Notes under the pieces: model-generated | The model's input: the letters and a program-made list of their open reading frames with translations, nothing else | What the model was told of the DNA's origin: nothing | The model's database searches: none | Assembly: GCF_028748145.1 (NCBI RefSeq) | Contig: NZ_CP118181.1 | Span: 565,433-629,432, forward strand | Source of the DNA: Entomospira culicis | Lineage (GTDB): Bacteria; Spirochaetota; Spirochaetia; WRBN01 | DNA length: 64,000 bases | Reading direction: 5' to 3' | Program-made: the position numbers and the translations under genes | Shown here: positions 1 through 64,000 of the stretch, one piece after another | How positions within the stretch are numbered: the first letter of the stretch is position 1 | Layout of the letters: each line of letters begins with the position of its first letter

Positions 1-66
1 GATAACCTTATTCATTTGCTTCATTATCGGCAAAAAAGTGGATCTACATAAGGGGCATCCTTAGAT

Positions 67-1251
67 TTAGCTCTTATTCATCGAAGCAATGAGGACGGTG
101 GCAATCCAAGCACCACTTAAACTGCCGATATTAATTAGTATAAAAACAAACAAAGTGTGAAGAACTCGATTTTTATAATGTTTTTTAACATGAGGAAAAT
201 CATTGGTCATGCTTTCAAAATCACTTGCTCTGGGTTTACGCACCATTGCTTGTATGGTTGCGGCAACTAATCCTGCATTGAGCACGGGAATAAAACTGGT
301 AATGGGCGATAGCAGAGCACCGGCAAGAAGGGCTAAGGGGTGGGCAAGGGCAATTGTGCCGAGAAGCAATACAGGGGCAATATTAGCAATTGTCCATATT
401 TTAAATACCGAAAAGATATCAGCTTTTGATTCTTGATTACTGGCGACAAAGAGGATAAGCGCAAGCATTGCGATGGGAATAACGTAGGGAAGGAATTTAC
501 TAAAAGTAGATCTTGCTGGAATGTGTTCAAGTTCTGCAATATTAAATGTTTGACCATTCTCCATGGCGTGGATGTGCTCGATAATCCCACGCATGTGCCC
601 AGCACCCACTACAGCTAGACGTCGATTGCCTTTGGTGTGATAGATATGGTGGGCTAGATAAATGTCTCGTTCGTCAATGAGGACACTCTTGACTGAGGGG
701 AATTCTTTGCCTAGCTCCTCCATCATTTGGGAGAGAATGTCGTTATTTTTTAGAGATTCGATGTCGTTTTCATCGGCTTTGTCTTCTTTTACACCTAAAA
801 TGAGCGAGCTAAAAAGTTTGGTTTTTTGCCAAAAAGAGCTCATCGCCCAGACACGGCGCAGTGTAATACTCACTTTGCGATCCACTAGTGCGGGAGTAAT
901 TCCCATTGACTCCGCGATAAGCACAGCTTCTTTCATGTCACTACCAGGCGCAACACCTTGCTCATCGCCAATTTTTTTCTGGAAACTAGCAAGTGCCAAG
1001 TTGACGAGAAGGAGAAATCCTTGTTTTTTCTTAAGAATCGAGATGAGATCGCTCTCTTTCCACGCCTTTTCTTGGCGCATATTGGCTAAACGATCCGCGT
1101 CTATTTCGACACAAATGGCGTCCACTTGATATGTTTGCGCAACTTCGCGGACATCCTCCACGCTTCTGGCAGAGACGTGCGCTGTTCCTAGTAGATAGAT
1201 AGTGTCACCATTTTTTAAAGATAAAATTTCAAGTAAGGGGGTATCGCTCAT
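67..1251 (-). CDS. TraB/PrgY family membrane protein
   Basis: TraB-family protein (the family of enterococcal PrgY pheromone-shutdown proteins and animal TRABD), thought to be a membrane-anchored metal-dependent peptidase-like domain. The N-terminal domain carries the family hallmarks LLGTAHVS (GxxH), the acidic CVEIDADR stretch and a second VVGAGHMRG motif; the C-terminal ~130 residues hold four or so hydrophobic membrane segments. I chose the ATG at 1251 over an in-frame GTG at 1287 because AGGAAAG lies 5 bases upstream and the GTG start would overlap the upstream gene by 28 bases. It is last in a leftward series after the Nmad2-like gene. The family is clear; the substrate is unknown. Confidence 0.85.
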   Translation of the reverse strand: MSDTPLLEILSLKNGDTIYLLGTAHVSARSVEDVREVAQTYQVDAICVEIDADRLANMRQEKAWKESDLISILKKKQGFLLLVNLALASFQKKIGDEQGVAPGSDMKEAVLIAESMGITPALVDRKVSITLRRVWAMSSFWQKTKLFSSLILGVKEDKADENDIESLKNNDILSQMMEELGKEFPSVKSVLIDERDIYLAHHIYHTKGNRRLAVVGAGHMRGIIEHIHAMENGQTFNIAELEHIPARSTFSKFLPYVIPIAMLALILFVASNQESKADIFSVFKIWTIANIAPVLLLGTIALAHPLALLAGALLSPITSFIPVLNAGLVAATIQAMVRKPRASDFESMTNDFPHVKKHYKNRVLHTLFVFILINIGSLSGAWIATVLIASMNKS

Positions 1252-1259
1252 GGTCTTTC

Positions 1260-1919
1260 CTATAAAATTTTTGTTGTTTGTTGCCACGAGTCATCTTGGT
1301 CGGGCCAAATATGCGGTGGGGCGAGGATTAAATTTTCGGTAAGATTTAATTCATCGATATATTGTTGCAAAGAGGCTCTAAGCTCTTCGCTAAAGTTAGA
1401 TTTAAAACCTTGTCCCACCGTAAGTTCTTGCAAATTCTCTGGTAGAACGGGTGCTTGTTTCCCGTAATAAACATATCGAAAGGAGAGTAGGACATGTGGC
1501 GAGCTTAGGTCGCGCTTTTTCATTGCTTCATCGTTGCTGTGTACCGAGGGAATGGCTTTGTGTGTAAACGTTGATTGCGCATCTTTTTGATAAACATTGT
1601 CACCAACTTGAAAGATGTGGGGAAGGTTTGGCTCTAATTTGGGTTGTTTTTGTGGGTAGCGAAAAAAATAGTCGTGATGCGAGAGTATCTCTGAAATTTG
1701 TGCAAGATAGAGCACGCGGTTATGTCCGGTTTTGTCTTTTCGCGTTAATCCCACTAACCATAGTGTGTGATTGGGATTGTTTATGTTGTATTTAGCGATA
1801 GCTGTGCGCATCGTCGGCTTGCACCATGGCAAGGAGAGGACTCCCCAGAATGGGTTTGGGGAGTATCCATTATCTTGAGCTACAATATAACTATATACTT
1901 TGTCAATAGAAGCAATCAC
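1260..1919 (-). CDS. Nmad2-like protein (nucleotide-modification-associated domain 2)
   Basis: 219-residue soluble protein. The N-terminus (YSYIVAQDNGYSPNPFWG, then a CKP motif), the later GDNVY and the central FRYVYYG resemble the Nmad2 domain, which Iyer, Aravind and colleagues defined next to DNA base-modification genes. The domain may act in making or recognising modified nucleotides, but no activity is established here. The start is a GTG overlapping the TAG of the upstream lipoprotein gene (TAGTG), with AAGGACG upstream, so translation is probably coupled. No modification genes are visible beside it; the neighbours are a BMP lipoprotein and a TraB protein. The assignment rests on remembered motif similarity. 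Confidence 0.65.
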   Translation of the reverse strand: MIASIDKVYSYIVAQDNGYSPNPFWGVLSLPWCKPTMRTAIAKYNINNPNHTLWLVGLTRKDKTGHNRVLYLAQISEILSHHDYFFRYPQKQPKLEPNLPHIFQVGDNVYQKDAQSTFTHKAIPSVHSNDEAMKKRDLSSPHVLLSFRYVYYGKQAPVLPENLQELTVGQGFKSNFSEELRASLQQYIDELNLTENLILAPPHIWPDQDDSWQQTTKIL

Positions 1920-3037
1920 TAGTCGTCCTTGGCGTCGGTGGTGTAGTTGGCAATAAGACCGGCTTTTTGCACCTGTGATAGGGTGGTGTATACGGTAATG
2001 TCTCGATTGCGAATTTGCTCTTTAAGCGCTTTAACTTTGAGAAGAAGATCCTCCGATAACGCGATGGTGTTGCTTTGGCTGAAGCCCACTCCATCATTAT
2101 CCAGATCGTATATTGCTTGCCCATAGTGGAAGATATCGCGTTCGAGATCGAAGAGCGTACTGTAAACAGCAGCATCGGCATTTTTCATGGCAGAGGTAAG
2201 TACGACGCTATGACCATCGGGCATGAGACCTTCTATATATTGGTCAGAATCGACACCAATAGCCCAAAGAATGCGACCACTCTGATAGCTTTCTTTAATT
2301 TGCGCAATGGTGCCGTTACCAGTAGGTCCTGCGGCACTAAATATCGCGTACAAATTGGGGTATTGATTGATCCATTGACCGGTCATGGTTTTTGCTTTGG
2401 CGGGATTTGCCCAGTCATCGGCATAATAACTCAAGATGGTAACATTATTGCCTAGCACATGCTTGATCCCTTGAAGATACCCCATTTCGAAGCGAGTAAT
2501 TACGCCACCAGGCATTCCCCCAATGAAGCCGAAGACGGGATTCTCAATACCATCTTCTTGAGATTTATATGCGACAAGTGCACCAACAAGAAAGGCGGAT
2601 TGTTCATCGGCGAAGTGGGCAGATTTTACGTTGGGTAGACCAAAATCTGGTCCATCGATGAGGAGATATTTTTGTTGAGGATTGAGCTGGGCGATACGCT
2701 CTACTGCATCGATAAAGTTGAAGCCTGCCACTACGATAAGTGAACGATCTTCATCGGTGGCAATACTCAAATTACCATCCATTTGAGCGAGATTAGGCGT
2801 AACCATATAGGAGTAATGCACGCCTTCTTTCCCGTTAAACTCACTGTAAAAGCGATTAATTCCACGCCAAGTAGAGGCGTTAAAAGAGTTGTCATCTACC
2901 CCGCCAGCCTCGGTAATATGAATGACGGTAGGGACTTCTTTTCCTAGGGAAACTTTCTCGTTGTTTTGTGGTTTAGGACAAGCGACAAAGGATAACCCTA
3001 AGGCTAAAAAAGCGAACAATTTTGCATAAGTATTCAT
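1919..3037 (-). CDS. BMP family lipoprotein (PnrA/TmpC-like substrate-binding protein)
   Basis: Exported lipoprotein of the basic membrane protein family, the periplasmic binding component of nucleoside-type ABC importers (Treponema TmpC/PnrA, Borrelia BmpA-D). The signal peptide starts at MNTYAKLF and ends with a loose spirochaete lipobox (LSFVAC, lipidated Cys about residue 21). Family features follow: VIHITEAGGVDDNSFNAS near the N-terminus, VVAGFNFIDAVERIA, and GFIGGMPGGVITRFEMGYLQGI. I chose the ATG at 3037 because GAGAGG lies 7 bases upstream; a TTG five codons earlier lies before that site. No ABC ATPase or permease is adjacent, so the transporter must be encoded elsewhere. It follows flgG after a 48-base gap. 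Confidence 0.9.
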   Translation of the reverse strand: MNTYAKLFAFLALGLSFVACPKPQNNEKVSLGKEVPTVIHITEAGGVDDNSFNASTWRGINRFYSEFNGKEGVHYSYMVTPNLAQMDGNLSIATDEDRSLIVVAGFNFIDAVERIAQLNPQQKYLLIDGPDFGLPNVKSAHFADEQSAFLVGALVAYKSQEDGIENPVFGFIGGMPGGVITRFEMGYLQGIKHVLGNNVTILSYYADDWANPAKAKTMTGQWINQYPNLYAIFSAAGPTGNGTIAQIKESYQSGRILWAIGVDSDQYIEGLMPDGHSVVLTSAMKNADAAVYSTLFDLERDIFHYGQAIYDLDNDGVGFSQSNTIALSEDLLLKVKALKEQIRNRDITVYTTLSQVQKAGLIANYTTDAKDD

Positions 3038-3085
3038 GATAAAACCTCTCAAAATAAGATATTATAGATAGGCTGGCTGTTCACT

Positions 3086-3880
3086 TTATCGCTTGAGCTG
3101 TACGGCGGTTCCAAGCATATTATCGCTGGTTTGGATGGTTTTAGAGTTGAATTCGTAGGCGCGTTGAGCCACAATGAGGGATACCATCTCTTCGATGCTA
3201 CTGACAGCGGACATTTCTAGGAATTTATGTTGAATTCGACCCATGCCATCCCTGCCGGGTTGTCCTGCAATGAACTCTCCGGAGGCGGGCGTCTCTTTGA
3301 AGAGGTTCTCGCCAATGGAGCTTAGTCCTGCGGGATTGACAAAACGATAGAGTTCCAGTTGCCCAACGACCACAGGATCGGGGATATTGGGCAGGCGTAC
3401 ACTGGCTTCTCCAGTGGTGCTGATCGTGAAGCTATCGAGAATTGCCTCTTCGGGGAGGATAATCTCGGGGGCAACGCGATAACCTTGGCTAGTAACGAGT
3501 TGGGCATCGGCATCGATTTTTAGGCTACCGTCGCGGGTGTATGAGTAGGTACCATCTTGCATCATGACACGTAAAAATCCTTCACCGTCAATGGCGAGAT
3601 CGCTGACATTGCCCGTTGCTTGAAGGCTGCCTTGCTTAAACATGCGTTGGGTGGCGGCTACTTTGGAGCCATGACCAACTTGAGTAGCAAGTGGGCGCAC
3701 CGTTTCGTCTGTAGCGGGGGAGCCGGCAAGTTGTTGGGTTTGGTAGAGCAGATCTTCAAACTCGGCACGCATTGGTTTGTAGCCGGTGGTATTAACGTTA
3801 GCCAAGTTATTGGCGATGGTATCGATATTGTATTGTTGACTATTCATGCCACTGGCACCAGTCCAAAGCGAACGCATCAT
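3086..3880 (-). CDS. flgG: flagellar basal-body distal rod protein FlgG
   Basis: Distal rod subunit of the flagellar basal body, secreted through the flagellar export apparatus into the periplasm. Read from the ATG at 3880 (MMRSLWTGASGM) the protein has 264 residues, the usual FlgG length. It shows the N-terminal rod motif (NNLANVNTTGYKPMRAEFEDLLY), the central flagellar hook/basal-body region (LAIDGEGFLRV) and the C-terminal helix (SSIEEMVSLIVAQRAYEFNSKTIQTSD, ending LKR). A longer TTG start at 3964 is in frame but not expected for the family; AAAGGAG lies about 11 bases before the chosen ATG. A possible promoter (TTGACT, 17 bp, GATGAT) lies in the divergent spacer. No flgF is visible next to it. 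Confidence 0.95.
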   Translation of the reverse strand: MMRSLWTGASGMNSQQYNIDTIANNLANVNTTGYKPMRAEFEDLLYQTQQLAGSPATDETVRPLATQVGHGSKVAATQRMFKQGSLQATGNVSDLAIDGEGFLRVMMQDGTYSYTRDGSLKIDADAQLVTSQGYRVAPEIILPEEAILDSFTISTTGEASVRLPNIPDPVVVGQLELYRFVNPAGLSSIGENLFKETPASGEFIAGQPGRDGMGRIQHKFLEMSAVSSIEEMVSLIVAQRAYEFNSKTIQTSDNMLGTAVQLKR

Positions 3881-3986
3881 AAGCTGATTAGCTCCTTTTG
3901 AGAGATTTTTCCTATCTTTATCATCGACGAAATAGCCAAAAAAGTCAAGTCTTTTTTTTGACAATGAAGAAAATAGCGGGGAAACT

Positions 3987-4015
3987 TTGACATCTTTCTT
4001 TTATTATGGTATAAT
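3987..4015 (+). promoter_or_regulatory. sigma70-type promoter, leaderless arrangement
   Basis: Perfect -35 TTGACA (3987-3992) and perfect -10 TATAAT (4010-4015), 17 bp apart. The -10 ends 6 bases before the ATG at 4022, so transcription should start at or next to the start codon. Confidence 0.8.
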
Positions 4016-4021
4016 GGGGAT

Positions 4022-4990
4022 ATGGTGAGGATGATGAGTCGCTTTGGAGCGATGCTGTTGTGGCTATTTTTTGTGCCGATGCTCTGGGCTAATGATAGAT
4101 ATATTGTTGCGGTGGGTGCGCAGGAGATTACGATTTTTTCGCAATCAGGCGAACGTATCATGCGTATTCAGCCACATTTTAGCCGTATTTTGCGCACGCA
4201 ATACCAAAATGGGCGTCCTGCACATGAGCGCCTTGAACAACGAAATCTTGCGCCATTTCCGTGGTTTTTTGCGCCAGATGGTGGATTTTTCTCTTTTAGT
4301 ACGACACGTTCTCTTACATATTATAATAACCTAGAAGAGGCGAATGAGTATCAGGTTCTCTTTTATCCACAAGATATTTTACAGGTGATAAGTCAGGAGT
4401 TGCTCCTGATTCGCTACAAAAATCGTCCTGCGCTGTGGCAACGAAGCACCAATACTATAGAGGAACTCCCCTTTAACTTACCCGATTTGCATGAACTTGC
4501 CATGCGTGAAATTATTTATAGCCCTTCGCAACAATTGCTTGCTAGTACGCACATGGAGCGTCTCGATTATTATACCAATCCGGCACTAGGGACAATTGCC
4601 AGTCAGCGAGCATATACGATACAGCTCCAGTCACGAGGTACTCAGCCCATAGTTATTCCCGCTGGGGCGCACATATATTACGATCAAGTAAGCGAGCATA
4701 TCTACTTTTTTTTTGAAAAGCGTCTTCATCATATCTCTTTATTAGACAAAAAGATAACTTCAACAAATATCGTCTTTAATAATATACTTACCTCGGTGGC
4801 AGGAGCATGGCGTACGCCAGCTGTATTACCGATGGGTAATGATCAGTATCTTATTTGGCATCATATGCCGTACGCGCAAGCATCTACTGCGCAGTTGGCG
4901 CTCTATGACGGCAAGAGTGGCGATCTCTTACAGCAATGGCCTGTTGCGGGTGAGCAAGGAGAACTTTTCTTCATCAAGGAGCTCCCTTAA
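4022..4990 (+). CDS. secreted protein of unknown function
   Basis: 322-residue protein with a clear signal peptide (hydrophobic core LLWLFFVPMLWA, likely cleavage before NDRYIV). The rest is rich in beta-strand-like segments with repeated aromatic residues and could form a propeller-like periplasmic domain, but I recognise no family. The start could be the ATG at 4022, directly under a perfect promoter that would give a leaderless mRNA, or the ATG pair at 4031/4034, which has weak purine tracts upstream. Its stop overlaps the start of the next gene (TAATG), so the two are translated together and probably act together. Confidence 0.7.
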   Translation: MVRMMSRFGAMLLWLFFVPMLWANDRYIVAVGAQEITIFSQSGERIMRIQPHFSRILRTQYQNGRPAHERLEQRNLAPFPWFFAPDGGFFSFSTTRSLTYYNNLEEANEYQVLFYPQDILQVISQELLLIRYKNRPALWQRSTNTIEELPFNLPDLHELAMREIIYSPSQQLLASTHMERLDYYTNPALGTIASQRAYTIQLQSRGTQPIVIPAGAHIYYDQVSEHIYFFFEKRLHHISLLDKKITSTNIVFNNILTSVAGAWRTPAVLPMGNDQYLIWHHMPYAQASTAQLALYDGKSGDLLQQWPVAGEQGELFFIKELP

Positions 4991-5676
4991 TGCGTTATCT
5001 ATTAGGTTATTTTGTCTCGATTGTTTTCGCGTCCTCGCTCTTTGCGCAACAAATTTTCGTGCCTTTAGAGCATGATTTTGTCCTTTTCGATTTGGATAAA
5101 ATGAAGATTGTCTATGAATTTAATTATAAAAAAAATCCTTTTGGCGTACGCCCTGCTATCTCTAGCGATGGCGTATATCTTTATTATACAAAAAGATTTA
5201 TGAATAATAAGTCGCTTTATCAGCGTCATATTGCTACGGGGCAAGAGCGCGAAATTCTAGCCCCGCAACCTTTTCACGGCTTTCGTCTTATCTCTGATAG
5301 TAGAATTCTTCTGGATAATAATATTACCCTCACCCTCGACAATGTGACCTCTACGGCGCTGGCCTCGCATGCGCTGCAGCCATTGTCCATTTTACATCCG
5401 CGCAACCGTCTTGGTTATGGTGAGGATGAGTATTTTCTGCCTACCCACGGAGGGGAAATTTTAGAAGGCTATTTACTGATCGATCGGCAACAGTTGCTGA
5501 TTAATTACTATTTTGCAGGACAGCAACGCGCGCAGGGCTATTATCAGTGGTATCTTTTTGACTTATCGACAGCAAGGTTAATGATTCTCCCTTCTTTGCG
5601 AGGTAGCGCTTCTTTATCGGGCGGGGGTGCTAGTATGAATGAGCGCCCCGCGATCGCTTATATTAAACGGCGTTGA
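4990..5676 (+). CDS. secreted protein of unknown function
   Basis: 228-residue protein with an N-terminal signal peptide (MRYLLGYFVSIVFASSLFA, cleavage near QQIF). The mature part starts IFVPLEHDFVLFDLDKMKIVYEF and continues with short beta-like repeats, similar in style to the protein upstream; both may be periplasmic beta-propeller-like proteins. The ATG overlaps the upstream stop codon by one base, which indicates translational coupling. No known family recognised. Confidence 0.7.
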   Translation: MRYLLGYFVSIVFASSLFAQQIFVPLEHDFVLFDLDKMKIVYEFNYKKNPFGVRPAISSDGVYLYYTKRFMNNKSLYQRHIATGQEREILAPQPFHGFRLISDSRILLDNNITLTLDNVTSTALASHALQPLSILHPRNRLGYGEDEYFLPTHGGEILEGYLLIDRQQLLINYYFAGQQRAQGYYQWYLFDLSTARLMILPSLRGSASLSGGGASMNERPAIAYIKRR

Positions 5677-5694
5677 CGGATTTTTGGTTGCGTT

Positions 5695-6453
5695 ATGCTC
5701 GATCACTTACGTTACAATCCTGATTTTCCAGAACAGTTAATTGCGCAAGCAACCTGCCCGATTTTTCGTCAAGCGTTGGATGTCTACCTCGATCCACGTG
5801 TCAGTGTGGGCTATGCCGAGGCGTCGATTCGTCATTGGCAGTATCACGCGCATCAGCTTATCGATCAACTGGCACACGATACCTATCGTTTTTCTGAAGA
5901 TTTTTGTATCTACGCACAAGAAGATCTCGATAGTATGATTGTGGATAGCGACTATCCTAGGATTACCGCGGATCTTTATATCGATCTACGCGAGCTTTTG
6001 TTACGTTGGAATATTGCAGAAGATATCGCTAGAGGTATTGTCAAACGCGTTGAGCAACGTGTGGCGGGGCATCGTAAATATCGAAATGTATCAAGAATAA
6101 AGATATTTTTTAAGGAAGAGATTATCGCCACGTTACCTCGTAAGGAGCAACCCTATCACCTTATTCGCCCGCCCATTCCGAGCGACAGGGATATTTTAGC
6201 ATATATTCGCCCGCTCTATATCACGATTCATCCGCTGGAAGTGGAAATTCCTCAGATTTACATCTCATTTAGCTGTGCATGGGATGAGGAGTATGGCTTA
6301 GCGTGGATTATACGCGGAGATAAAATCCTCTATGTAGGCAGTGATCGTAAATTACAACCATGGGCAAGCGAGGAGAGCTTTTCTATCCTAGAAGGGAATT
6401 ATGCTTACGGCAACTTCTTGCTAAAACACGAAATACCTGATTTGCGTGAGTAG
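5695..6453 (+). CDS. hypothetical cytoplasmic protein
   Basis: 252-residue soluble protein with no signal peptide or membrane segment. It is rich in Tyr, His, Asp and Arg and has a mostly helical N-terminal half (DPRVSVGYAEASIRHWQYHAHQLIDQLA). It follows two secreted-protein genes after 18 bases, in the same direction and probably in the same transcript. The upstream ribosome site is weak. I do not recognise the family. Confidence 0.65.
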   Translation: MLDHLRYNPDFPEQLIAQATCPIFRQALDVYLDPRVSVGYAEASIRHWQYHAHQLIDQLAHDTYRFSEDFCIYAQEDLDSMIVDSDYPRITADLYIDLRELLLRWNIAEDIARGIVKRVEQRVAGHRKYRNVSRIKIFFKEEIIATLPRKEQPYHLIRPPIPSDRDILAYIRPLYITIHPLEVEIPQIYISFSCAWDEEYGLAWIIRGDKILYVGSDRKLQPWASEESFSILEGNYAYGNFLLKHEIPDLRE

Positions 6454-6454
6454 T

Positions 6455-6967
6455 TTAGGATGCATTCTCCTCTTCTTGCTGAGGGGGGAGAATGGGGGCG
6501 CCTTTTGTCTTGGTGATGCGATCGGGTTTGCCGGTAAAGAAGAGCTTTGCTTCGGATAGATTGAATTCTTTCGGTATGGTAAAGCGAATCTCGATGGTCA
6601 TATTTCTGGTGCCGTCAAGCGTAGGGGTAATATTAAATTGAGAGATTGACTTGTATTTTTTTTGATTATGATCGCGTATTTCAAAAAAGTAGCGGGTATC
6701 TCTGCCGATTTGCCAATAATTAGAGATAGAAATGTTTCCGCTTATATTATAATCTGATCCAACACGCACGGTTAGGCGTAATTGATCTTTTTTCCCTTTG
6801 TCGATAAGTTCATATTCTTCTACAAAAAAGTAGCGATGCTTATCGACATGTACCGCGCCATCGGGCAAGGAAGCAACGCCTTCTTTACTGATATTGATGC
6901 CTAAGCTAGAGACCAGCGAGGTTAGTAGGAGAAAAAATGGAATCAGGAGAACAACGTGCTTTTTCAT
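6455..6967 (-). CDS. secreted hypothetical protein
   Basis: 170-residue protein with a classic signal peptide (MKKHVVLLIPFFLLLTSLVSSLG). The mature portion alternates polar and hydrophobic residues (RLTVRVGSDYNISGNISISNYW) as in an all-beta periplasmic domain, and ends in a Pro/Glu-rich tail. It is convergent with the preceding rightward gene, one base apart, so any terminator must lie within the coding ends. No family recognised. Confidence 0.65.
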   Translation of the reverse strand: MKKHVVLLIPFFLLLTSLVSSLGINISKEGVASLPDGAVHVDKHRYFFVEEYELIDKGKKDQLRLTVRVGSDYNISGNISISNYWQIGRDTRYFFEIRDHNQKKYKSISQFNITPTLDGTRNMTIEIRFTIPKEFNLSEAKLFFTGKPDRITKTKGAPILPPQQEEENAS

Positions 6968-7009
6968 TCTTTTATTATAGCCTATCTTGTTGATTTACGC
7001 AAGAATTTT

Positions 7010-7675
7010 TTAATAAAAAAAGGTAACTGTGAGGTTGTAGATAATATGCGTCCAAGCTACGCTGTGCAGGCTCATGCCTCGACGAAAACCAAACCAGAAG
7101 ATCATGCCAAGAATAAAGGTGAAGAAGAAGGCGAGAATTCCTTGATAGAGATGCATGCTAGCAAAGATGATCTGCCAGATTACGCCGATGAGGAGGGGAT
7201 GCTTTTTGCTAAAAGAGATAGGTAAAAGGCGGAAAAGAAGTTCTTCGCTATAGCCAACAAGAATCATCATGAAGACAAAAAGCGCCGGATAGAGATGTCG
7301 CATGCGTTGAAAGAGTATTCCAGCGGGATTTTCAGCAAGCTCTGGAGGGATAACGAAACCACTAAGCAAAGTCAGCAGGAGAGATGCTCCTAAAAGGAGG
7401 AAAACGCCCTTCCATTGAAGGCGAAAATCGGTAAAGGCATACACCATTTTGGGTTGTAACGCTATGGCGATACCCAAAAAGACGATAAATTGAATGATAG
7501 AAATGATTAAGTATACAAGAACAAATCCGTCATGATGCAGATACAAAGAGATATCTTCCATGGCGCCTGTATACCAACTATAGATACTTAGAAATGAGAA
7601 GAGACCAACGAAGATGATGGCGAGAATGAAACGAAGTGTGCCTAGTTTTGTTGTGTGATAGTCGATAGATTGCAT
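7010..7675 (-). CDS. CPBP family intramembrane metalloprotease
   Basis: Membrane protein with about eight hydrophobic segments and the Abi/CPBP (Rce1-like) motifs: EELLFR (paired catalytic Glu and Arg), FASMH (second-motif His) and a C-terminal HIIYN. CPBP enzymes cleave substrates within the membrane; the target here is unknown. The in-frame region extends upstream to 7933, but the ATG at 7675 (MQSIDYH) is preferred. A consensus promoter (TTGACA, 17 bp, GATAAT) ends 6 bases before it, and a promoter for the divergent gene shares the same 80-base spacer. That gives 221 residues, a normal size for the family. Translation would be leaderless. Confidence 0.8.
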   Translation of the reverse strand: MQSIDYHTTKLGTLRFILAIIFVGLFSFLSIYSWYTGAMEDISLYLHHDGFVLVYLIISIIQFIVFLGIAIALQPKMVYAFTDFRLQWKGVFLLLGASLLLTLLSGFVIPPELAENPAGILFQRMRHLYPALFVFMMILVGYSEELLFRLLPISFSKKHPLLIGVIWQIIFASMHLYQGILAFFFTFILGMIFWFGFRRGMSLHSVAWTHIIYNLTVTFFY

Positions 7676-7681
7676 CTTCTT

Positions 7682-7710
7682 ATTATCTATAATGGGAGTA
7701 GTTTTGTCAA
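7682..7710 (-). promoter_or_regulatory. promoter of the CPBP protease gene, leaderless arrangement
   Basis: On the minus strand, TTGACA (7705-7710), a 17 bp spacer and GATAAT (7682-7687), then 6 bases to the ATG at 7675. This decides the start codon of the protease gene. Confidence 0.7.
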
Positions 7711-7718
7711 GCGCCCTC

Positions 7719-7747
7719 TTGATTAAATTCTTCATCTCTGCTTTACT
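7719..7747 (+). promoter_or_regulatory. promoter of the small HNH-like gene, leaderless arrangement
   Basis: TTGATT (7719-7724), 17 bp, TTTACT (7742-7747), then 6 bases to a GTG start at 7754. It is weaker than the others but has the same geometry; it is divergent from the CPBP promoter. Confidence 0.45.
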
Positions 7748-7753
7748 ATAGGC

Positions 7754-8182
7754 GTGTTTGAGTGGTTTTTGCGTAAAACAAAACGGGGAGATTTCCTCAT
7801 TAATGCCTGTGATAGCAGTAAAGATAAGGTGTGGGTGGGCTGGCTTAAGCAGTGGATGCAACGGTTCGGCATGAAGCAAGCGCCTCTTTGTGCGGTGGCA
7901 GAGTGTGGCAAGCTTGCGACAACTGGGGCGCATGTTCGGCTAATGCGTCGTCGGCATGAATTTTCGCTCATTTATATTGTGCCGATGTGTACGGGTTGTA
8001 ACAATCGCACGGGAGTGGCAGGCTCGCCTCCCCCTAAGATGCGTGCGCGCTCGGGCGTGCTTTTGATGGAGAGTAATCTTAAAAACACCTGTCGCTATCG
8101 ATGCAAAAATAGCTGTAAATTTAAGCAAAAACGTCAACACTGGTGGCAACGTCTCTTTGGCTATCCAGCTAAAAAGGGGTAA
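7754..8182 (+). CDS. small zinc-binding HNH-like protein
   Basis: 142-residue protein with a treble-clef-like core: SSKDxxWxxWLKQW, then CxxxxCGKLATTGAH, then YIVPMCTGCNN. Small proteins of this pattern (C-x4-C, GAH, P-x-C-x2-CN) are widespread and resemble HNH nuclease or zinc-finger folds; no function is established. The C-terminal 40 residues are very basic with more Cys (CRYRCKNSCKFKQKRQ), suggesting nucleic-acid binding. A GTG start at 7754 fits a promoter ending 6 bases upstream. A related gene sits inside the cas operon at 16944-17225, which shares the SSKD, LAT-G-H and YI-P-C-x2-CN motifs. Confidence 0.6.
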   Translation: MFEWFLRKTKRGDFLINACDSSKDKVWVGWLKQWMQRFGMKQAPLCAVAECGKLATTGAHVRLMRRRHEFSLIYIVPMCTGCNNRTGVAGSPPPKMRARSGVLLMESNLKNTCRYRCKNSCKFKQKRQHWWQRLFGYPAKKG

Positions 8183-8210
8183 TTTCTCTCTTATCGAAGG
8201 AAAAGAGTGG

Positions 8211-8238
8211 TTGACAATTGGCTCTTTGATGGTATAAT
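8211..8238 (+). promoter_or_regulatory. promoter of the kdg operon
   Basis: TTGACA (8211-8216), 16 bp, perfect TATAAT (8233-8238). The -10 lies inside a palindromic operator, so the promoter is strong but probably repressed by default. The leader is about 45 bases and ends in GGGAGGGG before the kdgF ATG. Confidence 0.8.
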
Positions 8239-8250
8239 GAATTATACCAT
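8229..8250. promoter_or_regulatory. palindromic operator over the kdg -10 box
   Basis: Perfect inverted repeat ATGGTATAAT-GA-ATTATACCAT (10 bp arms, 2 bp centre), covering the whole -10 hexamer and the start region. The TGGTAT...ATACCA half-sites resemble operators of GntR-family uronate regulators (UxuR/FadR subfamily). The regulator gene is not in this window. Confidence 0.75.
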
Positions 8251-8288
8251 CGATGCTAAATGTTAGCAAATAGGGAGGGGAAAAAAAG

Positions 8289-8612
8289 ATGTATGTAGCC
8301 AAAGATACCGGCACGCCTGCGCAGTTAGACAATGGCGTTATCCGCACCATTATGGCCTATAGTGATGATATTATGGTGGTACGCTTCGATTTTATTGAAG
8401 GGCAGGAGGTTGCTCGGCACCAGCATATGCATACGCAAAGCACGTATATCTTGAGCGGGCAGTTTGAGTTCGAGATTGATGGGCAGAAGCATCACTGTTC
8501 GGCAGGCGATACCTTGGTCTTTCCCAGTAATACTCCGCATCGATGTCTCTGCTTGGAGGCGGGGACACTTATCGATAACTTTACTCCTAAGCGTGATGAT
8601 TTTTTACCATGA
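8289..8612 (+). CDS. kdgF: KdgF-like cupin, unsaturated uronate ring-opening protein
   Basis: 107-residue single-domain cupin. KdgF linearises 4,5-unsaturated galacturonate/uronate released by pectate or alginate lyases, feeding the 2-keto-3-deoxygluconate route. Seen here: the first cupin motif with metal-binding residues (RHQHMHTQSTYILSG...), the second motif (AGDTLVFPSNTPHRCLC) and the typical tail FTPKRDDFL, which closely matches KdgF proteins. The ATG at 8289 has GGGAGGGG about 9 bases upstream. It is first of three genes (kdgF, kdgK, kdgA) under one operator-controlled promoter, and that context supports the assignment. Confidence 0.85.
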   Translation: MYVAKDTGTPAQLDNGVIRTIMAYSDDIMVVRFDFIEGQEVARHQHMHTQSTYILSGQFEFEIDGQKHHCSAGDTLVFPSNTPHRCLCLEAGTLIDNFTPKRDDFLP

Positions 8613-8635
8613 TGATAAGAAAGGAGTAGGTAGTT

Positions 8636-9745
8636 ATGAAGCAAATCGTGATTAAATCGGCAGATACATGTAAGTATGATCTGGTTAGCTTGGGAGAGGT
8701 CATGCTTCGCTTTGACCCCAGTGAAGGGCGCATTAAAACAGCTCGATCGTTTAAGGTGTGGGAAGGCGGGGGCGAGTATAATGTCGCACGTGGACTCAAG
8801 CGATGCTTTGGCATGCGCACCGCGATCGTTACGGGTATTCCCCAAAATGATGTGGGCTTGCTCTTGGAGGATCTCATCTATCAAGGTGGGGTGGACATGA
8901 GCTATGTCAAGTGGTTCAAGTATGACGGCGTGGGGCGCGATGTGCGGGTGGGGCTCAACTTTACTGAGCGTGGCTTTGGCGTGCGTGGAGCGTTGGGCGT
9001 CTCGGATCGGGCAAATAGTGGAGCGGCTAAGCTTAAAAAGGGCGACATCGACTGGGAGAAGCTCTTTGGTCAAGAGGGTGTGCGCTGGTTTCACTGTGGA
9101 GGCATTTACGCCGCGCTCTCGTCCACCACGCCCGAGGTCATTATCGAGGCGATGCAGATTGCGAAAAAATATGGCACGATTATCAGCTATGATCTCAATT
9201 ATCGCCCTAGTCTCTGGCAAGCGCAGGTCGAAGCCGGTCGCCCGAACGCTGCGCAGGAGGTTAATCGCGAAATTGCTAAATATGTCGATGTGATGATTGG
9301 TAACGAAGAGGACTTTACCGCCTCGCTTGGCTTTACCGTGGAAGGCTTGGATCATCATATCAAAGGACTCGATAGCAATAACTTTAAGAAGATGTTAGAT
9401 CAAGTTAAGCAGATGTATCCTAACTTTAAAGCGATGGCTACTACGTTGCGCGAGGTCCATACGGCAAGCGATAACGATTGGGCAGCGCTTTTAAGTTATG
9501 AGGATAAATTCTACGATAGCATGAAGTTAGAACACTTGGCGATTTTTGATCGTGTGGGTGGTGGCGATAGCTTTGCAAGTGGCTTGATCTACGGCTTTTT
9601 AACGGGCAAGAGTCCGCAAGAGGCGCTCAATTATGGCGTGGCACATGGTGCATTGGCGATGACTACACCGGGGGATACCAGTATGGCGAGTCTCAAAGAG
9701 GTAGAAAATCTGGTTAAGGGTGGCAGCGCGCGCGTGGCGCGTTAG
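8636..9745 (+). CDS. kdgK: PfkB-family sugar kinase, probable 2-keto-3-deoxygluconate kinase
   Basis: 369-residue ribokinase-fold kinase, expected to phosphorylate 2-keto-3-deoxygluconate to KDPG. The N-terminal sugar-binding part has LGEVMLRFDPSEGR and GGGEYNVARGLKR. The C-terminal PfkB signature DRVGGGDSFASG (about residues 304-315) contains the catalytic Asp and anion hole. It is somewhat longer than typical KdgK (~310), with an insertion after RGALGVSDRANSGA. The start has AAAGGAG about 10 bases upstream. It lies 23 bases after kdgF and 9 before the KDPG aldolase, so it makes the substrate for the next enzyme. Confidence 0.88.
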   Translation: MKQIVIKSADTCKYDLVSLGEVMLRFDPSEGRIKTARSFKVWEGGGEYNVARGLKRCFGMRTAIVTGIPQNDVGLLLEDLIYQGGVDMSYVKWFKYDGVGRDVRVGLNFTERGFGVRGALGVSDRANSGAAKLKKGDIDWEKLFGQEGVRWFHCGGIYAALSSTTPEVIIEAMQIAKKYGTIISYDLNYRPSLWQAQVEAGRPNAAQEVNREIAKYVDVMIGNEEDFTASLGFTVEGLDHHIKGLDSNNFKKMLDQVKQMYPNFKAMATTLREVHTASDNDWAALLSYEDKFYDSMKLEHLAIFDRVGGGDSFASGLIYGFLTGKSPQEALNYGVAHGALAMTTPGDTSMASLKEVENLVKGGSARVAR

Positions 9746-9754
9746 GGGGAAGCG

Positions 9755-10393
9755 ATGAGTGACATTATGCAGAAATTAGGTGAAGCAGGACTCTTACCCG
9801 TTATCAAAATTGATCGGTTGGAAGATGCCGTGCCGTTGGTAGAAGCGTTAATGGCGGGTGGCTTGCCTGTTGCCGAGGTTACCTTTCGTACGCAAGTTGC
9901 CCCACAGGCGATTGCGACGATAAGCAAGGCCCGACCTGATGTCATTTTAGGGGCGGGTACGATTCTGACAACGGAGCAGGTAGATCAGGCGATTGCGGTG
10001 GGTGCTAAGTTCTTGGTGAGTCCAGGGTTTAATCCTACCGTGGTGGAGCACGCGCTTAAACGAGGTATCCCGATCACGCCGGGGGTATGTACGCCGAGCG
10101 AGGTGGAGCAAGCATCGAGTATGGGGTTGAACGTTTTAAAGTTTTTCCCTGCTGAACAATTTGGTGGCGTGGCAATGCTCAAGACGTTCTATTCGGTCTA
10201 TCCGCACATCAAATTTATTCCTACCGGCGGAGTAACGCTAGCTAATTTGCCTGAATATATCAAACAGCCCAATATCCACGCCGTGGGGGGCACATGGATG
10301 GTGCATTCTGATTTGATTAAGGCGAAGGATTGGGCAAAAATTACTCAACTAGCGCAAGAGGCGGTTAATGTCTTGCATAAGATAAAAAAATAG
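9755..10393 (+). CDS. kdgA: KDPG/KHG aldolase
   Basis: 212-residue class I aldolase (Eda/KdgA family) that splits 2-keto-3-deoxy-6-phosphogluconate into pyruvate and glyceraldehyde 3-phosphate. Seen: the substrate-binding Glu segment PVAEVTFRT, GAGTILTTEQV, SPGFNP, and the Schiff-base lysine in LKFFPAEQFGG (about residue 130), then PTGGV. The length is standard. It is last in the operon; a hairpin terminator follows 6 bases after the stop codon. Confidence 0.93.
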   Translation: MSDIMQKLGEAGLLPVIKIDRLEDAVPLVEALMAGGLPVAEVTFRTQVAPQAIATISKARPDVILGAGTILTTEQVDQAIAVGAKFLVSPGFNPTVVEHALKRGIPITPGVCTPSEVEQASSMGLNVLKFFPAEQFGGVAMLKTFYSVYPHIKFIPTGGVTLANLPEYIKQPNIHAVGGTWMVHSDLIKAKDWAKITQLAQEAVNVLHKIKK

Positions 10394-10399
10394 TAAAAG

Positions 10400-10437
10400 A
10401 TTCCTCATTTTCTTTATAGGAGAGATGAGGAATTTTT
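10400..10437 (+). terminator. rho-independent terminator of the kdg operon
   Basis: Nine-bp stem ATTCCTCAT (10400-10408) / ATGAGGAAT (10425-10433), 16-base loop, followed by a short T run. It isolates the kdg operon from cas3. Confidence 0.75.
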
Positions 10438-10492
10438 AATTTTTTCTTGTATTTATATAAATCATTATTAAGTAATTTTAATAAGTTTTATC

Positions 10493-10521
10493 TTGACAAT
10501 TGTCTTGATTGCCTTGATAAT
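10493..10521 (+). promoter_or_regulatory. cas3 promoter, leaderless arrangement
   Basis: TTGACA (10493-10498), 17 bp, GATAAT (10516-10521), then 5 bases to the ATG of cas3 at 10527. No Shine-Dalgarno sequence is present. Confidence 0.75.
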
Positions 10522-10526
10522 AAAGT

Positions 10527-12971
10527 ATGGAAAATGTTAATCAAGATGAGTTTTATGCGCGCTATGACATTAATGATGAGGGCGAGGTCTTCTGGCAACG
10601 ATTAGACGATCATTTGCGTGAGGTGGCAGAGTTAGCGTATGATACGCTAAAAGATGTGGATGGAGAGTTGGCTAGCTGGGCAAAGCTGGCGGGGTATTTT
10701 CATGATTATGGCAAGTTTAACCCCGCTTTTCAAGAGCGGTTGCGTAAGGCTCAGGCTAAAGAGCACGCGCAGTTAGTCGCCAACACCGAAGAAGAGCGCC
10801 GTTTAGCCGATAAGATCCTCGTTCCTAAAGCACCGCATGCACAGCTAGGGGTGGATGGGTTTCTTGGATATTTAATGAAAAAGAAAGCAACGATGAATCC
10901 TAAATATCATGCATTGTTTACTTTTTTACCTTCATACGCTATTCTCGCTCACCATGCCGGATTGAGTGATACAATCAGTAAAAAAGAGTTTAACTCAACG
11001 ATAGATTATGCATTTTGGCGTGAGATGCTTGACAATCTCCATGCACTGGAACCACAGTTAACGGATTTTACTTCAGGTCTAATAGACAAGACAAATCACC
11101 TGCCTAGCAATGATGCCAAGCATAGTCAATTAGGGTTTAATGCGATGATGACGGTGCGTCTACTTTTTTCGGCGTTGGTGCATGCGGATCATCTAGCGAG
11201 TGCAAAGTTTCGCTTGCCTGATGATAGCGAGATTCATTTTGCTTCTATTGCAGAGATAAAAACTCATTTTGTAGCTCAATATAGACAATTTTTGGCTCAT
11301 CGTACCCACCCTTCGGCTAGCGACGTTACGGCGATTAAATTACAGCAAAAACGTAATGAGATTTACCAATCGTGCTTGTCCATGGCAACGCAAGAGCGAG
11401 GAATTTTTAGCCTCACCGTGCCAACGGGGGGAGGCAAGACACTCTCTTCTCTGGCGTTTGCTTTGCATCATGCAGAACATCACCAGCAACAGCGCGTGAT
11501 TTATGTGGCACCGTTTACCTCAATTTTGGATCAAACGGTTGGCATTTATCAGCAATATGTGGGAGAGCATAATCTCTTTGCCCACTACAGTACCTATGAT
11601 GCGCTCCAATTTAAGGAGAATGCCGAAGAGGCGTATCAGCCATTGCGCAACGCCTTGAGTGAGAGTTGGCAACAGCCGGTTATTTTGACGACAGCTGTGC
11701 AATTTTGGGAGTCGCTCTTTACGCACAAGCCATCCAAGGCGAAAAAAATTCATCACATCGCCAACAGTGTGATTATTCTCGATGAGATTCAGAGCATTCC
11801 GCGTGCGTATCTCTCGCCTATTTTGCACATGATGCGTAGTTTGGTGGCGTATGGTTGTTCGGTGGTGCTCTGCTCGGCGACCCAGCCACAGTTTGACGCT
11901 CCACAATTATCGCACTTGGCGCTACAGGATATTAAGGAGATGATGCCTAACCCTCAACAATTAGCCGATGATTTATCTCGTGTAACACTACACCTTTCGC
12001 ACGCGGCGAAGAGCATAGAAGAGTTGGCGCAGGAGGTTATTGCATGCTCGCAGGCATTAGTCATTGTCAATTTACGTGGAACGGCATCTAAGGTGTATCA
12101 GGCGATTTGTGAGCAAGTGGCAGATAAGGAGGCGGTCTTTCACTTGAGTGGACTGATGGCGGTGGCACACCGTCAAGAGATTTTAACGAGAGTCAAAGAA
12201 GAGTATCTTGCCAAGGGTAAGGCGTGTTACTTGGTGAGTACGCACCTTATTGAGGCGGGGGTGGATATAGACTTTCCTGTCGTTTATCGTGAGGAGGCGG
12301 GATTAGAGAATCTGATTCAATCGGCAGGTCGATGCAATCGAGAATTTAAGGTGGAGCGAGGTGCTTTTGTGATCTTTGCCTTGGCTGATGTGAAGATTCC
12401 CGATATGCACGCCCAACAACATGCCATCTATCAGCGTATCCGTGATGCATATGGGGAGAGATTATTTCACTTAGATGCGATCCGTGATTATTATCAAGAG
12501 ATTTATCATATCAATAATGCCGGGGTTAAAGGTGCGCAAGGTAATCCTCTAGATGTCTATGCGATTGAGCAAGATGTGAGGAATGTCGGTAGGAATTTTG
12601 CGAAGGGTGCTGCGCTCAATAATATGCCCTTTGCGTCGATTAGCCAGCAGTTCTCTCTCATTAAAGATGAGCAGTGGACGGTAGTTATTCCTTATCATAA
12701 AGAGGTTGAAGAGTCGATTCAGTACATCGAACAGAAGGGACTTTCTCGTAAGCACTTACGTAAGCTCGCACGTTATAGCGTGGGTGTCTATAAAAATCAC
12801 TATAATGAGTTGCACCATCAGCATCATATTCGAGAGCTAGTGGATAGTCGGGGGAATGCGCTGGGTATCTACTACCTTGAACCAGCGTATTATCAGACCA
12901 CCTATGACGAACGCATGGGCTTGAGGCAAGAGGTAAGCGATATTCTGGTGAGTGATAGTTCGATATATTAG
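10527..12971 (+). CDS. cas3: CRISPR-associated helicase-nuclease Cas3 (type I-C)
   Basis: 814-residue HD nuclease/SF2 helicase that degrades DNA marked by Cascade. The N-terminal HD domain has YFHDYGK (His59-Asp60) and a later HH pair (AILAHHAG). The helicase part has Walker A VPTGGGKT (about 298-305), the DEIQ box (about 417), SAT (about 450), STHLIEAGVDIDFP and the motif VI stretch QSAGRCNR. The HD-helicase order and length fit type I-C. It has its own promoter with the -10 five bases before the ATG and no ribosome site, so it is probably leaderless. It is separated from cas5c by 319 bases holding an orphan CRISPR repeat, so cas3 and the Cascade operon are controlled separately. Confidence 0.96.
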   Translation: MENVNQDEFYARYDINDEGEVFWQRLDDHLREVAELAYDTLKDVDGELASWAKLAGYFHDYGKFNPAFQERLRKAQAKEHAQLVANTEEERRLADKILVPKAPHAQLGVDGFLGYLMKKKATMNPKYHALFTFLPSYAILAHHAGLSDTISKKEFNSTIDYAFWREMLDNLHALEPQLTDFTSGLIDKTNHLPSNDAKHSQLGFNAMMTVRLLFSALVHADHLASAKFRLPDDSEIHFASIAEIKTHFVAQYRQFLAHRTHPSASDVTAIKLQQKRNEIYQSCLSMATQERGIFSLTVPTGGGKTLSSLAFALHHAEHHQQQRVIYVAPFTSILDQTVGIYQQYVGEHNLFAHYSTYDALQFKENAEEAYQPLRNALSESWQQPVILTTAVQFWESLFTHKPSKAKKIHHIANSVIILDEIQSIPRAYLSPILHMMRSLVAYGCSVVLCSATQPQFDAPQLSHLALQDIKEMMPNPQQLADDLSRVTLHLSHAAKSIEELAQEVIACSQALVIVNLRGTASKVYQAICEQVADKEAVFHLSGLMAVAHRQEILTRVKEEYLAKGKACYLVSTHLIEAGVDIDFPVVYREEAGLENLIQSAGRCNREFKVERGAFVIFALADVKIPDMHAQQHAIYQRIRDAYGERLFHLDAIRDYYQEIYHINNAGVKGAQGNPLDVYAIEQDVRNVGRNFAKGAALNNMPFASISQQFSLIKDEQWTVVIPYHKEVEESIQYIEQKGLSRKHLRKLARYSVGVYKNHYNELHHQHHIRELVDSRGNALGIYYLEPAYYQTTYDERMGLRQEVSDILVSDSSIY

Positions 12972-12980
12972 ATGAATTAC

Positions 12981-13009
12981 TTGCTTTTTCGCTTGCTTTT
13001 GGCTATACT
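12981..13009 (+). promoter_or_regulatory. promoter in front of the orphan CRISPR repeat
   Basis: TTGCTT (12981-12986), 17 bp, TATACT (13004-13009), beginning 9 bases after the cas3 stop. The predicted start (about 13016) is only ~6 bases before the repeat at 13022, and no open reading frame follows, so its product should be an RNA. Confidence 0.65.
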
Positions 13010-13021
13010 AAGGTCTCTAAG

Positions 13022-13053
13022 GTTGCCCTCCACGCGAGGGCATGAATTGAAAC
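13022..13053 (+). CRISPR. orphan, intact CRISPR repeat between cas3 and cas5c
   Basis: Identical over all 32 bases to the repeats of the main array 6.5 kb away (starts GTTGCCCTCC, ends ATTGAAAC) and in the same orientation. It stands alone; no second intact repeat is found nearby. Confidence 0.95.
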
Positions 13054-13096
13054 CACTTTTTCTATTTTTGTTTGGATATAATCTTATCAGTTTTAC

Positions 13097-13118
13097 GCCT
13101 ATAGGATTGACTATAGGC
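13097..13118 (+). terminator. hairpin ending the orphan-repeat RNA
   Basis: Perfect 8-bp stem GCCTATAG (13097-13104) / CTATAGGC (13111-13118) with a 6-base loop, followed by ATTTC and a T-rich stretch. It could act as a weak terminator or as a 3' stabiliser. Confidence 0.5.
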
Positions 13119-13122
13119 ATTT

Positions 13123-13156
13123 CACTTATTCTATTTTTTTTGGAATAATTTTTTCA
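13123..13156 (+). promoter_or_regulatory. candidate Cascade target upstream of the cas5c operon promoter
   Basis: Bases 13123-13141 match the sequence following the orphan repeat (13054-13072) at 17 of 19 positions; mismatches are at positions 6 and 17. Similarity continues to about 13156 with single-base gaps. The 5' flank is TTT, or TTC if the guide is counted one base later. The site ends about 21 bases before the -35 box. Confidence 0.55.
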
Positions 13157-13176
13157 ATAAATTTTTATAAAACCTC

Positions 13177-13205
13177 TTGACAATTTTTTTCTAATAAAGT
13201 AGAAT
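13177..13205 (+). promoter_or_regulatory. promoter of the cas5c-cas8c-cas7c-cas4-cas1-cas2 operon
   Basis: TTGACA (13177-13182), 17 bp, TAGAAT (13200-13205). The expected leader is about 80 bases and contains an attenuator-like hairpin and a strong AAAGGAGGT ribosome site before cas5c. Confidence 0.7.
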
Positions 13206-13227
13206 ATAATTAGTAAAAAGGAAGTAG

Positions 13228-13272
13228 GCGATATCAACTTTCTTTCTATTGGTTGATATCGCTTTTAGTTTT
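13228..13272 (+). terminator. attenuator-like hairpin in the cas5c leader
   Basis: Perfect 11-bp stem GCGATATCAAC (13228-13238) / GTTGATATCGC (13252-13262) with a 13-base loop, followed directly by TTTTAGTTTTATT. It lies between the promoter and cas5c, where it could cut off transcription unless opposed. No alternative antiterminator pairing was found by eye. Confidence 0.6.
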
Positions 13273-13290
13273 ATTAAAAGGAGGTAAGCT

Positions 13291-13998
13291 ATGAGCATTC
13301 GCATTTATGTGGAAGGCGAACGGGCGCTGTGGACGCGTCCTGAAAATAAAGCAGAACGGGTTTCTTATCCCGCAATGACCTTTAGTTCGGCTCGAAATTG
13401 TTTGCAAGCAATCTACTGGAAGCCCTCGATTGAGTGGGTGGTAGAGAGCATTGAGGTCTTGCGTCCCTCGCGCTTTATTTCGGTTAAACGCAACGAGGTA
13501 AAGAGTTTAGCCATTAAGGGTAAGGACGATTTTTACATTGAGGAGCTACGCACCCAGCGGTATACTTTGATGCTTGCTGGTATTAAGCAAGAAGATGCTC
13601 CGCAAGAGCGTCCGAAGTTGGCGTATATTATTAACGCTCACTTTCGTATGACCGACCTTGCAGGCGTATCGCGGAAAAAGTGGCAAGAACATACCCCCGA
13701 GGAGCTGGCTAATGATGCCAACCCTGACAAACATCTTGCTATTATTATGGAACGCTTACAAAATGGAAGTGCGTTCACCCAACCCTATTTTGGCACTCGG
13801 GAGTGCACGGCTTATTTTCGCCTAGCCAATGATGCGGATGTTTGCTTGCTTAGCGAGGAGGAGAAGAATAAGGATTGGGGCTGGATGTTTTATGACTTTG
13901 ACTTTTCAGATAAAAAAAATCCAAGACCGCTCTTCTTTCATGCCAAACTGAAGGAGGGAACTATCTATGCTCCTAAAAAGGAGGCACTTAGCTTATGA
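13291..13998 (+). CDS. cas5c: Cas5c (Cas5d), crRNA-processing subunit of type I-C Cascade
   Basis: 235-residue RAMP protein. In type I-C, which lacks Cas6, Cas5c cuts the pre-crRNA repeat and stays on the 5' handle. Seen: the family N-terminus (IYVEGERALWTRPENKAERVSYPAMTFSSARNCLQAIYWKP), which carries the conserved Tyr region, and the FGTRECTAYF segment typical of Cas5d. A strong AAAGGAGGT site precedes the ATG. Its stop overlaps the cas8c start by 4 bases. It is first gene of the Cascade/adaptation operon and the likely maturase for both the array and the orphan-repeat RNA. Confidence 0.94.
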   Translation: MSIRIYVEGERALWTRPENKAERVSYPAMTFSSARNCLQAIYWKPSIEWVVESIEVLRPSRFISVKRNEVKSLAIKGKDDFYIEELRTQRYTLMLAGIKQEDAPQERPKLAYIINAHFRMTDLAGVSRKKWQEHTPEELANDANPDKHLAIIMERLQNGSAFTQPYFGTRECTAYFRLANDADVCLLSEEEKNKDWGWMFYDFDFSDKKNPRPLFFHAKLKEGTIYAPKKEALSL

Positions 13999-15911
13999 TT
14001 CTGCAAAAACTTACTGATTTGTACGATCGCTTTGCTGGAGATGAGAGCGAGGATGTGCGCGAGGCGTTGCCTCTGTATGGATTTAGCTTGGCTAAGGTGG
14101 TGTATGCCCTGCATCTGAATGAGGCTGGCGAGCTAGTAGATAAAGATTATTTACGCTACAAAAAGCGTGTGGTGACAGGCAAAAACAAAGATGGTACGTC
14201 CAAGACAAAAGAGATGGAATTTACCAAAACGATGATTGTTCCCGAGCAAGAAGGGCGTAGTCAAAACATTCGAGCTTATTTTTTGTGTGATACGCTAACA
14301 TATATTCTTGGTAATAGCTATACACCCAAAAAACCTGAGACACAAGAAAAAAAGTTAAAAAAATTTGAAGCTTCCAAGGCATTACACCTTAGCGAAATCT
14401 CTCGTATGAATGAGCCACTACTTGAGCCGGTAAAGCGTTTTTTTGCGCAGTGGAATCCCCATAATTTTGAGCAATTTGTGCAAGATAATATGCCTAAATG
14501 GGACGATTGGCAACGTATGGAAGACGCAGTTATTGTTTTTCGCTTGCCTAGTGGAGCGTATGCGCATGATTTGGCAAGTGTTAAGGCTTACGCGGTAGAT
14601 CAAGCCAGTAGTGCCGAAGGCGAGCGTGGGCGTTGTATGGTTACCGGCAAGGAGAATGTGGTGATTGCCGATTTGCACCCAAACGTCAAGATGCCCGGTG
14701 GTGGCAGTAAATTTGTCTCCTATAATTACGGTGTGTTGACTTCCTATAATAAGAAAGGTGGAGCTAATGCCCCTATTGGGGCGGAGACAGCGTTTAAATA
14801 CACCGAAGCGCTCAATATGTTAATTGGTACAAAAAATCAGCGAATTAGTTTGGGCGATGCTACGGTAGTTTATTGGTCAAACGGTGCTAGTGAGTATGAG
14901 CAGGGACTAAAAGATACACTGCAGCCAGAGGAAGAGCAGACGATAGCGGAGTTAAAAAGACGACTTATCCGCTACAATCTTGATAAAGGGTGGATTGATC
15001 TTACGCATGTTCGTTTACCTGTAGAAGGTCTTACGGATATGACGATTGTTGATGAGGACTTGAATATAAAGGATCCTCAACCCTTCTATGTTTTGTCTTT
15101 AGTGGCGAATATGCAACGTTTGGGCATTCGCTTTTTTTGGGAGAGCACCATTGGGGTGAATAAAGCAATTATCACTAAATATTATAACGAACTGGAGTTG
15201 GTACGTTTTACCGACAAACAGCCTGAATTTATTCCGTTATATGCTTTAGTGAGTGCGACTAAGAGTAAAATGGAACGGGAGACTTCACCCGTTGTTGTTG
15301 ACTACTTGTTACAATCTGTTTTGACTGGGCAGGAGTATCATCGATCATTGTTGTCCCATTTGGTTAGTCGTATTAGGCGCGATCATGATACGGGCTATAC
15401 CCGTACGGCGTTGATTAAGGCGATTTTATTGCGTAATCACGCATCGTATTTAGAGCGATATGCGTCATTGGTTTGTATTGCATCGATGAATGAAGAAGAG
15501 AGAAAAAAAAGGAGGTTAGTTGTGTTAAATGATGAGTTAGCCAGCCATGGTTATTTGAGTGGTCGCTTGTTTGCGGTGCTAGAGAGGGCGCAGGATATGG
15601 CCATTGGTGCCAATGCGAGTATCAGTGATCGATACATTGGCTCGGTATCTACACGTCCTGCGGTGGTCTTTCCGCTACTTTTAAAGTTGAATGTGCATCA
15701 CTTAAGTAAGATTGGTGGTGGCATGGCTTTTAACTTTAAGCTAGAGCTGGAGCGGATTATGGCACATTTCGATGTGAATGAGAAGGGGGTGATTTTCCCA
15801 CGTATTTTGTCGCTAGAGGAACAGGGATTGTTCTTTGTGGGCTATTATCACCAGCGTGCTGCCATGAGCGATCGCTTACGCAGTGAGAAGAAAGAAGAGA
15901 GTAATCAATAA
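13995..15911 (+). CDS. cas8c: Cas8c (Csd1), large subunit of type I-C Cascade
   Basis: 638-residue Csd1-family protein, the large subunit that reads the PAM and recruits Cas3. Typical features are MILQKLTDLYDRF at the N-terminus, GRCMVTGKENVVIADLHPNVKMPGG in the middle (a Csd1 hallmark), and GSVSTRPAVVFPLLLKLNVHHLSKI near the C-terminus. In type I-C the small subunit Cas11c is usually made from an internal start within cas8c; in-frame Met codons are present in the last third, but none has an obvious strong ribosome site apart from GGAGGTTAG near 15510, before a GTG. The ATGA overlap with cas5c indicates coupled translation. Confidence 0.95.
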   Translation: MILQKLTDLYDRFAGDESEDVREALPLYGFSLAKVVYALHLNEAGELVDKDYLRYKKRVVTGKNKDGTSKTKEMEFTKTMIVPEQEGRSQNIRAYFLCDTLTYILGNSYTPKKPETQEKKLKKFEASKALHLSEISRMNEPLLEPVKRFFAQWNPHNFEQFVQDNMPKWDDWQRMEDAVIVFRLPSGAYAHDLASVKAYAVDQASSAEGERGRCMVTGKENVVIADLHPNVKMPGGGSKFVSYNYGVLTSYNKKGGANAPIGAETAFKYTEALNMLIGTKNQRISLGDATVVYWSNGASEYEQGLKDTLQPEEEQTIAELKRRLIRYNLDKGWIDLTHVRLPVEGLTDMTIVDEDLNIKDPQPFYVLSLVANMQRLGIRFFWESTIGVNKAIITKYYNELELVRFTDKQPEFIPLYALVSATKSKMERETSPVVVDYLLQSVLTGQEYHRSLLSHLVSRIRRDHDTGYTRTALIKAILLRNHASYLERYASLVCIASMNEEERKKRRLVVLNDELASHGYLSGRLFAVLERAQDMAIGANASISDRYIGSVSTRPAVVFPLLLKLNVHHLSKIGGGMAFNFKLELERIMAHFDVNEKGVIFPRILSLEEQGLFFVGYYHQRAAMSDRLRSEKKEESNQ

Positions 15912-15928
15912 AAAAGGAGTATATAATC

Positions 15929-16879
15929 ATGAGTAATCATTTAGAGAATCGTTACGATTTTGTCTTTTATTTTGACGTGGAGAATGGTAATCCCAACGGA
16001 GACCCTGATGCGGGTAATCTGCCACGCACCGACCCAGAGACCGGCTATGGCTTTACCACTGATGTCTCGATTAAGCGTAAGATCCGCAATTACGTGCAGT
16101 TGAAGTATCCGCTTAAAGATCGCGTGGATGAGGGCAAAGACTTCCGTATTTACGTGAAGGAGAAGGGCGTGCTTAATCTTTTTCATGAAGAGGCTTATCT
16201 CCATGCTAATAGTGTTTCGGTAAAGGCAGTGGATAACTCTGCCGAGGGCGAGGATAAGAAGAAGGACGCTAAGGGCAATAAGCGCATTGGCAGTGAGGAT
16301 CAGGTGGACAAGGCACGGGCTTGGATGTGCGAGCAATTTTACGACGTGCGAACTTTTGGCGCGGTAATGAGTACGGGGGTGAATGCAGGACAAGTGCGAG
16401 GGCCGGTACAATTGACCTTTGCACGTAGCCAAGAACCGATCTTTGCGAATGAGGTTTCGATTACGCGTATGGCTGTGGCTACCGAAAAAGAGGCAGAGCA
16501 ACAAAAGGGTGATAACCGCACCATTGGTAAGAAAGCGTTTATTCCCTATGGTCTCTACCGTGCCGAGGGCTTTATCAGTGCGAACTTGGCGAACCAGACG
16601 GGCTTTGACAGTGATGATTTAGAGCTCTTGTGGGAGGCGATCCTTAACATGTACGAGCATGATCGATCGGCGAGCCGTGGCAAGGTTTCGGTGCGGAAGT
16701 TGGTGGTCTTTAAGCATGATAACAAGATGGGAAAGGCTCCTGCTCAAACGCTCTTTGATTTGGTGCAAACCAAGCGTGTTACCTCTAGTGATGCACCAGC
16801 GCGAGCCTTTAGCGACTATCAAATTACCATCGCGAAAGAGAACGTTCCCGCAGGTGTCGAGCTAATCGAAAGGTTGTAA
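15929..16879 (+). CDS. cas7c: Cas7c (Csd2), backbone subunit of type I-C Cascade
   Basis: 316-residue Csd2-family RAMP protein that polymerises along the crRNA spacer. It starts with the family signature YDFVFYFDVENGNPNGDPDAGNLPRTDPETG and contains DVRTFGAVMSTG and GPVQLTFARSQEPI. The start has AAAAAGGAG upstream. A strong 12-bp hairpin follows the stop codon, probably stabilising the upstream mRNA or lowering expression of the downstream genes. Such a break is reasonable because many Cas7 copies are needed per complex and few Cas4/1/2. Confidence 0.95.
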   Translation: MSNHLENRYDFVFYFDVENGNPNGDPDAGNLPRTDPETGYGFTTDVSIKRKIRNYVQLKYPLKDRVDEGKDFRIYVKEKGVLNLFHEEAYLHANSVSVKAVDNSAEGEDKKKDAKGNKRIGSEDQVDKARAWMCEQFYDVRTFGAVMSTGVNAGQVRGPVQLTFARSQEPIFANEVSITRMAVATEKEAEQQKGDNRTIGKKAFIPYGLYRAEGFISANLANQTGFDSDDLELLWEAILNMYEHDRSASRGKVSVRKLVVFKHDNKMGKAPAQTLFDLVQTKRVTSSDAPARAFSDYQITIAKENVPAGVELIERL

Positions 16880-16890
16880 GATAAATTTAT

Positions 16891-16919
16891 CTGGTGTGTA
16901 ATCCTTTATTATGCACCAG
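16891..16919 (+). other. hairpin between cas7c and the small HNH-like gene
   Basis: Twelve-bp stem with two G-U pairs: CTGGTGTGTAAT (16891-16902) / ATTATGCACCAG (16908-16919), 5-base loop, no T run. It is probably an mRNA 3'-end stabiliser or processing element rather than a terminator. Confidence 0.6.
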
Positions 16920-16943
16920 GTGAGATAAAATTGGAGGAATAAT

Positions 16944-17225
16944 ATGAGTTCAAAAGTAACTAGTTTAAACCAAAAGGTTAAAAATGTTAGTGGATCTAGT
17001 AAAGATCGAGGTAATTGGCTTCAATCATTTTATGCTGAAGGCGATAGTAATGCGGAAACCTGTATTATCAAAGGTTGTGGAAATTTAGCGACTGCTGGTG
17101 GTCATTTATATCATGATTACGATATAACTAGGGTGTATATAGCTCCAATTTGCGATACATGTAACCATCCTAGTAACACTGATTGGATGGAAGTCAAAGC
17201 TCATCGATTAATGATGAAAAGATAG
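16944..17225 (+). CDS. small HNH-like zinc protein inside the cas operon
   Basis: 93-residue protein encoded between cas7c and cas4, where type I-C operons normally have nothing. The core is SSKDRGNWLQSF, CIIKGCGNLATAGGH, YIAPICDTCNH: a C-x4-C plus C-x2-C zinc pattern with a GGH like HNH/treble-clef nucleases. It resembles the 142-residue protein at 7754-8182. It has its own ribosome site (TTGGAGGA), is more AT-rich than the cas genes, and is bracketed by hairpins (16891-16919 and 17236-17261), which suggests a later insertion. It could be a co-opted nuclease or regulator, or a passenger. Confidence 0.7.
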   Translation: MSSKVTSLNQKVKNVSGSSKDRGNWLQSFYAEGDSNAETCIIKGCGNLATAGGHLYHDYDITRVYIAPICDTCNHPSNTDWMEVKAHRLMMKR

Positions 17226-17235
17226 AAAGTTTATA

Positions 17236-17261
17236 GCGCGTATGATGGTTATCATGCGCGT
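17236..17261 (+). other. hairpin between the HNH-like gene and cas4
   Basis: Eleven-bp stem with G-U pairs: GCGCGTATGAT (17236-17246) / ATCATGCGCGT (17251-17261), loop GGTT, no T run. Together with the hairpin at 16891 it encloses the HNH-like gene. Confidence 0.55.
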
Positions 17262-17295
17262 ATTGGGTTGAACTGCATAAAAAAGGAGGAATTTT

Positions 17296-17910
17296 ATGCA
17301 AGAGTATGACTATATTCAGATAGCAAGTTTACAACACTATCAATATTGTCCGCGTCAATGCGCCCTAATGTATAATGAACAAATTTGGGCGGATAGCTAT
17401 CACACCAAGGCAGGCGATATTCTGCATGAGAAGACGCACCAAGAGCGTATTCGCTATGAAAAAGGTGTGCGTATCGAGACGGCAACGACGGTGGTGTCGC
17501 ATCGCTATGGCTTGATGGGGGTGTGTGATACGATTGAATTTCACCCTGATACAATTTTGCCGATTGAGTATAAAGTAGGAAAAAGTAAGAGCATCTATGA
17601 GGTAGACAAGGTGCAATTATGTGCGCAGGTACTCTGTTTGGAAGAGATGACCGGTCAATCGATTACACAGGGAGCGATTTACTACAATCAAGAAAAGAGC
17701 CGTAGCTATATCGAGATAGACGAAGCATTAAGATCGCTCACCGTAGATGTTTTAACGAATGTTCATAAGTTATTGTTTAATAAAGAGTTGCCTGTTGTAG
17801 AGAAGAGCAAGAAGTGTGCACTTTGCTCGCTGGTGGAGCTATGTATTCCTGATTTAACGAATATGGCTGTGGCAGATTATTGGCAAACGATGGCATCGGA
17901 GGTGGATTGA
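17296..17910 (+). CDS. cas4: Cas4 adaptation nuclease
   Basis: 204-residue RecB-like exonuclease of the Dna2/Cas4 family, which trims and orients new spacers by PAM in type I-C together with Cas1-Cas2. Seen: the N-terminal Cys pair (YCPRQCAL, C18/C22), HEKTH, the nuclease motif LPIEYKVGK, and the C-terminal iron-sulfur cysteines CALCSLVELC. The ATG follows AAAAAAGGAGG. The stop overlaps the cas1 ATG (TGATG). Confidence 0.94.
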   Translation: MQEYDYIQIASLQHYQYCPRQCALMYNEQIWADSYHTKAGDILHEKTHQERIRYEKGVRIETATTVVSHRYGLMGVCDTIEFHPDTILPIEYKVGKSKSIYEVDKVQLCAQVLCLEEMTGQSITQGAIYYNQEKSRSYIEIDEALRSLTVDVLTNVHKLLFNKELPVVEKSKKCALCSLVELCIPDLTNMAVADYWQTMASEVD

Positions 17911-18935
17911 TGAAAAAGATGTTGAATACGCTCTTTATTGAGTCGCCTAAGAGTAGCTTACGGATGGAAGGCGAAAGTATTGTGTTACGTTTGGCGAACG
18001 GGGAGAAGAAAAAGCTTCCTACGCTCAATATCGATTCGTTAGTGATTCGAGGATCGGTCTATGTTAGCTCGCGAGTATTGGCTTATTGTGCCAAGCATGG
18101 TATCTTGGTGAGTTATTTTAGCGTGAATGATCGGATGCTTTTTAAGATTGATCGATCTTTGGCTGGTAGTAATGTCTTATTACGGCGCGCACAACACGAA
18201 GCAACCAAAGCAGAGAATGCGTTGCCGGTGGCTAAGTCGATCGTCATGGGGAAGATACTCAATCAACATCATGAGTTGCAACGTTACAAACGAGAGTATG
18301 CGAAAGAGGATCGCAGGTTGATAGAAGATATCAGTAAATTGAAGCATCAGTTGCGGTATGTGGAACTTGCTAAGGATCTCGATGAGTTGCGCGGTTATGA
18401 GGGGGTGACTAGTAGTCTCTACTTTAAGTATTTTAACGATCGGATTCGTAAGCATAAGAGGGAATTTTTTATGAAGGGACGCAATCGTCGCCCACCGATG
18501 GATCGGGTGAATGCGTTGCTGTCGTATGGGTATCAGGTGTTGTACCATGATATGATTGGGCTGGTGGAGAGTGTGGGTTTGGATCCTGCGATGGGATTTT
18601 TACATCGGGATCGTCCGGGTCGGATGAGTTTGGCGTTGGATATGATGGAGGAATTTCGTTCGTTGGTCATTGATCGTTTGGTGATACGCTTGATTAACTT
18701 GGGGCAAATTACACCCGAAGATTTTGATATCTCGGCTAGCGGAAGTGTGCGGATAAAGGATAAAGCGAGGCGGATCTTTCTTGAAGGGTATGTGGATCAA
18801 AAGAGAGAGTCATATTTTCATTTTTATACGGGAGAGAAGCTGAAATTACCACATTTATGGCACGTGCAGGGGCAATTATTGGCAAGGTATTTGCGAGGTA
18901 ATATTGAAGGGTATCCTGCCTTTGTGGTGCGATGA
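17910..18935 (+). CDS. cas1: Cas1 spacer-integration protein
   Basis: 341-residue integrase of the Cas1-Cas2 complex. Read from MKKMLNTLFIESPKSSLRMEGE, it has the N-terminal beta domain (DSLVIRGSVYVSSRVLAYCAKHGI), then the helical catalytic part with GFLHRDRPGRMSLALDMMEEFRSLVIDR, carrying the conserved His and Glu, and a C-terminal segment near HFYTGEKLKLPHLWHVQG. An in-frame start 30 bases earlier exists, but the ATG overlapping the cas4 stop is the usual arrangement and length for type I-C Cas1. Confidence 0.95.
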   Translation: MKKMLNTLFIESPKSSLRMEGESIVLRLANGEKKKLPTLNIDSLVIRGSVYVSSRVLAYCAKHGILVSYFSVNDRMLFKIDRSLAGSNVLLRRAQHEATKAENALPVAKSIVMGKILNQHHELQRYKREYAKEDRRLIEDISKLKHQLRYVELAKDLDELRGYEGVTSSLYFKYFNDRIRKHKREFFMKGRNRRPPMDRVNALLSYGYQVLYHDMIGLVESVGLDPAMGFLHRDRPGRMSLALDMMEEFRSLVIDRLVIRLINLGQITPEDFDISASGSVRIKDKARRIFLEGYVDQKRESYFHFYTGEKLKLPHLWHVQGQLLARYLRGNIEGYPAFVVR

Positions 18936-18947
18936 TGGGAGGGTAGA

Positions 18948-19238
18948 ATGAAAGTTTTGGTCTGTTACGATGTGGCACGCGATGATAATGGTGCAAGGCG
19001 ATTGCGTAAAGTGGCGCGTATCTGCGAGGATTATGGGATACGGGTGCAGTATTCGGTGTTTGAGTGTCTAGTGGATCCGGCGCAATTGCTGATGTTGAAG
19101 CGATCATTGGAGCAAGCTATCAACATGAAAGTAGATAGTTTGCGGTACTATCACTTAGGAAAGAATTGGAAAAATAAGGTAGAACATGTGGGAGCAAAAG
19201 TGGCTATCGATATGGAGAATGATTTGCTTTTATTTTAG
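18948..19238 (+). CDS. cas2: Cas2 spacer-acquisition protein
   Basis: 96-residue ferredoxin-fold protein that bridges two Cas1 dimers during spacer integration. Family signs: VLVCYDVARDDNGARRLRKVARICEDYGIRVQYSVFECLVD, the first strand with its Asp and the typical QYSVFE. It is the last cas gene, 12 bases after cas1, and is followed by the 283-base array leader. Confidence 0.95.
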   Translation: MKVLVCYDVARDDNGARRLRKVARICEDYGIRVQYSVFECLVDPAQLLMLKRSLEQAINMKVDSLRYYHLGKNWKNKVEHVGAKVAIDMENDLLLF

Positions 19239-19521
19239 GGATGGGTGCGTGTGCGAAGTGGTAGTGATGGTGAAAAACGAGGAGGGTTCGCAACATGTTG
19301 GGAGAGTGAGGGTGTGATTGACAAGGCTTGACTAGCTGTGATAAGATAGTTTAGGCGAGTGGGGAAGGGCTAGACTCCCTGAGGAGTAGAGGATTTTGTT
19401 GCTCGCCGATGTTGTTTTTGCGTGAGAGGAAGCTTTGTCTGGATAGCGAGATAAAGTGAGGCTAGGTTCGCGAAAAGTGCAAAATAAAAGCATGTAAGCG
19501 AAGGAAATAGGAAGGGTAGAG
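19239..19521 (+). promoter_or_regulatory. CRISPR leader
   Basis: Non-coding stretch between the cas2 stop and the first repeat, purine-rich on this strand (many GGGAG/GTGAG runs). It contains a promoter-like TTGACA (19318-19323) with TAAGAT (19342-19347) 18 bp downstream; a second TTGACT lies at 19329. The cas2-proximal position and repeat orientation (ATTGAAAC at the 3' end) make this the leader and the spacer-insertion end. Confidence 0.75.
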
Positions 19522-22500
19522 TTGCCCTCCACGCGAGGGCATGAATTGAAACATTTTTTTGGGTTTTAGATGCACTGCTTAGTGGAGGAGTTGCCCTCCA
19601 CGCGAGGGCATGAATTGAAACTATGTCATTTTTCTACCACCTCCACCGTATCGTATAGTTGCCCTCCACGCGAGGGCATGAATTGAAACCTGGCGGTACG
19701 ATGGATATCGATCGATTTGTGAAGGTTGCCCTCCACGCGAGGGCATGAATTGAAACGAGAATTTTAATATGGATAAGAGCATACTGGAGAAAGTTGCCCT
19801 CCACGCGAGGGCATGAATTGAAACGCAACTCTTCACCCTTCAACTTGCTATCGATAAAACCGTTGCCCTCCACGCGAGGGCATGAATTGAAACTTTGCTC
19901 AATTTCACGTAATCGCCGTCCTCTATCCATAGTTGCCCTCCACGCGAGGGCATGAATTGAAACACTTTTAGGCGTTCCTCGCCCCGTAATCTAGCCATGG
20001 GTTGCCCTCCACGCGAGGGCATGAATTGAAACAGCACAGATTTAACGGCAGTATTAAGCATGGTAATGTTGCCCTCCACGCGAGGGCATGAATTGAAACT
20101 CAGATATAGTGATATACACTCCATCAGCATAACTCTTGTTGCCCTCCACGCGAGGGCATGAATTGAAACTGCATAGAGGTTAGATTTCCGCGCAACCATG
20201 CAACGTTGCCCTCCACGCGAGGGCATGAATTGAAACTCGCCCCTATTGTACGGGGCTGAATGTAGTAAATTTCGTTGCCCTCCACGCGAGGGCATGAATT
20301 GAAACAGTGGTCGCTCGCCAATACTACTAGCTGGTCTAGCGGTTGCCCTCCACGCGAGGGCATGAATTGAAACTTGCGATAGCGGTACGCAGATCCAGCT
20401 AGCGACAGGATAGTTGCCCTCCACGCGAGGGCATGAATTGAAACGAAAGTTGTAACTGAAACCGCTCTCTGGTGCGCTAGTTGCCCTCCACGCGAGGGCA
20501 TGAATTGAAACACCCACGATATAGACGCTAGCTCTGGTAGTAGCGGTGTTGCCCTCCACGCGAGGGCATGAATTGAAACGCATGCCCTTGTCGATGGCTG
20601 GGCGCGTGGCATCGCCGTTGCCCTCCACGCGAGGGCATGAATTGAAACTCTATGGCAAGCAGGGAACGGGTAAGGGGACGCTCGTTGCCCTCCACGCGAG
20701 GGCATGAATTGAAACAGCAAAACGACAAGCGGTTGAATGGCAAAATCCAAGGTTGCCCTCCACGCGAGGGCATGAATTGAAACCCACTCAAAATAAAGTG
20801 ATGAAGATTATGACGCTCAAGTTGCCCTCCACGCGAGGGCATGAATTGAAACTCGACAAGGGAAGAAGAGCTGATGCGGCGGTTAGAGCTGTTGCCCTCC
20901 ACGCGAGGGCATGAATTGAAACCCACCACCAAACTCAAGCCAACGGGTCGCATCTATGCGTTGCCCTCCACGCGAGGGCATGAATTGAAACAATCATATC
21001 ATAGAGTTGAAAGGTGTTGTTAATGCCTGGTTGCCCTCCACGCGAGGGCATGAATTGAAACGCGAAGTGGAGGGCACACGAAATCCGAAAATCAGGGGTT
21101 GCCCTCCACGCGAGGGCATGAATTGAAACTGACAAGCAGAAAATAAAAAAGAACCACTATAAAAGAGTTGCCCTCCACGCGAGGGCATGAATTGAAACGT
21201 TAGCTCGCTCGCTCTCAATCCCGTTTGCACTAAGTTGCCCTCCACGCGAGGGCATGAATTGAAACTTCTGCTGTTGTAGTATGATAGTAGTAGGGTTAGT
21301 GGTTGCCCTCCACGCGAGGGCATGAATTGAAACTGGAGCATGCTGTCAGTATGCAAGACGTGGTGATGAAGTTGCCCTCCACGCGAGGGCATGAATTGAA
21401 ACGTGGAGCTTTATCAACGCAAAAACCCGTTTGCCTTGTTGCCCTCCACGCGAGGGCATGAATTGAAACTAAACCATGAGCCTATACCGTTTCATAAGCT
21501 TCTCTGTTGCCCTCCACGCGAGGGCATGAATTGAAACACTCTCTTTAACCAACCGCTCACCGACGCGGAGCGTTGCCCTCCACGCGAGGGCATGAATTGA
21601 AACTTTTGTCTATGTAACCTTGACAAAAATAAATAAGCAAGTTGCCCTCCACGCGAGGGCATGAATTGAAACATAAGCTCAATTGCAATAGAAAAAAAAG
21701 CAACGCTAGGTTGCCCTCCACGCGAGGGCATGAATTGAAACAAGGAAAACTCACGATAGATGACCGCATCAGGCAACGTTGCCCTCCACGCGAGGGCATG
21801 AATTGAAACAATATGCACGATATCATCAACGTAGCCATCACGCTAGGTTGCCCTCCACGCGAGGGCATGAATTGAAACCTTCCCTCCTTGAGTGGGGGCG
21901 GTTATCGCCCCCTATAGTTGCCCTCCACGCGAGGGCATGAATTGAAACAACCTCCTTCCCACAATCTCTTGATGTATCCAATAGCGGTTGCCCTCCACGC
22001 GAGGGCATGAATTGAAACCGATCATCATACCGCTTGCGTACCCCGCTGTATCCAGTTGCCCTCCACGCGAGGGCATGAATTGAAACGATGTACTCAAAGT
22101 ATCTTGAGCCCGTTCGCATGTCGTTGCCCTCCACGCGAGGGCATGAATTGAAACTATGGCATAGAGTTAGATGGATTTTTGGGCTGGTGGGGTTGCCCTC
22201 CACGCGAGGGCATGAATTGAAACCGCGCGGTATCGTCTCATGGCCGAGGCTGGTGAAGTTGCCCTCCACGCGAGGGCATGAATTGAAACCTTTTAGTTCT
22301 TTTTCTGTGAGTTTTTTGTAGTCTGTTGCCCTCCACGCGAGGGCATGAATTGAAACATAGAGGAAAAAATCAAGCCCATCAACCCCGAATTGTTGCCCTC
22401 CACGCGAGGGCATGAATTGAAACTCGTTCTATTATCATATCTCCTTTAGCCATCCTTCTCGTTGCCCTCCACGCGAGGGCATGAATTGAAACCCACGTAT

Positions 22501-25500
22501 CCGCTTTGTGTAATGTATCCCACTAGCTCTAGGTTGCCCTCCACGCGAGGGCATGAATTGAAACTTAAGGCGGTAATTAATACCATTAAGAAGATATTTA
22601 GTTGCCCTCCACGCGAGGGCATGAATTGAAACTGAATACGCCACGGCAGGCGGTCGATATTGTGGGTGGTTGCCCTCCACGCGAGGGCATGAATTGAAAC
22701 GTGCCAAATCGGCTACTCTGGAAGGGCGATAAGTGGGTTGCCCTCCACGCGAGGGCATGAATTGAAACCAAATACGCGGATAATAAAGACCACGTGCAAA
22801 GGATGTTGCCCTCCACGCGAGGGCATGAATTGAAACCATAGCTTGATATAGTACCTAGGCACTCGCTGGATGTTGCCCTCCACGCGAGGGCATGAATTGA
22901 AACAGCACATTTGCGATTCTTCCTGCTGCTTTGCCTGCGGTTGCCCTCCACGCGAGGGCATGAATTGAAACTTATAAAGACATCCTAGTGAGTTGCGGCA
23001 AGTAACATGTTGCCCTCCACGCGAGGGCATGAATTGAAACTGATACGACTGATAACAGTAGTCAAGCTATCCTCCTGTTGCCCTCCACGCGAGGGCATGA
23101 ATTGAAACTTACTTCACGAATATGCGTGGTCTTACCTATACCTAGTTGCCCTCCACGCGAGGGCATGAATTGAAACGCAGAACGTGCTAAACCAGATACG
23201 CGATGTGCTAGGGTTGCCCTCCACGCGAGGGCATGAATTGAAACATGAGCTACGCCGAAAAAGAGCGCTTGAGTGCAAAAAGTTGCCCTCCACGCGAGGG
23301 CATGAATTGAAACATGCTTCCGCTATCCCTGCTGGTGGTGGCTTGCGAGGTTGCCCTCCACGCGAGGGCATGAATTGAAACTATGCCAGCGCCGAAACGG
23401 TAGGAGGAAAAAAACGGCGTTGCCCTCCACGCGAGGGCATGAATTGAAACATCGCGCTAAATATGGAGCATCGACAGGCGCAAAATTGTTGCCCTCCACG
23501 CGAGGGCATGAATTGAAACGGCACTACCGAGACGCGACTCGTAGCCGTACAGGTTGCCCTCCACGCGAGGGCATGAATTGAAACGTTAGTCGTACCAAGC
23601 CAGCCAGCACTAATATGGACGGTTGCCCTCCACGCGAGGGCATGAATTGAAACAGCAAGCCATAAACTGATACTGTCAATTGGCGAGCGTTGCCCTCCAC
23701 GCGAGGGCATGAATTGAAACCCATTTTTAGCCCTCCTCTCTAGCACCGCATCCCTAGTTGCCCTCCACGCGAGGGCATGAATTGAAACTCTTGAATATAG
23801 ACATTTTCGTCCTCCTTTTACAGGTTGCCCTCCACGCGAGGGCATGAATTGAAACCTTTGCTTCTGCAATATCCTCTGCCGTATCACTCTCTGTTGCCCT
23901 CCACGCGAGGGCATGAATTGAAACATCGCCTGTGGTGCAACGTCAAACGGATATGAAAAAGGTTGCCCTCCACGCGAGGGCATGAATTGAAACGTTCGTT
24001 CATGACCTCTTGTTCTCTTTCCATCTTGCGTGTTGCCCTCCACGCGAGGGCATGAATTGAAACTTCCATTCAATGCGTGGTGCAAGATTGTCATCGTCAG
24101 TTGCCCTCCACGCGAGGGCATGAATTGAAACTTTGAAAATAATCGTCAACGTCAAGAATCTCAATAGGTTGCCCTCCACGCGAGGGCATGAATTGAAACC
24201 ACTCTAGGAATTCACTATTTAGATTTGGGCGATTGTTGCCCTCCACGCGAGGGCATGAATTGAAACCTTGCCATCGCTACTTACCGCAACTCACTAGGAT
24301 ATGTTGCCCTCCACGCGAGGGCATGAATTGAAACCTCCTTCAGCGTCTACTCCGCTCCTGTCTATCTCAGTTGCCCTCCACGCGAGGGCATGAATTGAAA
24401 CTCGGGTTCGTCGGGTCTCACAATCTTGATCGCCGTGTTGCCCTCCACGCGAGGGCATGAATTGAAACCAGGCGATTTTTCTGGTGCGTTCGAAAATATA
24501 GCAAGTTGCCCTCCACGCGAGGGCATGAATTGAAACATTTAGGGCAAAAAATAACAAAGGATAATTTTCAAATGTTGCCCTCCACGCGAGGGCATGAATT
24601 GAAACTGCGAAAATGCAGGATTTCATGCATCGCAAGATCCGTTGCCCTCCACGCGAGGGCATGAATTGAAACTACAGTTGTTTTTGAATCTGACAATCTA
24701 GGCTATCGGTTGCCCTCCACGCGAGGGCATGAATTGAAACGCTCTAATTGCAAGATTTGTGCTTCGCTCAAACCTTGATGTTGCCCTCCACGCGAGGGCA
24801 TGAATTGAAACTGTGCGTGGATGGAGCGGTGATGTTTCACTATCCGATGTTGCCCTCCACGCGAGGGCATGAATTGAAACTCGCCTCGTTTCGAGCCTCC
24901 ACTAGCCTCATTCACGGTTGCCCTCCACGCGAGGGCATGAATTGAAACTGGCGTCATACTCACGCCGTAGGCGCTCTAGCTCGTGTTGCCCTCCACGCGA
25001 GGGCATGAATTGAAACCAGAGGATTTTTATATTCATGATAGCATAGATGGTAGGTTGCCCTCCACGCGAGGGCATGAATTGAAACGGTTGCTAAACGTGA
25101 TACTGTGGCTAGTATATCTTGGCGTTGCCCTCCACGCGAGGGCATGAATTGAAACTGCAAGGGTTTCGGTACGTGGTATTTTTTACGCGAGGTTGCCCTC
25201 CACGCGAGGGCATGAATTGAAACTCGCCTAGGTCTACCCTCACTGTCATATTGCCACCAGTTGCCCTCCACGCGAGGGCATGAATTGAAACTCGGATCAC
25301 CTTGTGGGTAAAAAAACGGGATCACAGCATGTTGCCCTCCACGCGAGGGCATGAATTGAAACAAAAAGATAACCTGAAAGTAATCATCAACATCAAGGAG
25401 TTGCCCTCCACGCGAGGGCATGAATTGAAACACCTTACTCTCGCGCTCGCTATCCCGCAACGCATGTTGCCCTCCACGCGAGGGCATGAATTGAAACCGC

Positions 25501-26384
25501 CCTCTGGTGGGCGTACTATGTGGGTGGAGTTCGTTGCCCTCCACGCGAGGGCATGAATTGAAACTAGACTATCCATCACGCGCCCGATGCCGCTATATGC
25601 AGTTGCCCTCCACGCGAGGGCATGAATTGAAACTTAGTCGCTCCGTGGTCTCGCTGTGGAAGTCGATAGGTTGCCCTCCACGCGAGGGCATGAATTGAAA
25701 CTATCCACTCAACTTGTATAGGTCTGGGCTTCTCGCCGTTGCCCTCCACGCGAGGGCATGAATTGAAACTACACTTAGGAGGTGTAAAATGAATATAAAT
25801 TATATGTTGCCCTCCACGCGAGGGCATGAATTGAAACTTACCTCGTCGTACATCTCTAGGCGACCGTTCATGCCTGTTGCCCTCCACGCGAGGGCATGAA
25901 TTGAAACATCGGGCGTGATATGGAGCGTGTACTGGACACGCTACGTTGCCCTCCACGCGAGGGCATGAATTGAAACAATCAGATGACACTAATTAATCTG
26001 ATTAAAGAAACGTTGCCCTCCACGCGAGGGCATGAATTGAAACACTATTAAGAGGCAAGGGCGCGGTGCTATCGGGTAGGTTGCCCTCCACGCGAGGGCA
26101 TGAATTGAAACCCGATAAAGCGTTTGTTAAAACTATTAAAAAGGAAGTTGCCCTCCACGCGAGGGCATGAATTGAAACAGGCTCACTTTATCGCCTGGAA
26201 GTGTCGGCATATAGGTTGCCCTCCACGCGAGGGCATGAATTGAAACATATAGTATCTCGGCACTCGCTGGATATGATTTTCGTGTTGCCCTCCACGCGAG
26301 GGCATGAATTGAAACCCCTTCTCTACAATCTTGAAGGGCATAAGATGATACCGTTGCCCTCCACGCGAGGGCATGAATTGAAAC

Positions 26385-26421
26385 TGTAGAGTAATGCTGG
26401 TTGACTTGGTACTACTAACCA
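26385..26421 (+). repeat. duplicated spacer, copy 1
   Basis: 37-base spacer beginning TGTAGAGTAATGCTGG, identical to the spacer at 27003-27039, 618 bases (nine units) downstream. Confidence 0.95.
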
Positions 26422-27002
26422 GTTGCCCTCCACGCGAGGGCATGAATTGAAACATATCCAGCTTAATGGCATTTATTAGTCGTGATAATGTTGCCCTCCA
26501 CGCGAGGGCATGAATTGAAACTCCTTGTGATAGCGGTTTTTTTCATCGGGTAGCACGCGGTTGCCCTCCACGCGAGGGCATGAATTGAAACACCAAACAA
26601 ATAAGGCGCTAAGGCGCGAGATACGTCGTTGCCCTCCACGCGAGGGCATGAATTGAAACTTCGGATATCACGCAACAAGCCGATATCCATTCTATCGTTG
26701 CCCTCCACGCGAGGGCATGAATTGAAACGTTAATAAACCGCTCTATGCGCCCTCTCAATTGAGTTGCCCTCCACGCGAGGGCATGAATTGAAACTCTTCG
26801 GTAGTCGTTGAGTTCGATTCCCGTTTCATTGTTGCCCTCCACGCGAGGGCATGAATTGAAACACAAGTACACACCGCTAGCAACACCTTTAACCCACGCG
26901 TTGCCCTCCACGCGAGGGCATGAATTGAAACGCAGGGGGCGATGTCATCGACCTCGGGCATGGCATCGAGGTTGCCTTCCACGCGAGGGCATGAATTGAA
27001 AC

Positions 27003-27039
27003 TGTAGAGTAATGCTGGTTGACTTGGTACTACTAACCA
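27003..27039 (+). repeat. duplicated spacer, copy 2
   Basis: Identical to 26385-26421. The repeat just before it (26971-27002) is the variant with a C-to-T change (GTTGCCTTCC). This suggests array-internal recombination rather than a second independent capture. Confidence 0.95.
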
Positions 27040-27211
27040 GTTGCCCTCCACGCGAGGGCATGAATTGAAACCATATTTTGACTCTATCAATAAATCCGCT
27101 GGTACTCCCGTTGCCCTCCACGCGAGGGCATGAATTGAAACATGCTCGAGCGGTACCGCCCAAGAGACTAACTTTGTGTTGCCCTCCACGCGAGGGCATG
27201 AATTGAAACCC

Positions 27212-27240
27212 TTGACATATTCATTATCTAAACGCATGAT
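27212..27240 (+). promoter_or_regulatory. vapD promoter beginning 2 bases after the last repeat
   Basis: TTGACA (27212-27217), 17 bp, CATGAT (27235-27240), then 6 bases to the ATG at 27247. An alternative -10, GATAAT at 27238-27243, has a 20 bp spacer. No ribosome site is present. It fills the place of a spacer after the last repeat. Confidence 0.55.
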
Positions 27241-27246
27241 AATTAT

Positions 27247-27609
27247 ATGTACGCGATAACTTTTGATTTTGACACCGCTTGCCTAGAAAAGCACTTTAGC
27301 AGTGATGATATTACCCGAGATTTAGATATGGATATTATTTTACCGGCACAAATCACGGAAAAAGTGAAGCGTGCCTACATCAAAGCTTACTATCTTGCAA
27401 GACGCTACTTAGAACAGAATGGCGTTAAATGGAAGCAAGGGTCGGTCTACTTCTATCAGGATAAGAGCATTCAATATAACTTACTTGTCTTAAAGATTAT
27501 TCGCAAGATGGCGAAAAAATACCCATGGTTTTTGGATTGCTCGCGTGATGTACGTATGCTCAAAATTGAGGCAGAAAATGATGTACTCGCTTTTCTAAAA
27601 GATGATTAG
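27247..27609 (+). CDS. vapD: VapD-like protein (Cas2-fold endoribonuclease family)
   Basis: 120-residue protein with the VapD pattern: MYAITFDFDT at the N-terminus, GVKWKQGSVYFYQDKS, KKYPWF and DVRMLKIEAENDV. VapD of Helicobacter is a small mRNA-cleaving enzyme whose fold resembles Cas2, and in some bacteria it is a toxin paired with VapX. It is somewhat longer than typical VapD (~93) because of an insert after TACLEKHF. No antitoxin gene is upstream. The ATG lies exactly 37 bases, one spacer length, after the last repeat, there is no terminator in between, and a degenerate repeat starts at its stop codon. The context suggests a link with the CRISPR locus; function is inferred. Confidence 0.75.
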   Translation: MYAITFDFDTACLEKHFSSDDITRDLDMDIILPAQITEKVKRAYIKAYYLARRYLEQNGVKWKQGSVYFYQDKSIQYNLLVLKIIRKMAKKYPWFLDCSRDVRMLKIEAENDVLAFLKDD

Positions 27610-27640
27610 TTGCCATCCATGAATGAATGGCAATTAAGGC
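27609..27640 (+). repeat. degenerate CRISPR-repeat-like hairpin after vapD
   Basis: Starts GTTGCCATCCAT, 10 of 12 identical to the repeat start, and keeps a hairpin (TTGCCAT / ATGGCAA) and a trailing CAATT. It lacks a T run, so it is a poor terminator. It may be the decayed terminal repeat of the array, displaced by vapD. Confidence 0.4.
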
Positions 27641-27666
27641 TGTGTCGACCTAGCCGAAAAATTGAA

Positions 27667-28137
27667 TTAATAATCCATATTGATACCAAAATCTTCCTTT
27701 GATTTATAGATCTTAAACCAACTTGTAAAATCTAAAGTTTCATTGTTCTCATCCAAATAGTAATTATTATCTACGCCATTTACTGTGTGAACATAATAAT
27801 AATGCTTGTCATCATCATGAAATTTTATAGAAAATTCTTCTTTACTTCCGTCAACCATATCACAATAGTTTTTATACTCACTTCCTAAACTATTGACATA
27901 ATCTTCAAGCTTATTTGTATCGCCATAGTCATCAAACATTCCTGAATTATACCAGCTGTCTTTGATGTTGTCTTTTTTTAAGAGTTTGGTTAACTTATTT
28001 ACGTTGACCATGGCTTTACATTTTGGGTAGCCTTCTAGCCAATTCTGAATTGCATCGATATCGAATTTTAACGATTCAATTTCAAAATCAATCGCAAATT
28101 TTATGTTTGATTGAATATCATCACTTACATTACACAT
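27667..28137 (-). CDS. hypothetical acidic protein, AT-rich gene
   Basis: 156-residue soluble protein, strongly acidic and rich in Asp, Asn, Lys and Tyr (for example KHYYYVHTVNGVDNNYYLDENN). No family recognised. The gene is clearly more AT-rich than its neighbours, which suggests recent acquisition. It has a complete expression set: TTGACA (28182-28187) and TATAAT (28160-28165), 16 bp apart on the minus strand, and an AGAGAGGTG ribosome site 7 bases before the ATG. It is convergent with vapD, 57 bases apart, so the two share an intergenic end region. Confidence 0.7.
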   Translation of the reverse strand: MCNVSDDIQSNIKFAIDFEIESLKFDIDAIQNWLEGYPKCKAMVNVNKLTKLLKKDNIKDSWYNSGMFDDYGDTNKLEDYVNSLGSEYKNYCDMVDGSKEEFSIKFHDDDKHYYYVHTVNGVDNNYYLDENNETLDFTSWFKIYKSKEDFGINMDY

Positions 28138-28159
28138 AATGTATCACCTCTCTTTAGTT

Positions 28160-28187
28160 ATTATAATTATTATAGTTATTTTGTCAA
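28160..28187 (-). promoter_or_regulatory. promoter of the AT-rich hypothetical gene
   Basis: On the minus strand, TTGACA (28182-28187), 16 bp, TATAAT (28160-28165), followed by an AGAGAGGTG ribosome site before the ATG at 28137. Confidence 0.7.
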
Positions 28188-28205
28188 TACAGTTCGTAGC
28201 TTGGC

Positions 28206-28234
28206 TTGCTATTTTCTCAAAATTAGTGTATAAT
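28206..28234 (+). promoter_or_regulatory. promoter of a candidate small RNA
   Basis: TTGCTA (28206-28211), 17 bp, perfect TATAAT (28229-28234). No open reading frame of useful length follows before a terminator at 28362-28391. Confidence 0.55.
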
Positions 28235-28240
28235 GAAATC

Positions 28241-28391
28241 GTTGTACAACTAAAACTAGAAATGTGATGACAATAAATAGTTTAACAGTAAAACTTGACA
28301 TTTCTTAGTAAATTTTTTCTTGGTAGTTGCTGAGATCAAGAGGATTTTCTTTACTTACATCGCCCTCTGCGCAAGGGGGCAATTTTCTTTT
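28241..28391 (+). ncRNA. candidate small RNA
   Basis: A promoter (28206-28234) and a terminator-like hairpin (28362-28380 plus T-rich tail) enclose about 150 bases without a credible reading frame; near the start there is only a 6-codon ATG. Contains the palindrome GTTGTACAAC near its 5' end. No known RNA family recognised. Confidence 0.4.
28362..28391 (+). terminator. hairpin with T-rich tail, also similar to the CRISPR repeat
   Basis: Seven-bp stem GCCCTCT / AGGGGGC (one G-T pair), followed by AATTTTCTTTT. The stem GCCCTC-TGCGCAA-GGG also matches the repeat core at 13 of 16 positions with compensating changes, so it may be a decayed repeat now serving as a terminator. Confidence 0.5.
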
Positions 28392-28399
28392 AATATCGC

Positions 28400-28428
28400 T
28401 TGACAATCGCGCTCTTCCATGCTAGCAT
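28400..28428 (+). promoter_or_regulatory. promoter of the GNAT gene, leaderless arrangement
   Basis: TTGACA (28400-28405), 17 bp, TAGCAT (28423-28428), then 6 bases to the ATG at 28435. No ribosome site. Confidence 0.6.
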
Positions 28429-28434
28429 CATAGT

Positions 28435-29088
28435 ATGGATATCAACATATATCGTCGCGTGCGTGATAGAAAAGCCTTGCTTGTGGCGCTCAAGGAGACA
28501 TGGGCTTTGCACGCATACTTTCCTGACGCTAAACGTCCGATGTTAGTCTACGAGCTCTTTTTTGATATGGCGCTCTTAGCCTCTTGTTGGGTGGATGTTG
28601 CGGTGGTGGATGGTCAACCCGTAGGCTTGTTGGCAGGAGTGCTCAAGCACCATCAACCCGTCGCCTGCCGATTGTATAATTTCTTGGCAAGTATCGCATT
28701 CTACACTAAGTTTGCTTTCATCTTGCTTACCCATCAGCTAGGAAAACCTCGCTTTGTCCTGCATCAACTAAGAGAGGTTTACTCCCTTGAGGCAATGTGT
28801 AAGCTTCATAAAGATCCACACGATGCCCAGATCGAACTCTTCTATTTACACCCCAAGGCGCGCGGACACGGAGCGGGGAGGGCGTTGATGAAAAACTTCG
28901 TGGCTTATGCAAAAACCCATCGCGCACGCTCTATTGCACTGTGGACAGACATCTCGTGTAGCTACACCTTTTACGACAACTACGGTTTTTCGCGCGATGC
29001 CTCGTTTTTTAGTCCGATTTTAGCAGAGCCAGAGAAGGGGCAAGATAACGGCTTTGTTTATACACTTAAGATAGAAGATAAAGAGTAA
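28435..29088 (+). CDS. GNAT family N-acetyltransferase
   Basis: 217-residue acetyl-CoA-dependent acyltransferase. The acetyl-CoA-binding motif A is LHPKARGHGAGRALMKNFVAYAKTH (R/Q-x-x-G-x-G/A type), followed by TDISCSYTFYDNYGFSRD, the usual C-terminal segment. The N-terminal part has a longer hydrophobic helix region (NFLASIAFYTKFAFILL) than typical. The substrate is unknown. It has its own promoter with the -10 six bases before the ATG, so it is probably leaderless, and a hairpin terminator follows the stop. Confidence 0.85.
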   Translation: MDINIYRRVRDRKALLVALKETWALHAYFPDAKRPMLVYELFFDMALLASCWVDVAVVDGQPVGLLAGVLKHHQPVACRLYNFLASIAFYTKFAFILLTHQLGKPRFVLHQLREVYSLEAMCKLHKDPHDAQIELFYLHPKARGHGAGRALMKNFVAYAKTHRARSIALWTDISCSYTFYDNYGFSRDASFFSPILAEPEKGQDNGFVYTLKIEDKE

Positions 29089-29118
29089 AAGAGAGGCTCA
29101 GCGAAACCTCTCTTGTTT
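29089..29118 (+). terminator. terminator after the GNAT gene
   Basis: Eight-bp stem AAGAGAGG (29089-29096) / CCTCTCTT (29107-29114), 10-base loop, then GTTT. It begins right after the stop codon; the next gene is convergent. Confidence 0.65.
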
Positions 29119-29133
29119 AAGATAACGTAGCGA

Positions 29134-29841
29134 TTAAAAACGAAAACTATAGCCAAGAAAGATTCCAACATTATAGGGGCTGATGGCAGATTGTCCATTA
29201 AGGCTAGCGCTAGGCATGCCCTTGTTGTAGGTAAAGGCTAAGACATCGAGGGTGGTGCGTACGCCAAATTGGATAAACTGATTCTCTACTGTTTGCATGG
29301 AAAAGCCAAGTTCAGCGATGAGGTTTAATCCCACGTAGAGCTTGCCGTTGTCGATAGAACCGCGCTCCGTTTGGTTGTTGATGGTCTGCTTGTAGGTTGG
29401 TTTGGTGTTGAGCGTAGGCCCTAATCCGATGCCAGCAATGAGGCTATAGCGATCGTCGGCAAAGGCCATGCGTCCTTTCATCATGATGTCTAGGGCAAAG
29501 GTGTGAAAATTTACCTTGGTCTTACCGATTTCGCTGCCATCGATATCTTTCTCGGCGAGCGAATAGCTACGAAAGAGGCTAAAGTGCCCTGCCACGCCTA
29601 AAATGATGTAATCATTAAAGGCAAAGTCGGCAACCACCGCACCGGCGAAGTTGATCGAGTTAAAGCGCCCGTCAAGGTCGCACCGCTTGGGGATATACTT
29701 GCCATCATCGGTGTAAAAACCAATCACATTGGTGGGTAAATCGACACCTAGGCGCAAGCCCACCTCAATGTCTTGCAGGGCGAAGCTCTTCATCGCCAAA
29801 AGGCTGAAGAAGAGGGCGAGTAAACCAATTTTTGTTTTCAT
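29134..29841 (-). CDS. secreted beta-barrel-like outer membrane protein
   Basis: 235-residue protein with a signal peptide (MKTKIGLLALFFSLLAMKSFA, cleavage near LQDI). The mature chain alternates hydrophobic and polar residues with Gly-rich turns (VGLRLGVDLPTNVIGF, LIAGIGLGP, NVGIFLGYSFRF) and ends in Phe-Arg-Phe, the typical end of a small outer-membrane beta-barrel. AAAGGAGACAGAC before the ATG is a clear ribosome site. The specific role is unknown. Confidence 0.75.
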   Translation of the reverse strand: MKTKIGLLALFFSLLAMKSFALQDIEVGLRLGVDLPTNVIGFYTDDGKYIPKRCDLDGRFNSINFAGAVVADFAFNDYIILGVAGHFSLFRSYSLAEKDIDGSEIGKTKVNFHTFALDIMMKGRMAFADDRYSLIAGIGLGPTLNTKPTYKQTINNQTERGSIDNGKLYVGLNLIAELGFSMQTVENQFIQFGVRTTLDVLAFTYNKGMPSASLNGQSAISPYNVGIFLGYSFRF

Positions 29842-30072
29842 GTCTGTCTCCTTTAATCTAAAACGGATAGATTATGAATAATATATAAAATCAATATAAA
29901 GATTTTATGAATATGTCGTAGAGATAATATAAACTAGTAGTGAAGAGAATATGAAGATATTTTTTTGTAGATAAAACTTTCACCTCCTTAATACAGGATA
30001 AGTTAATTATATATATAATTTGTCAAGTAGTATTTAATGGATTATTTCTTTTTTGCAATAAGAATAGGGCAT
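29842..30072. other. AT-rich intergenic region
   Basis: No gene seen. On the minus strand it holds a TTGACA (30021-30026) and an isolated AAGGAGGTG (about 29981-29989) with no good ATG after it, possibly the remnant of a small gene or a leader feature of the outer-membrane protein gene. Confidence 0.4.
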
Positions 30073-30100
30073 AAAAAAAGAGACTCATATTGAGTCTCTT
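30073..30100 (-). terminator. terminator of the tRNA-Ser pair
   Basis: On the minus strand, a 10-bp perfect stem AAGAGACTCA / TGAGTCTCTT (30078-30087 and 30091-30100) with a 3-base loop, then seven T. It directly follows the tRNA genes. Confidence 0.85.
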
Positions 30101-30108
30101 GATGATAG

Positions 30109-30196
30109 CGGAGAGGGAGGGATTCGAACCCTCGGTACCCTTATGAGGTACAACTTCTTAGCAGGAAGACCGATTCAACCACTCTCGCACCTCTCC
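30109..30196 (-). tRNA. tRNA-Ser (anticodon GCT)
   Basis: 88-base type II tRNA with acceptor stem GGAGAGG/CCTCTCC, anticodon loop CTGCTAA, a long variable arm, T-loop GGTTCGAATCC and discriminator G. CCA is not encoded. It reads AGC/AGT codons and is 27 bases from a second tRNA-Ser. Confidence 0.95.
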
Positions 30197-30223
30197 GTAT
30201 GACGTTTTTTGGCACTTTTCTAG

Positions 30224-30308
30224 CGGAGAAGGTGGGATTCGAACCCACGGACGCTTGCACGTCAACGGTTTTCAAGACCGCCTCCTTAAACCGCTCGGAC
30301 ACTTCTCC
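30224..30308 (-). tRNA. tRNA-Ser (anticodon TGA)
   Basis: 85-base type II tRNA with acceptor stem GGAGAAG/CTTCTCC, anticodon loop CTTGAAA, a long variable arm, T-loop GGTTCGAATCC and discriminator G. CCA is not encoded. It reads TCN codons, mainly TCA/TCG, and is probably co-transcribed with the GCT tRNA. Confidence 0.95.
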
Positions 30309-30353
30309 AAGTGTTAAAACGTACTTGTATTCTAGCATTTTTTGCCAATTGTG

Positions 30354-31004
30354 TCAAGTATCTTGCTCACTTTTTTGCGCATGATGGTGCAAAGAGGCGC
30401 TAATTTTTTCTGTCAAGAGCTCCCTACCAATATTTTTTGGCGAGGAGTAGACAATATAGCTACTGTTGGGCGTCTCGTAGACAAGTTTTTGCGCCATGGC
30501 GTGGCACTTGGCCTTTTCGCTCTGGTTGAGTTTATCAATTTTATTAAAGATAAAAATTTGTTGAAGCCCACGTTTACTCGCCATATCGATGAGCATGGCA
30601 TCCAGTTCGGTAATAGGCATACGGCTATCGAGGATAACGATAAGTATTTTTAGATTCTCTCTCTCTAAAAGATAGTGTCCTAGTTCGGCCTGCCAGCTAC
30701 TCTTCATCGACTTACTCACCTTAGCGTAGCCATATCCGGGGAGATCGACCAGTCGAGCGATCGCTTCGTTTCTATCCTTTAAATAAAGATGAAAAAGATT
30801 CATTTCCCGTGTCTTGCCGGGAGTCTGCGAGACGCGTGCAAGCTTATTTTGACGCGTTAAGTTGTTGATCAGTGTACTTTTTCCGGCGTTACTACGTCCA
30901 GCGATGGCAATTTCTATTTGCGCATCACTAGGTAGATCTTCAAAAGTTGGTGCACCCATCGCGAAAGATGTCTTGTGGAAGAGAATAGGTGAAACTGTTT
31001 GCAT
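30354..31004 (-). CDS. engB: ribosome biogenesis GTP-binding protein YsxC/EngB
   Basis: 216-residue essential GTPase needed for 50S subunit assembly. G-motifs: GRSNAGKSTL (G1, with Ala where most have Val), TPGKT (G2), DLPGYGYA (G3) and NKIDKL (G4). The promoter on the minus strand is TTGACA (31053-31058), 17 bp, TAGAAT (31030-31035); the ribosome site AAGGGGC precedes the ATG. It lies upstream of the two tRNA-Ser genes in the same direction, so some read-through into them is possible. Confidence 0.93.
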   Translation of the reverse strand: MQTVSPILFHKTSFAMGAPTFEDLPSDAQIEIAIAGRSNAGKSTLINNLTRQNKLARVSQTPGKTREMNLFHLYLKDRNEAIARLVDLPGYGYAKVSKSMKSSWQAELGHYLLERENLKILIVILDSRMPITELDAMLIDMASKRGLQQIFIFNKIDKLNQSEKAKCHAMAQKLVYETPNSSYIVYSSPKNIGRELLTEKISASLHHHAQKSEQDT

Positions 31005-31084
31005 AAGATGCCCCTTGATGTTTTTTATTATTCTATATTAGATAATGATTTTTGTCAAAGGGCAATTTCACATAATGTCTGGGC

Positions 31085-32335
31085 TTATTCTTTTTTACTC
31101 CATTTGTTTTCGATATTTTGCTTAAAATACAGCACAAAGAGTAAGCCGATAATGCCAACTGTCGCTGAAATAATAAAGTAGATAATATTGGCCTTATCGC
31201 TAGAGAATTGACCATAAATATAGCTACTTATACCAGGCAAAAGAATATCGGGAAGATAGCCTAAGAAAGAGATAAGACCGATCGCCATGCCAAGTAGCGT
31301 TGCTGGTATATTTAAAAATTGCAGTAGTGACCAATAGACGCCACGGATAGTATAATTAGCTAGTCCCACTAAAATAATAATAGCAAAGATTAGGGCATTG
31401 GCTAGGGGTAGTAATGCGATGAGGAGTAAGCCGATAATGGAGATAATCATGGAGATGAGTAATAGCGTGGATTTACCAATTTTATCGGCAATCATGCCTC
31501 CAATAATACCACCAATTGGGCGCATCCACATGACGATAACTAAAATAAATCCAGCGATCTCAGGCGTAACTCCTTGGTTACTGACTAAAAATCCAGAAAA
31601 GTAGTAGACTGTCCAAAATAGTGTATATCCAGTAAAAATAATTGCGCTAATGAGCCAAACCTCTTTTATGCTTAAAATAGTTTTCATCAAGAGCATCGGT
31701 GAATCTTTTTTTGTTTTATGTTCTGTGCTTCTCTCTGTAGTTGGGCTAGTGTTGGTTAAAAAGAAGAAGATAGCAACAGACAATATAAAGAGCATAATGC
31801 TATACATTAATATGACAGCTTGCATTGCTTGGCTGTTATTAGCGCTTTTGTTTGAGATAAAAACGAAAATAGCCACGGCTAAGGTTGCCAGTAATGCTTC
31901 GACTAAACCGCGCCCACCATCTAAAATACCAAAGAATTTTCCTTCGGTTTGTGGGGTTGTCAGCATCTTTACTGCTTTCATTAATGCGCTCCAGAAGGTA
32001 AAGACGGCGGAAAAGCCAAATCCTATAAAAATGATGCGCACGATAGTGTAGCCGGGTAGGGTAGCCAGCCAGATTCCCAGTAGACCTGTAGCAACTAGTG
32101 AAAATAAGATCAACCACTTAGCAGGAAAGCGATCGGCTAACCACCCGCTAGGAACATATCCAACGATGAACATCATCCCTAAAAATGAGTAGATTTGGCT
32201 CAGCTCTTCCATGCTCATGTTTAGCGCGCTCAGTAAAGGCTCTTGGAAGTTAGTGCGTAAATAAATGAGTGGATAAATTGCCCCTGCCGCTAGTACCAAT
32301 AGGAGTAATTCAAAATAAGATTTTTTATTACTCAT
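31085..32335 (-). CDS. MFS transporter
   Basis: 416-residue major facilitator with about 12 hydrophobic segments. The family loop motif appears as SGWLADRFPAKWLI after helix 2 and again as GGMIADKIGKS in the second half. It starts directly after the kinase stop codon (TAG ATG) and is the last gene of the oxidase-SDR-kinase-MFS operon, so it probably imports the sugar, polyol or sugar acid that those enzymes use. Confidence 0.87.
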   Translation of the reverse strand: MSNKKSYFELLLLVLAAGAIYPLIYLRTNFQEPLLSALNMSMEELSQIYSFLGMMFIVGYVPSGWLADRFPAKWLILFSLVATGLLGIWLATLPGYTIVRIIFIGFGFSAVFTFWSALMKAVKMLTTPQTEGKFFGILDGGRGLVEALLATLAVAIFVFISNKSANNSQAMQAVILMYSIMLFILSVAIFFFLTNTSPTTERSTEHKTKKDSPMLLMKTILSIKEVWLISAIIFTGYTLFWTVYYFSGFLVSNQGVTPEIAGFILVIVMWMRPIGGIIGGMIADKIGKSTLLLISMIISIIGLLLIALLPLANALIFAIIILVGLANYTIRGVYWSLLQFLNIPATLLGMAIGLISFLGYLPDILLPGISSYIYGQFSSDKANIIYFIISATVGIIGLLFVLYFKQNIENKWSKKE

Positions 32336-33772
32336 CTATAACTCCTCGAATGTGTCGTGCAGATGATGTAAAATGGTATCCATATTGTCACTAAGATACT
32401 CATAAGCCTTAGCGATTTTTGCATACTTTTCCACATGCATTGGGTTAGGCATAAAGGTTTTATCCCGTTCTACCATGTGTTGGATAGCCTCTTCAAAGCT
32501 AGGGTAGACTTTTGTGGCAACAGCCGCACAAATCGCTGCCCCCAAGCCTGCGATGCTTTCATTTTTGGTGCGATAGACGGGAATAGCGAAGACATCAGCT
32601 AAAATTTGCATGAATAAATCTGAATGCGATCCGCCTCCAGTAACAACCAGCTCCTTAGGGTTAATGCTAAGTTCCTGGGTCATATTGAATGCATGGCGAC
32701 GCATTGTGAGCGAGATGCCCTCTAGAATAGCACGATAGATATGCCCGTAAGTGTGACGTTGATCAAAGCCAATAAACATGCCTTTTTTATGAGGTTCGTT
32801 GGGTGGGGCCAGCCAGTCTAGAATACAAATAAGCCCTTCACTGCCTACGGTCACATTATCGGCAATTTTATTTAAATAGTTCTCTGCAGAAAGATTGTGT
32901 TCTTTGGCTTGATGACTAAGTTCTTTTCCTAGGAGATTTTTTAACCAGCTTACTGTCCACATACCTCGTCTAATTCCATTGCTTTCATAGAGATAGCGAT
33001 GGGGTTGTGATGCCATATTCGTCCAAAAAAATTGGCTAGTTGCACGCGACTCATCGGCAACTACCATACTAGCGATATAGGTGCCTAAGGAGAGAAGTAC
33101 CGTCTCTTGATTGAGAAGCCCTGCACCAAGTGCCTCTACAGCCTTGTCATTGGCGGTGTGCACCACGGGAATACCTGCATATAAACCAATCTGATTAGCT
33201 ATTTCATGACTTAGATATCCACCAATTTCTCCAGGCATCCGCATTTCGTACATCATCTCTTTAGAGATTCCGTAGCTTGAAAAATCTTGGGGATTCTCTA
33301 ATACTTTCCATTGATTAACATCGATAGGCCACTGCCCCAAACAATTAGCGATTGTATCTGTAAAAGATCCTGTTAATCGCCCCATGAGATATCCTGTGGT
33401 AGCTACGACATACTGAACATCCTTTTGGTCGTTTTGATAGGGCATACTAATGCGACGATCCATCCAGCTGATAACCGGATGTGCCAGCGTTCCATCGGCC
33501 TTAACCAAACAACGACAATAGCGAATACTGCCAAGCCCAATAGCAATAATTTGACTTCTATCTTCTTTAAAGTGAGTGAGCGCATCTTTTATGGTTAACA
33601 TGAGTGAGTCAAAAAGATCATCAGCTGGATGTTCGGCAATACCATCTGGGGTGGTATACATTGGCTGTAATGCTCTGCTGGCTTGCGCAACTGTTTTGCC
33701 TTTTGTATCAACAATAACGACTTTCGTACTTTGTGTCCCACCATCGATGCCCATAAAATATTGTGTTAGCAT
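32336..33772 (-). CDS. FGGY family carbohydrate kinase
   Basis: 478-residue ASKHA-fold sugar kinase. The N-terminal phosphate loop is GIDGGTQSTKVVIVD; further family features are SWMDRR, the NDKAVEALGAG region, and the C-terminal ATP-binding VVTGGGSHSDLFMQILADVF with GLGAAICAAV. I start it at the ATG at 33772, which has AAAGGAGG upstream; a TTG eight codons earlier lies before that site. It resembles xylulose/gluconate-type FGGY kinases, but the substrate cannot be read from the sequence. It lies between the SDR and the transporter genes. Confidence 0.88.
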   Translation of the reverse strand: MLTQYFMGIDGGTQSTKVVIVDTKGKTVAQASRALQPMYTTPDGIAEHPADDLFDSLMLTIKDALTHFKEDRSQIIAIGLGSIRYCRCLVKADGTLAHPVISWMDRRISMPYQNDQKDVQYVVATTGYLMGRLTGSFTDTIANCLGQWPIDVNQWKVLENPQDFSSYGISKEMMYEMRMPGEIGGYLSHEIANQIGLYAGIPVVHTANDKAVEALGAGLLNQETVLLSLGTYIASMVVADESRATSQFFWTNMASQPHRYLYESNGIRRGMWTVSWLKNLLGKELSHQAKEHNLSAENYLNKIADNVTVGSEGLICILDWLAPPNEPHKKGMFIGFDQRHTYGHIYRAILEGISLTMRRHAFNMTQELSINPKELVVTGGGSHSDLFMQILADVFAIPVYRTKNESIAGLGAAICAAVATKVYPSFEEAIQHMVERDKTFMPNPMHVEKYAKIAKAYEYLSDNMDTILHHLHDTFEEL

Positions 33773-33805
33773 AAAAATTCCTCCTTTTTTATCCAACCCA
33801 GATGT

Positions 33806-34591
33806 CTAGCGCACTAAGTAGCCACCGTCTACGGTAAGGGTGTGCCCATTAACGTAGTCTGAGGCCTTACTGGCTAAAAAAACAACGGTTCCCATTAAGT
33901 CTAACCGATCGCCCCAGCGTCCGGCGGGAATATGATCCAAGACTCGCTGATTACTCGCTGAGTTTGCTCTAGTCTGTTCGGTTATTTTTGTCGCGTAATA
34001 GCCGGGGGCGATAGCGTTTACTTGAATGTTGAATTGAGCTAGTTCATCGCAATAGGCTTTGGTGAAGCCTACGATACCATGCTTAGTGGCTGCATATGCT
34101 GGCGACCACTGTCCACCCAAGAAAGAAAACATTGAGCCAATATTAATGATTTTTCCGCTCTGTTGTGGAATCATGAATTTACCGGCTTCATGGCTAAGCT
34201 CAAAGGCCGCGGTAAGGTTAAGTGCAATCATCGGATCCCACTGCGATCGATTGTACTTTAAGACGTCTGGTTCATTGATACTCATGCCTGCGCTGTTAAC
34301 CAAAATATCAACACTGCCTAGCTCTTTTACACATGTTTCGATGATTTTTTGGGGCTCCCCGGCCTTAGTAATGTCGGTTAGCATGAAGCGATACTTCTGA
34401 CCAGTACTTTCGATGAGTTTTTGTGTTGTTCCATCATCCTCCACGATGCTAGGAATGAAAATATTAGCGCCGGCCTTGGCTAATGCCAGTGCGAATGCCT
34501 GTCCAAGACCGCCGTTTCCTCCAGTAATAATGGCATTTTTTCCTTTTAAAGAAAAAAAGCTCATGTTAAAGTCTGTAATTTCTCGACTCAC
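33806..34591 (-). CDS. SDR family NAD(P)-dependent oxidoreductase
   Basis: 261-residue classical short-chain dehydrogenase. Rossmann motif GGNGGLGQAF, NSAGMS (NAG-type motif), the catalytic set with Ser in GSMFSFLGG and YAATK, then the C-terminal VDGGYLVR. Close in style to gluconate 5-dehydrogenase/2-deoxy-D-gluconate 3-dehydrogenase. The start is the GTG at 34591, because AAAAGGAGG sits 6 bases upstream; the ATG nine codons later has no ribosome site. It probably oxidises or reduces a sugar (acid) before phosphorylation by the adjacent kinase. Confidence 0.88.
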   Translation of the reverse strand: MSREITDFNMSFFSLKGKNAIITGGNGGLGQAFALALAKAGANIFIPSIVEDDGTTQKLIESTGQKYRFMLTDITKAGEPQKIIETCVKELGSVDILVNSAGMSINEPDVLKYNRSQWDPMIALNLTAAFELSHEAGKFMIPQQSGKIINIGSMFSFLGGQWSPAYAATKHGIVGFTKAYCDELAQFNIQVNAIAPGYYATKITEQTRANSASNQRVLDHIPAGRWGDRLDLMGTVVFLASKASDYVNGHTLTVDGGYLVR

Positions 34592-34621
34592 TTTTTGCCT
34601 CCTTTTATTCTGACGAAGAGC

Positions 34622-36064
34622 TTAAAGCTCTTCGTTGATATGAAAAATTGTACCCTTGTTCATAATTCCCTTTGGATCAAAGGCCTTCTTGAGTGTTTTG
34701 AGCATGTACAAGGATGAACCATACTCTTGCGCTAAGAAGTGGGTGCGGTGCTTTCCAACTCCATGATGATGACACATAGATCCACCTACTTTGAGTGTCT
34801 CCTCTACGATAATATTTTGAATTGGATCGTGATATTTGGTGCGTTCCTCTTGGGGTTCACACTTCATATCGTAGTAGTATACGAAGTAGAGATTAGTCCC
34901 GTTGATATAACTATGACTAGAGTGGGCACCTAACAGGGTGAGATCAGGAATCTCTTTACGGATGCGATCGATAGCATTTTTGTATAGGGGATAGACGTTA
35001 CTCCAGCTGGCGGAAACCTCGGTAGTAAAGCCACAATTGTTGGTCTCTTTAATCTCATCGCGCTCTTCTTGAACCTTTCTTTCATCCCAGTTAAGATTGT
35101 TAAACCAAGTTTCAATATAATGACTTTCCACCTGCTGAATGTTTAACTTGGCAACAATCTCCTCGATTGCGTTGCCTGTGGCTTGCGCGATTCCCTTAGG
35201 TCCCTCAGCCATAAAGATTAAGACACACTTATTTTGCGCAAAATGAGAAAAGTGATACGCTGCGTCTTCTGGTGAGTAAAGTCGCACAACAGAGGGGCGA
35301 TATCCAGCCGTAATCACATTATGAATAGCCTTAAAGCCAACTTCCATATCATCTAAAATATAGCCATAAAAGAGGTGATTTTCTGGATACCATTTAAAGA
35401 GCTTTACGGTTACTTCTGTAATAAAGCTAATGGCACCTTCGTTACCAATGACGATATGGCGAATGTCAGGACCAGCTGCGCGTCTTGGCACGTTTTTGAT
35501 ACGGCAAATTTCGCCATTAGGAAATACGCTCTCCAGACCAACAATCATATCTTCGATTCCACCATAGAGTGTCGAAAATTGCCCTATTGAGCGCGTGGCA
35601 GTCAGTCCGCCAAGCTGCGCGAGTGGCTTAGATTGCGGTGAGTGTCCTGTAGTAAACCCTAGAGCACGAACTTCATTTTCTAAAGTCTCCAGAACTACCC
35701 CACACTCAACGGTTGCTTCCATGTTATAGGTATCAATGTTTATGATTTTTTTCATGTTCGAACCATCTAGCACAATGGAATTTTCCACCGCTGTTTCTAA
35801 TCCACCCTCTGTCGCCGATCCACCAGTGCGTGGTACAACATTGATTTGGTGCTCGTTACAAAGCATTAAGATTGATGATACTTCCTGGCTATTCGTTGGT
35901 CGCACAATCGCTGCAGGCGTTGGCATGGAGTAGATCCCCCAAATCGTCTCCACCTTATAGTACCGATCTACACTATACTCTTTGAGGAGTGTTTCGTCGG
36001 TAATAACTTTTTCTTTAGAAAGAATATGGAGAAGCTTCTCTACGATTTCTGTTCGGTTTAACAT
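34622..36064 (-). CDS. FAD-linked oxidase (GlcD/alkyl-DHAP synthase-like)
   Basis: 480-residue flavoprotein of the VAO/PCMH family: N-terminal FAD-binding domain (AAIVRPTNSQEVSSILMLC, VVPRTGGSATEGGLE, GHSPQSKPLAQLGG) and a C-terminal oxidase domain with CHHHGVGKHR, as in alkylglycerone-phosphate synthase and D-lactate/glycolate oxidases. The ATG at 36064 has AAGGTGG 5 bases upstream. A promoter (TTGACA, 17 bp, TACAAT) lies at 36097-36125. First gene of the four-gene operon, so it probably oxidises the incoming hydroxy acid or polyol, but a lipid-ether role cannot be excluded. Confidence 0.82.
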   Translation of the reverse strand: MLNRTEIVEKLLHILSKEKVITDETLLKEYSVDRYYKVETIWGIYSMPTPAAIVRPTNSQEVSSILMLCNEHQINVVPRTGGSATEGGLETAVENSIVLDGSNMKKIINIDTYNMEATVECGVVLETLENEVRALGFTTGHSPQSKPLAQLGGLTATRSIGQFSTLYGGIEDMIVGLESVFPNGEICRIKNVPRRAAGPDIRHIVIGNEGAISFITEVTVKLFKWYPENHLFYGYILDDMEVGFKAIHNVITAGYRPSVVRLYSPEDAAYHFSHFAQNKCVLIFMAEGPKGIAQATGNAIEEIVAKLNIQQVESHYIETWFNNLNWDERKVQEERDEIKETNNCGFTTEVSASWSNVYPLYKNAIDRIRKEIPDLTLLGAHSSHSYINGTNLYFVYYYDMKCEPQEERTKYHDPIQNIIVEETLKVGGSMCHHHGVGKHRTHFLAQEYGSSLYMLKTLKKAFDPKGIMNKGTIFHINEEL

Positions 36065-36096
36065 GAATTCCACCTTTTTATTTAGTCTATAAATTC

Positions 36097-36125
36097 ATTG
36101 TAAACCGCACTTTTTTATTTGTCAA
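36097..36125 (-). promoter_or_regulatory. promoter of the oxidase-SDR-kinase-MFS operon
   Basis: On the minus strand, TTGACA (36120-36125), 17 bp, TACAAT (36097-36102), with a leader of about 25 bases carrying AAGGTGG. Confidence 0.75.
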
Positions 36126-36157
36126 GAAAAAATTAATTTTATTGGCTAATCGTTGGG

Positions 36158-36613
36158 TTATTCTCGTTGGTTTTTCAGTGAGCGTAAAAAGAGATTGAGC
36201 ATAAGATAGCCGATGGCGATAAAATAAAATTGTTCAGAAATACTTTTGATAGCGCCAAAAGTCAGGTAGATATAGAGCCCAGTAAACGACGACTGATAGA
36301 TAAGCCAGAGTGCGATCCCCACTAAGCCCACGGCACTCAGATAGGGTGTGAAGGTGGCTGGGATCTTGTGAAAAAAAGATAAAATCCTTATTAAAAGATA
36401 GGCAATAACCAGCATCGGCATGGCTAAGATACTCAAGATAAGTAATTGCGAGAGCAAATCGCCCAACGTAACCCAGAGGGTGGCATTGGGTAGCTGTGGT
36501 TCTAACCAGAGGGCAAGGCGTCTCTGCGCGATGCTCAAGAGAACACTAAGGGCAAAGGCATTCAAAATTGTTTGCACAACTATTTTTGTGATAGTAAGGA
36601 TTTTTTCAAACAC
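36158..36613 (-). CDS. small integral membrane protein of unknown function
   Basis: 151-residue protein with four hydrophobic segments and few charged residues between them. It starts with GTG overlapping the TAG stop of dnaE (TAGTG), so its translation depends on dnaE. No family recognised; perhaps a simple membrane-stress or transport-related protein of spirochaetes. Confidence 0.65.
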   Translation of the reverse strand: MFEKILTITKIVVQTILNAFALSVLLSIAQRRLALWLEPQLPNATLWVTLGDLLSQLLILSILAMPMLVIAYLLIRILSFFHKIPATFTPYLSAVGLVGIALWLIYQSSFTGLYIYLTFGAIKSISEQFYFIAIGYLMLNLFLRSLKNQRE

Positions 36614-39600
36614 TAAAAAGCTACCTCCGTCTCTTCAATTAGATCGCTCTTAAGCTCTAGCCATAGGGGGTCAATGGTTAGGTTAGCACTAACTTGCATG
36701 CCTTCAATCGGCAAGGTGATGCCCTCTTTTCCACCAATAATGATCTTAACATGGAGTGCACCTTCATGTTTTTGTAGGAGAAATTTTAAGCTACTAATGT
36801 TCTTTTGGTTAATTGCCTGCTCTTTGAGATAGATGTATATGGCTTGGGCGGGACGCTCGGAGTGGGTTGTGGTATCCGTAGGGCAACTTTTGATAGGGAA
36901 AACGTCATCATTTTCTTCTGGTACAAAGATATGTTCCACCAAAAGCTGGGCATCAGCTCCGCGATCTAGTTCGATTTTTCCTTGTACGCCCAGTGCTTTG
37001 CCTTCACGCGCTTTGAGTAGTTTATCGTTATCTGGCGTTAAGATTTTGGAGAAGAGGACAATGGTAATGCTCCCGTTAAAATCTTCAAGGGTGGCACTTG
37101 CCATCAGCGAGCCCTTCTTGGTGGGGCGAATGCTCAAGTGTTTCATTAATCCAATGACGGTATAGATGTTCTGTTTTGAGCTCTGTTCAAGTTCCAAAAG
37201 ATTAATATTTTGTTGACGCTCCCAAGCCCGACGATACGGCTCTAGCGGGTGTCCAGAGACATAAAACCCTAAAATTTCATGTTCCAGTGCGAGGATTTCT
37301 TCGGCAGTGAGGATATTCGATTGGTGATTTCCCTCTGCATCCTCTTCATAATCGGGCATATCAGTATAGGCGAAGGGCGCATAGCTGGGTGCCTCCATTT
37401 GATCGAAAAGGGAGTTCTCCTGAGTGTCGATATTGGCGATTTTTGTTGCCCAATCACAGGCTTTGTTCGCATGATAGCGCAAAAAACTGCGGGTGCGATC
37501 GGGTTCAATTTTGTCAAATAATCCTGCCAAGATGAGCGTCTCCACCACGCGCTTATTCGGTGCGACGTTCTGCTTGGCAAGCTCCTCTAAAAAGTGAATG
37601 AAGGAGGTGAAGGCTCCGATATTCTCTCGCACACGGATAATATCGCCAGCAGCTGCCTCGCCCAATCCTTTCATACCCAATAGACCGTAGTAGATCTTGC
37701 CTTCACGCGCGGTAAATTTTCCCTCACTATGGTTGATTTCTGGTGGAAAGATGGGAATGCCCATCGATCGGGTTTCGTCAAGCGCTCGCATAAAGGATTT
37801 GGGTGAGCTATTCATCTCGTTGCTTAAGTTGGCCGCCATAAATTGTGCTGGGTAGTGGGCTTTAAGGTAGGCGGTTTGGTAGGCGATAATCGAATAGGCA
37901 GCAGCGTGGCTCTTGTTAAATCCATAGCCAGCAAAGGGTAGGAGAATTTGAAAGAGTTCGGCGGCAGCCTCTCTGGTGTGTCCGTTTTGTATGGCTCCTT
38001 CGATAAAGATCTGCTCTTGCTTGTCCATCTCCTCTTTCTTCTTTTTACCCATTGCACGACGCAAGAGGTCTGCCCCGCCAAGGGAGTAGCCCGCATAGAT
38101 TTGGGCAACTTGCATAACTTGCTCTTGGTAGACGATAACGCCATAAGTAGGCTTGAGGATCTCCTTGAGCGAGGGGTGGAAGTATTTCACCCGACTTGGA
38201 TTGCGCTTACCCTTAATGAAAGCAGGAATAAATTGCATGGGGCCAGGGCGATAGAGGGCATTTAAGGCGATAAGATCCTCAATGCTACTGGGTTGCGCAT
38301 CTTTAAGAATTTTCTGCATGCCTTCACTTTCAAATTGAAAGATGGCGTGGGTGCGTCCCTCGCAGAAGAGTTTAAAGGTGAGGGCATCGTCTTCGGGGAT
38401 ACGATCGATGTGGAAGTCGGGTTGCTCTTTACGGATCATGGCGACGGTGTTGTCGATGATGGAGAGCGTTTTAAGCCCAAGAAAGTCCATCTTTACTAGC
38501 CCACAATCTTCAATAATTTTACTCTCGAACGCGGTGTTGATCGAGCCAGAGCGCTGGTCAAAAATGAGCGGTACGTACTCAACCACGGGAGATTTTCCAA
38601 TCACCTTGCCACAAGCATGCGTACCAATATGGCGCGTGAGCCCTTCAATTTTGGCGGCAACATCAAAGAGTTGTTTGTAGGATCCGCCCTGTTGATAGAG
38701 GCTCTTGAGGTAGGGATTATAGGTGCGCGCCGTGGTTACATTGAGTTTAACATCTTGCTCCTCAGGTAGCGCGGTCTCGTCAACAGCCTTGGTAATCTTG
38801 AGGCTCTCGTCAAAGGCGATATCCAAGACACGGGCAACGTCTTTGAGGGCAGCCTTGGTGGCGAGCGTCCCAAAGGTTGTGATGCCCGCGACGTGATCGG
38901 CGCCATACTTTTCGGTAACATAGGCGACCACTTCATCCCGACGGTCGTCGTTAAAGTCGATATCAAAGTCGGGCATGCTGACGCGCTCGGGGTTGAGAAA
39001 GCGTTCAAAAAGAAGGTTGTACTTGATCGGATCCACATCGGTAATCTTGAGGGCGTAGGCCACCAGCGATCCTGCCCCCGATCCACGTCCTGGCCCTACG
39101 GAGATGTCGTGGCGTTTTGCCCAGTCGATAAAGTCCCAGACGATGAGAAAGTAGCCAGAAAATTGCATTGAAGCGATCGTCTCAATTTCAAATTCGGCGC
39201 GTTGGCTTAGTTCCGGCGTAACTTCGGGGTATCGTTCTTTTAACCCAGCAAAGACGAGGTGCCTTAGGTATTCGGTCGGGTTGGCAAAGGGTTCGGGGAT
39301 GGTGTATTCGGGGAGAATGGGGCCACTCTCGGGGATAACTAAGTTACATTTATTGGCAAGTTCAACGGTGTTGGTGAGTGCTTCGGGCACGTCGCTAAAG
39401 AGGGCGTACATCTCTTCTGCCGAGCGAAAGTAGCAATTGTCGGCGGCGCTCATTCGGCTACTATCCTTGAGTTTACGTTGGGTTCCTATACATATTAGTA
39501 TATCGTTGGTCTCTTTGTCTTCGGGCTCGAGGTAGTGAATGTCGTTGGTGGCGATGAGGGGAATACCCGTCTCCTTGGCAAGTTGAACCATGAGATGGCG

Positions 39601-40155
39601 TACACGTTGCTCTTCGCTATAGCCGTGATCTTGAATTTCCAAATAGAAGTTACCCTCCCCAAAGAGCTCTTGGTAGAAGAGGGCGCGTTCTTTTGCAACT
39701 TCATAGCGATTGCGTAAGAGGTGTTGAGCGATTTCGCCACCTAGACAGGCGCTAGAGCAGATTAAGCCTTCGTGGTGAGATTGGAGGAGGGCGTCGTCGA
39801 TGCGTGGACGGTGATAGAAGCCGTCGATGGAGGCCTGACTGGTGAGGTAGAGTAGATTTTTATAGCCAGTTTCGTCTTTACAGAAGAGGCACATATGGTA
39901 GTAACGGCTCTCTTTGTCTTTGATCTGTCTCCCTTTGGGTGCGATGTAAACCTCACACCCGATGATCGGTTTTATGCCTGCTTTTTGGCAGGCTTTTTGG
40001 AAGTATAATGCGCCAAACATATTGCCATGGTCGGTCAGGGCGATGGCGCTCATGCCAGATTGAGCGGTCTTTTTTGCGAGATCGGCAACACGGATAGAGC
40101 CATCTAGGAGAGAAAATTCGGAGTGATTATGTAAGTGAACAAAAGGATATTCCAT
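36613..40155 (-). CDS. dnaE: DNA polymerase III alpha subunit
   Basis: 1180-residue replicative polymerase, DnaE1 type. The N-terminal PHP domain has HNHSEFSLLDG and ALTDHGNMFGAL. The polymerase core has GPGRGSGAGSLVAYAL and PDFDIDFNDDRRDEV, whose paired Asp are catalytic. The RPGPMQFIP and YQEQVMQVA motifs follow, then the helix-hairpin-helix region and an OB-fold (IYTVIGLMKHLSIRPTKKGSLMA). The length fits the family. The promoter at 40162-40190 ends 6 bases before the ATG, so the mRNA may be leaderless, although AAAGGG sits in that gap. Confidence 0.96.
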   Translation of the reverse strand: MEYPFVHLHNHSEFSLLDGSIRVADLAKKTAQSGMSAIALTDHGNMFGALYFQKACQKAGIKPIIGCEVYIAPKGRQIKDKESRYYHMCLFCKDETGYKNLLYLTSQASIDGFYHRPRIDDALLQSHHEGLICSSACLGGEIAQHLLRNRYEVAKERALFYQELFGEGNFYLEIQDHGYSEEQRVRHLMVQLAKETGIPLIATNDIHYLEPEDKETNDILICIGTQRKLKDSSRMSAADNCYFRSAEEMYALFSDVPEALTNTVELANKCNLVIPESGPILPEYTIPEPFANPTEYLRHLVFAGLKERYPEVTPELSQRAEFEIETIASMQFSGYFLIVWDFIDWAKRHDISVGPGRGSGAGSLVAYALKITDVDPIKYNLLFERFLNPERVSMPDFDIDFNDDRRDEVVAYVTEKYGADHVAGITTFGTLATKAALKDVARVLDIAFDESLKITKAVDETALPEEQDVKLNVTTARTYNPYLKSLYQQGGSYKQLFDVAAKIEGLTRHIGTHACGKVIGKSPVVEYVPLIFDQRSGSINTAFESKIIEDCGLVKMDFLGLKTLSIIDNTVAMIRKEQPDFHIDRIPEDDALTFKLFCEGRTHAIFQFESEGMQKILKDAQPSSIEDLIALNALYRPGPMQFIPAFIKGKRNPSRVKYFHPSLKEILKPTYGVIVYQEQVMQVAQIYAGYSLGGADLLRRAMGKKKKEEMDKQEQIFIEGAIQNGHTREAAAELFQILLPFAGYGFNKSHAAAYSIIAYQTAYLKAHYPAQFMAANLSNEMNSSPKSFMRALDETRSMGIPIFPPEINHSEGKFTAREGKIYYGLLGMKGLGEAAAGDIIRVRENIGAFTSFIHFLEELAKQNVAPNKRVVETLILAGLFDKIEPDRTRSFLRYHANKACDWATKIANIDTQENSLFDQMEAPSYAPFAYTDMPDYEEDAEGNHQSNILTAEEILALEHEILGFYVSGHPLEPYRRAWERQQNINLLELEQSSKQNIYTVIGLMKHLSIRPTKKGSLMASATLEDFNGSITIVLFSKILTPDNDKLLKAREGKALGVQGKIELDRGADAQLLVEHIFVPEENDDVFPIKSCPTDTTTHSERPAQAIYIYLKEQAINQKNISSLKFLLQKHEGALHVKIIIGGKEGITLPIEGMQVSANLTIDPLWLELKSDLIEETEVAF

Positions 40156-40161
40156 CCCTTT

Positions 40162-40190
40162 ATTATAGCAAGAACCCCAATGAATTCCAA
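40162..40190 (-). promoter_or_regulatory. dnaE promoter, leaderless arrangement
   Basis: On the minus strand, TTGGAA (40185-40190), 17 bp, perfect TATAAT (40162-40167), then AAAGGG and the ATG. The -35 region overlaps the loop of an upstream hairpin. Confidence 0.65.
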
Positions 40191-40200
40191 GGGGGTTCTT
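40170..40200 (-). terminator. hairpin after the carbonic anhydrase gene
   Basis: Nine-bp stem AAGAACCCC / GGGGTTCTT (arms 40192-40200 and 40170-40178), 13-base loop, little T run. It probably ends the carbonic anhydrase transcript, although it overlaps the dnaE promoter. Confidence 0.45.
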
Positions 40201-40236
40201 AGTGATTTCTAGAAATGTTCGTTGGATTTTACAGAA

Positions 40237-41082
40237 TTATTTGAGACCTTCTGCATTGGCATTGAGTAATGCGCGGCCATTGAGTGGTTGGGTGTGGCGG
40301 GCGGTGTTGTTGTAATGCTCGTGAGCGCGGTAGGCAGCGAGTTGCTCTGCGGAGATCTCGATAGGTTGCGCGAAGACTTGCCATTCAACATTTTCGGTGA
40401 GAGGTGGGGTGGTAAGCGATCCTAGATAGTGGAAGTAGTTGAGGTTGGTGGGGAAGAGTGGGGTTACATCGAGGGTAGCAGGTGCGGTGGAGGGATCTTT
40501 AAGGGCGTCAAGAAGCACTTGGAAGGTAGGATTGAACGCACCCTCTTTGATGAGCACACCCAATACAGCAAGACGACCACTTTGAGAGATGTGTACAAAG
40601 TGCAACTCGAGATCGTAGGTGATGCCATCAACAACGTGCTCGGCTGGGCTGTGGAAGTGGAATTGAATTAGGTCAAAACTACGTCCATTGATGGTGGTGT
40701 TGCTAGCAACTTCGGCAAAGAGCGTGGTCTTCTCATCGGTGACCGACTTGAGGCTGATATTCTTGTACATATCGATAAGACCACTGTCGCGCATCGGTAC
40801 AGCATCGCTAGACTTAATCTGGATAGGCGATTGGGTATGTCCTGCGACAACCTCCCAAGTATCTTGGGTGTTATGGCTGTAACCGTAGCTCTCTACCTCG
40901 CCATCTTTTAGCTTAAGGTCTGAGTGCTCATAAGAGATAACGCCACCCTTCTTCTCTTTTTTTGTAGACGAATCGTTATTGCTACCAGTAGGCTGACAAC
41001 TAAACAATAAACCACCAATAAGCAACGCCATAAGCGACAACTTAAGCTTACCGGCGCTAAGGTGTGATGCAAATTTCTTCAT
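40237..41082 (-). CDS. alpha-carbonic anhydrase lipoprotein
   Basis: 281-residue enzyme that interconverts CO2 and bicarbonate in the periplasm. Signal peptide with lipobox LLFSC (lipid Cys about residue 29), then a Ser/Lys-rich linker. The alpha-class domain shows SPIQI, the zinc-ligand segment FHFHSPAEHVVDG with the third His in ELHFVH, and the C-terminal YLGSLTTPPLTENVEW. All key residues are present. A clear GAGGAGAAG ribosome site precedes the ATG; a promoter (TTGACT, 17 bp, TATCTT) lies at 41128-41156. Confidence 0.93.
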   Translation of the reverse strand: MKKFASHLSAGKLKLSLMALLIGGLLFSCQPTGSNNDSSTKKEKKGGVISYEHSDLKLKDGEVESYGYSHNTQDTWEVVAGHTQSPIQIKSSDAVPMRDSGLIDMYKNISLKSVTDEKTTLFAEVASNTTINGRSFDLIQFHFHSPAEHVVDGITYDLELHFVHISQSGRLAVLGVLIKEGAFNPTFQVLLDALKDPSTAPATLDVTPLFPTNLNYFHYLGSLTTPPLTENVEWQVFAQPIEISAEQLAAYRAHEHYNNTARHTQPLNGRALLNANAEGLK

Positions 41083-41127
41083 TTTCTTCTCCTCACATAA
41101 AAGTGCATTATAAGTTTCTCTTTATCT

Positions 41128-41156
41128 AAGATAATCTATATTAAAGCGATAGTCAA
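41128..41156 (-). promoter_or_regulatory. promoter of the carbonic anhydrase gene
   Basis: On the minus strand, TTGACT (41151-41156), 17 bp, TATCTT (41128-41133). The 312-base divergent spacer 41083-41394 also holds the TM2-gene promoter; nothing else is seen in it. Confidence 0.45.
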
Positions 41157-41332
41157 GCTCTCTTGGACGATAATGTGAAAATTCGGCAAGAACATAGTGA
41201 TGTGAGATAGCTTTGTCGAGGTGAATCGTTTTTTTTGCAAAGGTTAATTTTTTACATGAAGATGAAAGAAGCGGATAGCATAAAAAGACAGAATAAAAGT
41301 TATGTAAAATATATTATTCTTATATTCTAACC

Positions 41333-41361
41333 TTGTATTTCTCTTAAGGTTCATGTATAAT
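41333..41361 (+). promoter_or_regulatory. promoter of the TM2-domain gene
   Basis: TTGTAT (41333-41338), 17 bp, perfect TATAAT (41356-41361); the ATG at 41395 follows an AAGGAG site. Confidence 0.65.
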
Positions 41362-41394
41362 GAAGCCATTATTTTATATCCTAAGGAGTTTTTT

Positions 41395-41673
41395 ATGAAT
41401 GAAAAACCACAGCAGTATAACAAGATTTTGTTGCTTCTTTTAGTCTATTTTTTGGGCATGTTTGGCGTGCACCAATTTTTAGCCGGTCAGCAACGTCGTG
41501 GCGTGCTCTATTTAGCCCTTAGCCTAGGCGCTATTCTCATGGCGTATCTCCGCCCCTTCTTAGCCTTTTTTCTGATCTTAGCACTTACCGTCTTGCTCAT
41601 TATTGATTTTGTGAAGATTATCCAAGGGAAATTCTACCATATCAAGGGATACTCCTTGGTAGAGGGCTACTAA
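41395..41673 (+). CDS. TM2 domain-containing membrane protein
   Basis: 92-residue protein with the TM2 pattern: a first helix ending YFLGMFGVHQFLAGQQRRGVLYL (Gly-x-x-Gly-x-His, then Arg-x-Gly) and a second helix, then a short tail. TM2 proteins are small membrane proteins of unclear function. I start it at MNEKPQQ, which has AAGGAG 9 bases upstream, not at the upstream in-frame ATG at 41353, which lies before the -10 box. Confidence 0.82.
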   Translation: MNEKPQQYNKILLLLLVYFLGMFGVHQFLAGQQRRGVLYLALSLGAILMAYLRPFLAFFLILALTVLLIIDFVKIIQGKFYHIKGYSLVEGY

Positions 41674-41718
41674 CATGCGTCATAAGCGTAAACGCGTAAA
41701 AAAGTGAGGAGAAGAGAG

Positions 41719-42081
41719 ATGAAACAATGGTTGGTTTTTATAGCAGGTATGGTAATGGTAGGGTGTGTACCACAAGAGCAAGCAAAAGAGCGTGCATCGC
41801 AGCCGATAGTATCCACAGAAGAGCAGCTAATGGAAAGTGGAGAGCATCTTAGCGAGGCATCAAACTACTTGGATGATATTGCTAATGAGTTTGAGGAGAA
41901 TGCTAATGACTTCGATTTAGCAGCAGAGCAAGCTAGAGATCCTGCAATGGCAGAATATTTTAGAGGAAAAGCAGCTAGAAATAGAGAGGAGGCGGCTATT
42001 TTTAGAGCTAGGTCAGAGGCGATGCAGCGCGAAGCTAATCGGGCCTCGGATGTAGCTAATGATAGATCGATAGATGAGTAG
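41719..42081 (+). CDS. small lipoprotein, helical
   Basis: 120-residue lipoprotein starting MKQWLVFIAGMVMVGC (lipid Cys about residue 16). The mature part is highly charged and helical, with Glu/Ala/Asn/Arg-rich stretches such as FEENANDFDLAAEQARD, likely a coiled coil in the periplasm. A GAGGAGAAGAGAG tract precedes the ATG. The next gene encodes a short protein with nearly the same signal peptide. No known family. Confidence 0.7.
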   Translation: MKQWLVFIAGMVMVGCVPQEQAKERASQPIVSTEEQLMESGEHLSEASNYLDDIANEFEENANDFDLAAEQARDPAMAEYFRGKAARNREEAAIFRARSEAMQREANRASDVANDRSIDE

Positions 42082-42126
42082 CGTCCTTATTGGTATCACG
42101 TTGAATACGCGTAAAGGAGGAGAGAG

Positions 42127-42258
42127 ATGAAACAATGGTTGGCTTTTGTTGTGGCGATGGTGATGAGTCTTGGGGTAGGCTCTTGCCAATCTGTGGATAA
42201 GAGCGCCTCTGAGCCGATATCGGAGTTGCACTGGATGAAGGAAGCGCTTCGCTTATAG
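42127..42258 (+). CDS. 43-residue lipoprotein, short paralogue of the preceding gene
   Basis: Starts MKQWLAFVVAMVMSLGVGSC, close to the signal peptide of the gene upstream, with a lipid Cys at about residue 20. It then reads QSVDKSASEPISEL, matching the start of the upstream mature protein (ASQPIVSTEEQL) before ending at LRL. AAAGGAGGAGAGAG provides a strong ribosome site. It is either a truncated duplicate or a genuine very small lipoprotein. Confidence 0.6.
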   Translation: MKQWLAFVVAMVMSLGVGSCQSVDKSASEPISELHWMKEALRL

Positions 42259-42272
42259 GACTGTTAGCAGGA

Positions 42273-42331
42273 TAAATATAAATTAAATACAAAATTTTTA
42301 CATTAAAAATTTTGTATTTAATTTATATTTA
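42273..42331. repeat. perfect 28-bp inverted repeat with 3-base loop
   Basis: Left arm 42273-42300, loop CAT, right arm 42304-42331; all 28 pairs match. The sequence is almost only A and T. The right arm is the last coding part of the hcpR gene, and T runs lie on both sides, so it can act as a bidirectional terminator for the two convergent genes. Confidence 0.9.
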
Positions 42332-42981
42332 TTTTTTTCTCTATTAAAAATATTATCTCTTTCCATTGCATTGAGTAGTCGAGATAAAAAGGATCTATTG
42401 ACAGATAAATAATCAGCTAACTCCTCATGCGTTTTAAAAGGTAAAGTAATCCAATCTTCTCCACAATAATAAAATTGCAAAAGTGTAATCATTGACATTT
42501 TTAATGTTGGTTGTGCTAAAACGTAAAGTTTTTTTTGTAAAAAAATAATTTTTTCAGCAAGAGATTTTGTTAGATATTGGTGATATCGCGCAATGAGATC
42601 TTTCTGTATGGGTGATGTTGTGGAATTGGTTGGATGATAATTCATCCATAAAATATTACTTTTTTGTTGGGACTTTATTGTAACTTGACTTATATGTTTT
42701 CCGGTAATCACAAAGGCTTCGCCTAGCATCTGTGCGGGATGAATAACATTAAGTAACCGTGGTGTCTCTTCGCATATTGTGTGGTAAAGCATGAGTTTGC
42801 CACTGATAAGAATCCCGATGTAATTTAGTGGATCGCCTTGCTGTAAAATTATTTGATCTTTAGCGTACTTTTTTTGTTTTACGTTTAGCAATGAAAAAAT
42901 TTCTCCTAATTCTTCGCTATTAAATTGGTTAAAAACAATATTTTGCTTAAGGATTTGTATTATTTCTAAAGAAAACAACAT
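42298..42981 (-). CDS. hcpR: Crp/Fnr family regulator, probable HcpR
   Basis: 227-residue regulator with an N-terminal cyclic-nucleotide-like sensor domain (IILQQGDPLNYIGILISGKLMLYHT, EAFVITG) and a C-terminal winged helix-turn-helix (THEELADYLSVNRSFLSRLLNAMERDNIF). No Fnr-type Cys cluster is present. It is divergent from hcp, with a palindrome between them, the usual arrangement of HcpR, a nitrosative-stress activator of hcp. I choose the ATG at 42981; upstream in-frame residues would cover the operator and the hcp promoter. There is no ribosome site, and a -10 like TACATT lies 9 bases before the ATG. Confidence 0.78.
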   Translation of the reverse strand: MLFSLEIIQILKQNIVFNQFNSEELGEIFSLLNVKQKKYAKDQIILQQGDPLNYIGILISGKLMLYHTICEETPRLLNVIHPAQMLGEAFVITGKHISQVTIKSQQKSNILWMNYHPTNSTTSPIQKDLIARYHQYLTKSLAEKIIFLQKKLYVLAQPTLKMSMITLLQFYYCGEDWITLPFKTHEELADYLSVNRSFLSRLLNAMERDNIFNREKNKYKLNTKFLM

Positions 42982-42983
42982 AT

Positions 42984-42999
42984 TGTTACAAATGTAACA
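42984..42999. promoter_or_regulatory. probable HcpR operator
   Basis: Perfect inverted repeat TGTTACA-AA-TGTAACA, 2 bases from the hcpR start codon. Its centre (42991.5) lies 41.5 bases before the start predicted from a TAGGAT -10 (43021-43026) for hcp, the classic position for Crp-type activation; binding there would also cover hcpR itself. Confidence 0.75.
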
Positions 43000-43058
43000 T
43001 ACAAAAATAAAAAAATCAAGTAGGATAGAGTTACTATTGTCAATATTGGAGGATTTAA

Positions 43059-44603
43059 ATGTTCTGTTTTCAATGTGAGCAAACGGCAACAAATGGTTGT
43101 AAAACTGTCGGTGTTTGCGGTAAAGATGATTTGTTGGCAAACAAACAAGATGAACTCTTAGCGACAGCGATTATGTTGGCTAAGGAGTATTGTGATGCGC
43201 CTAACCCTGAGGTATCTGCATTATTACAAGATGCTCTTTTTGTTACCGTAACTAACGTAAGTTTTGATAAGCAACACGTAGAGGATTGGATCAATTTACT
43301 AAAACGTTACAGTCATAATATGGATAATACCTTTTCTATGACCGAAATCTGGCAAGCTTCAGAGGATGAGCGGAGCTTAAAATCGCTCCTTATTTTTGGG
43401 TTAAAGGGCTTAGCTGCTTATGCTCATCATGCGCGTGTTCTAGGAATGAGTGATCAGGAAGTAGATCACTTCTTTTACGAGGCACTTGCTATTTTGCCTG
43501 AATCACTATCTTTGGATCAACTCTTGGGATTAAATCTTAAATGTGGTGAGGTAAATCTTAGGTGTATGCAGTTATTAGATCAGGGGCATTATGAGCATTT
43601 TGGTCACCCTTTCCCAGCAAGCGTATCGATGAGAGTGGAAGCTGGTCCTTTTATTGTTATTAGTGGACATGATATGCAAGATCTTTATCTCCTGTTACAG
43701 CAAACAGAAGGCAAAGGTATTGCTATTTATACGCATGGTGAGATGCTACCTGCTCATGGTTATCCTAAGTTGCGTGCTTTTAAGCACCTTAAAGGGCACT
43801 TTGGTACGGCTTGGCAAAACCAGCAATCTGAATTCTCTCATTTGCCTGCACCGATTCTTTTTACGACTAATTGTATTATGCCGGTAAAGAAGAGTTATGA
43901 AGATAGAGTCTTTACAACTTCGCTCGTTGCTTACCCAAACATGGTGCATATTGATGGTAAAAAGGATTTTACTGCGCTTATTGATAAAGCCTTGGCTTTA
44001 GGGGGATTTGATGATCCTCAACTCTTTACGGGTATTAATGGCGGTAGTGAGCTTACTACAGGATTTGGGCATCATGCAGTTAATCAAAGTATGGATGCTG
44101 TAGTTGATGCCATTAAAGCCGGTGATTTAAAACATATTTTCTTAGTAGGAGGGTGTGATGGGGCTAAAACAGGACGAAACTATTATACACAACTGGTGCA
44201 AGCCTTGCCTAAAGACGTGCTCACCCTTACCTTGGCGTGCGGTAAATTTCGATTTAATGATATAGATTTTGGTAAGATTGGTGATTTACCAAGGCTCTTA
44301 GATGTTGGTCAATGTAATGATGCGTATGGTGCGATTAATATTGCCTTAAGTTTATCAAATCGGCTTCATTGTTCGGTTGATGAGCTACCATTAACTTTTG
44401 TACTCTCTTGGTATGAACAGAAAGCGGTAGTGGTTCTGTTAACGTTGTTACATTTGAATATTAAAAATATCTATCTTGGTCCCACTTTGCCTCTATTTTT
44501 ATCTCCTAATGTGTTAGATGTTTTAGTACAAAAGTGGCAAATTAAGGCTATTAGTACAGTAGAAGCGGATTTAAAGCAGATGTATCCTCAAGAGATCATT
44601 TAG
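43059..44603 (+). CDS. hcp: hybrid cluster protein (hydroxylamine/NO reductase)
   Basis: 514-residue iron-sulfur protein that protects against nitric oxide/hydroxylamine stress in anaerobes. N-terminal cysteines are MFCFQCEQTATNGCKTVGVCGK, spacing C-x2-C-x7-C-x5-C, the anaerobe type. The hybrid-cluster ligand segments include NGGSELTTGFGHHAV, VGGCDGAKTGRNYY, LACGKFRFND and DVGQCNDAYGA. The ATG has TTGGAGGA upstream. Divergent from the Crp/Fnr regulator, which probably activates it from the palindrome at 42984-42999. Confidence 0.95.
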   Translation: MFCFQCEQTATNGCKTVGVCGKDDLLANKQDELLATAIMLAKEYCDAPNPEVSALLQDALFVTVTNVSFDKQHVEDWINLLKRYSHNMDNTFSMTEIWQASEDERSLKSLLIFGLKGLAAYAHHARVLGMSDQEVDHFFYEALAILPESLSLDQLLGLNLKCGEVNLRCMQLLDQGHYEHFGHPFPASVSMRVEAGPFIVISGHDMQDLYLLLQQTEGKGIAIYTHGEMLPAHGYPKLRAFKHLKGHFGTAWQNQQSEFSHLPAPILFTTNCIMPVKKSYEDRVFTTSLVAYPNMVHIDGKKDFTALIDKALALGGFDDPQLFTGINGGSELTTGFGHHAVNQSMDAVVDAIKAGDLKHIFLVGGCDGAKTGRNYYTQLVQALPKDVLTLTLACGKFRFNDIDFGKIGDLPRLLDVGQCNDAYGAINIALSLSNRLHCSVDELPLTFVLSWYEQKAVVVLLTLLHLNIKNIYLGPTLPLFLSPNVLDVLVQKWQIKAISTVEADLKQMYPQEII

Positions 44604-44879
44604 TTTTTATTTATCCAATTTTGATGGATGATGCCTTTGTCTTGGGGCTGAATGATTATCTGTAAGAGCATTGTTTAAAAGATAATAAATTTCTATAATG
44701 GGAGATGTGTATGTGAGATGTATGCACCTTCCATTATATATTTTACGGGGATCAGGTATTGTCGTGGTAATTTTTTTCATGTATGAACCGATAGAATTCT
44801 TGAGAATATGTATGGCATCAAGTAGGTAAAATTTATCAAAATAAAAATATTAATAGAATTATACACTAAGGGAGGTAAC
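44604..44879. other. intergenic region, nothing recognised
   Basis: 276 bases, AT-rich, between hcp and the racemase gene. No RNA gene, repeat or clear reading frame seen. AAGGGAGGTAAC at its end is the ribosome site of the next gene; TAGAAT or TATACA near 44855-44865 could be its -10. Confidence 0.4.
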
Positions 44880-45578
44880 ATGAGGAAGATTGGTCTGTTG
44901 GGTGGCATGAGTTGGGAGAGTACGTTGGTTTATTACAAGTTGATTAACGAGGCGGTGGCAAAGGAGTTGGGTGGGCTTCATTCGGCGAAGATTTTGCTCT
45001 CTAGTGTCGATTTTGCCGAGATTGCCGAGCTTCAAGCGCGGGGGGATTGGCAAAAGAGTGGAGAAATCCTTGCCGAAGAAGCTAGCCTCTTGGCGCAGGC
45101 TGGTGCTGATGTTATTGCGATATGTACGAATACCATGCATAAGGTTGCACCGAGAGTTAGCGCGCAACTATCGATTCCGCTGTTACATATTGCGCAAGCC
45201 AGCGCCGACAAGCTCTTAGCCGAGGGGGTTTCGCGGGTGCTCTTGTTGGGTACGAAGTACACCATGACGCAAGATTTTTATCGCGAGGCATTGGAGCAGG
45301 CAGGGCTTACGGTTTTTGTGCCGTCAGCCGAGCAGATGGACGTGGTGCATCATATTATCTATACCGAGCTTTGTCTTGGGATGATCCAAGCGTCTTCGCG
45401 TAAGCAACTGCAAGATCTGATTGAGCAGATGCGTCCGCAGGGGGTGCAAGGCGTGTTACTGGCATGTACCGAGCTTGGCTTATTGCTATCTCCCCAAGAC
45501 GTATCGATACCACTGTTTGATACCACGGTTATCCATGCGCAGGCGATTGCCACCTACGCGCTGGAGAAGAAAGCTTAA
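44880..45578 (+). CDS. aspartate/glutamate racemase family protein
   Basis: 232-residue cofactor-independent racemase (YgeA/RacD type). Both active-site cysteines are present: CTNTMHK (about Cys 82) and ACTELGLLL (about Cys 195), with the N-terminal signature GLLGGMSWESTLVYYK. It probably makes D-amino acids for peptidoglycan or amino-acid turnover; Asp versus Glu versus broader specificity cannot be decided. Strong ribosome site AAGGGAGGTAAC. Confidence 0.9.
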   Translation: MRKIGLLGGMSWESTLVYYKLINEAVAKELGGLHSAKILLSSVDFAEIAELQARGDWQKSGEILAEEASLLAQAGADVIAICTNTMHKVAPRVSAQLSIPLLHIAQASADKLLAEGVSRVLLLGTKYTMTQDFYREALEQAGLTVFVPSAEQMDVVHHIIYTELCLGMIQASSRKQLQDLIEQMRPQGVQGVLLACTELGLLLSPQDVSIPLFDTTVIHAQAIATYALEKKA

Positions 45579-45658
45579 GATAAATTTAGATCTTCTTTAA
45601 AGTAGCCGATAGATAATATAGCAAAGAATAGAGAAATTGTTCGACAAGGAGAAGAAGC

Positions 45659-46144
45659 ATGGGACTATTACCCGTAGTGTATGACTATTTTGTAGAAAAA
45701 GGAGGGCGTCCGCCACTGGTGATTGTTACGCAGATGGATCGGGCGCTCTTTAGTGAGGGCTATGCCATGGAGTATCAATTACAAATTTTTTATGACGATG
45801 GCGAGGTGGATTCGCTTTTGAGTTTTGATCAGGAGAAGGTCAAAGAGATTGTCACCTATCTTAGTGAAATTAAGCAAGAGGGCGAGACAAAGATGCTCTA
45901 TGAGGCGAAGAAGTGTTATCTAAAGAATGATCTCAAGCGTACCGACAATGGCTCCCCAATGAATATTATGCAACGTATTGCCTATCTTAATCGCCAGACA
46001 ACCGAGGTGCATCATAGCGATGAGCATGTCTTTATCATCGGCGAGAAGGTCTATCCTAGTTGGAAGGTAGACTTTGCGCGTGGTGGTAGCACCAACTTTT
46101 ATATTGATGGCTCAGTGGAGGCCTACTTCGCTTTTTTACGATAA
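45659..46144 (+). CDS. hypothetical protein
   Basis: 161-residue soluble protein without recognised family. The middle (YAMEYQLQIFYDDGEVDSLLSFDQEKVKEIVTYLSEI) has a beta-alpha pattern that is loosely repeated in the next gene's protein (YLYTIEVYDERGMKESLRLKNNGEF), so the two may be distant relatives working together. AAGGAGAAG precedes the ATG. The next gene follows after 30 bases in the same direction. Confidence 0.65.
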   Translation: MGLLPVVYDYFVEKGGRPPLVIVTQMDRALFSEGYAMEYQLQIFYDDGEVDSLLSFDQEKVKEIVTYLSEIKQEGETKMLYEAKKCYLKNDLKRTDNGSPMNIMQRIAYLNRQTTEVHHSDEHVFIIGEKVYPSWKVDFARGGSTNFYIDGSVEAYFAFLR

Positions 46145-46174
46145 AAATCTAGGATTTAGGAGAAAGAGAATAGC

Positions 46175-47011
46175 ATGAATGATGATATTGATTTTAGTCA
46201 ATTTGTATTGGAGCAATTAGCCGAAGATTGGCGTGCGTATGCAGAGCTAGAAAATGATGATATAACCGTGGAGATCGTCGATGCGATTATCGCCTCGATG
46301 GACGATGCAGGGGTTAATAATGAACTAACAATGCGAGGCAAATTCTATTTAACAAAGCTGGATAAAAATTGGCGTGAGGTGGCTATTAAGAGTATCCCTG
46401 CTGATCTTTTAAATAAAGAGATGCTATTGGCGGTGCGTCGTCAGTTGCGTGAGGGTAGTACCCCCGTGGCCAGTGTGGTAAGTGAGCCTGTCGCGCAAAC
46501 GATCAGCACGCCTGCACCGGTGGTAACTCCTGCGCTACCCACCTTTAAACCACTGCAACAAACGGGGGTCTCGGCGCTTTTTTATAATCGATTAGTTGCG
46601 CATTTGGAGGAAGAGCAGTCGCTACCGCCGGTGATTCGTCTCTACAAAACAGTTTCGGACTTTGGTTATCTTTACACCATTGAGGTATACGACGAGCGAG
46701 GCATGAAGGAGTCGTTACGTCTGAAGAATAATGGCGAATTTTACGATACGGTGGCAACTCTGTTAGACGCCTTGGCTCGTTATGGCACCTACTCGCGCCA
46801 AGAGCAAGTCTATACCCACCTTGAGGTCTTAAAAATGGCCAAGACCCAAGAGCGCAGTACCTATCAAGATGAGATGGAAGATCGCGTGCTCTATATTAAT
46901 GTAAAAAAGACCGAGCAAGAGCAGAGTCGTTATCGCAACAGCTATCAACAAGTGATTATCAAATTTTTACAGGAAAATTGGTACGTGAGCTTTTATTATC
47001 AGAGCAAATAA
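46175..47011 (+). CDS. hypothetical protein
   Basis: 278-residue soluble protein with an acidic N-terminal helical region, a Pro/Thr/Val-rich linker (about residues 103-127) and a C-terminal domain rich in Tyr, Gln and charged residues. No family recognised. Likely co-transcribed with the gene upstream; a good hairpin terminator follows 36 bases after the stop. Confidence 0.65.
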   Translation: MNDDIDFSQFVLEQLAEDWRAYAELENDDITVEIVDAIIASMDDAGVNNELTMRGKFYLTKLDKNWREVAIKSIPADLLNKEMLLAVRRQLREGSTPVASVVSEPVAQTISTPAPVVTPALPTFKPLQQTGVSALFYNRLVAHLEEEQSLPPVIRLYKTVSDFGYLYTIEVYDERGMKESLRLKNNGEFYDTVATLLDALARYGTYSRQEQVYTHLEVLKMAKTQERSTYQDEMEDRVLYINVKKTEQEQSRYRNSYQQVIIKFLQENWYVSFYYQSK

Positions 47012-47046
47012 GCGGGCATCTAGCCTTGTATACCAAGTGTATAAAA

Positions 47047-47075
47047 AACCAGATAAGTCATCTATCTGGTTTTTT
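47047..47075 (+). terminator. rho-independent terminator
   Basis: Nine-bp stem AACCAGATA (47047-47055) / TATCTGGTT (47063-47071), 7-base loop, then a T run. Confidence 0.85.
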
Positions 47076-47110
47076 ATGTAATAGTATTTTTCTGTGCTAT
47101 CCTCTATATA

Positions 47111-47139
47111 TTGTCATCCTCTGATTTTTATGCTATAGT
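47111..47139 (+). promoter_or_regulatory. promoter of the TPR gene pair
   Basis: TTGTCA (47111-47116), 17 bp, TATAGT (47134-47139); AAGGGGG lies before the ATG at 47159. Confidence 0.65.
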
Positions 47140-47158
47140 AAGATAAGGGGGATACCGT

Positions 47159-49156
47159 ATGATGGATTGTCCAAATATAGAAATTGTCGAGCAGATGTCG
47201 CACCAAGGGCTACTGGAGATGGCTGAATGTTATGCCGAAATGGGCGAGTATCGCCAAGCCATCGAATACTATCAACAAGGGCTACCCCTAGAACCAGAGA
47301 ATAGCGATGTTTTGAACAAATTAGGGGTCGCTTATTATGAACTAGAGGCGTACGAAGAGGCCAAGGAGTATTTTTTACGCGCACTAAGCCTAGAGCCAGA
47401 GAGTGTTAAATTTTTGCGTAACCTAGGATTAACTTATAGAAAGTTAGAGCGCTATGAAGAAGCACGCGACTATTATCAGCGTGCCTTGGCCATTGCTCCT
47501 GATGATAGCAATGCGTTAAATGGTTTAGGCGATGCCCTTTATTATTTAAATCAGTATGAAGAGGCGAAGGAGTATTTTTTACGCGCACTAAGCCTAGAGC
47601 CAGAGAGTGCTGAATTTTTGTACAACGTAGGCGTGGTTTACAGAGAGTTAGAGCGCTACGACGAGGCTCTACTCTATTTTCAGCGAGCGTTGGCGGTTGC
47701 GCCTGATGATGTGCGGATTTTAAATGGATTAGGTATTTTTTACGAAAGGCTCACGCGCTATGACGAGGCGCTAGCCTATCACGAGCGAGCGTTAGCCGTT
47801 GATCCTGATGATGCAAACACTTTATATCACCTCGGTACTACCCATTATCAGTTAGAGCATTATGATGAAGCGATACGCTATTTTCAGCGAGCCTTAGCCG
47901 TTGATCCAGACGATGTGGCTATTTTAAATGGATTAGGCGTTACGCATAGAGAGCTGATGCGTTATGAGGAGGCGATAGCTTATTATCAGCAAGCCATGGC
48001 GATCGATGCGGAATATTTTTATGCATTATATAATCTCGCTAGGCTCTATGAAGAGTTAGGTAGGTATAGCGAGGCGATAGCGTATTACGAGCGGGCCTTA
48101 GCCGTTGATCCTGATAATGTGGATGCGTTAAACGAATTAGGCATTGTCTATAAAAAGCTAGAGCGTTATGAGGAGGCGATAGCCTATTATCAGCGAGCGT
48201 TGGCGGTTGATGCGGAGTATTTTTATGCGTTGTACAATCTCGCTAGGCTCTATAAAGAGTTAGGTAGGTATCGCGAGGCGATACCGTATTACGAGCGTGC
48301 CTTAGCGGTTGAGCCAGAGGATGTGGATATCTTATATAATCTTGGTTGGGTGCTCTATCGTGATCAGTCATTTGATGCGTCGGTGGAGACCTACCATCAG
48401 CTTATCAGCCTCGATCCAGAGCATCTTGATGGCTTGAACATGTTAGGTATTCTCTATGCTATGGCCATGAGGTACGATGAGGCGATAGCCTATTATCAGC
48501 GAGCGCTGGCCGTTGATCCACAATATAGATATGCTCTGCATAACTTAGCAGGCACCTATTATCGCTTAGGGCGCTATGCCGAGGCGATTGCCTGCTATGA
48601 GCAACTTGTCGTGATTGACCCGATGAATGAGGAGGCCTGGCTTACTCTAGGCTCTACTTACACGAGGGAAGATCGCCACGCTGAGGCACTGGTTGCTTAT
48701 GCACGTTGGATCTCTATCGAGAAAGAAGATCCCCTGATCTGCACCCCAGTAATCACCACAGAGATGTCGCCTCAAGCATGGATAGAGGCGGGGGATTGTT
48801 ATGCGATGAGTGGATTTTTTTACCCCGCCATTAGCGCCTATCAGCAAGCATTAGCCTTAGCTGGAGAGAGCTCCGAAGTTTTGCATAGTGTAGGGTTTGT
48901 GTACGGATGGCTAGAGATGCATGATGAAGCAATAGCCTATTATCAGCGAGCGTTGGCAGTTGATCCGCAATATAGAGATGCGCTTTATAGCTTAGCAAGT
49001 ACCTATTATCAGCTAGGGCGCTATGCCGAGGCGATAGCCTGCTATGAGCAACTTGTAGCAATAGAGCCAGAGAATAGCGATGCTGCAACCACTATTGTAA
49101 GGCTTAGGTTGCTTATGGAGGAGAAAGGGATAGGAGAAGACGATGCAAAGGGATAA
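47159..49156 (+). CDS. tetratricopeptide repeat protein
   Basis: 665-residue protein made almost entirely of about 18 TPR units of 34 residues (for example RYEEAIAYYQRALAVDPDNVDALNELGIVYKKLE). No signal peptide or catalytic domain, so it is a cytoplasmic scaffold. The repeats are very similar to one another at DNA level, which favours recombination. Its end overlaps the next TPR gene by 14 bases. About 410 bases (48175-48587) are nearly identical to a block in that gene. The partner proteins are unknown. Confidence 0.88.
   Translation: MMDCPNIEIVEQMSHQGLLEMAECYAEMGEYRQAIEYYQQGLPLEPENSDVLNKLGVAYYELEAYEEAKEYFLRALSLEPESVKFLRNLGLTYRKLERYEEARDYYQRALAIAPDDSNALNGLGDALYYLNQYEEAKEYFLRALSLEPESAEFLYNVGVVYRELERYDEALLYFQRALAVAPDDVRILNGLGIFYERLTRYDEALAYHERALAVDPDDANTLYHLGTTHYQLEHYDEAIRYFQRALAVDPDDVAILNGLGVTHRELMRYEEAIAYYQQAMAIDAEYFYALYNLARLYEELGRYSEAIAYYERALAVDPDNVDALNELGIVYKKLERYEEAIAYYQRALAVDAEYFYALYNLARLYKELGRYREAIPYYERALAVEPEDVDILYNLGWVLYRDQSFDASVETYHQLISLDPEHLDGLNMLGILYAMAMRYDEAIAYYQRALAVDPQYRYALHNLAGTYYRLGRYAEAIACYEQLVVIDPMNEEAWLTLGSTYTREDRHAEALVAYARWISIEKEDPLICTPVITTEMSPQAWIEAGDCYAMSGFFYPAISAYQQALALAGESSEVLHSVGFVYGWLEMHDEAIAYYQRALAVDPQYRDALYSLASTYYQLGRYAEAIACYEQLVAIEPENSDAATTIVRLRLLMEEKGIGEDDAKG
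48175..48587 (+). repeat. segment shared with the neighbouring TPR gene, copy 1
   Basis: Nearly identical to about 50245-50657, covering four TPR units (from DAEYFYALYNLARLYKELG to AGTYYRLGRY) with only scattered base changes. Confidence 0.85.
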
Positions 49157-50750
49157 TCCACCAAAGTTAGCAGAAGGGCATGCACTTTATGCAGATAAGG
49201 AGTATGCCAAGGCGGTGGTCTGTTATCGGGAGGCTCTGGCGCAACAGTTTGATGTGAAAGCGTGGTATAATCTTGCTTATGCGTTGGTTCAATTGGGCGA
49301 GTATGCCGAGGCGATTACCGAATATGAGAAGATTGTGGCAGATAACGAGGCATGCTTGAGTTGTTGGGAGAATCTGGCGTACTGTTATACGCAGGTGGAA
49401 GCGTATCAACAGGCGATTGTGATCTACGAACGTTTAGCGAACCTCCAGCCAGAGTTGGGGCGTTGGTATCACTATATTGGCAGAATGTACTTTTATCTGC
49501 AGGAGTATGACCAAGCCATTGGTTATTTCGAGCAAGCTATAGCACGAGATCCTGATGAAGTGGTCAATATGGCGATGTTAGGGCGTAGCTTAGATTTAGC
49601 TGGACGATCGTCGCAAGGGGTGGCTTGGAGCAAAAAGGCGCTTGCCTTAGATAAGGATTGCCTGCCTGCTTACTATCACTTAAGCTCTTGGTATTATCGT
49701 CAGGGCGACTACGTGCAAGCTCTGCCCTATTATCAGGAGTTACTTAGACTTGTTCCCGATGATGTGGTCGCACTTGTCGATATGGGCTATGTATTGATGC
49801 GCCTAGGGCATCTTGAGGAGGGTCTATCTGCCTATCAAGAGGCGTTACGCTTAGAGCCTACAAATACGCAAGCGCTCAATAATATTGGATACTATTATAC
49901 CCACCCTCGGGTGAATCAAGTGGCGCAGGCGCTTTCTTACTATGAGAAATCCTTTGCGTTAGACCCCAATAATGTCCCGGCAATGGCAGGATTGGCTTGG
50001 TGTTATAATGAAGAGGGCAATCATCCGCAGGCAATTGCGCTCTACCAGCGGGCGCTTAGCATCGAGCCAGAGAATATTAATGTCATCTTTCATTTAGCGA
50101 ATTCCTTGCGAGATAGTGAAGAGTATACCGAGGCGATACCCTATTTTCAGCAGGTGCTTGCCTCGGATGATGCTGATGATGAGATGAAGGAGCTGGCGCG
50201 CTCTAACGTAGGTAACTGCTACTATAATCTTGAGCGTTATGACGAGGCGATAGCTTATTATCAGCAAGCCATAGCGATCGATGCGGAATATTTTTATGCA
50301 TTGTATAATCTCGCTAGGCTCTATAAAGAGTTAGGTAGGTATCGCGAGGCGATTGATTATTACGAGCGTGCCTTAGCGGTTGAGCCAGAGGATGTGGATA
50401 TCTTATATAGTCTTGGTTGGGTGCTCTATCGTGATCAGTCATTTGATGCGTCGGTGGAGACCTACCATCAGCTTATCAGCCTCGATCCAAAGCATCTTGA
50501 TGGCTTGAACATGTTAGGTATTCTCTATGCTATGGCCATGAGGTACGATGAGGCGATAGCCTATTATCAGCGAGCGCTGGCCGTTGATCCGCAATATAGA
50601 TATGCTCTGCATAACTTAGCGGGTACCTATTATCGCTTAGGGCGCTACACCGAGGCTATCATCTATTTAGAGCGATTATTGGCGATTGATCCCGACGATA
50701 GCGAGGCACAAAGATTGCTGGCAGAGTGTCAAATATTATTAAAAAAATAG
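49143..50750 (+). CDS. tetratricopeptide repeat protein
   Basis: 535-residue protein of about 14 TPR units, no signal peptide. The start (MQRDNPPKLAEGHALYADKEYAKAVVCY) lies inside the end of the upstream TPR gene, so translation is coupled. The first ~350 residues are diverged TPRs with a WYNLAYALVQLGEYAEA style; residues about 368-505 are almost identical to the upstream protein, a recent copy or gene conversion. Probably forms a partner or variant scaffold. Confidence 0.87.
   Translation: MQRDNPPKLAEGHALYADKEYAKAVVCYREALAQQFDVKAWYNLAYALVQLGEYAEAITEYEKIVADNEACLSCWENLAYCYTQVEAYQQAIVIYERLANLQPELGRWYHYIGRMYFYLQEYDQAIGYFEQAIARDPDEVVNMAMLGRSLDLAGRSSQGVAWSKKALALDKDCLPAYYHLSSWYYRQGDYVQALPYYQELLRLVPDDVVALVDMGYVLMRLGHLEEGLSAYQEALRLEPTNTQALNNIGYYYTHPRVNQVAQALSYYEKSFALDPNNVPAMAGLAWCYNEEGNHPQAIALYQRALSIEPENINVIFHLANSLRDSEEYTEAIPYFQQVLASDDADDEMKELARSNVGNCYYNLERYDEAIAYYQQAIAIDAEYFYALYNLARLYKELGRYREAIDYYERALAVEPEDVDILYSLGWVLYRDQSFDASVETYHQLISLDPKHLDGLNMLGILYAMAMRYDEAIAYYQRALAVDPQYRYALHNLAGTYYRLGRYTEAIIYLERLLAIDPDDSEAQRLLAECQILLKK
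50245..50657 (+). repeat. segment shared with the neighbouring TPR gene, copy 2
   Basis: Nearly identical to 48175-48587. The left edge instead resembles 47964-48050 of the same neighbour (AYYQQAMAIDAEYFYALYN), so the copy is a mosaic. Confidence 0.85.
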
Positions 50751-50765
50751 ACAAAGGATAATAAT

Positions 50766-51416
50766 GTGAATATTAATATACGATTAATAGAAAAGAAGGA
50801 TGCTCCCGCATTGATAGAGGTGGCGCGCGAGGCATTTTGGAATCTCTATCGCCCTGGGGCTGAGGAGCATCTGGTGGTGCACCAAATGTTGCATCATGCC
50901 GATTGGGTGCGCGATGTCTCCTTTCTTATCGAGGTGGATAATGCGATCGTCGGCGCGGTCTTTTATAGCAAAGCCACAGTCGAGCTTCTACACGGTGAGC
51001 CACTCGCCACCCTAGCAATGGGGCCTCTCTGCATCTTGCCTAAGCTACATCGCCAAGGGATGGGTCGACGGTTGATGGAGCACTCGCTAGCCAAGATCAA
51101 AGCGCTGGGCTACCCGCTGATTGTTACACTTGGCTATGACTATCACTATGCACCGTATGGTTTTGTGAGCGCCAAAAAGTACGGTATCTATCTGGAAGAG
51201 GGCATCTACTACAAAGGGCTTCTCGCGCTCGATTTTACGCAAAACGCCGGCAAAAGCTACGCGGGGAAAGTGATATTGTCGGATGTGTTTGCGGTAGACT
51301 CGGATGCTCTTCTCGCCTTCGAGCGCCAATTTCCTGCCAAAGAGAAGGCGGTTTTACCCAGTCAAGCACGCTTCGCCCAAGCGGTGGTCGCCATCGACGA
51401 GGCAGAGTACGAGTAA
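50766..51416 (+). CDS. GNAT family N-acetyltransferase
   Basis: 216-residue acyltransferase starting IRLIEKKDAPALIEVAREAFW. The acetyl-CoA-binding loop is LHRQGMGRRLMEHSLAKIKALG, preceded by LGPLCILPKL-type strand MGPLCILPKLHRQG, and followed by YAPYGFVSAKKYG. Similar to YhbS-type acetyltransferases. A GTG start at 50766 with AAAGGA upstream; the overlapping ATG is out of frame. It follows the TPR genes after 15 bases, probably in the same transcript. Substrate unknown. Confidence 0.87.
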   Translation: MNINIRLIEKKDAPALIEVAREAFWNLYRPGAEEHLVVHQMLHHADWVRDVSFLIEVDNAIVGAVFYSKATVELLHGEPLATLAMGPLCILPKLHRQGMGRRLMEHSLAKIKALGYPLIVTLGYDYHYAPYGFVSAKKYGIYLEEGIYYKGLLALDFTQNAGKSYAGKVILSDVFAVDSDALLAFERQFPAKEKAVLPSQARFAQAVVAIDEAEYE

Positions 51417-51438
51417 GTATCCATGCGAAAAAATATTC

Positions 51439-51467
51439 TTGACAGGTCAAATTTTTGATAGTATATT
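51439..51467 (+). promoter_or_regulatory. promoter of the small membrane protein gene
   Basis: TTGACA (51439-51444), 17 bp, TATATT (51462-51467). Confidence 0.7.
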
Positions 51468-51512
51468 GTAGGTGAAGTGATGAATTCAAACAAAATTTTA
51501 AAGGAGTTGTCT

Positions 51513-51725
51513 ATGTATGATGAAAAACCAGTAATTCAAAGTTTTATTGAAAATTACGAGATTAAGAGTACCGAAGTATCGGAAGAAAGCCGTTCTAAAG
51601 GTGATGGGCATACAATTTGGGCTATAGTGTTGGGGACAGTGGGTATAGGTTTTTGGGGTTTTGCTGGTTATCATGGGGTAAAAGCTGCACGCTATCATGG
51701 TAAGACCTTAGAAAAACGCAAGTAA
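51513..51725 (+). CDS. small single-pass membrane protein
   Basis: 70-residue protein: an acidic cytoplasmic N-terminal part (MYDEKPVIQSFIENYEIKSTEV), one Gly/Trp-rich membrane segment (IWAIVLGTVGIGFWGFAGY) and a basic tail ending EKRK. The ATG at 51513 has AAAGGAG 8 bases upstream; a GTG at 51477 lies in frame but without that site. No family recognised. A consensus promoter precedes it. Confidence 0.65.
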   Translation: MYDEKPVIQSFIENYEIKSTEVSEESRSKGDGHTIWAIVLGTVGIGFWGFAGYHGVKAARYHGKTLEKRK

Positions 51726-51801
51726 TATTTATTTAGATTAATTTTTGTTTCATCACTTTACTTCTTGTATTGTTTCTGTCATAATTTCTCTCCCACCCCT
51801 C

Positions 51802-51830
51802 TTGCACATAATGGCAAAAAAAATTATACT
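51802..51830 (+). promoter_or_regulatory. promoter of fusA
   Basis: TTGCAC (51802-51807), 17 bp, TATACT (51825-51830), leader of about 40 bases. Confidence 0.55.
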
Positions 51831-51875
51831 ATAAGGCATAAAATTAAATCTAAATGAGGTTACTGAAGAAAAACA

Positions 51876-53957
51876 ATGGACATCGCAAAGGTACGAAACA
51901 TCGGTATTAGTGCGCACATCGATAGTGGTAAGACAACTCTCTCGGAGCGCATTCTCTTTTTTTGTAATAAGATTCACGCCATCCACGAGGTGCGCGGTAA
52001 AGACGGCGTGGGCGCCACTATGGATCACATGGAGCTTGAGCGCGAGCGTGGTATTACCATCACCAGCGCTGCCACCAACGTTACTTGGAAGGATTATGAC
52101 ATTAACTTGATCGACACTCCAGGCCACGTCGACTTCACCATCGAGGTTGAGCGCGCGCTTCGGGTTTTAGACGGTGCTATCCTTGTCTTGTGTTCGGTTG
52201 CTGGTGTACAGTCGCAATCTATCACCGTAGACCGCCAGCTCAAGCGCTACAATGTACCACGCCTTGCCTTTGTTAATAAGTGCGACCGTGTCGGTGCCAA
52301 CCCCTTCAAAGTGCGCGATCAGTTGCGTGAAAAGCTCAATCTTAACGCGCATATGATTCAGATTCCTATCGGGCTAGAAGAGGAGCATCGTGGTGTGGTC
52401 GACTTGGTTGCCATGAAGGCTTACACTTTTAACGAAGATGGTGATATGACCGAAGGCGATATCCCTGCCGAACTCCAAGCCGATGCTGATACCTATCGCT
52501 ATGATATGCTTGATGCCTTGAGTATGTTCAACGACGAGCTTATGGAGCTCTTGATGGAAGAGAAAGAGATCCCTGAGCAATTGATCAAAGATACCATCCG
52601 CAAGGCGACTATCTCGCGCGAGTTTGTACCGGTGATGCTTGGTTCTGCTTATAAAAACAAAGCGATTCAGCCGTTGCTTAATGCCGTTACCTACTACCTG
52701 CCTGCGCCTAACGACGTGGAGAATGTTGCCCTTGATCTCGATCAAGAGGAGAAGGAGATCGTCTTAGCCAGTGATGAGAATCACAAAAATGCGGTAGCCC
52801 TCGCCTTTAAGCTTGATGATACCCAGTATGGTCAGATTACTTATATCCGTGTCTACCAAGGAAAAATTCGCAAGGGTGATGAGTTGGTGAATGCCCGTAC
52901 CAAGAAGAAATTTAAGGTCGGTCGCCTTGTGCGCATGCATAGTAAGGAGATGACTGATATTACCGAAGCTCCCGCTGGTGATATCGCTGCGCTCTTTGGT
53001 ATTGACTGTGCTTCGGGCGATACCTTTACTTCCCCTAATATCAACTACTCGATGACTAGTATGTTTGTGCCAGCTCCGGTTATCTCGTTGTCGATTAAAC
53101 CAAAGGATAGCAAGGCCAGCGACAACATGGCTAAGGCGCTCAACCGCTTTACCAAGGAAGATCCTACTTTCCGCACCTATGTCGATCCCGAAAGTAACGA
53201 GACGGTTATTCAGGGAATGGGCGAGCTTCACCTTGAGGTGTATGTTGAGCGTATGAAGCGCGAGTACAAGGCCGAGGTGGAGACTGGTATGCCACAGGTT
53301 GCCTATCGTGAGACGATTACGAAGGCTACGCCGTTCAATTATACCCACAAGAAGCAGACTGGTGGTGCAGGTCAATACGCGCGTGTTGCCGGTGAGATGA
53401 CGCCGTTGGCAGAGGGTGAGTATCAATTTGTTAATAATATTAAGGGTGGTGTAATTCCTACCGAATATGTGCCTAGTTGTGATAAAGGTTTCCGTTCGTG
53501 CCTTGGTAAGGGCAGCTTAATTGGCTTCCCGATTGTAGGTGTGCAGATGATGATCAATGATGGGCAGTTCCACCCCGTGGACTCTTCGGACATGGCCTTC
53601 CAAGCTGCTGGTCGTGGCGCATTCCGTGAAGCATACATGAAATCTTCGCCACAGGTGTTGGAGCCGATCATGAAGGTTGCTGTCGAAGGGCCTACCGAGT
53701 TCCAAGGATCGATTTTTGGATCGATTAACCAACGTCGTGGTGTGATTTTAGGCTCTACCGAAGAGGGCGTGATGTGTCGTGTTGAGGCGGAAGTTCCTCT
53801 TTCTGAGATGTTTGGTTACTCTACGGTCTTGCGCTCCTTGACGCAAGGTAAGGCTGAGTTCACCATGGAATTCTTAAAGTACGCTAAGGCACCTAATAAT
53901 GTTACCGAGGCGATGATTAAAGAGTACGAAGCAAAACGCAAATCTGGTGATGACTAG
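51876..53957 (+). CDS. fusA: translation elongation factor G
   Basis: 693-residue translocation GTPase. G1 is AHIDSGKTT, then the [22 protein letters not shown] switch region, DTPGH (G3) and NKCD (G4). The HIDSGK and [11 protein letters not shown] wording is the spdEFG1/mitochondrial EF-G1 subtype found in spirochaetes and planctomycetes, not the usual HIDAGK type. Domains II to V follow, with the domain IV segment [24 protein letters not shown]. All GTPase motifs are intact. The stop overlaps the dut start. Codon use is biased toward a few codons, as expected of a highly expressed gene. Confidence 0.95.
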
Positions 53958-54399
53958 TCATCCAACGATTGTTGTCCATTACCTAGGTTCCCTTGATGGG
54001 GCGCCTAGGTATGCTTCTGCTTTAGCCTCGGGGGCGGATTTACAGGCAAATATTTCAGAAGCTTGGATCTTAAAACCGCAAGAGCGTAAGTTGATTCCTA
54101 CGGGGATATCGTTAGACATTCCTGCAGGGTATGAGGCGCAGGTGCGTTCGCGTTCGGGATTGGCGCTTCATCATGGCGTGGTTGTGTTAAATAGTCCGGG
54201 TACGATTGATGCCGATTATCGCGGAGAGATTGGTGTTATCTTATATAACACTTCGGAACACCCCTTTACGATTGAGGTGGGCATGCGGATTGCACAACTT
54301 GTTTTTGCTCCGATTGTCGTGGGGACTTTTGTTCGGCTGGATGGTTTAGATGCAACGGTGCGGGCTAGCTCTGGTTTTGGTGCTAGTGGATTAGGATAG
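53950..54399 (+). CDS. dut: dUTP diphosphatase
   Basis: 149-residue trimeric dUTPase that hydrolyses dUTP to dUMP and keeps uracil out of DNA. Motif 1 is SGADLQA, motif 2 RSRSGLA, motif 3 [10 protein letters not shown], motif 4 RIAQLVFAP and motif 5 [10 protein letters not shown], all intact and in order. The ATG at 53950 overlaps the fusA end by 8 bases; a GTG one codon earlier is possible. Confidence 0.94.
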
Positions 54400-54411
54400 G
54401 AATGCATTTGT

Positions 54412-55650
54412 ATGGCTAAGCTGTGGCGAGCGAAGCAGTTATATCGATATCTTCTGGTGGACATTGCAAAGACGCATCTTTTTTTAACGCTATTATTTAT
54501 TTTCTTTGTATTATTGAGTAATATTTGGTACTTTGCTCCAGAGTGGTTGGAGTTGGGGGTTTCGATTCGTCATGTCTTGGTGATGGTGCTCTTTTTTATT
54601 CCTGGGGCGATGATTCAAGCCACCCCGATTGCGCTTTCCCTTGCTTTTTTGGTGAGCTATACTCGCTTACAATTACATAAAGAGATTGACGCGATGCGTA
54701 GCTTGGGCTTTGGCATTTTTGCGATTTTTCGCCCACTCCTGCACTATACACTTTTTACTTTTTTCTTAACCTTTGGAGTAGCCTTTGGTCTCTATCCCTA
54801 TAGTATGTCGACATTTGAGCAATATTATAGTCAGGTGTTGAGTCGCTATATTAAAATTGATACCAAGAGTAATGAACCCAAAATGCTTGGCGATATGATT
54901 CTTTATGGTGCGATATTTGAGGGGAAAGAGCAATGGTTGGTGGTGGATATGCGTGATGGCTATCGATTGGTTCTCTGGGCTACCAACGCTGATGTGAGTA
55001 TGGATGGGGGATTACGCGCTTTGTCCGCAGAGGAGGTTGATCTTTTAGTCGTGGAGCGTAACAGTAATGGGCAGAGTTGGAGTACGATTGTGGCAAAGGA
55101 CTTTCGTTATCCGTTGATTTTTTCGATTAAAACACAGAGCTACAATCCCTATGATGGCTTAATCCTTCGTGATTTGTGGGCGCGAGGTTTGGCTTTACGC
55201 GATGAGCATTACAGGCGTACTGCATTTCAACGTGAGCGACTTGTGGAGATTAATGCGCTTTTACGTAATGGCTTACTGACCGAAACGGATCGCGACCTCT
55301 ACTTACAGGAGCGTGTAGCGATTAAAAAAGATTTTCGGTTTAACTCTGATTTTGTGAGCTATCTTTTTGTTGTACTCCTACGCACCTCGCATCTTCTTTT
55401 TGTGATTACACTGGTATTTCTTGCCTTTTTATTGGTAGAACGCCTAGGTAAACGATCGCTTTGGATCTTGTTGGGCTGGGTCGTTGCGCTTATTTTTTAC
55501 TGGATTTCCTTTTACTTAATATCCTTTCAAATCTTACGTCTCCGGTGGTCTCCTATCACCTTATTGTTACCGGTCATGACGATTAATCTTGTTAATTTGC
55601 TTTTGTTTTGGTCGATACAGCATAAAAAGAGGGGATTAGGTAATGGATAG
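54412..55650 (+). CDS. LptF/LptG (YjgP/YjgQ) family permease
   Basis: 412-residue inner-membrane protein with three N-terminal and three C-terminal hydrophobic helices around a long soluble jellyroll-like domain, the layout of LptF/LptG. In Gram-negatives this pair moves lipopolysaccharide with the LptB ATPase. Many spirochaetes lack LPS, so here the pair may move another lipid to the outer membrane. Overlaps the second permease gene by 8 bases, suggesting a heterodimer made in step. No lptB nearby. Confidence 0.85.
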   Translation: MAKLWRAKQLYRYLLVDIAKTHLFLTLLFIFFVLLSNIWYFAPEWLELGVSIRHVLVMVLFFIPGAMIQATPIALSLAFLVSYTRLQLHKEIDAMRSLGFGIFAIFRPLLHYTLFTFFLTFGVAFGLYPYSMSTFEQYYSQVLSRYIKIDTKSNEPKMLGDMILYGAIFEGKEQWLVVDMRDGYRLVLWATNADVSMDGGLRALSAEEVDLLVVERNSNGQSWSTIVAKDFRYPLIFSIKTQSYNPYDGLILRDLWARGLALRDEHYRRTAFQRERLVEINALLRNGLLTETDRDLYLQERVAIKKDFRFNSDFVSYLFVVLLRTSHLLFVITLVFLAFLLVERLGKRSLWILLGWVVALIFYWISFYLISFQILRLRWSPITLLLPVMTINLVNLLLFWSIQHKKRGLGNG

Positions 55651-56716
55651 AGTTCGCAAACATTTGATAAAAAATTGGCTAGTAACTTGGGGTGGTACAA
55701 CCTTAATCCTCTTTCTCTTGCTTTACTTAGTCTTTTTTGCCCTTCTCTTTTTACAAGTGATGGATAAGGATGATTTAGCATTGGGGCGACTCTTCGTCTG
55801 GGTGATGTTGCGTAGTGGCTTGATTTTTCATGGATTATTGCCCATTATTTTTTTATTGTCGATTGTTATTTTGGTCTTTACATTAGAACAAAAAAGTGAA
55901 TTGAAAGTTATTTATTTATGTGGAAAAAGTTTGCATCAGGGGTTAGGATTTATCTGGCTATTTGCCTTGTTATTGATACTCTTTCAGTTGGCAACAGCTT
56001 GGTCGATACTGCCAAGTATGGAGCGCAAGAATGAATGGTTTGAAGTAGATATTTTGGGAGAGGCATCGGTAAAGAGCAAGAAGGCTATTTTATTGACAGA
56101 TAAATATTTGATTGAAATAGAGGGCATCAATAAGAATACGCGTGAAGTGCGAGGTTTGCAAGTGATAGCACTTTCTCCAAAGAGACCTGAAGGATGGCGT
56201 TGGTTAGAGGCGATGCGTGCAGTAGAGAACGCGGGTGAATGGCATTTGGAGCGTGTGCGCGGAGTTACCACAGAAGAAGATTGGTATACTGCCGAAGTAT
56301 TAACATTAAGTGAGTGGATGCCTACGTGGCAGGAAGTTGAGCGACGTTTTCGTGGTGAGGATTGGGCAAAAAGTAGCTCTAGCACGCTTTATGTGCGATT
56401 GGGTGAGGAGCATCTACTGGGGCGTGAACAAAACCAGTTGAAACACTTTTTCGCTTCACGTATGGGAGAGTGGTGGATTTTGTTGTTGTTGCTTGTTCCT
56501 ATTTTTTGGTACGATCCCTCAAAAAAGTTTGCACTGTTACGCCTTTTTGGTGGATTTTTTGGTGGCTTTTTATTAGTACAGCTCGCCGACTTATGGGTGA
56601 ATGTTTGGCTTCAATACACCTCGGTAAGTTGGGTAACAGCAATGGTGATTCCCTTTTTATTGTTGGCTGGATTTCTCTTTTTATTATGGGTACTCGGTGA
56701 GCGGAAAAAGCGTTAG
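55643..56716 (+). CDS. LptF/LptG (YjgP/YjgQ) family permease, second subunit
   Basis: 357-residue partner of the upstream permease, with the same arrangement: three hydrophobic helices at each end and a soluble central domain (residues about 115-265). LRSGLIFHGLLPIIFLLSIVIL and the C-terminal FGGFFGGFLLVQLADLWV are typical of the family. The 8-base overlap with the first gene and shared direction indicate one complex. The role is inferred from the family. Confidence 0.83.
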   Translation: MDRVRKHLIKNWLVTWGGTTLILFLLLYLVFFALLFLQVMDKDDLALGRLFVWVMLRSGLIFHGLLPIIFLLSIVILVFTLEQKSELKVIYLCGKSLHQGLGFIWLFALLLILFQLATAWSILPSMERKNEWFEVDILGEASVKSKKAILLTDKYLIEIEGINKNTREVRGLQVIALSPKRPEGWRWLEAMRAVENAGEWHLERVRGVTTEEDWYTAEVLTLSEWMPTWQEVERRFRGEDWAKSSSSTLYVRLGEEHLLGREQNQLKHFFASRMGEWWILLLLLVPIFWYDPSKKFALLRLFGGFFGGFLLVQLADLWVNVWLQYTSVSWVTAMVIPFLLLAGFLFLLWVLGERKKR

Positions 56717-56758
56717 CGGGCAGATAATTGCTCTTACCCGCTTACTTTTTCTCTTATA

Positions 56759-58714
56759 TTAACGCGGGAATATCGACATGGTGAAGGTGAAGATATTTTT
56801 ATGATTAGTTTGATAAGTATAGCCAAAGCGTCCTGCCCAAGCCATGGCCGATGCCATATCTGCATCGTTGATGTGCGAGAAGTCGCGATCGTTGAAGTCA
56901 TAGAAGGTGTGGGCAAAGGTGTAGCCAATACCAATCACAACAGGGATCTCTCTGCGTTGATTGTTTTTATCAAAGAGTGGGATAAAGCGTAAGTCGTAGG
57001 TGAGTTTGAGCGAAAAGGCATTTGTCCAGTCGTAGATAGCATCTTTAAGGAAGTGCTTGAACCAAGGATTAGAATCCCATTGACCATAATCTAAAAAGCC
57101 ATTAAGCTCGCCGGTGATGCCATTACGATCCCATGCCCAGACCTCCCCACGGAAGAAGTTTTCGTCCATGGTGGCTTTTTGACTATCGGTGTAGTAGCGC
57201 CCATCAACGCCAAGCCAGTATTTGTGGGGTGCTGAATTACCATGCCTGACAAGATCGTATCCTACAGAGAGGCTTAATCCCGGGAAGAAGAGTGTCTCTA
57301 AGCTAAGGTTAAAGTGATCACTGTTAGGCTTTAGAAAGCTACCCAAGGCTTTACCTCGATGGTGATAGCCAGTATCAATGAGCACATTATCCCCACGCAT
57401 ATTTTGACCCATTTGGGCGTAGTTTTGGGCGTAGTGCGAGTAAACATAAGGGCCAATATTGGTGTATTTGAGTTTAACTTGGGTAAACGCTAACCATGGG
57501 ATATGCAGGCGAAGACCCACATCCCAAGCCAGCATGTTTCGGGGGCTAGTACCGATATTTTTTCCTTGAAATTCATCGAGCATAAGGTTGGTTTCGAGCT
57601 TCCCGATGTTAGGAATAATGGTAGCAGCACCAAAGCCAAAGGCAATATTGTCGTGATCACCGATCATATTTTGTGCGATGAGGAAGACATTCATAGGAAC
57701 TAAGTAGGAGGCCTCCATGCGACTGCCCCAAATAACACTCTCCCAGACATTGAGGTAGAAATAGTCGCTGATAAAGAATTCGCCGATGTGGTAGCTAAAC
57801 ATTTTGCTATTTTGCACAAGTTGCTCATTATGAAATTCTGTATCGCGATAATCATTCCCGAGGGTGTTTCTTCCACCACTTAAGGATCCGGTCATGTAGT
57901 AAAAGTTAAACCAATCGATGGGGCGGATAGCGAATTCGGCAGCAGCAAAGGTGGCTGCGTCTTTAGAGAGAATAAGACCACTGCCTACTTGGCGATTTTC
58001 AAGGATACCAAGACGTAATAAGATCCGATCGTCCCAAAATTGACCAGTAAGCTCTGGTGTCATTTCCAAGGCTTGCGCCCAGCTATCCATATTACCCGTA
58101 TCCCAAATTTCAAAATTTTTGGGAGAGCCAAACCAGCGTTGCCAAAAGCCCATGCCCATGGCAACATGTTCACCAAAGTGAGCAAACGGGTAGGTGCTAT
58201 TCATCCCTGTATTGAGGATAAGGTTTACTTTATAGGAGAACATTGATTGGAGAAAGTCGCCTTCGACAAAGAGCTCAATGGGAATGGAGGTGTACTGTTT
58301 ACTAATATCTTCGGCGGCAAATTGAAAGTGGTAACCGGTACGAATACCTAGGCGCGCGTGTCCATATTGATTACCAAAGTCAAAGCCACCGTTCCAAAGA
58401 GCGTTACTAATAGGGGCTTTTGGCGTGAAGCTAGGGGAGAAGCGTAAGATATACTCATCGAGGATCTTCCGCTCTTGGGCAGAGAGCTCATACTCTCTTG
58501 CTTTCATTTGACTAAGAAAGGTGTAGACGTCGTGGCGGGTATAGGGTTTAACTTGTGTGATTTTGGTAAGGAGTCCTTTAACTTCACCGATCTCGATAAG
58601 GAGATAGACGGGATCATTAATATCTACGGAAAGACGCGTTTGCGCGTGAGTAGAGAGAGCAAATAAGAGAAGCATAGCCAATGTTGAGAGTATTTTTGGA
58701 AATCTTTTTTTCAT
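56759..58714 (-). CDS. large secreted outer-membrane-like protein
   Basis: 651-residue protein with a signal peptide (MKKRFPKILSTLAMLLLFALSTHA). After a helical N-terminal part (KPYTRHDVYTFLSQMKAREYELSAQERKILDEYI), the rest is beta-rich with aromatic belts and Gly turns (GNQYGHARLGIRTGYHFQF) and ends FTFTMSIFPR, as in outer-membrane barrels; it recalls Wzi-type capsule-assembly barrels in style only. The start is at the minus-strand ATG after TACATTAT; no clear ribosome site. The family is not firmly recognised. Confidence 0.72.
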   Translation of the reverse strand: MKKRFPKILSTLAMLLLFALSTHAQTRLSVDINDPVYLLIEIGEVKGLLTKITQVKPYTRHDVYTFLSQMKAREYELSAQERKILDEYILRFSPSFTPKAPISNALWNGGFDFGNQYGHARLGIRTGYHFQFAAEDISKQYTSIPIELFVEGDFLQSMFSYKVNLILNTGMNSTYPFAHFGEHVAMGMGFWQRWFGSPKNFEIWDTGNMDSWAQALEMTPELTGQFWDDRILLRLGILENRQVGSGLILSKDAATFAAAEFAIRPIDWFNFYYMTGSLSGGRNTLGNDYRDTEFHNEQLVQNSKMFSYHIGEFFISDYFYLNVWESVIWGSRMEASYLVPMNVFLIAQNMIGDHDNIAFGFGAATIIPNIGKLETNLMLDEFQGKNIGTSPRNMLAWDVGLRLHIPWLAFTQVKLKYTNIGPYVYSHYAQNYAQMGQNMRGDNVLIDTGYHHRGKALGSFLKPNSDHFNLSLETLFFPGLSLSVGYDLVRHGNSAPHKYWLGVDGRYYTDSQKATMDENFFRGEVWAWDRNGITGELNGFLDYGQWDSNPWFKHFLKDAIYDWTNAFSLKLTYDLRFIPLFDKNNQRREIPVVIGIGYTFAHTFYDFNDRDFSHINDADMASAMAWAGRFGYTYQTNHKNIFTFTMSIFPR

Positions 58715-58767
58715 ATAATGTATCCTACTTTAAATGTTAATGATTCTTGTTTATTGACATGTAAATA

Positions 58768-59388
58768 TCAGTATCCACTACCCTTGATGATGGTGATAAG
58801 GGTTTTTAGGACAATGTTGAGATCGAGCCAAAGAGAGCGATGCCGAATATAATAGATGTCTAGGTTGACGCGTGATTGATAGGAGAGATTGTTACGCCCG
58901 GAGGTTTGCCAGAGTCCGGTGATGCCTGGCAAGACGCTTAGGAAGAGGGCTTGATGTTCGCCGTAATGATTGAGTTCGCTTGGAGTAATAGGTCTAGGGC
59001 CGATGATACTCATTTGTCCTTTTAGTACATTAAAAAATTGAGGGAGTTCATCCATGCTACTTCTACGCAAGAAGTGTCCGATGCCTGGAATAATACGTGG
59101 ATCCCTTTTAAGTTTTTGGGTTTGGTTGAATTCTTGCGCGAGCGTAGGGTCATTTTGAAGGATATCTTGAAGCTTCTCTTGTGCTTTTGGGATCATCGTG
59201 CGAAATTTCCAACAGGTAAAGATTACGCCATTTTTACCTAGACGTTGATGCCCATAAAATATTGGAGCATTGCCAGAGGCAATTTTAATGGCAACTGAAA
59301 TAAGAATAAGTAACGGGGAGAGAAGAAGTAAAAAGAGTAGAGCAAAGAAGAGATCGAATAGTCGCTTGAAGATGGCTGTATAGATCAT
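58768..59388 (-). CDS. undecaprenyl-phosphate sugar-1-phosphate transferase
   Basis: About 206 residues, of the bacterial sugar transferase family (WbaP/PglC/EpsL C-terminal type), which starts synthesis of a surface polysaccharide or glycan by loading a sugar-1-phosphate onto undecaprenyl phosphate. An N-terminal hydrophobic helix (FKRLFDLFFALLFLLLLSPLLI) is followed by FTCWKFRTM, the SSMDELPQ motif (Asp-Glu catalytic pair), IGPRP and GLWQTSGRNNL. The start is uncertain between the ATG at 59388 and a TTG two codons earlier. No other glycan genes are adjacent. Confidence 0.9.
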   Translation of the reverse strand: MIYTAIFKRLFDLFFALLFLLLLSPLLILISVAIKIASGNAPIFYGHQRLGKNGVIFTCWKFRTMIPKAQEKLQDILQNDPTLAQEFNQTQKLKRDPRIIPGIGHFLRRSSMDELPQFFNVLKGQMSIIGPRPITPSELNHYGEHQALFLSVLPGITGLWQTSGRNNLSYQSRVNLDIYYIRHRSLWLDLNIVLKTLITIIKGSGY

Positions 59389-59561
59389 GGTCAATGCTTC
59401 TAAAGTCCTTTTTTTAAATTTCTCTTGCTTAGCGGAGCATCCTCAACTATTCCTACAGAACATACTAGCAAAAATCCTAAAAAATAGCTATAGCTAGGCA
59501 TAAAATATTTGAAAAATTAGTTGTATTTAGGCATTTTTTGTGCGATTATTTTGCTATCTGC

Positions 59562-59590
59562 TTGATTTTCTTGGCAAAGCATGGTAATCT
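59562..59590 (+). promoter_or_regulatory. promoter of the coiled-coil lipoprotein gene
   Basis: TTGATT (59562-59567), 17 bp, TAATCT (59585-59590), then 10 bases containing GAGGG before the ATG at 59601, so the leader would be only about 3-4 bases. Confidence 0.5.
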
Positions 59591-59600
59591 AAGAGGGAAT

Positions 59601-60341
59601 ATGAAGAAATTTGCCTTACTTTTATTACTAATAACGATTGTCAGTGCTTGTGCTACCGATACAAGCATTAAGTATGGAGATCGAGATAATTGGAGTGTTG
59701 AGATGCATTTTAAGGTTGCCCATGATGCATCTAATCGTGGGGCATATAAGCAGGCAGTTGCTGAGTATGACGAGATTATTGCTAAATTTCCCGATAAGCC
59801 AGATAGGGTTTTTGAAGCGCAATATGAAAAAGGGATTGTGCTCTATCGGTATCTCAAAAAGTATGACGAAGCCTTTGCAATCTTTTCGATGTTGAAAGCT
59901 GAATTGGAAAATGAGCTTACCAGTATGCTTCCTTGGATGCGCGTGATGGTTCCTATTATGTATGAACAGGTGGAGGCTAAGGTCTTAGAAAAAGAGCGTA
60001 AAGCCGAGGAGAAAGCACAAAAGAGCAAGGTTAAAGAGGATGCCAAGGCGCAAAAAGAGCGTCTTAAAGAGCTAGAACGTGAGCGTAAAGCCAAGGAGAA
60101 AGAGAGCAAATCTTCTAGCCAGCAGGCACAAAACCCTGACTCATCTAAAGATAAGGAAGATTCAACTGCTGCTAATGCACCAGACGACGCCCAATCTGGT
60201 AGCGAGTCCTCAAGTAACGACTCAACTGATGATACAGATGGCGCAAATGATTCTACGGAAGGTTCTGATGAAGCCGAAAAGCCAGAGGAAGAGAAGGACG
60301 ATGATTGGTTACCATTCTCCCCATTTGAGCCTTTAGGTTAA
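59601..60341 (+). CDS. lipoprotein with TPR-like and coiled-coil segments
   Basis: 246-residue lipoprotein (lipobox IVSAC, Cys about residue 17). Residues about 35-90 look like TPR helices (GAYKQAVAEYDEIIAKFPDKPDRVFEAQYEKG), as in outer-membrane assembly lipoproteins. Residues about 125-170 form a Lys/Glu coiled coil, and the last 75 are a Ser/Asp/Glu-rich acidic, probably disordered tail ending WLPFSPFEPLG. Followed 17 bases later by another secreted-protein gene. Specific function unknown. Confidence 0.72.
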   Translation: MKKFALLLLLITIVSACATDTSIKYGDRDNWSVEMHFKVAHDASNRGAYKQAVAEYDEIIAKFPDKPDRVFEAQYEKGIVLYRYLKKYDEAFAIFSMLKAELENELTSMLPWMRVMVPIMYEQVEAKVLEKERKAEEKAQKSKVKEDAKAQKERLKELERERKAKEKESKSSSQQAQNPDSSKDKEDSTAANAPDDAQSGSESSSNDSTDDTDGANDSTEGSDEAEKPEEEKDDDWLPFSPFEPLG

Positions 60342-60358
60342 GGGCGCAGGGAGTGGGC

Positions 60359-61081
60359 ATGGTTCGTTGGAGATATCTACTTAGTGCTATCTTTTTGACT
60401 ATGAATATTGCTTACGCCCTAGAGCAACGGGTTGCTCCTCATTATGTGCAGACGTTTGTTTGGGTTAATACGGAATTGCTTTCTCCTGCTGTGGAACGCG
60501 ATATCTGGTGGGTGGCCACTCGCTACTCACAGGAATTTATAGACTCCTTAGCCCCCGAAGAAGAGACCCACTTTTATGCAATTCTCTCTTTATTTGAAGA
60601 GGCGCGTTGGATTTTGAGTGGCATGGTTTATGGATTATGGTTTGAGTACACCCCTAGTTCGCGTGAGCATCAGGTGAGTGAGGAGTTTTTGCTCCAGCAT
60701 ATTGAGTTGATTAAGTTAGGTGATAAAAATATGCGCTTGGTGAGTGTTGCTACGAGTGGAAGTTGGTTAGGCTTGACCTTTGAGTATGCACTTTCATCAG
60801 AGCAGTATCGCTATATGCAACAAAAAGAGCGGCTTGGTGCTACGCATGCGCGTGGGAGTGCGCGCAGTGAGTTGCACTTTGGTTTTGATAGTCGTAAAGT
60901 AGCCATCGAGGAGTCGATTAAGAATGCCATTTTTCTGAAGTTACGCACGCTTTATCGTACCCGTCCCCATCGTGTCTCTGGCGAGTTAGTGTTGCGTGAG
61001 CCAACGCTTATCGATATTAAAGAGGGAAACTGGTATGCCAAAAGCGATATTGCCATGCGCGTGAGGCGCGTAGAATTTTAG
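60359..61081 (+). CDS. secreted hypothetical protein
   Basis: About 240 residues with a signal peptide (MVRWRYLLSAIFLTMNIAYA, cleavage near LEQRV). The mature chain is mixed alpha/beta (SVATSGSWLGLTFEYALSSEQYRY). The ATG at 60359 has GGGAG in front; a GTG two codons earlier is in frame. It is third in a rightward series of secreted or signalling genes. No family recognised. Confidence 0.68.
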   Translation: MVRWRYLLSAIFLTMNIAYALEQRVAPHYVQTFVWVNTELLSPAVERDIWWVATRYSQEFIDSLAPEEETHFYAILSLFEEARWILSGMVYGLWFEYTPSSREHQVSEEFLLQHIELIKLGDKNMRLVSVATSGSWLGLTFEYALSSEQYRYMQQKERLGATHARGSARSELHFGFDSRKVAIEESIKNAIFLKLRTLYRTRPHRVSGELVLREPTLIDIKEGNWYAKSDIAMRVRRVEF

Positions 61082-61108
61082 CACATTGCACAGCAAGGAG
61101 TATCTAAA

Positions 61109-62305
61109 ATGGAAGAGATAACAACAATCATGCAGCGTAAAGAGCTGTGGAAAACCAGTGATTTAAGCCCTATGGCAACCCAAGAGCTTAACGATAAAGC
61201 CTTAGAGGGGAAAGGGGTGTGGTTAGATGCCGATTACGGACATATTGTCTGTGGCATCAATAGCCCACTCATTCCTGACGTACAACTGCTGTTTAACAAG
61301 TGGCGCATTGATCGCGTTTTCGTGGGAACTCCCTCTAGTTCGCTCTTTCGTGAAATCTCCAAAGATGATCGCGAAAGTGATGACGATGAGGGATTATTAC
61401 GCGCAGGCTCGGTATATGCGCACATTTATCAGGCCACGGTTGATTTTTACACACGCTATAAAAAGAGACGCGTGATTGATCTGACTGAATTAGGGGTTAT
61501 TATTCGCGATATGATCGATCTTATCAGCCATGATCGTCGATTTGCGCTACGTTTTAATGACTTTGATATTATTCGCGACGATTACTTTATCGCCCATGCG
61601 GTAGAGACGACAATCTTAAGTCTTGTTATCGGGAAAACATTGAAACTTGTTCCCCATCGTTTAATGTATTTGGGTACCAGCTCCTTCTTGCACGAGATTG
61701 GTCTTTTGCACATGCCTCCGGAGCTTCTTGATGAGAATAAAGTATTAAATGAACAAGAGAAGAATGTTTTAGCCAAGCATACTATTTTAGGATACAATAT
61801 TTTAAAGCCATTAGGATTGGAGCGGGAGATTATGCTGGGGGTCTTACAGCACCACGAACGTAATGATGGTACGGGATATAATGATGGATTAACCGCCGAT
61901 GAAATATCTCTGTTTGCTAAGATTATTGGCGTAACCTGTAGCTATCATGCGCAAATTTTTGAGCGTAACTTTAAGAAAGTCAAGAGCGGACACTCTAGTT
62001 TAGTCGATCTACTTAACAGCTTAAATAGTAAGTATGATCCAACTATCCTTAAAATACTGGTGCAAGAGCTCTCTATTTTCCCTCTTGGCTCGGGCGTCAA
62101 GCTTTCAGACGGATCTATTGGCATCATTATGGATGTCGATCCTACCGATCCGCGTCATCCGACTGCACGCATTCTTGTCAACCGTGGTGGGGATATTGCT
62201 GATGGGGAAGATACCATTCGCATTGGAGGTTATTTATCGGTGAAGCATGTGCTTAGTCAGCAAGAACTACAGGAGTTGAAACTAAAAATATCGGGTGCGG
62301 AGTAG
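61109..62305 (+). CDS. HD-GYP-like protein with altered first metal motif
   Basis: 398-residue protein: an N-terminal ~140-residue domain without clear family, then an HD-GYP-type domain. The second half of the signature is clear: HHERNDGTGYNDGL (about residues 248-261), like HHE-x2-DGxGYP. The first half reads FLHEIGL (about residues 194-200) where active enzymes have HD-x-GK, so the metal-binding Asp and the Lys are both replaced. It may bind c-di-GMP or another ligand without cleaving it, or be a different phosphohydrolase. The C-terminal tail has a beta domain (GSGVKLSDGSIGIIMDVDP). Confidence 0.8.
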   Translation: MEEITTIMQRKELWKTSDLSPMATQELNDKALEGKGVWLDADYGHIVCGINSPLIPDVQLLFNKWRIDRVFVGTPSSSLFREISKDDRESDDDEGLLRAGSVYAHIYQATVDFYTRYKKRRVIDLTELGVIIRDMIDLISHDRRFALRFNDFDIIRDDYFIAHAVETTILSLVIGKTLKLVPHRLMYLGTSSFLHEIGLLHMPPELLDENKVLNEQEKNVLAKHTILGYNILKPLGLEREIMLGVLQHHERNDGTGYNDGLTADEISLFAKIIGVTCSYHAQIFERNFKKVKSGHSSLVDLLNSLNSKYDPTILKILVQELSIFPLGSGVKLSDGSIGIIMDVDPTDPRHPTARILVNRGGDIADGEDTIRIGGYLSVKHVLSQQELQELKLKISGAE

Positions 62306-62358
62306 TCTCTGGGTTGTTTTTTCTTAAACTTTAGAATAGATGAGGTCGATGGTTAGGT

Positions 62359-63798
62359 ATGAAGAGAATTTTATTGATATCATTAATATGGCTTGGAGCG
62401 CTGTGGTCATTGGCCGCTGATTCAATGAGTTTACGCCAAGAGTCTGATGATTGGCGAAAAGGGACTTTTCACGCTGTTAAGTCGCTACGCAATAAGAGCA
62501 ATCAGGCGGTAATGCGTTTACGTGCGTACAGTATGATAGAAAATCTTGATCTCTTGCTTAACTTTGAAGATAGTGGCGAGTTTAGAGATTATCCTTATCG
62601 TCTGATAGGCTCAACGTTTAGCCTTTCTGATGCACAATCTCGGGTTGGAGGTAATTCATCTGCTTTTCGGGTAACCGATGCGGTGACGCTTTTACCAGAA
62701 GATGGATCGATTTTTTCTCTCTCTGAACAGAATTTCACTATTGGATTTTGGTTAAATCCTCTACGTTTGGGGGATGGCGAGATTCTCTTTAGTTATCAAT
62801 CTTCTGTCGTTTACAAGGGAGAGTATTTGCAACAGAATGTAACTGCCTTTTTCGCGATGGAGCATTTGGTTTGGCGTTTTGAAAATATCTTTTTTGAAGA
62901 GGATGGAACGCCTTTGCTTATTGAGCTTAAAGGTGAGCCTATTTTTAAAAATACTTGGTCTCATCATGCCGTTAGTTTCGATACCAAGCGAGGATATATT
63001 CAGTTGCTTAATAATAATATTCCTGTGGATAGTTACTATACGAATAGGCACAATAACGCGAATTTTCCCACATTTCCTGCGATTTTTCAACCTACGCAAG
63101 ATAAGTCGCTCATCTTAGGACAGTTTTTTGGTTATCTTGATGGTCTTTTTATTTCTAGGAATTTTATGGATAGGGTTAGTTTGGATAGCTTTAATCAACG
63201 AGGTTATTTTATATCAGAGCCCCTTTTTGTCGAGGGTAAAATTTTTGAGGATATTGTGGCAGAGCATGCTGGCGAGGATCATTCATCGATACGTGTATGG
63301 TTGCGTGGCGATAAGAGTGCGCTTTTATTAAAATCTTTGCCAGATGATTTTGGTTGGCATGAGTTAGACGCTACTACCTACCTTGCTTATTTGAATGAGG
63401 GGAATTATCGCTATTTACAATTACGTGTAGAATTTTTTGCTGGTAAGAGTCGTCGAAGTACGCCTATATTGAGCGATATTACGCTTCATTATTATATGGT
63501 TCCTCTACCGCCACGTCCTGGTATGTTACGCATGCAACGGGAGGGCAATGATGTTCGTATTCTTTGGCAACCGGTGATCGCAGGCAACGTTGCAGGTTAT
63601 CGTCTTTATTTTGGTACAGAGTCTGGGGAGTATTTGGGTGTGAGTGCGCAAGGTGCCTCGCCTCTTGATGCACAACAAGAGAATAGTCTCTTGTTGTACG
63701 GTTTAGAACGCGGAAGAATGTATTATATTGTTCTCGTTACTTACGATGAATTAGGACGGGAGAGCCAATTTTCTCCGGAGTTGATGCTTTTACTGTAG
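62359..63798 (+). CDS. secreted LamG-like and fibronectin-III-like protein
   Basis: 479-residue exported protein with a signal peptide (MKRILLISLIWLGALWSLA). Residues about 65-260 look like a concanavalin/LamG domain (FTIGFWLNPLRLGDGEILFSYQSSV, SHHAVSFDTKRGYIQLLNNNIPVDS, LGQFFGYLDGLFI), a common carbohydrate-binding fold. The last ~90 residues look like a fibronectin type III domain (VRILWQPVIAGNVAGYRLYFGTESG...YIVLVTYDELGRES). Probably a periplasmic or surface adhesin-like or glycan-binding protein. Last in the rightward series. Confidence 0.78.
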   Translation: MKRILLISLIWLGALWSLAADSMSLRQESDDWRKGTFHAVKSLRNKSNQAVMRLRAYSMIENLDLLLNFEDSGEFRDYPYRLIGSTFSLSDAQSRVGGNSSAFRVTDAVTLLPEDGSIFSLSEQNFTIGFWLNPLRLGDGEILFSYQSSVVYKGEYLQQNVTAFFAMEHLVWRFENIFFEEDGTPLLIELKGEPIFKNTWSHHAVSFDTKRGYIQLLNNNIPVDSYYTNRHNNANFPTFPAIFQPTQDKSLILGQFFGYLDGLFISRNFMDRVSLDSFNQRGYFISEPLFVEGKIFEDIVAEHAGEDHSSIRVWLRGDKSALLLKSLPDDFGWHELDATTYLAYLNEGNYRYLQLRVEFFAGKSRRSTPILSDITLHYYMVPLPPRPGMLRMQREGNDVRILWQPVIAGNVAGYRLYFGTESGEYLGVSAQGASPLDAQQENSLLLYGLERGRMYYIVLVTYDELGRESQFSPELMLLL

Positions 63799-63819
63799 AA
63801 GGGATTTCCTTCTACAGTA
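63791..63819. terminator. hairpin spanning both convergent stop codons
   Basis: Twelve-bp perfect stem TACTGTAGAAGG (63791-63802) / CCTTCTACAGTA (63808-63819), 5-base loop. The TAG of the rightward gene and the TAG of the leftward gene lie in opposite arms. No T run. Confidence 0.6.
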
Positions 63820-64000
63820 GTTGATCGCGTAATGCGTTAAAATTTTCTGTAATAACGGCTTGTGATTGGCGTTGTTGTTGATTTTCTCCTTCGTAGTAAT
63901 GAATAACAATGAGTGCTCCGGTGTTGTTTTCTCTTTTCCAACTGTAGCTGACAATCGTATGATAGTCGCTGATTTTTTGAGTAGTGATCTCTGGTGATTG
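63812..64000 (-). CDS. partial hypothetical protein, C-terminal 62 residues
   Basis: Open from the window edge (64000) to a TAG at 63812-63814. The visible end reads ...ISDYHTIVSYSWKRENNTGALIVIHYYEGENQQQ and ends ALRDQLL: beta strands followed by a helix. The start lies outside the window, so no family can be named. Confidence 0.55.
   Translation of the reverse strand, partial: QSPEITTQKISDYHTIVSYSWKRENNTGALIVIHYYEGENQQQRQSQAVITENFNALRDQLL

Follow-up and report, generated by a model that had tools for sequence, protein, structure and literature searches.

The closest described counterparts of the locus analysed here are the CreR RNAs, crRNA-like RNAs that arise from an ectopic repeat near cas genes and have limited complementarity, next to a PAM, to the control region of their own cas operon. 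One report describes cas-regulating CreR RNAs for types I-B, I-E and V-A (PMC13131331), and another presents CreR as widespread in type I (PMC12737573). Published ectopic repeats are degenerate (PMC9458426). Related devices serve other ends. CreTA, a type VIII toxin-antitoxin system of haloarchaea (type I-B) and Acinetobacter (type I-F), is a small module between cas genes in which a seed-limited guide with a degenerate or single repeat directs Cascade. In CrePA, the guide RNA CreA controls a KilA-N toxin protein through Cascade and a nearby promoter, while the Racr repeats of phages are solitary repeats downstream of a promoter-like site.

The window, a 64,000-nt stretch of Entomospira culicis contig NZ_CP118181.1 (genome size 1.77 Mb), contains a unit at 13022-13121 that resembles these systems to different degrees. 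As in CreR, a repeat-derived 5' handle lies outside the array and beside the cas genes, and partial, seed-weighted complementarity to the control region of the unit's own cas operon is accompanied by a PAM. The unit differs from CreR in its subtype, I-C, with Cas5c rather than Cas6 as the predicted processor, in a first repeat that is intact rather than degenerate, in a target that lies upstream of the −35, and in a regulatory role that is predicted from sequence. It shares with CreTA the seed-limited Cascade guide, the single repeat and the position between cas genes; unlike CreTA, it has no recognised toxin RNA in the window, where a hairpin RNA is possible and a mini-ORF is lacking. With CrePA it shares a guide RNA that, together with Cascade, is predicted to control a nearby promoter, but in the window only cas5c stands under that promoter, and the sister loci described below encode short membrane peptides instead of KilA-N.

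The single repeat behind a promoter-like site also recalls a Racr that poisons Cascade assembly. Racrs, however, are known from viruses and plasmids, away from cas genes (PMC10651486), whereas this repeat lies inside a cas operon, on no mobile element, and is followed by a guide that matches adjacent DNA. Identity with a Racr was rejected on these grounds, and poisoning of Cascade assembly is extremely improbable. A device of the CreR type is already published for other subtypes, and the sequence evidence supports the unit as a type I-C case.

The cas locus and its orphan repeat

An NCBIfam profile search identifies an intact type I-C set in the order cas3-cas5c-cas8c-cas7c-cas4-cas1c-cas2 (Table 1); the TIGR03640 match, at 367 bits, falls under its cut-off of 385. 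The gap from the end of cas3 (12971) to the start of cas5c (13291) holds a single CRISPR repeat, and direct reading bears out the initial annotation, which had described it as intact and identical to the repeats of the array. All 113 exact copies of the array repeat in the genome lie inside the window, 112 in the array and one in the orphan unit; four degenerate repeats (two forward and two reverse, with 1-3 mismatches) are found elsewhere in the genome. The final 11 nt of the orphan repeat, TGAATTGAAAC, would form the 5' handle of a crRNA.

Table 1. Features of the type I-C cas locus and the orphan repeat unit in the window
Feature	Coordinates	Strand	Evidence or score
cas3, HD nuclease and helicase, intact	10527..12971	+	NCBIfam TIGR01587, TIGR01596 above cut-off
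Weak promoter-like site TTGCTT-17-TATACT, candidate for orphan unit	12981..13009	+	8/12; absent from promoter scan's list
Orphan CRISPR repeat, 32 nt, GTTGCCCTCCACGCGAGGGCATGAATTGAAAC, identical to array repeat	13022..13053	+	exact sequence match
Guide, 36 nt (modal spacer length of array), diverged copy of 13123-13156	13054..13089	+	
Hairpin unit, stem 13097-13118, predicted RNA 3' end	13090..13121	+	
PAM position, TTT	13120..13122	+	
Guide target; matches guide positions 1-5 and 7-16; indels put the guide out of register after 16	13123..13156	+	
Sigma-70-like promoter TTGACA-17-TAGAAT upstream of cas5c	13177..13205	+	11/12
cas5c leader: 11-bp hairpin 13228-13262, then U-rich tail TTTTAGTTTT	13228..13272	+	fold z = −4.7
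cas5c, crRNA-processing nuclease and handle-binding subunit of type I-C Cascade	13291..13998	+	NCBIfam TIGR01876
cas8c	13995..15911	+	TIGR01863
cas7c	15929..16879	+	TIGR02589
cas4, cas1c, cas2	17296..19238	+	TIGR00372, TIGR03640, TIGR00287, TIGR01573
CRISPR array, 113 repeats, 112 spacers, modal spacer length 36	19521..27209	+	

The unit is not an ordinary array of at least two recognisable repeats behind a leader, since it has one repeat and no leader similarity was seen. An Rfam search of 12500-13800 gave no match. The 8-bp hairpin said to close the unit at 13118 is present, with a predicted energy of −13.2 kcal/mol, and the unit containing it is either terminator-like or a second repeat that is fully degenerate. 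The promoter proposed before the repeat fared less well: its letters are there, but the site is weak and was not listed by the promoter scan. Transcription of the unit could alternatively come from cas3 read-through.

Two small ORFs, one upstream of the cas operon (7754-8182) and one inside it (16944-17225), share the Cys-rich motif CGxLATxGxH ... PxCxxCN; neither has a Pfam or NCBIfam match.

A PAM-flanked match between guide and target

The initial annotation had aligned the bases after the repeat (13054-13072) to 13123-13141 with 17 of 19 matches. This count is correct, and 1 of 20,000 dinucleotide shuffles of the gap, scored on both strands, reached it. The homology also extends over the full length of the guide, which the earlier reading had not recognised. 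When two 1-nt gaps are allowed, all 36 nt align to the target with 31 of 34 bases identical, a local score reached by none of 4000 shuffles. The two sequences become similar precisely where the repeat ends and cease to be so after 36 nt, where the hairpin unit follows. In register, 16 matches fall in positions 1-18 and 8, near the random level, in positions 19-36; seed pairing is thus kept and register is lost beyond nucleotide 16.

No spacer of the window array matched a phage record, so the PAM cannot be derived from the array itself. TTC and TTT are the PAMs of the Neisseria lactamica type I-C system (PMC10865793), and a PAM catalogue gives TTC, TTN and TTT among those for I-C (PMC8482600); the TTT before the target therefore counts as an accepted type I-C PAM. 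The combination of a TTY PAM and the seed site is unique in the 1.77-Mb genome, with 0 mismatches at the target and 2 at the next best site, the guide itself included.

The two copies lie 69 bp apart, the length of one repeat and one spacer, and the initial annotation had offered a decayed tandem duplication as an alternative. Such a duplication, or a leftover two-repeat array with a duplicated spacer, would be a functionless relic whose intact repeat is perhaps young and whose second unit could be a wrecked repeat. This explanation fits worse. The repeat border is an abrupt limit of the similarity: by hand count, the 32 nt that precede the target, where the hairpin unit lies, are only about 31% identical to the repeat, while the spacer copy keeps 31/34. 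The seed is intact although register is gone after nucleotide 16, and the pattern recurs independently elsewhere, including loci L100 and L198, where the strand is the opposite one. The full-length copy of L100 belongs to a unit inverted about 220 bp away, for which a local tandem duplication cannot account. Simple tandem duplication was rejected for the window unit on the sharp border, the low repeat identity before the target and the inverted L100 copy, and a neutral relic of either kind is improbable.

Recurrence in other type I-C loci

The cas3-cas5c gaps of 128 type I-C loci were scanned: the window, 80 loci from GTDB genomes and 47 from genomes of the same phylum. The gap is shorter than 60 bp in 80 of the 128 and measures 60-1500 bp in 46, which form the comparison set. 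A handle resembling the end of the locus's own repeat occurs in 16 of these 46 gaps, compared with a mean of 2.4 in shuffled gaps. In 10 loci the handle is joined by a guide with a seed match, defined as a run of at least 10 positions with every sixth a wildcard, to a PAM-flanked site within that gap; no such case arose when the gaps were shuffled in 200 rounds. Only 2-3 loci pass when the wildcards are set at other phases. L028 and L049 additionally pass a shuffled-guide test (p ≤ 0.005), which brings the loci whose handle and guide seed-match their own gap to 12 of 46.

A rule-free test took the best 18-mer match by identity alone, with no PAM or phase imposed, and 14 guides reached at least 13/18. 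TTC or TTT precedes the target in 12 of these 14 best matches. Their mismatches concentrate at positions 6 (10 guides), 12 (8) and 18 (8), with at most 4 at any other position. Type I Cascade leaves every sixth base unpaired, and the mismatch positions fit this property. Because the thresholds were set during exploration, replication was sought in fresh genomes. Eighteen further Rhizobium-family loci yielded L198 (mismatches exactly at 6, 12 and 18; TTC) and L203 (9 and 18; TTC), and the loci of one spirochaete family yielded L220 (6, 9 and 18; TTT).

The targets of L027, L096, L100, L139 and L220 lie on or beside a cas promoter or start: that of L096 is just upstream of the cas5c −35, and those of L027 and L100 are at the cas5c promoter or start. 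The L203 target starts upstream of the −35 and, over 36 nt, extends to it by reading of the sequence. The recurring anatomy consists of a handle, a guide, a hairpin and a TTC- or TTT-flanked site near a promoter in the same gap. The reading of the initial annotation, a self-targeting RNA guided by Cascade, is supported at the level of sequence by this anatomy in independent type I-C loci, where different guides each match their own target.

The anatomy is not universal. Handles without a convincing target were found in L069, L078, L057 and L174, and the Tistrella locus L181 has a handle for which no clear target was found. In the region before cas3, the frequency of handles does not exceed that in shuffles, and a matching target appears only in L139, where guide shuffling alone gives a modest 62/5000. 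The unit is absent from Nitratidesulfovibrio vulgaris DP4, whose gap is 13 bp long, and from several other plasmid-borne systems. In a Bacteroidales MAG (L063, 6177-6273), an exact repeat, a 35-nt spacer and a degenerate second repeat stand alone upstream of cas3; no target for this mini-CRISPR was found nearby.

Comparison with other spirochaetes

The initial annotation had proposed that the guide-target match be sought in relatives that keep the repeat. The match is kept in L220, a member of the class Spirochaetia from a different family. Its layout is that of the window: the end of cas3, a degenerate repeat with the handle GTGGATTGAAAC, a guide, a repeat-like hairpin with a U-run, a TTGACA-17-TATACT promoter, a TTT-flanked target at the start site, and cas5c. 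The guide and target sequences are unrelated to those of the window and thus constitute the covarying guide and target that the initial annotation had proposed to look for. At the position of the window's 13090-13121, L220 has a recognisable degenerate repeat hairpin, then the U-run. A second spirochaete, L139, has a handle, a guide, a terminator hairpin, a TTGACA-17-TATATT promoter and, immediately ahead of cas3, a TTT-flanked target with mismatches at positions 6 and 12.

G238 (L160), of the window's class, and the Treponema saccharophilum plasmid pTS2 (L179) share one and the same gap sequence. Among the sampled genomes with cas5c, the closest relative (G001/L102) belongs to the family of the window; its gap measures 12 bp and contains no unit. 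Since this relative lacks the unit and most sampled gaps are shorter than 60 bp, the guide unit is optional.

Promoters and a leader hairpin before cas5c

The target had been placed about 21 bp upstream of the −35 of the cas5c operon. The promoter is confirmed, its −35 starting 20 bp past the target, which lies in the cas5c control region and over a weaker plus-strand promoter-like site at 13121-13149. On the minus strand, a promoter-like site (13157-13128, 10/12) sits precisely beneath the target; transcription from it would run leftward and be antisense to the guide.

The promoter-like sites under the target and the cas5c leader hairpin were overlooked in the earlier reading. The hairpin lies between the promoter and cas5c and is possibly a terminator or attenuator; the promoter may accordingly drive cas5c only feebly. 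An attenuator or a CreTA-like small RNA is therefore possible. In the latter case the promoter repressed by the guide would serve a short, structured RNA of about 13212-13272, toxic or regulatory in its own right and ending at the hairpin, and cas5c would be expressed mainly by read-through. The terminator-like hairpin directly after the promoter suits this arrangement, as does a small ORF under the guided promoter in the sister loci L028, L041 and L203. Against it, the sequence before the hairpin shows no mini-ORF equipped with a start codon and a ribosome site, and in the spirochaetes L220 and L139 such an RNA is absent and the guide is aimed at the cas gene itself. The CreTA-like variant is unlikely.

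The position of the target upstream of the −35, and not upon it, also invites a reading as self-protection or activation, in which Cascade at 13123 would shield the site, open the AT-rich region, or block cas3 read-through without net repression. The ectopic Cascade-guided RNAs of the literature repress, however, and the target overlaps the promoter or start in L027, L100, L139 and L220, which makes this reading very improbable.

A model for feedback on the cas5c operon

The anatomy of the unit, its PAM, the partial match, its uniqueness in the genome and its recurrence are seen directly in the sequence. From them we infer transcription of the unit, processing by Cas5c, binding by Cascade and the sign of the regulation. 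The unit is probably a CreR-like regulatory guide gene of the type I-C system, which would act as a feedback brake on its own cas5c operon. Its transcript would carry one intact repeat, at which Cas5c would cleave to create the 5' handle, and would end at the hairpin 13097-13118. The RNA would load into the Cas5c-Cas8c-Cas7c Cascade, which would locate the TTT-flanked site at 13123 and pair with it over about 16 nt with position 6 flipped out. Since the remaining guide has lost register with the target, Cascade would stay there without provoking Cas3.

From this position, immediately ahead of the cas5c promoter, Cascade would lower transcription of cas5c-8c-7c-4-1-2. It could deny RNA polymerase the AT-rich stretch upstream or the weaker promoter that overlaps the target, or it could block cas3 read-through. 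Array crRNAs would compete for Cascade; as these or phage inhibitors tie it up, the brake would slacken. Repression of promoters by such complexes has a precedent: a heterologous type I-C Cascade with TTC guides (PAM TTC/TTT) represses gonococcal promoters (PMC10865793). Against a feedback brake stand the intact state of the repeat, which sets it apart from the degenerate ectopic repeats in print, the lack of a unit in G001/L102, and the end of the window target 20 bp before the −35, off the promoter core; L096 presents a parallel to the last, its target too lying just upstream of the −35. The distance to the −35, along with the hairpin between the promoter and cas5c, keeps confidence in the model moderate.

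Within the literature searched, no account of guide-RNA feedback in type I-C was found; the primary CreR paper lay outside this scope and may contain a I-C prediction.

Origin of the guides

Once gaps are allowed, the resemblance to the target extends into the 3' half of the guide in the window, L100 and L101 (p ~0.001 each; 12 loci tested). This suggests that these guides originated as entire spacers copied from a promoter of the same cell; later loss of register past the seed would spare the target from Cas3 and would have let the guides persist.

Toxin-like sister loci

L028, L041 and L069 code for similar membrane peptides in a small ORF placed between the target and the guide (43% identity between L028 and L041, E 3e-17); the L069 target is weak. 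In L028 this arrangement lies at about −320 to −100 relative to cas5c. L203 and L052 have other short hydrophobic ORFs, and across these five loci an ORF either separates the PAM-flanked target from the guide or follows the target. By sequence, the short membrane peptides look like candidate Cascade-repressed toxins in a CrePA-like form, of which no description for type I-C was met in the literature searched. Repeat-like hairpins are also found at the cas5c ribosome-binding region, at −88 and −46 in L069 and at −40 in L028 relative to cas5c, and Cas5c might bind or cut its own mRNA there.

A broader interpretation, which we favour somewhat, is that across many phyla the type I-C cas3-cas5c gap, or the region before cas3, would be a recurrent home of Cascade guides copied whole-spacer from their own promoter, with register then lost beyond the seed. 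One branch (the window, L220, L139, L027, L096 and L100) would regulate the cas operon, and a sister branch (L028, L041, and probably L069 and L203) would control toxin-like short membrane peptides that would guard the CRISPR system.

Implications

The guide-target pairs reveal, in natural sequence, the bases that Cascade ignores (6, 12 and 18), and three loci (the window, L100 and L101) suggest where the guides come from: the locus's own promoter, copied as a spacer. Type I-C is among the commonest CRISPR subtypes. If the model is true, type I-C systems gauge how much free Cascade is available and hold themselves back, which would bear on native type I-C editing tools and on the response of the cell to anti-CRISPR proteins.
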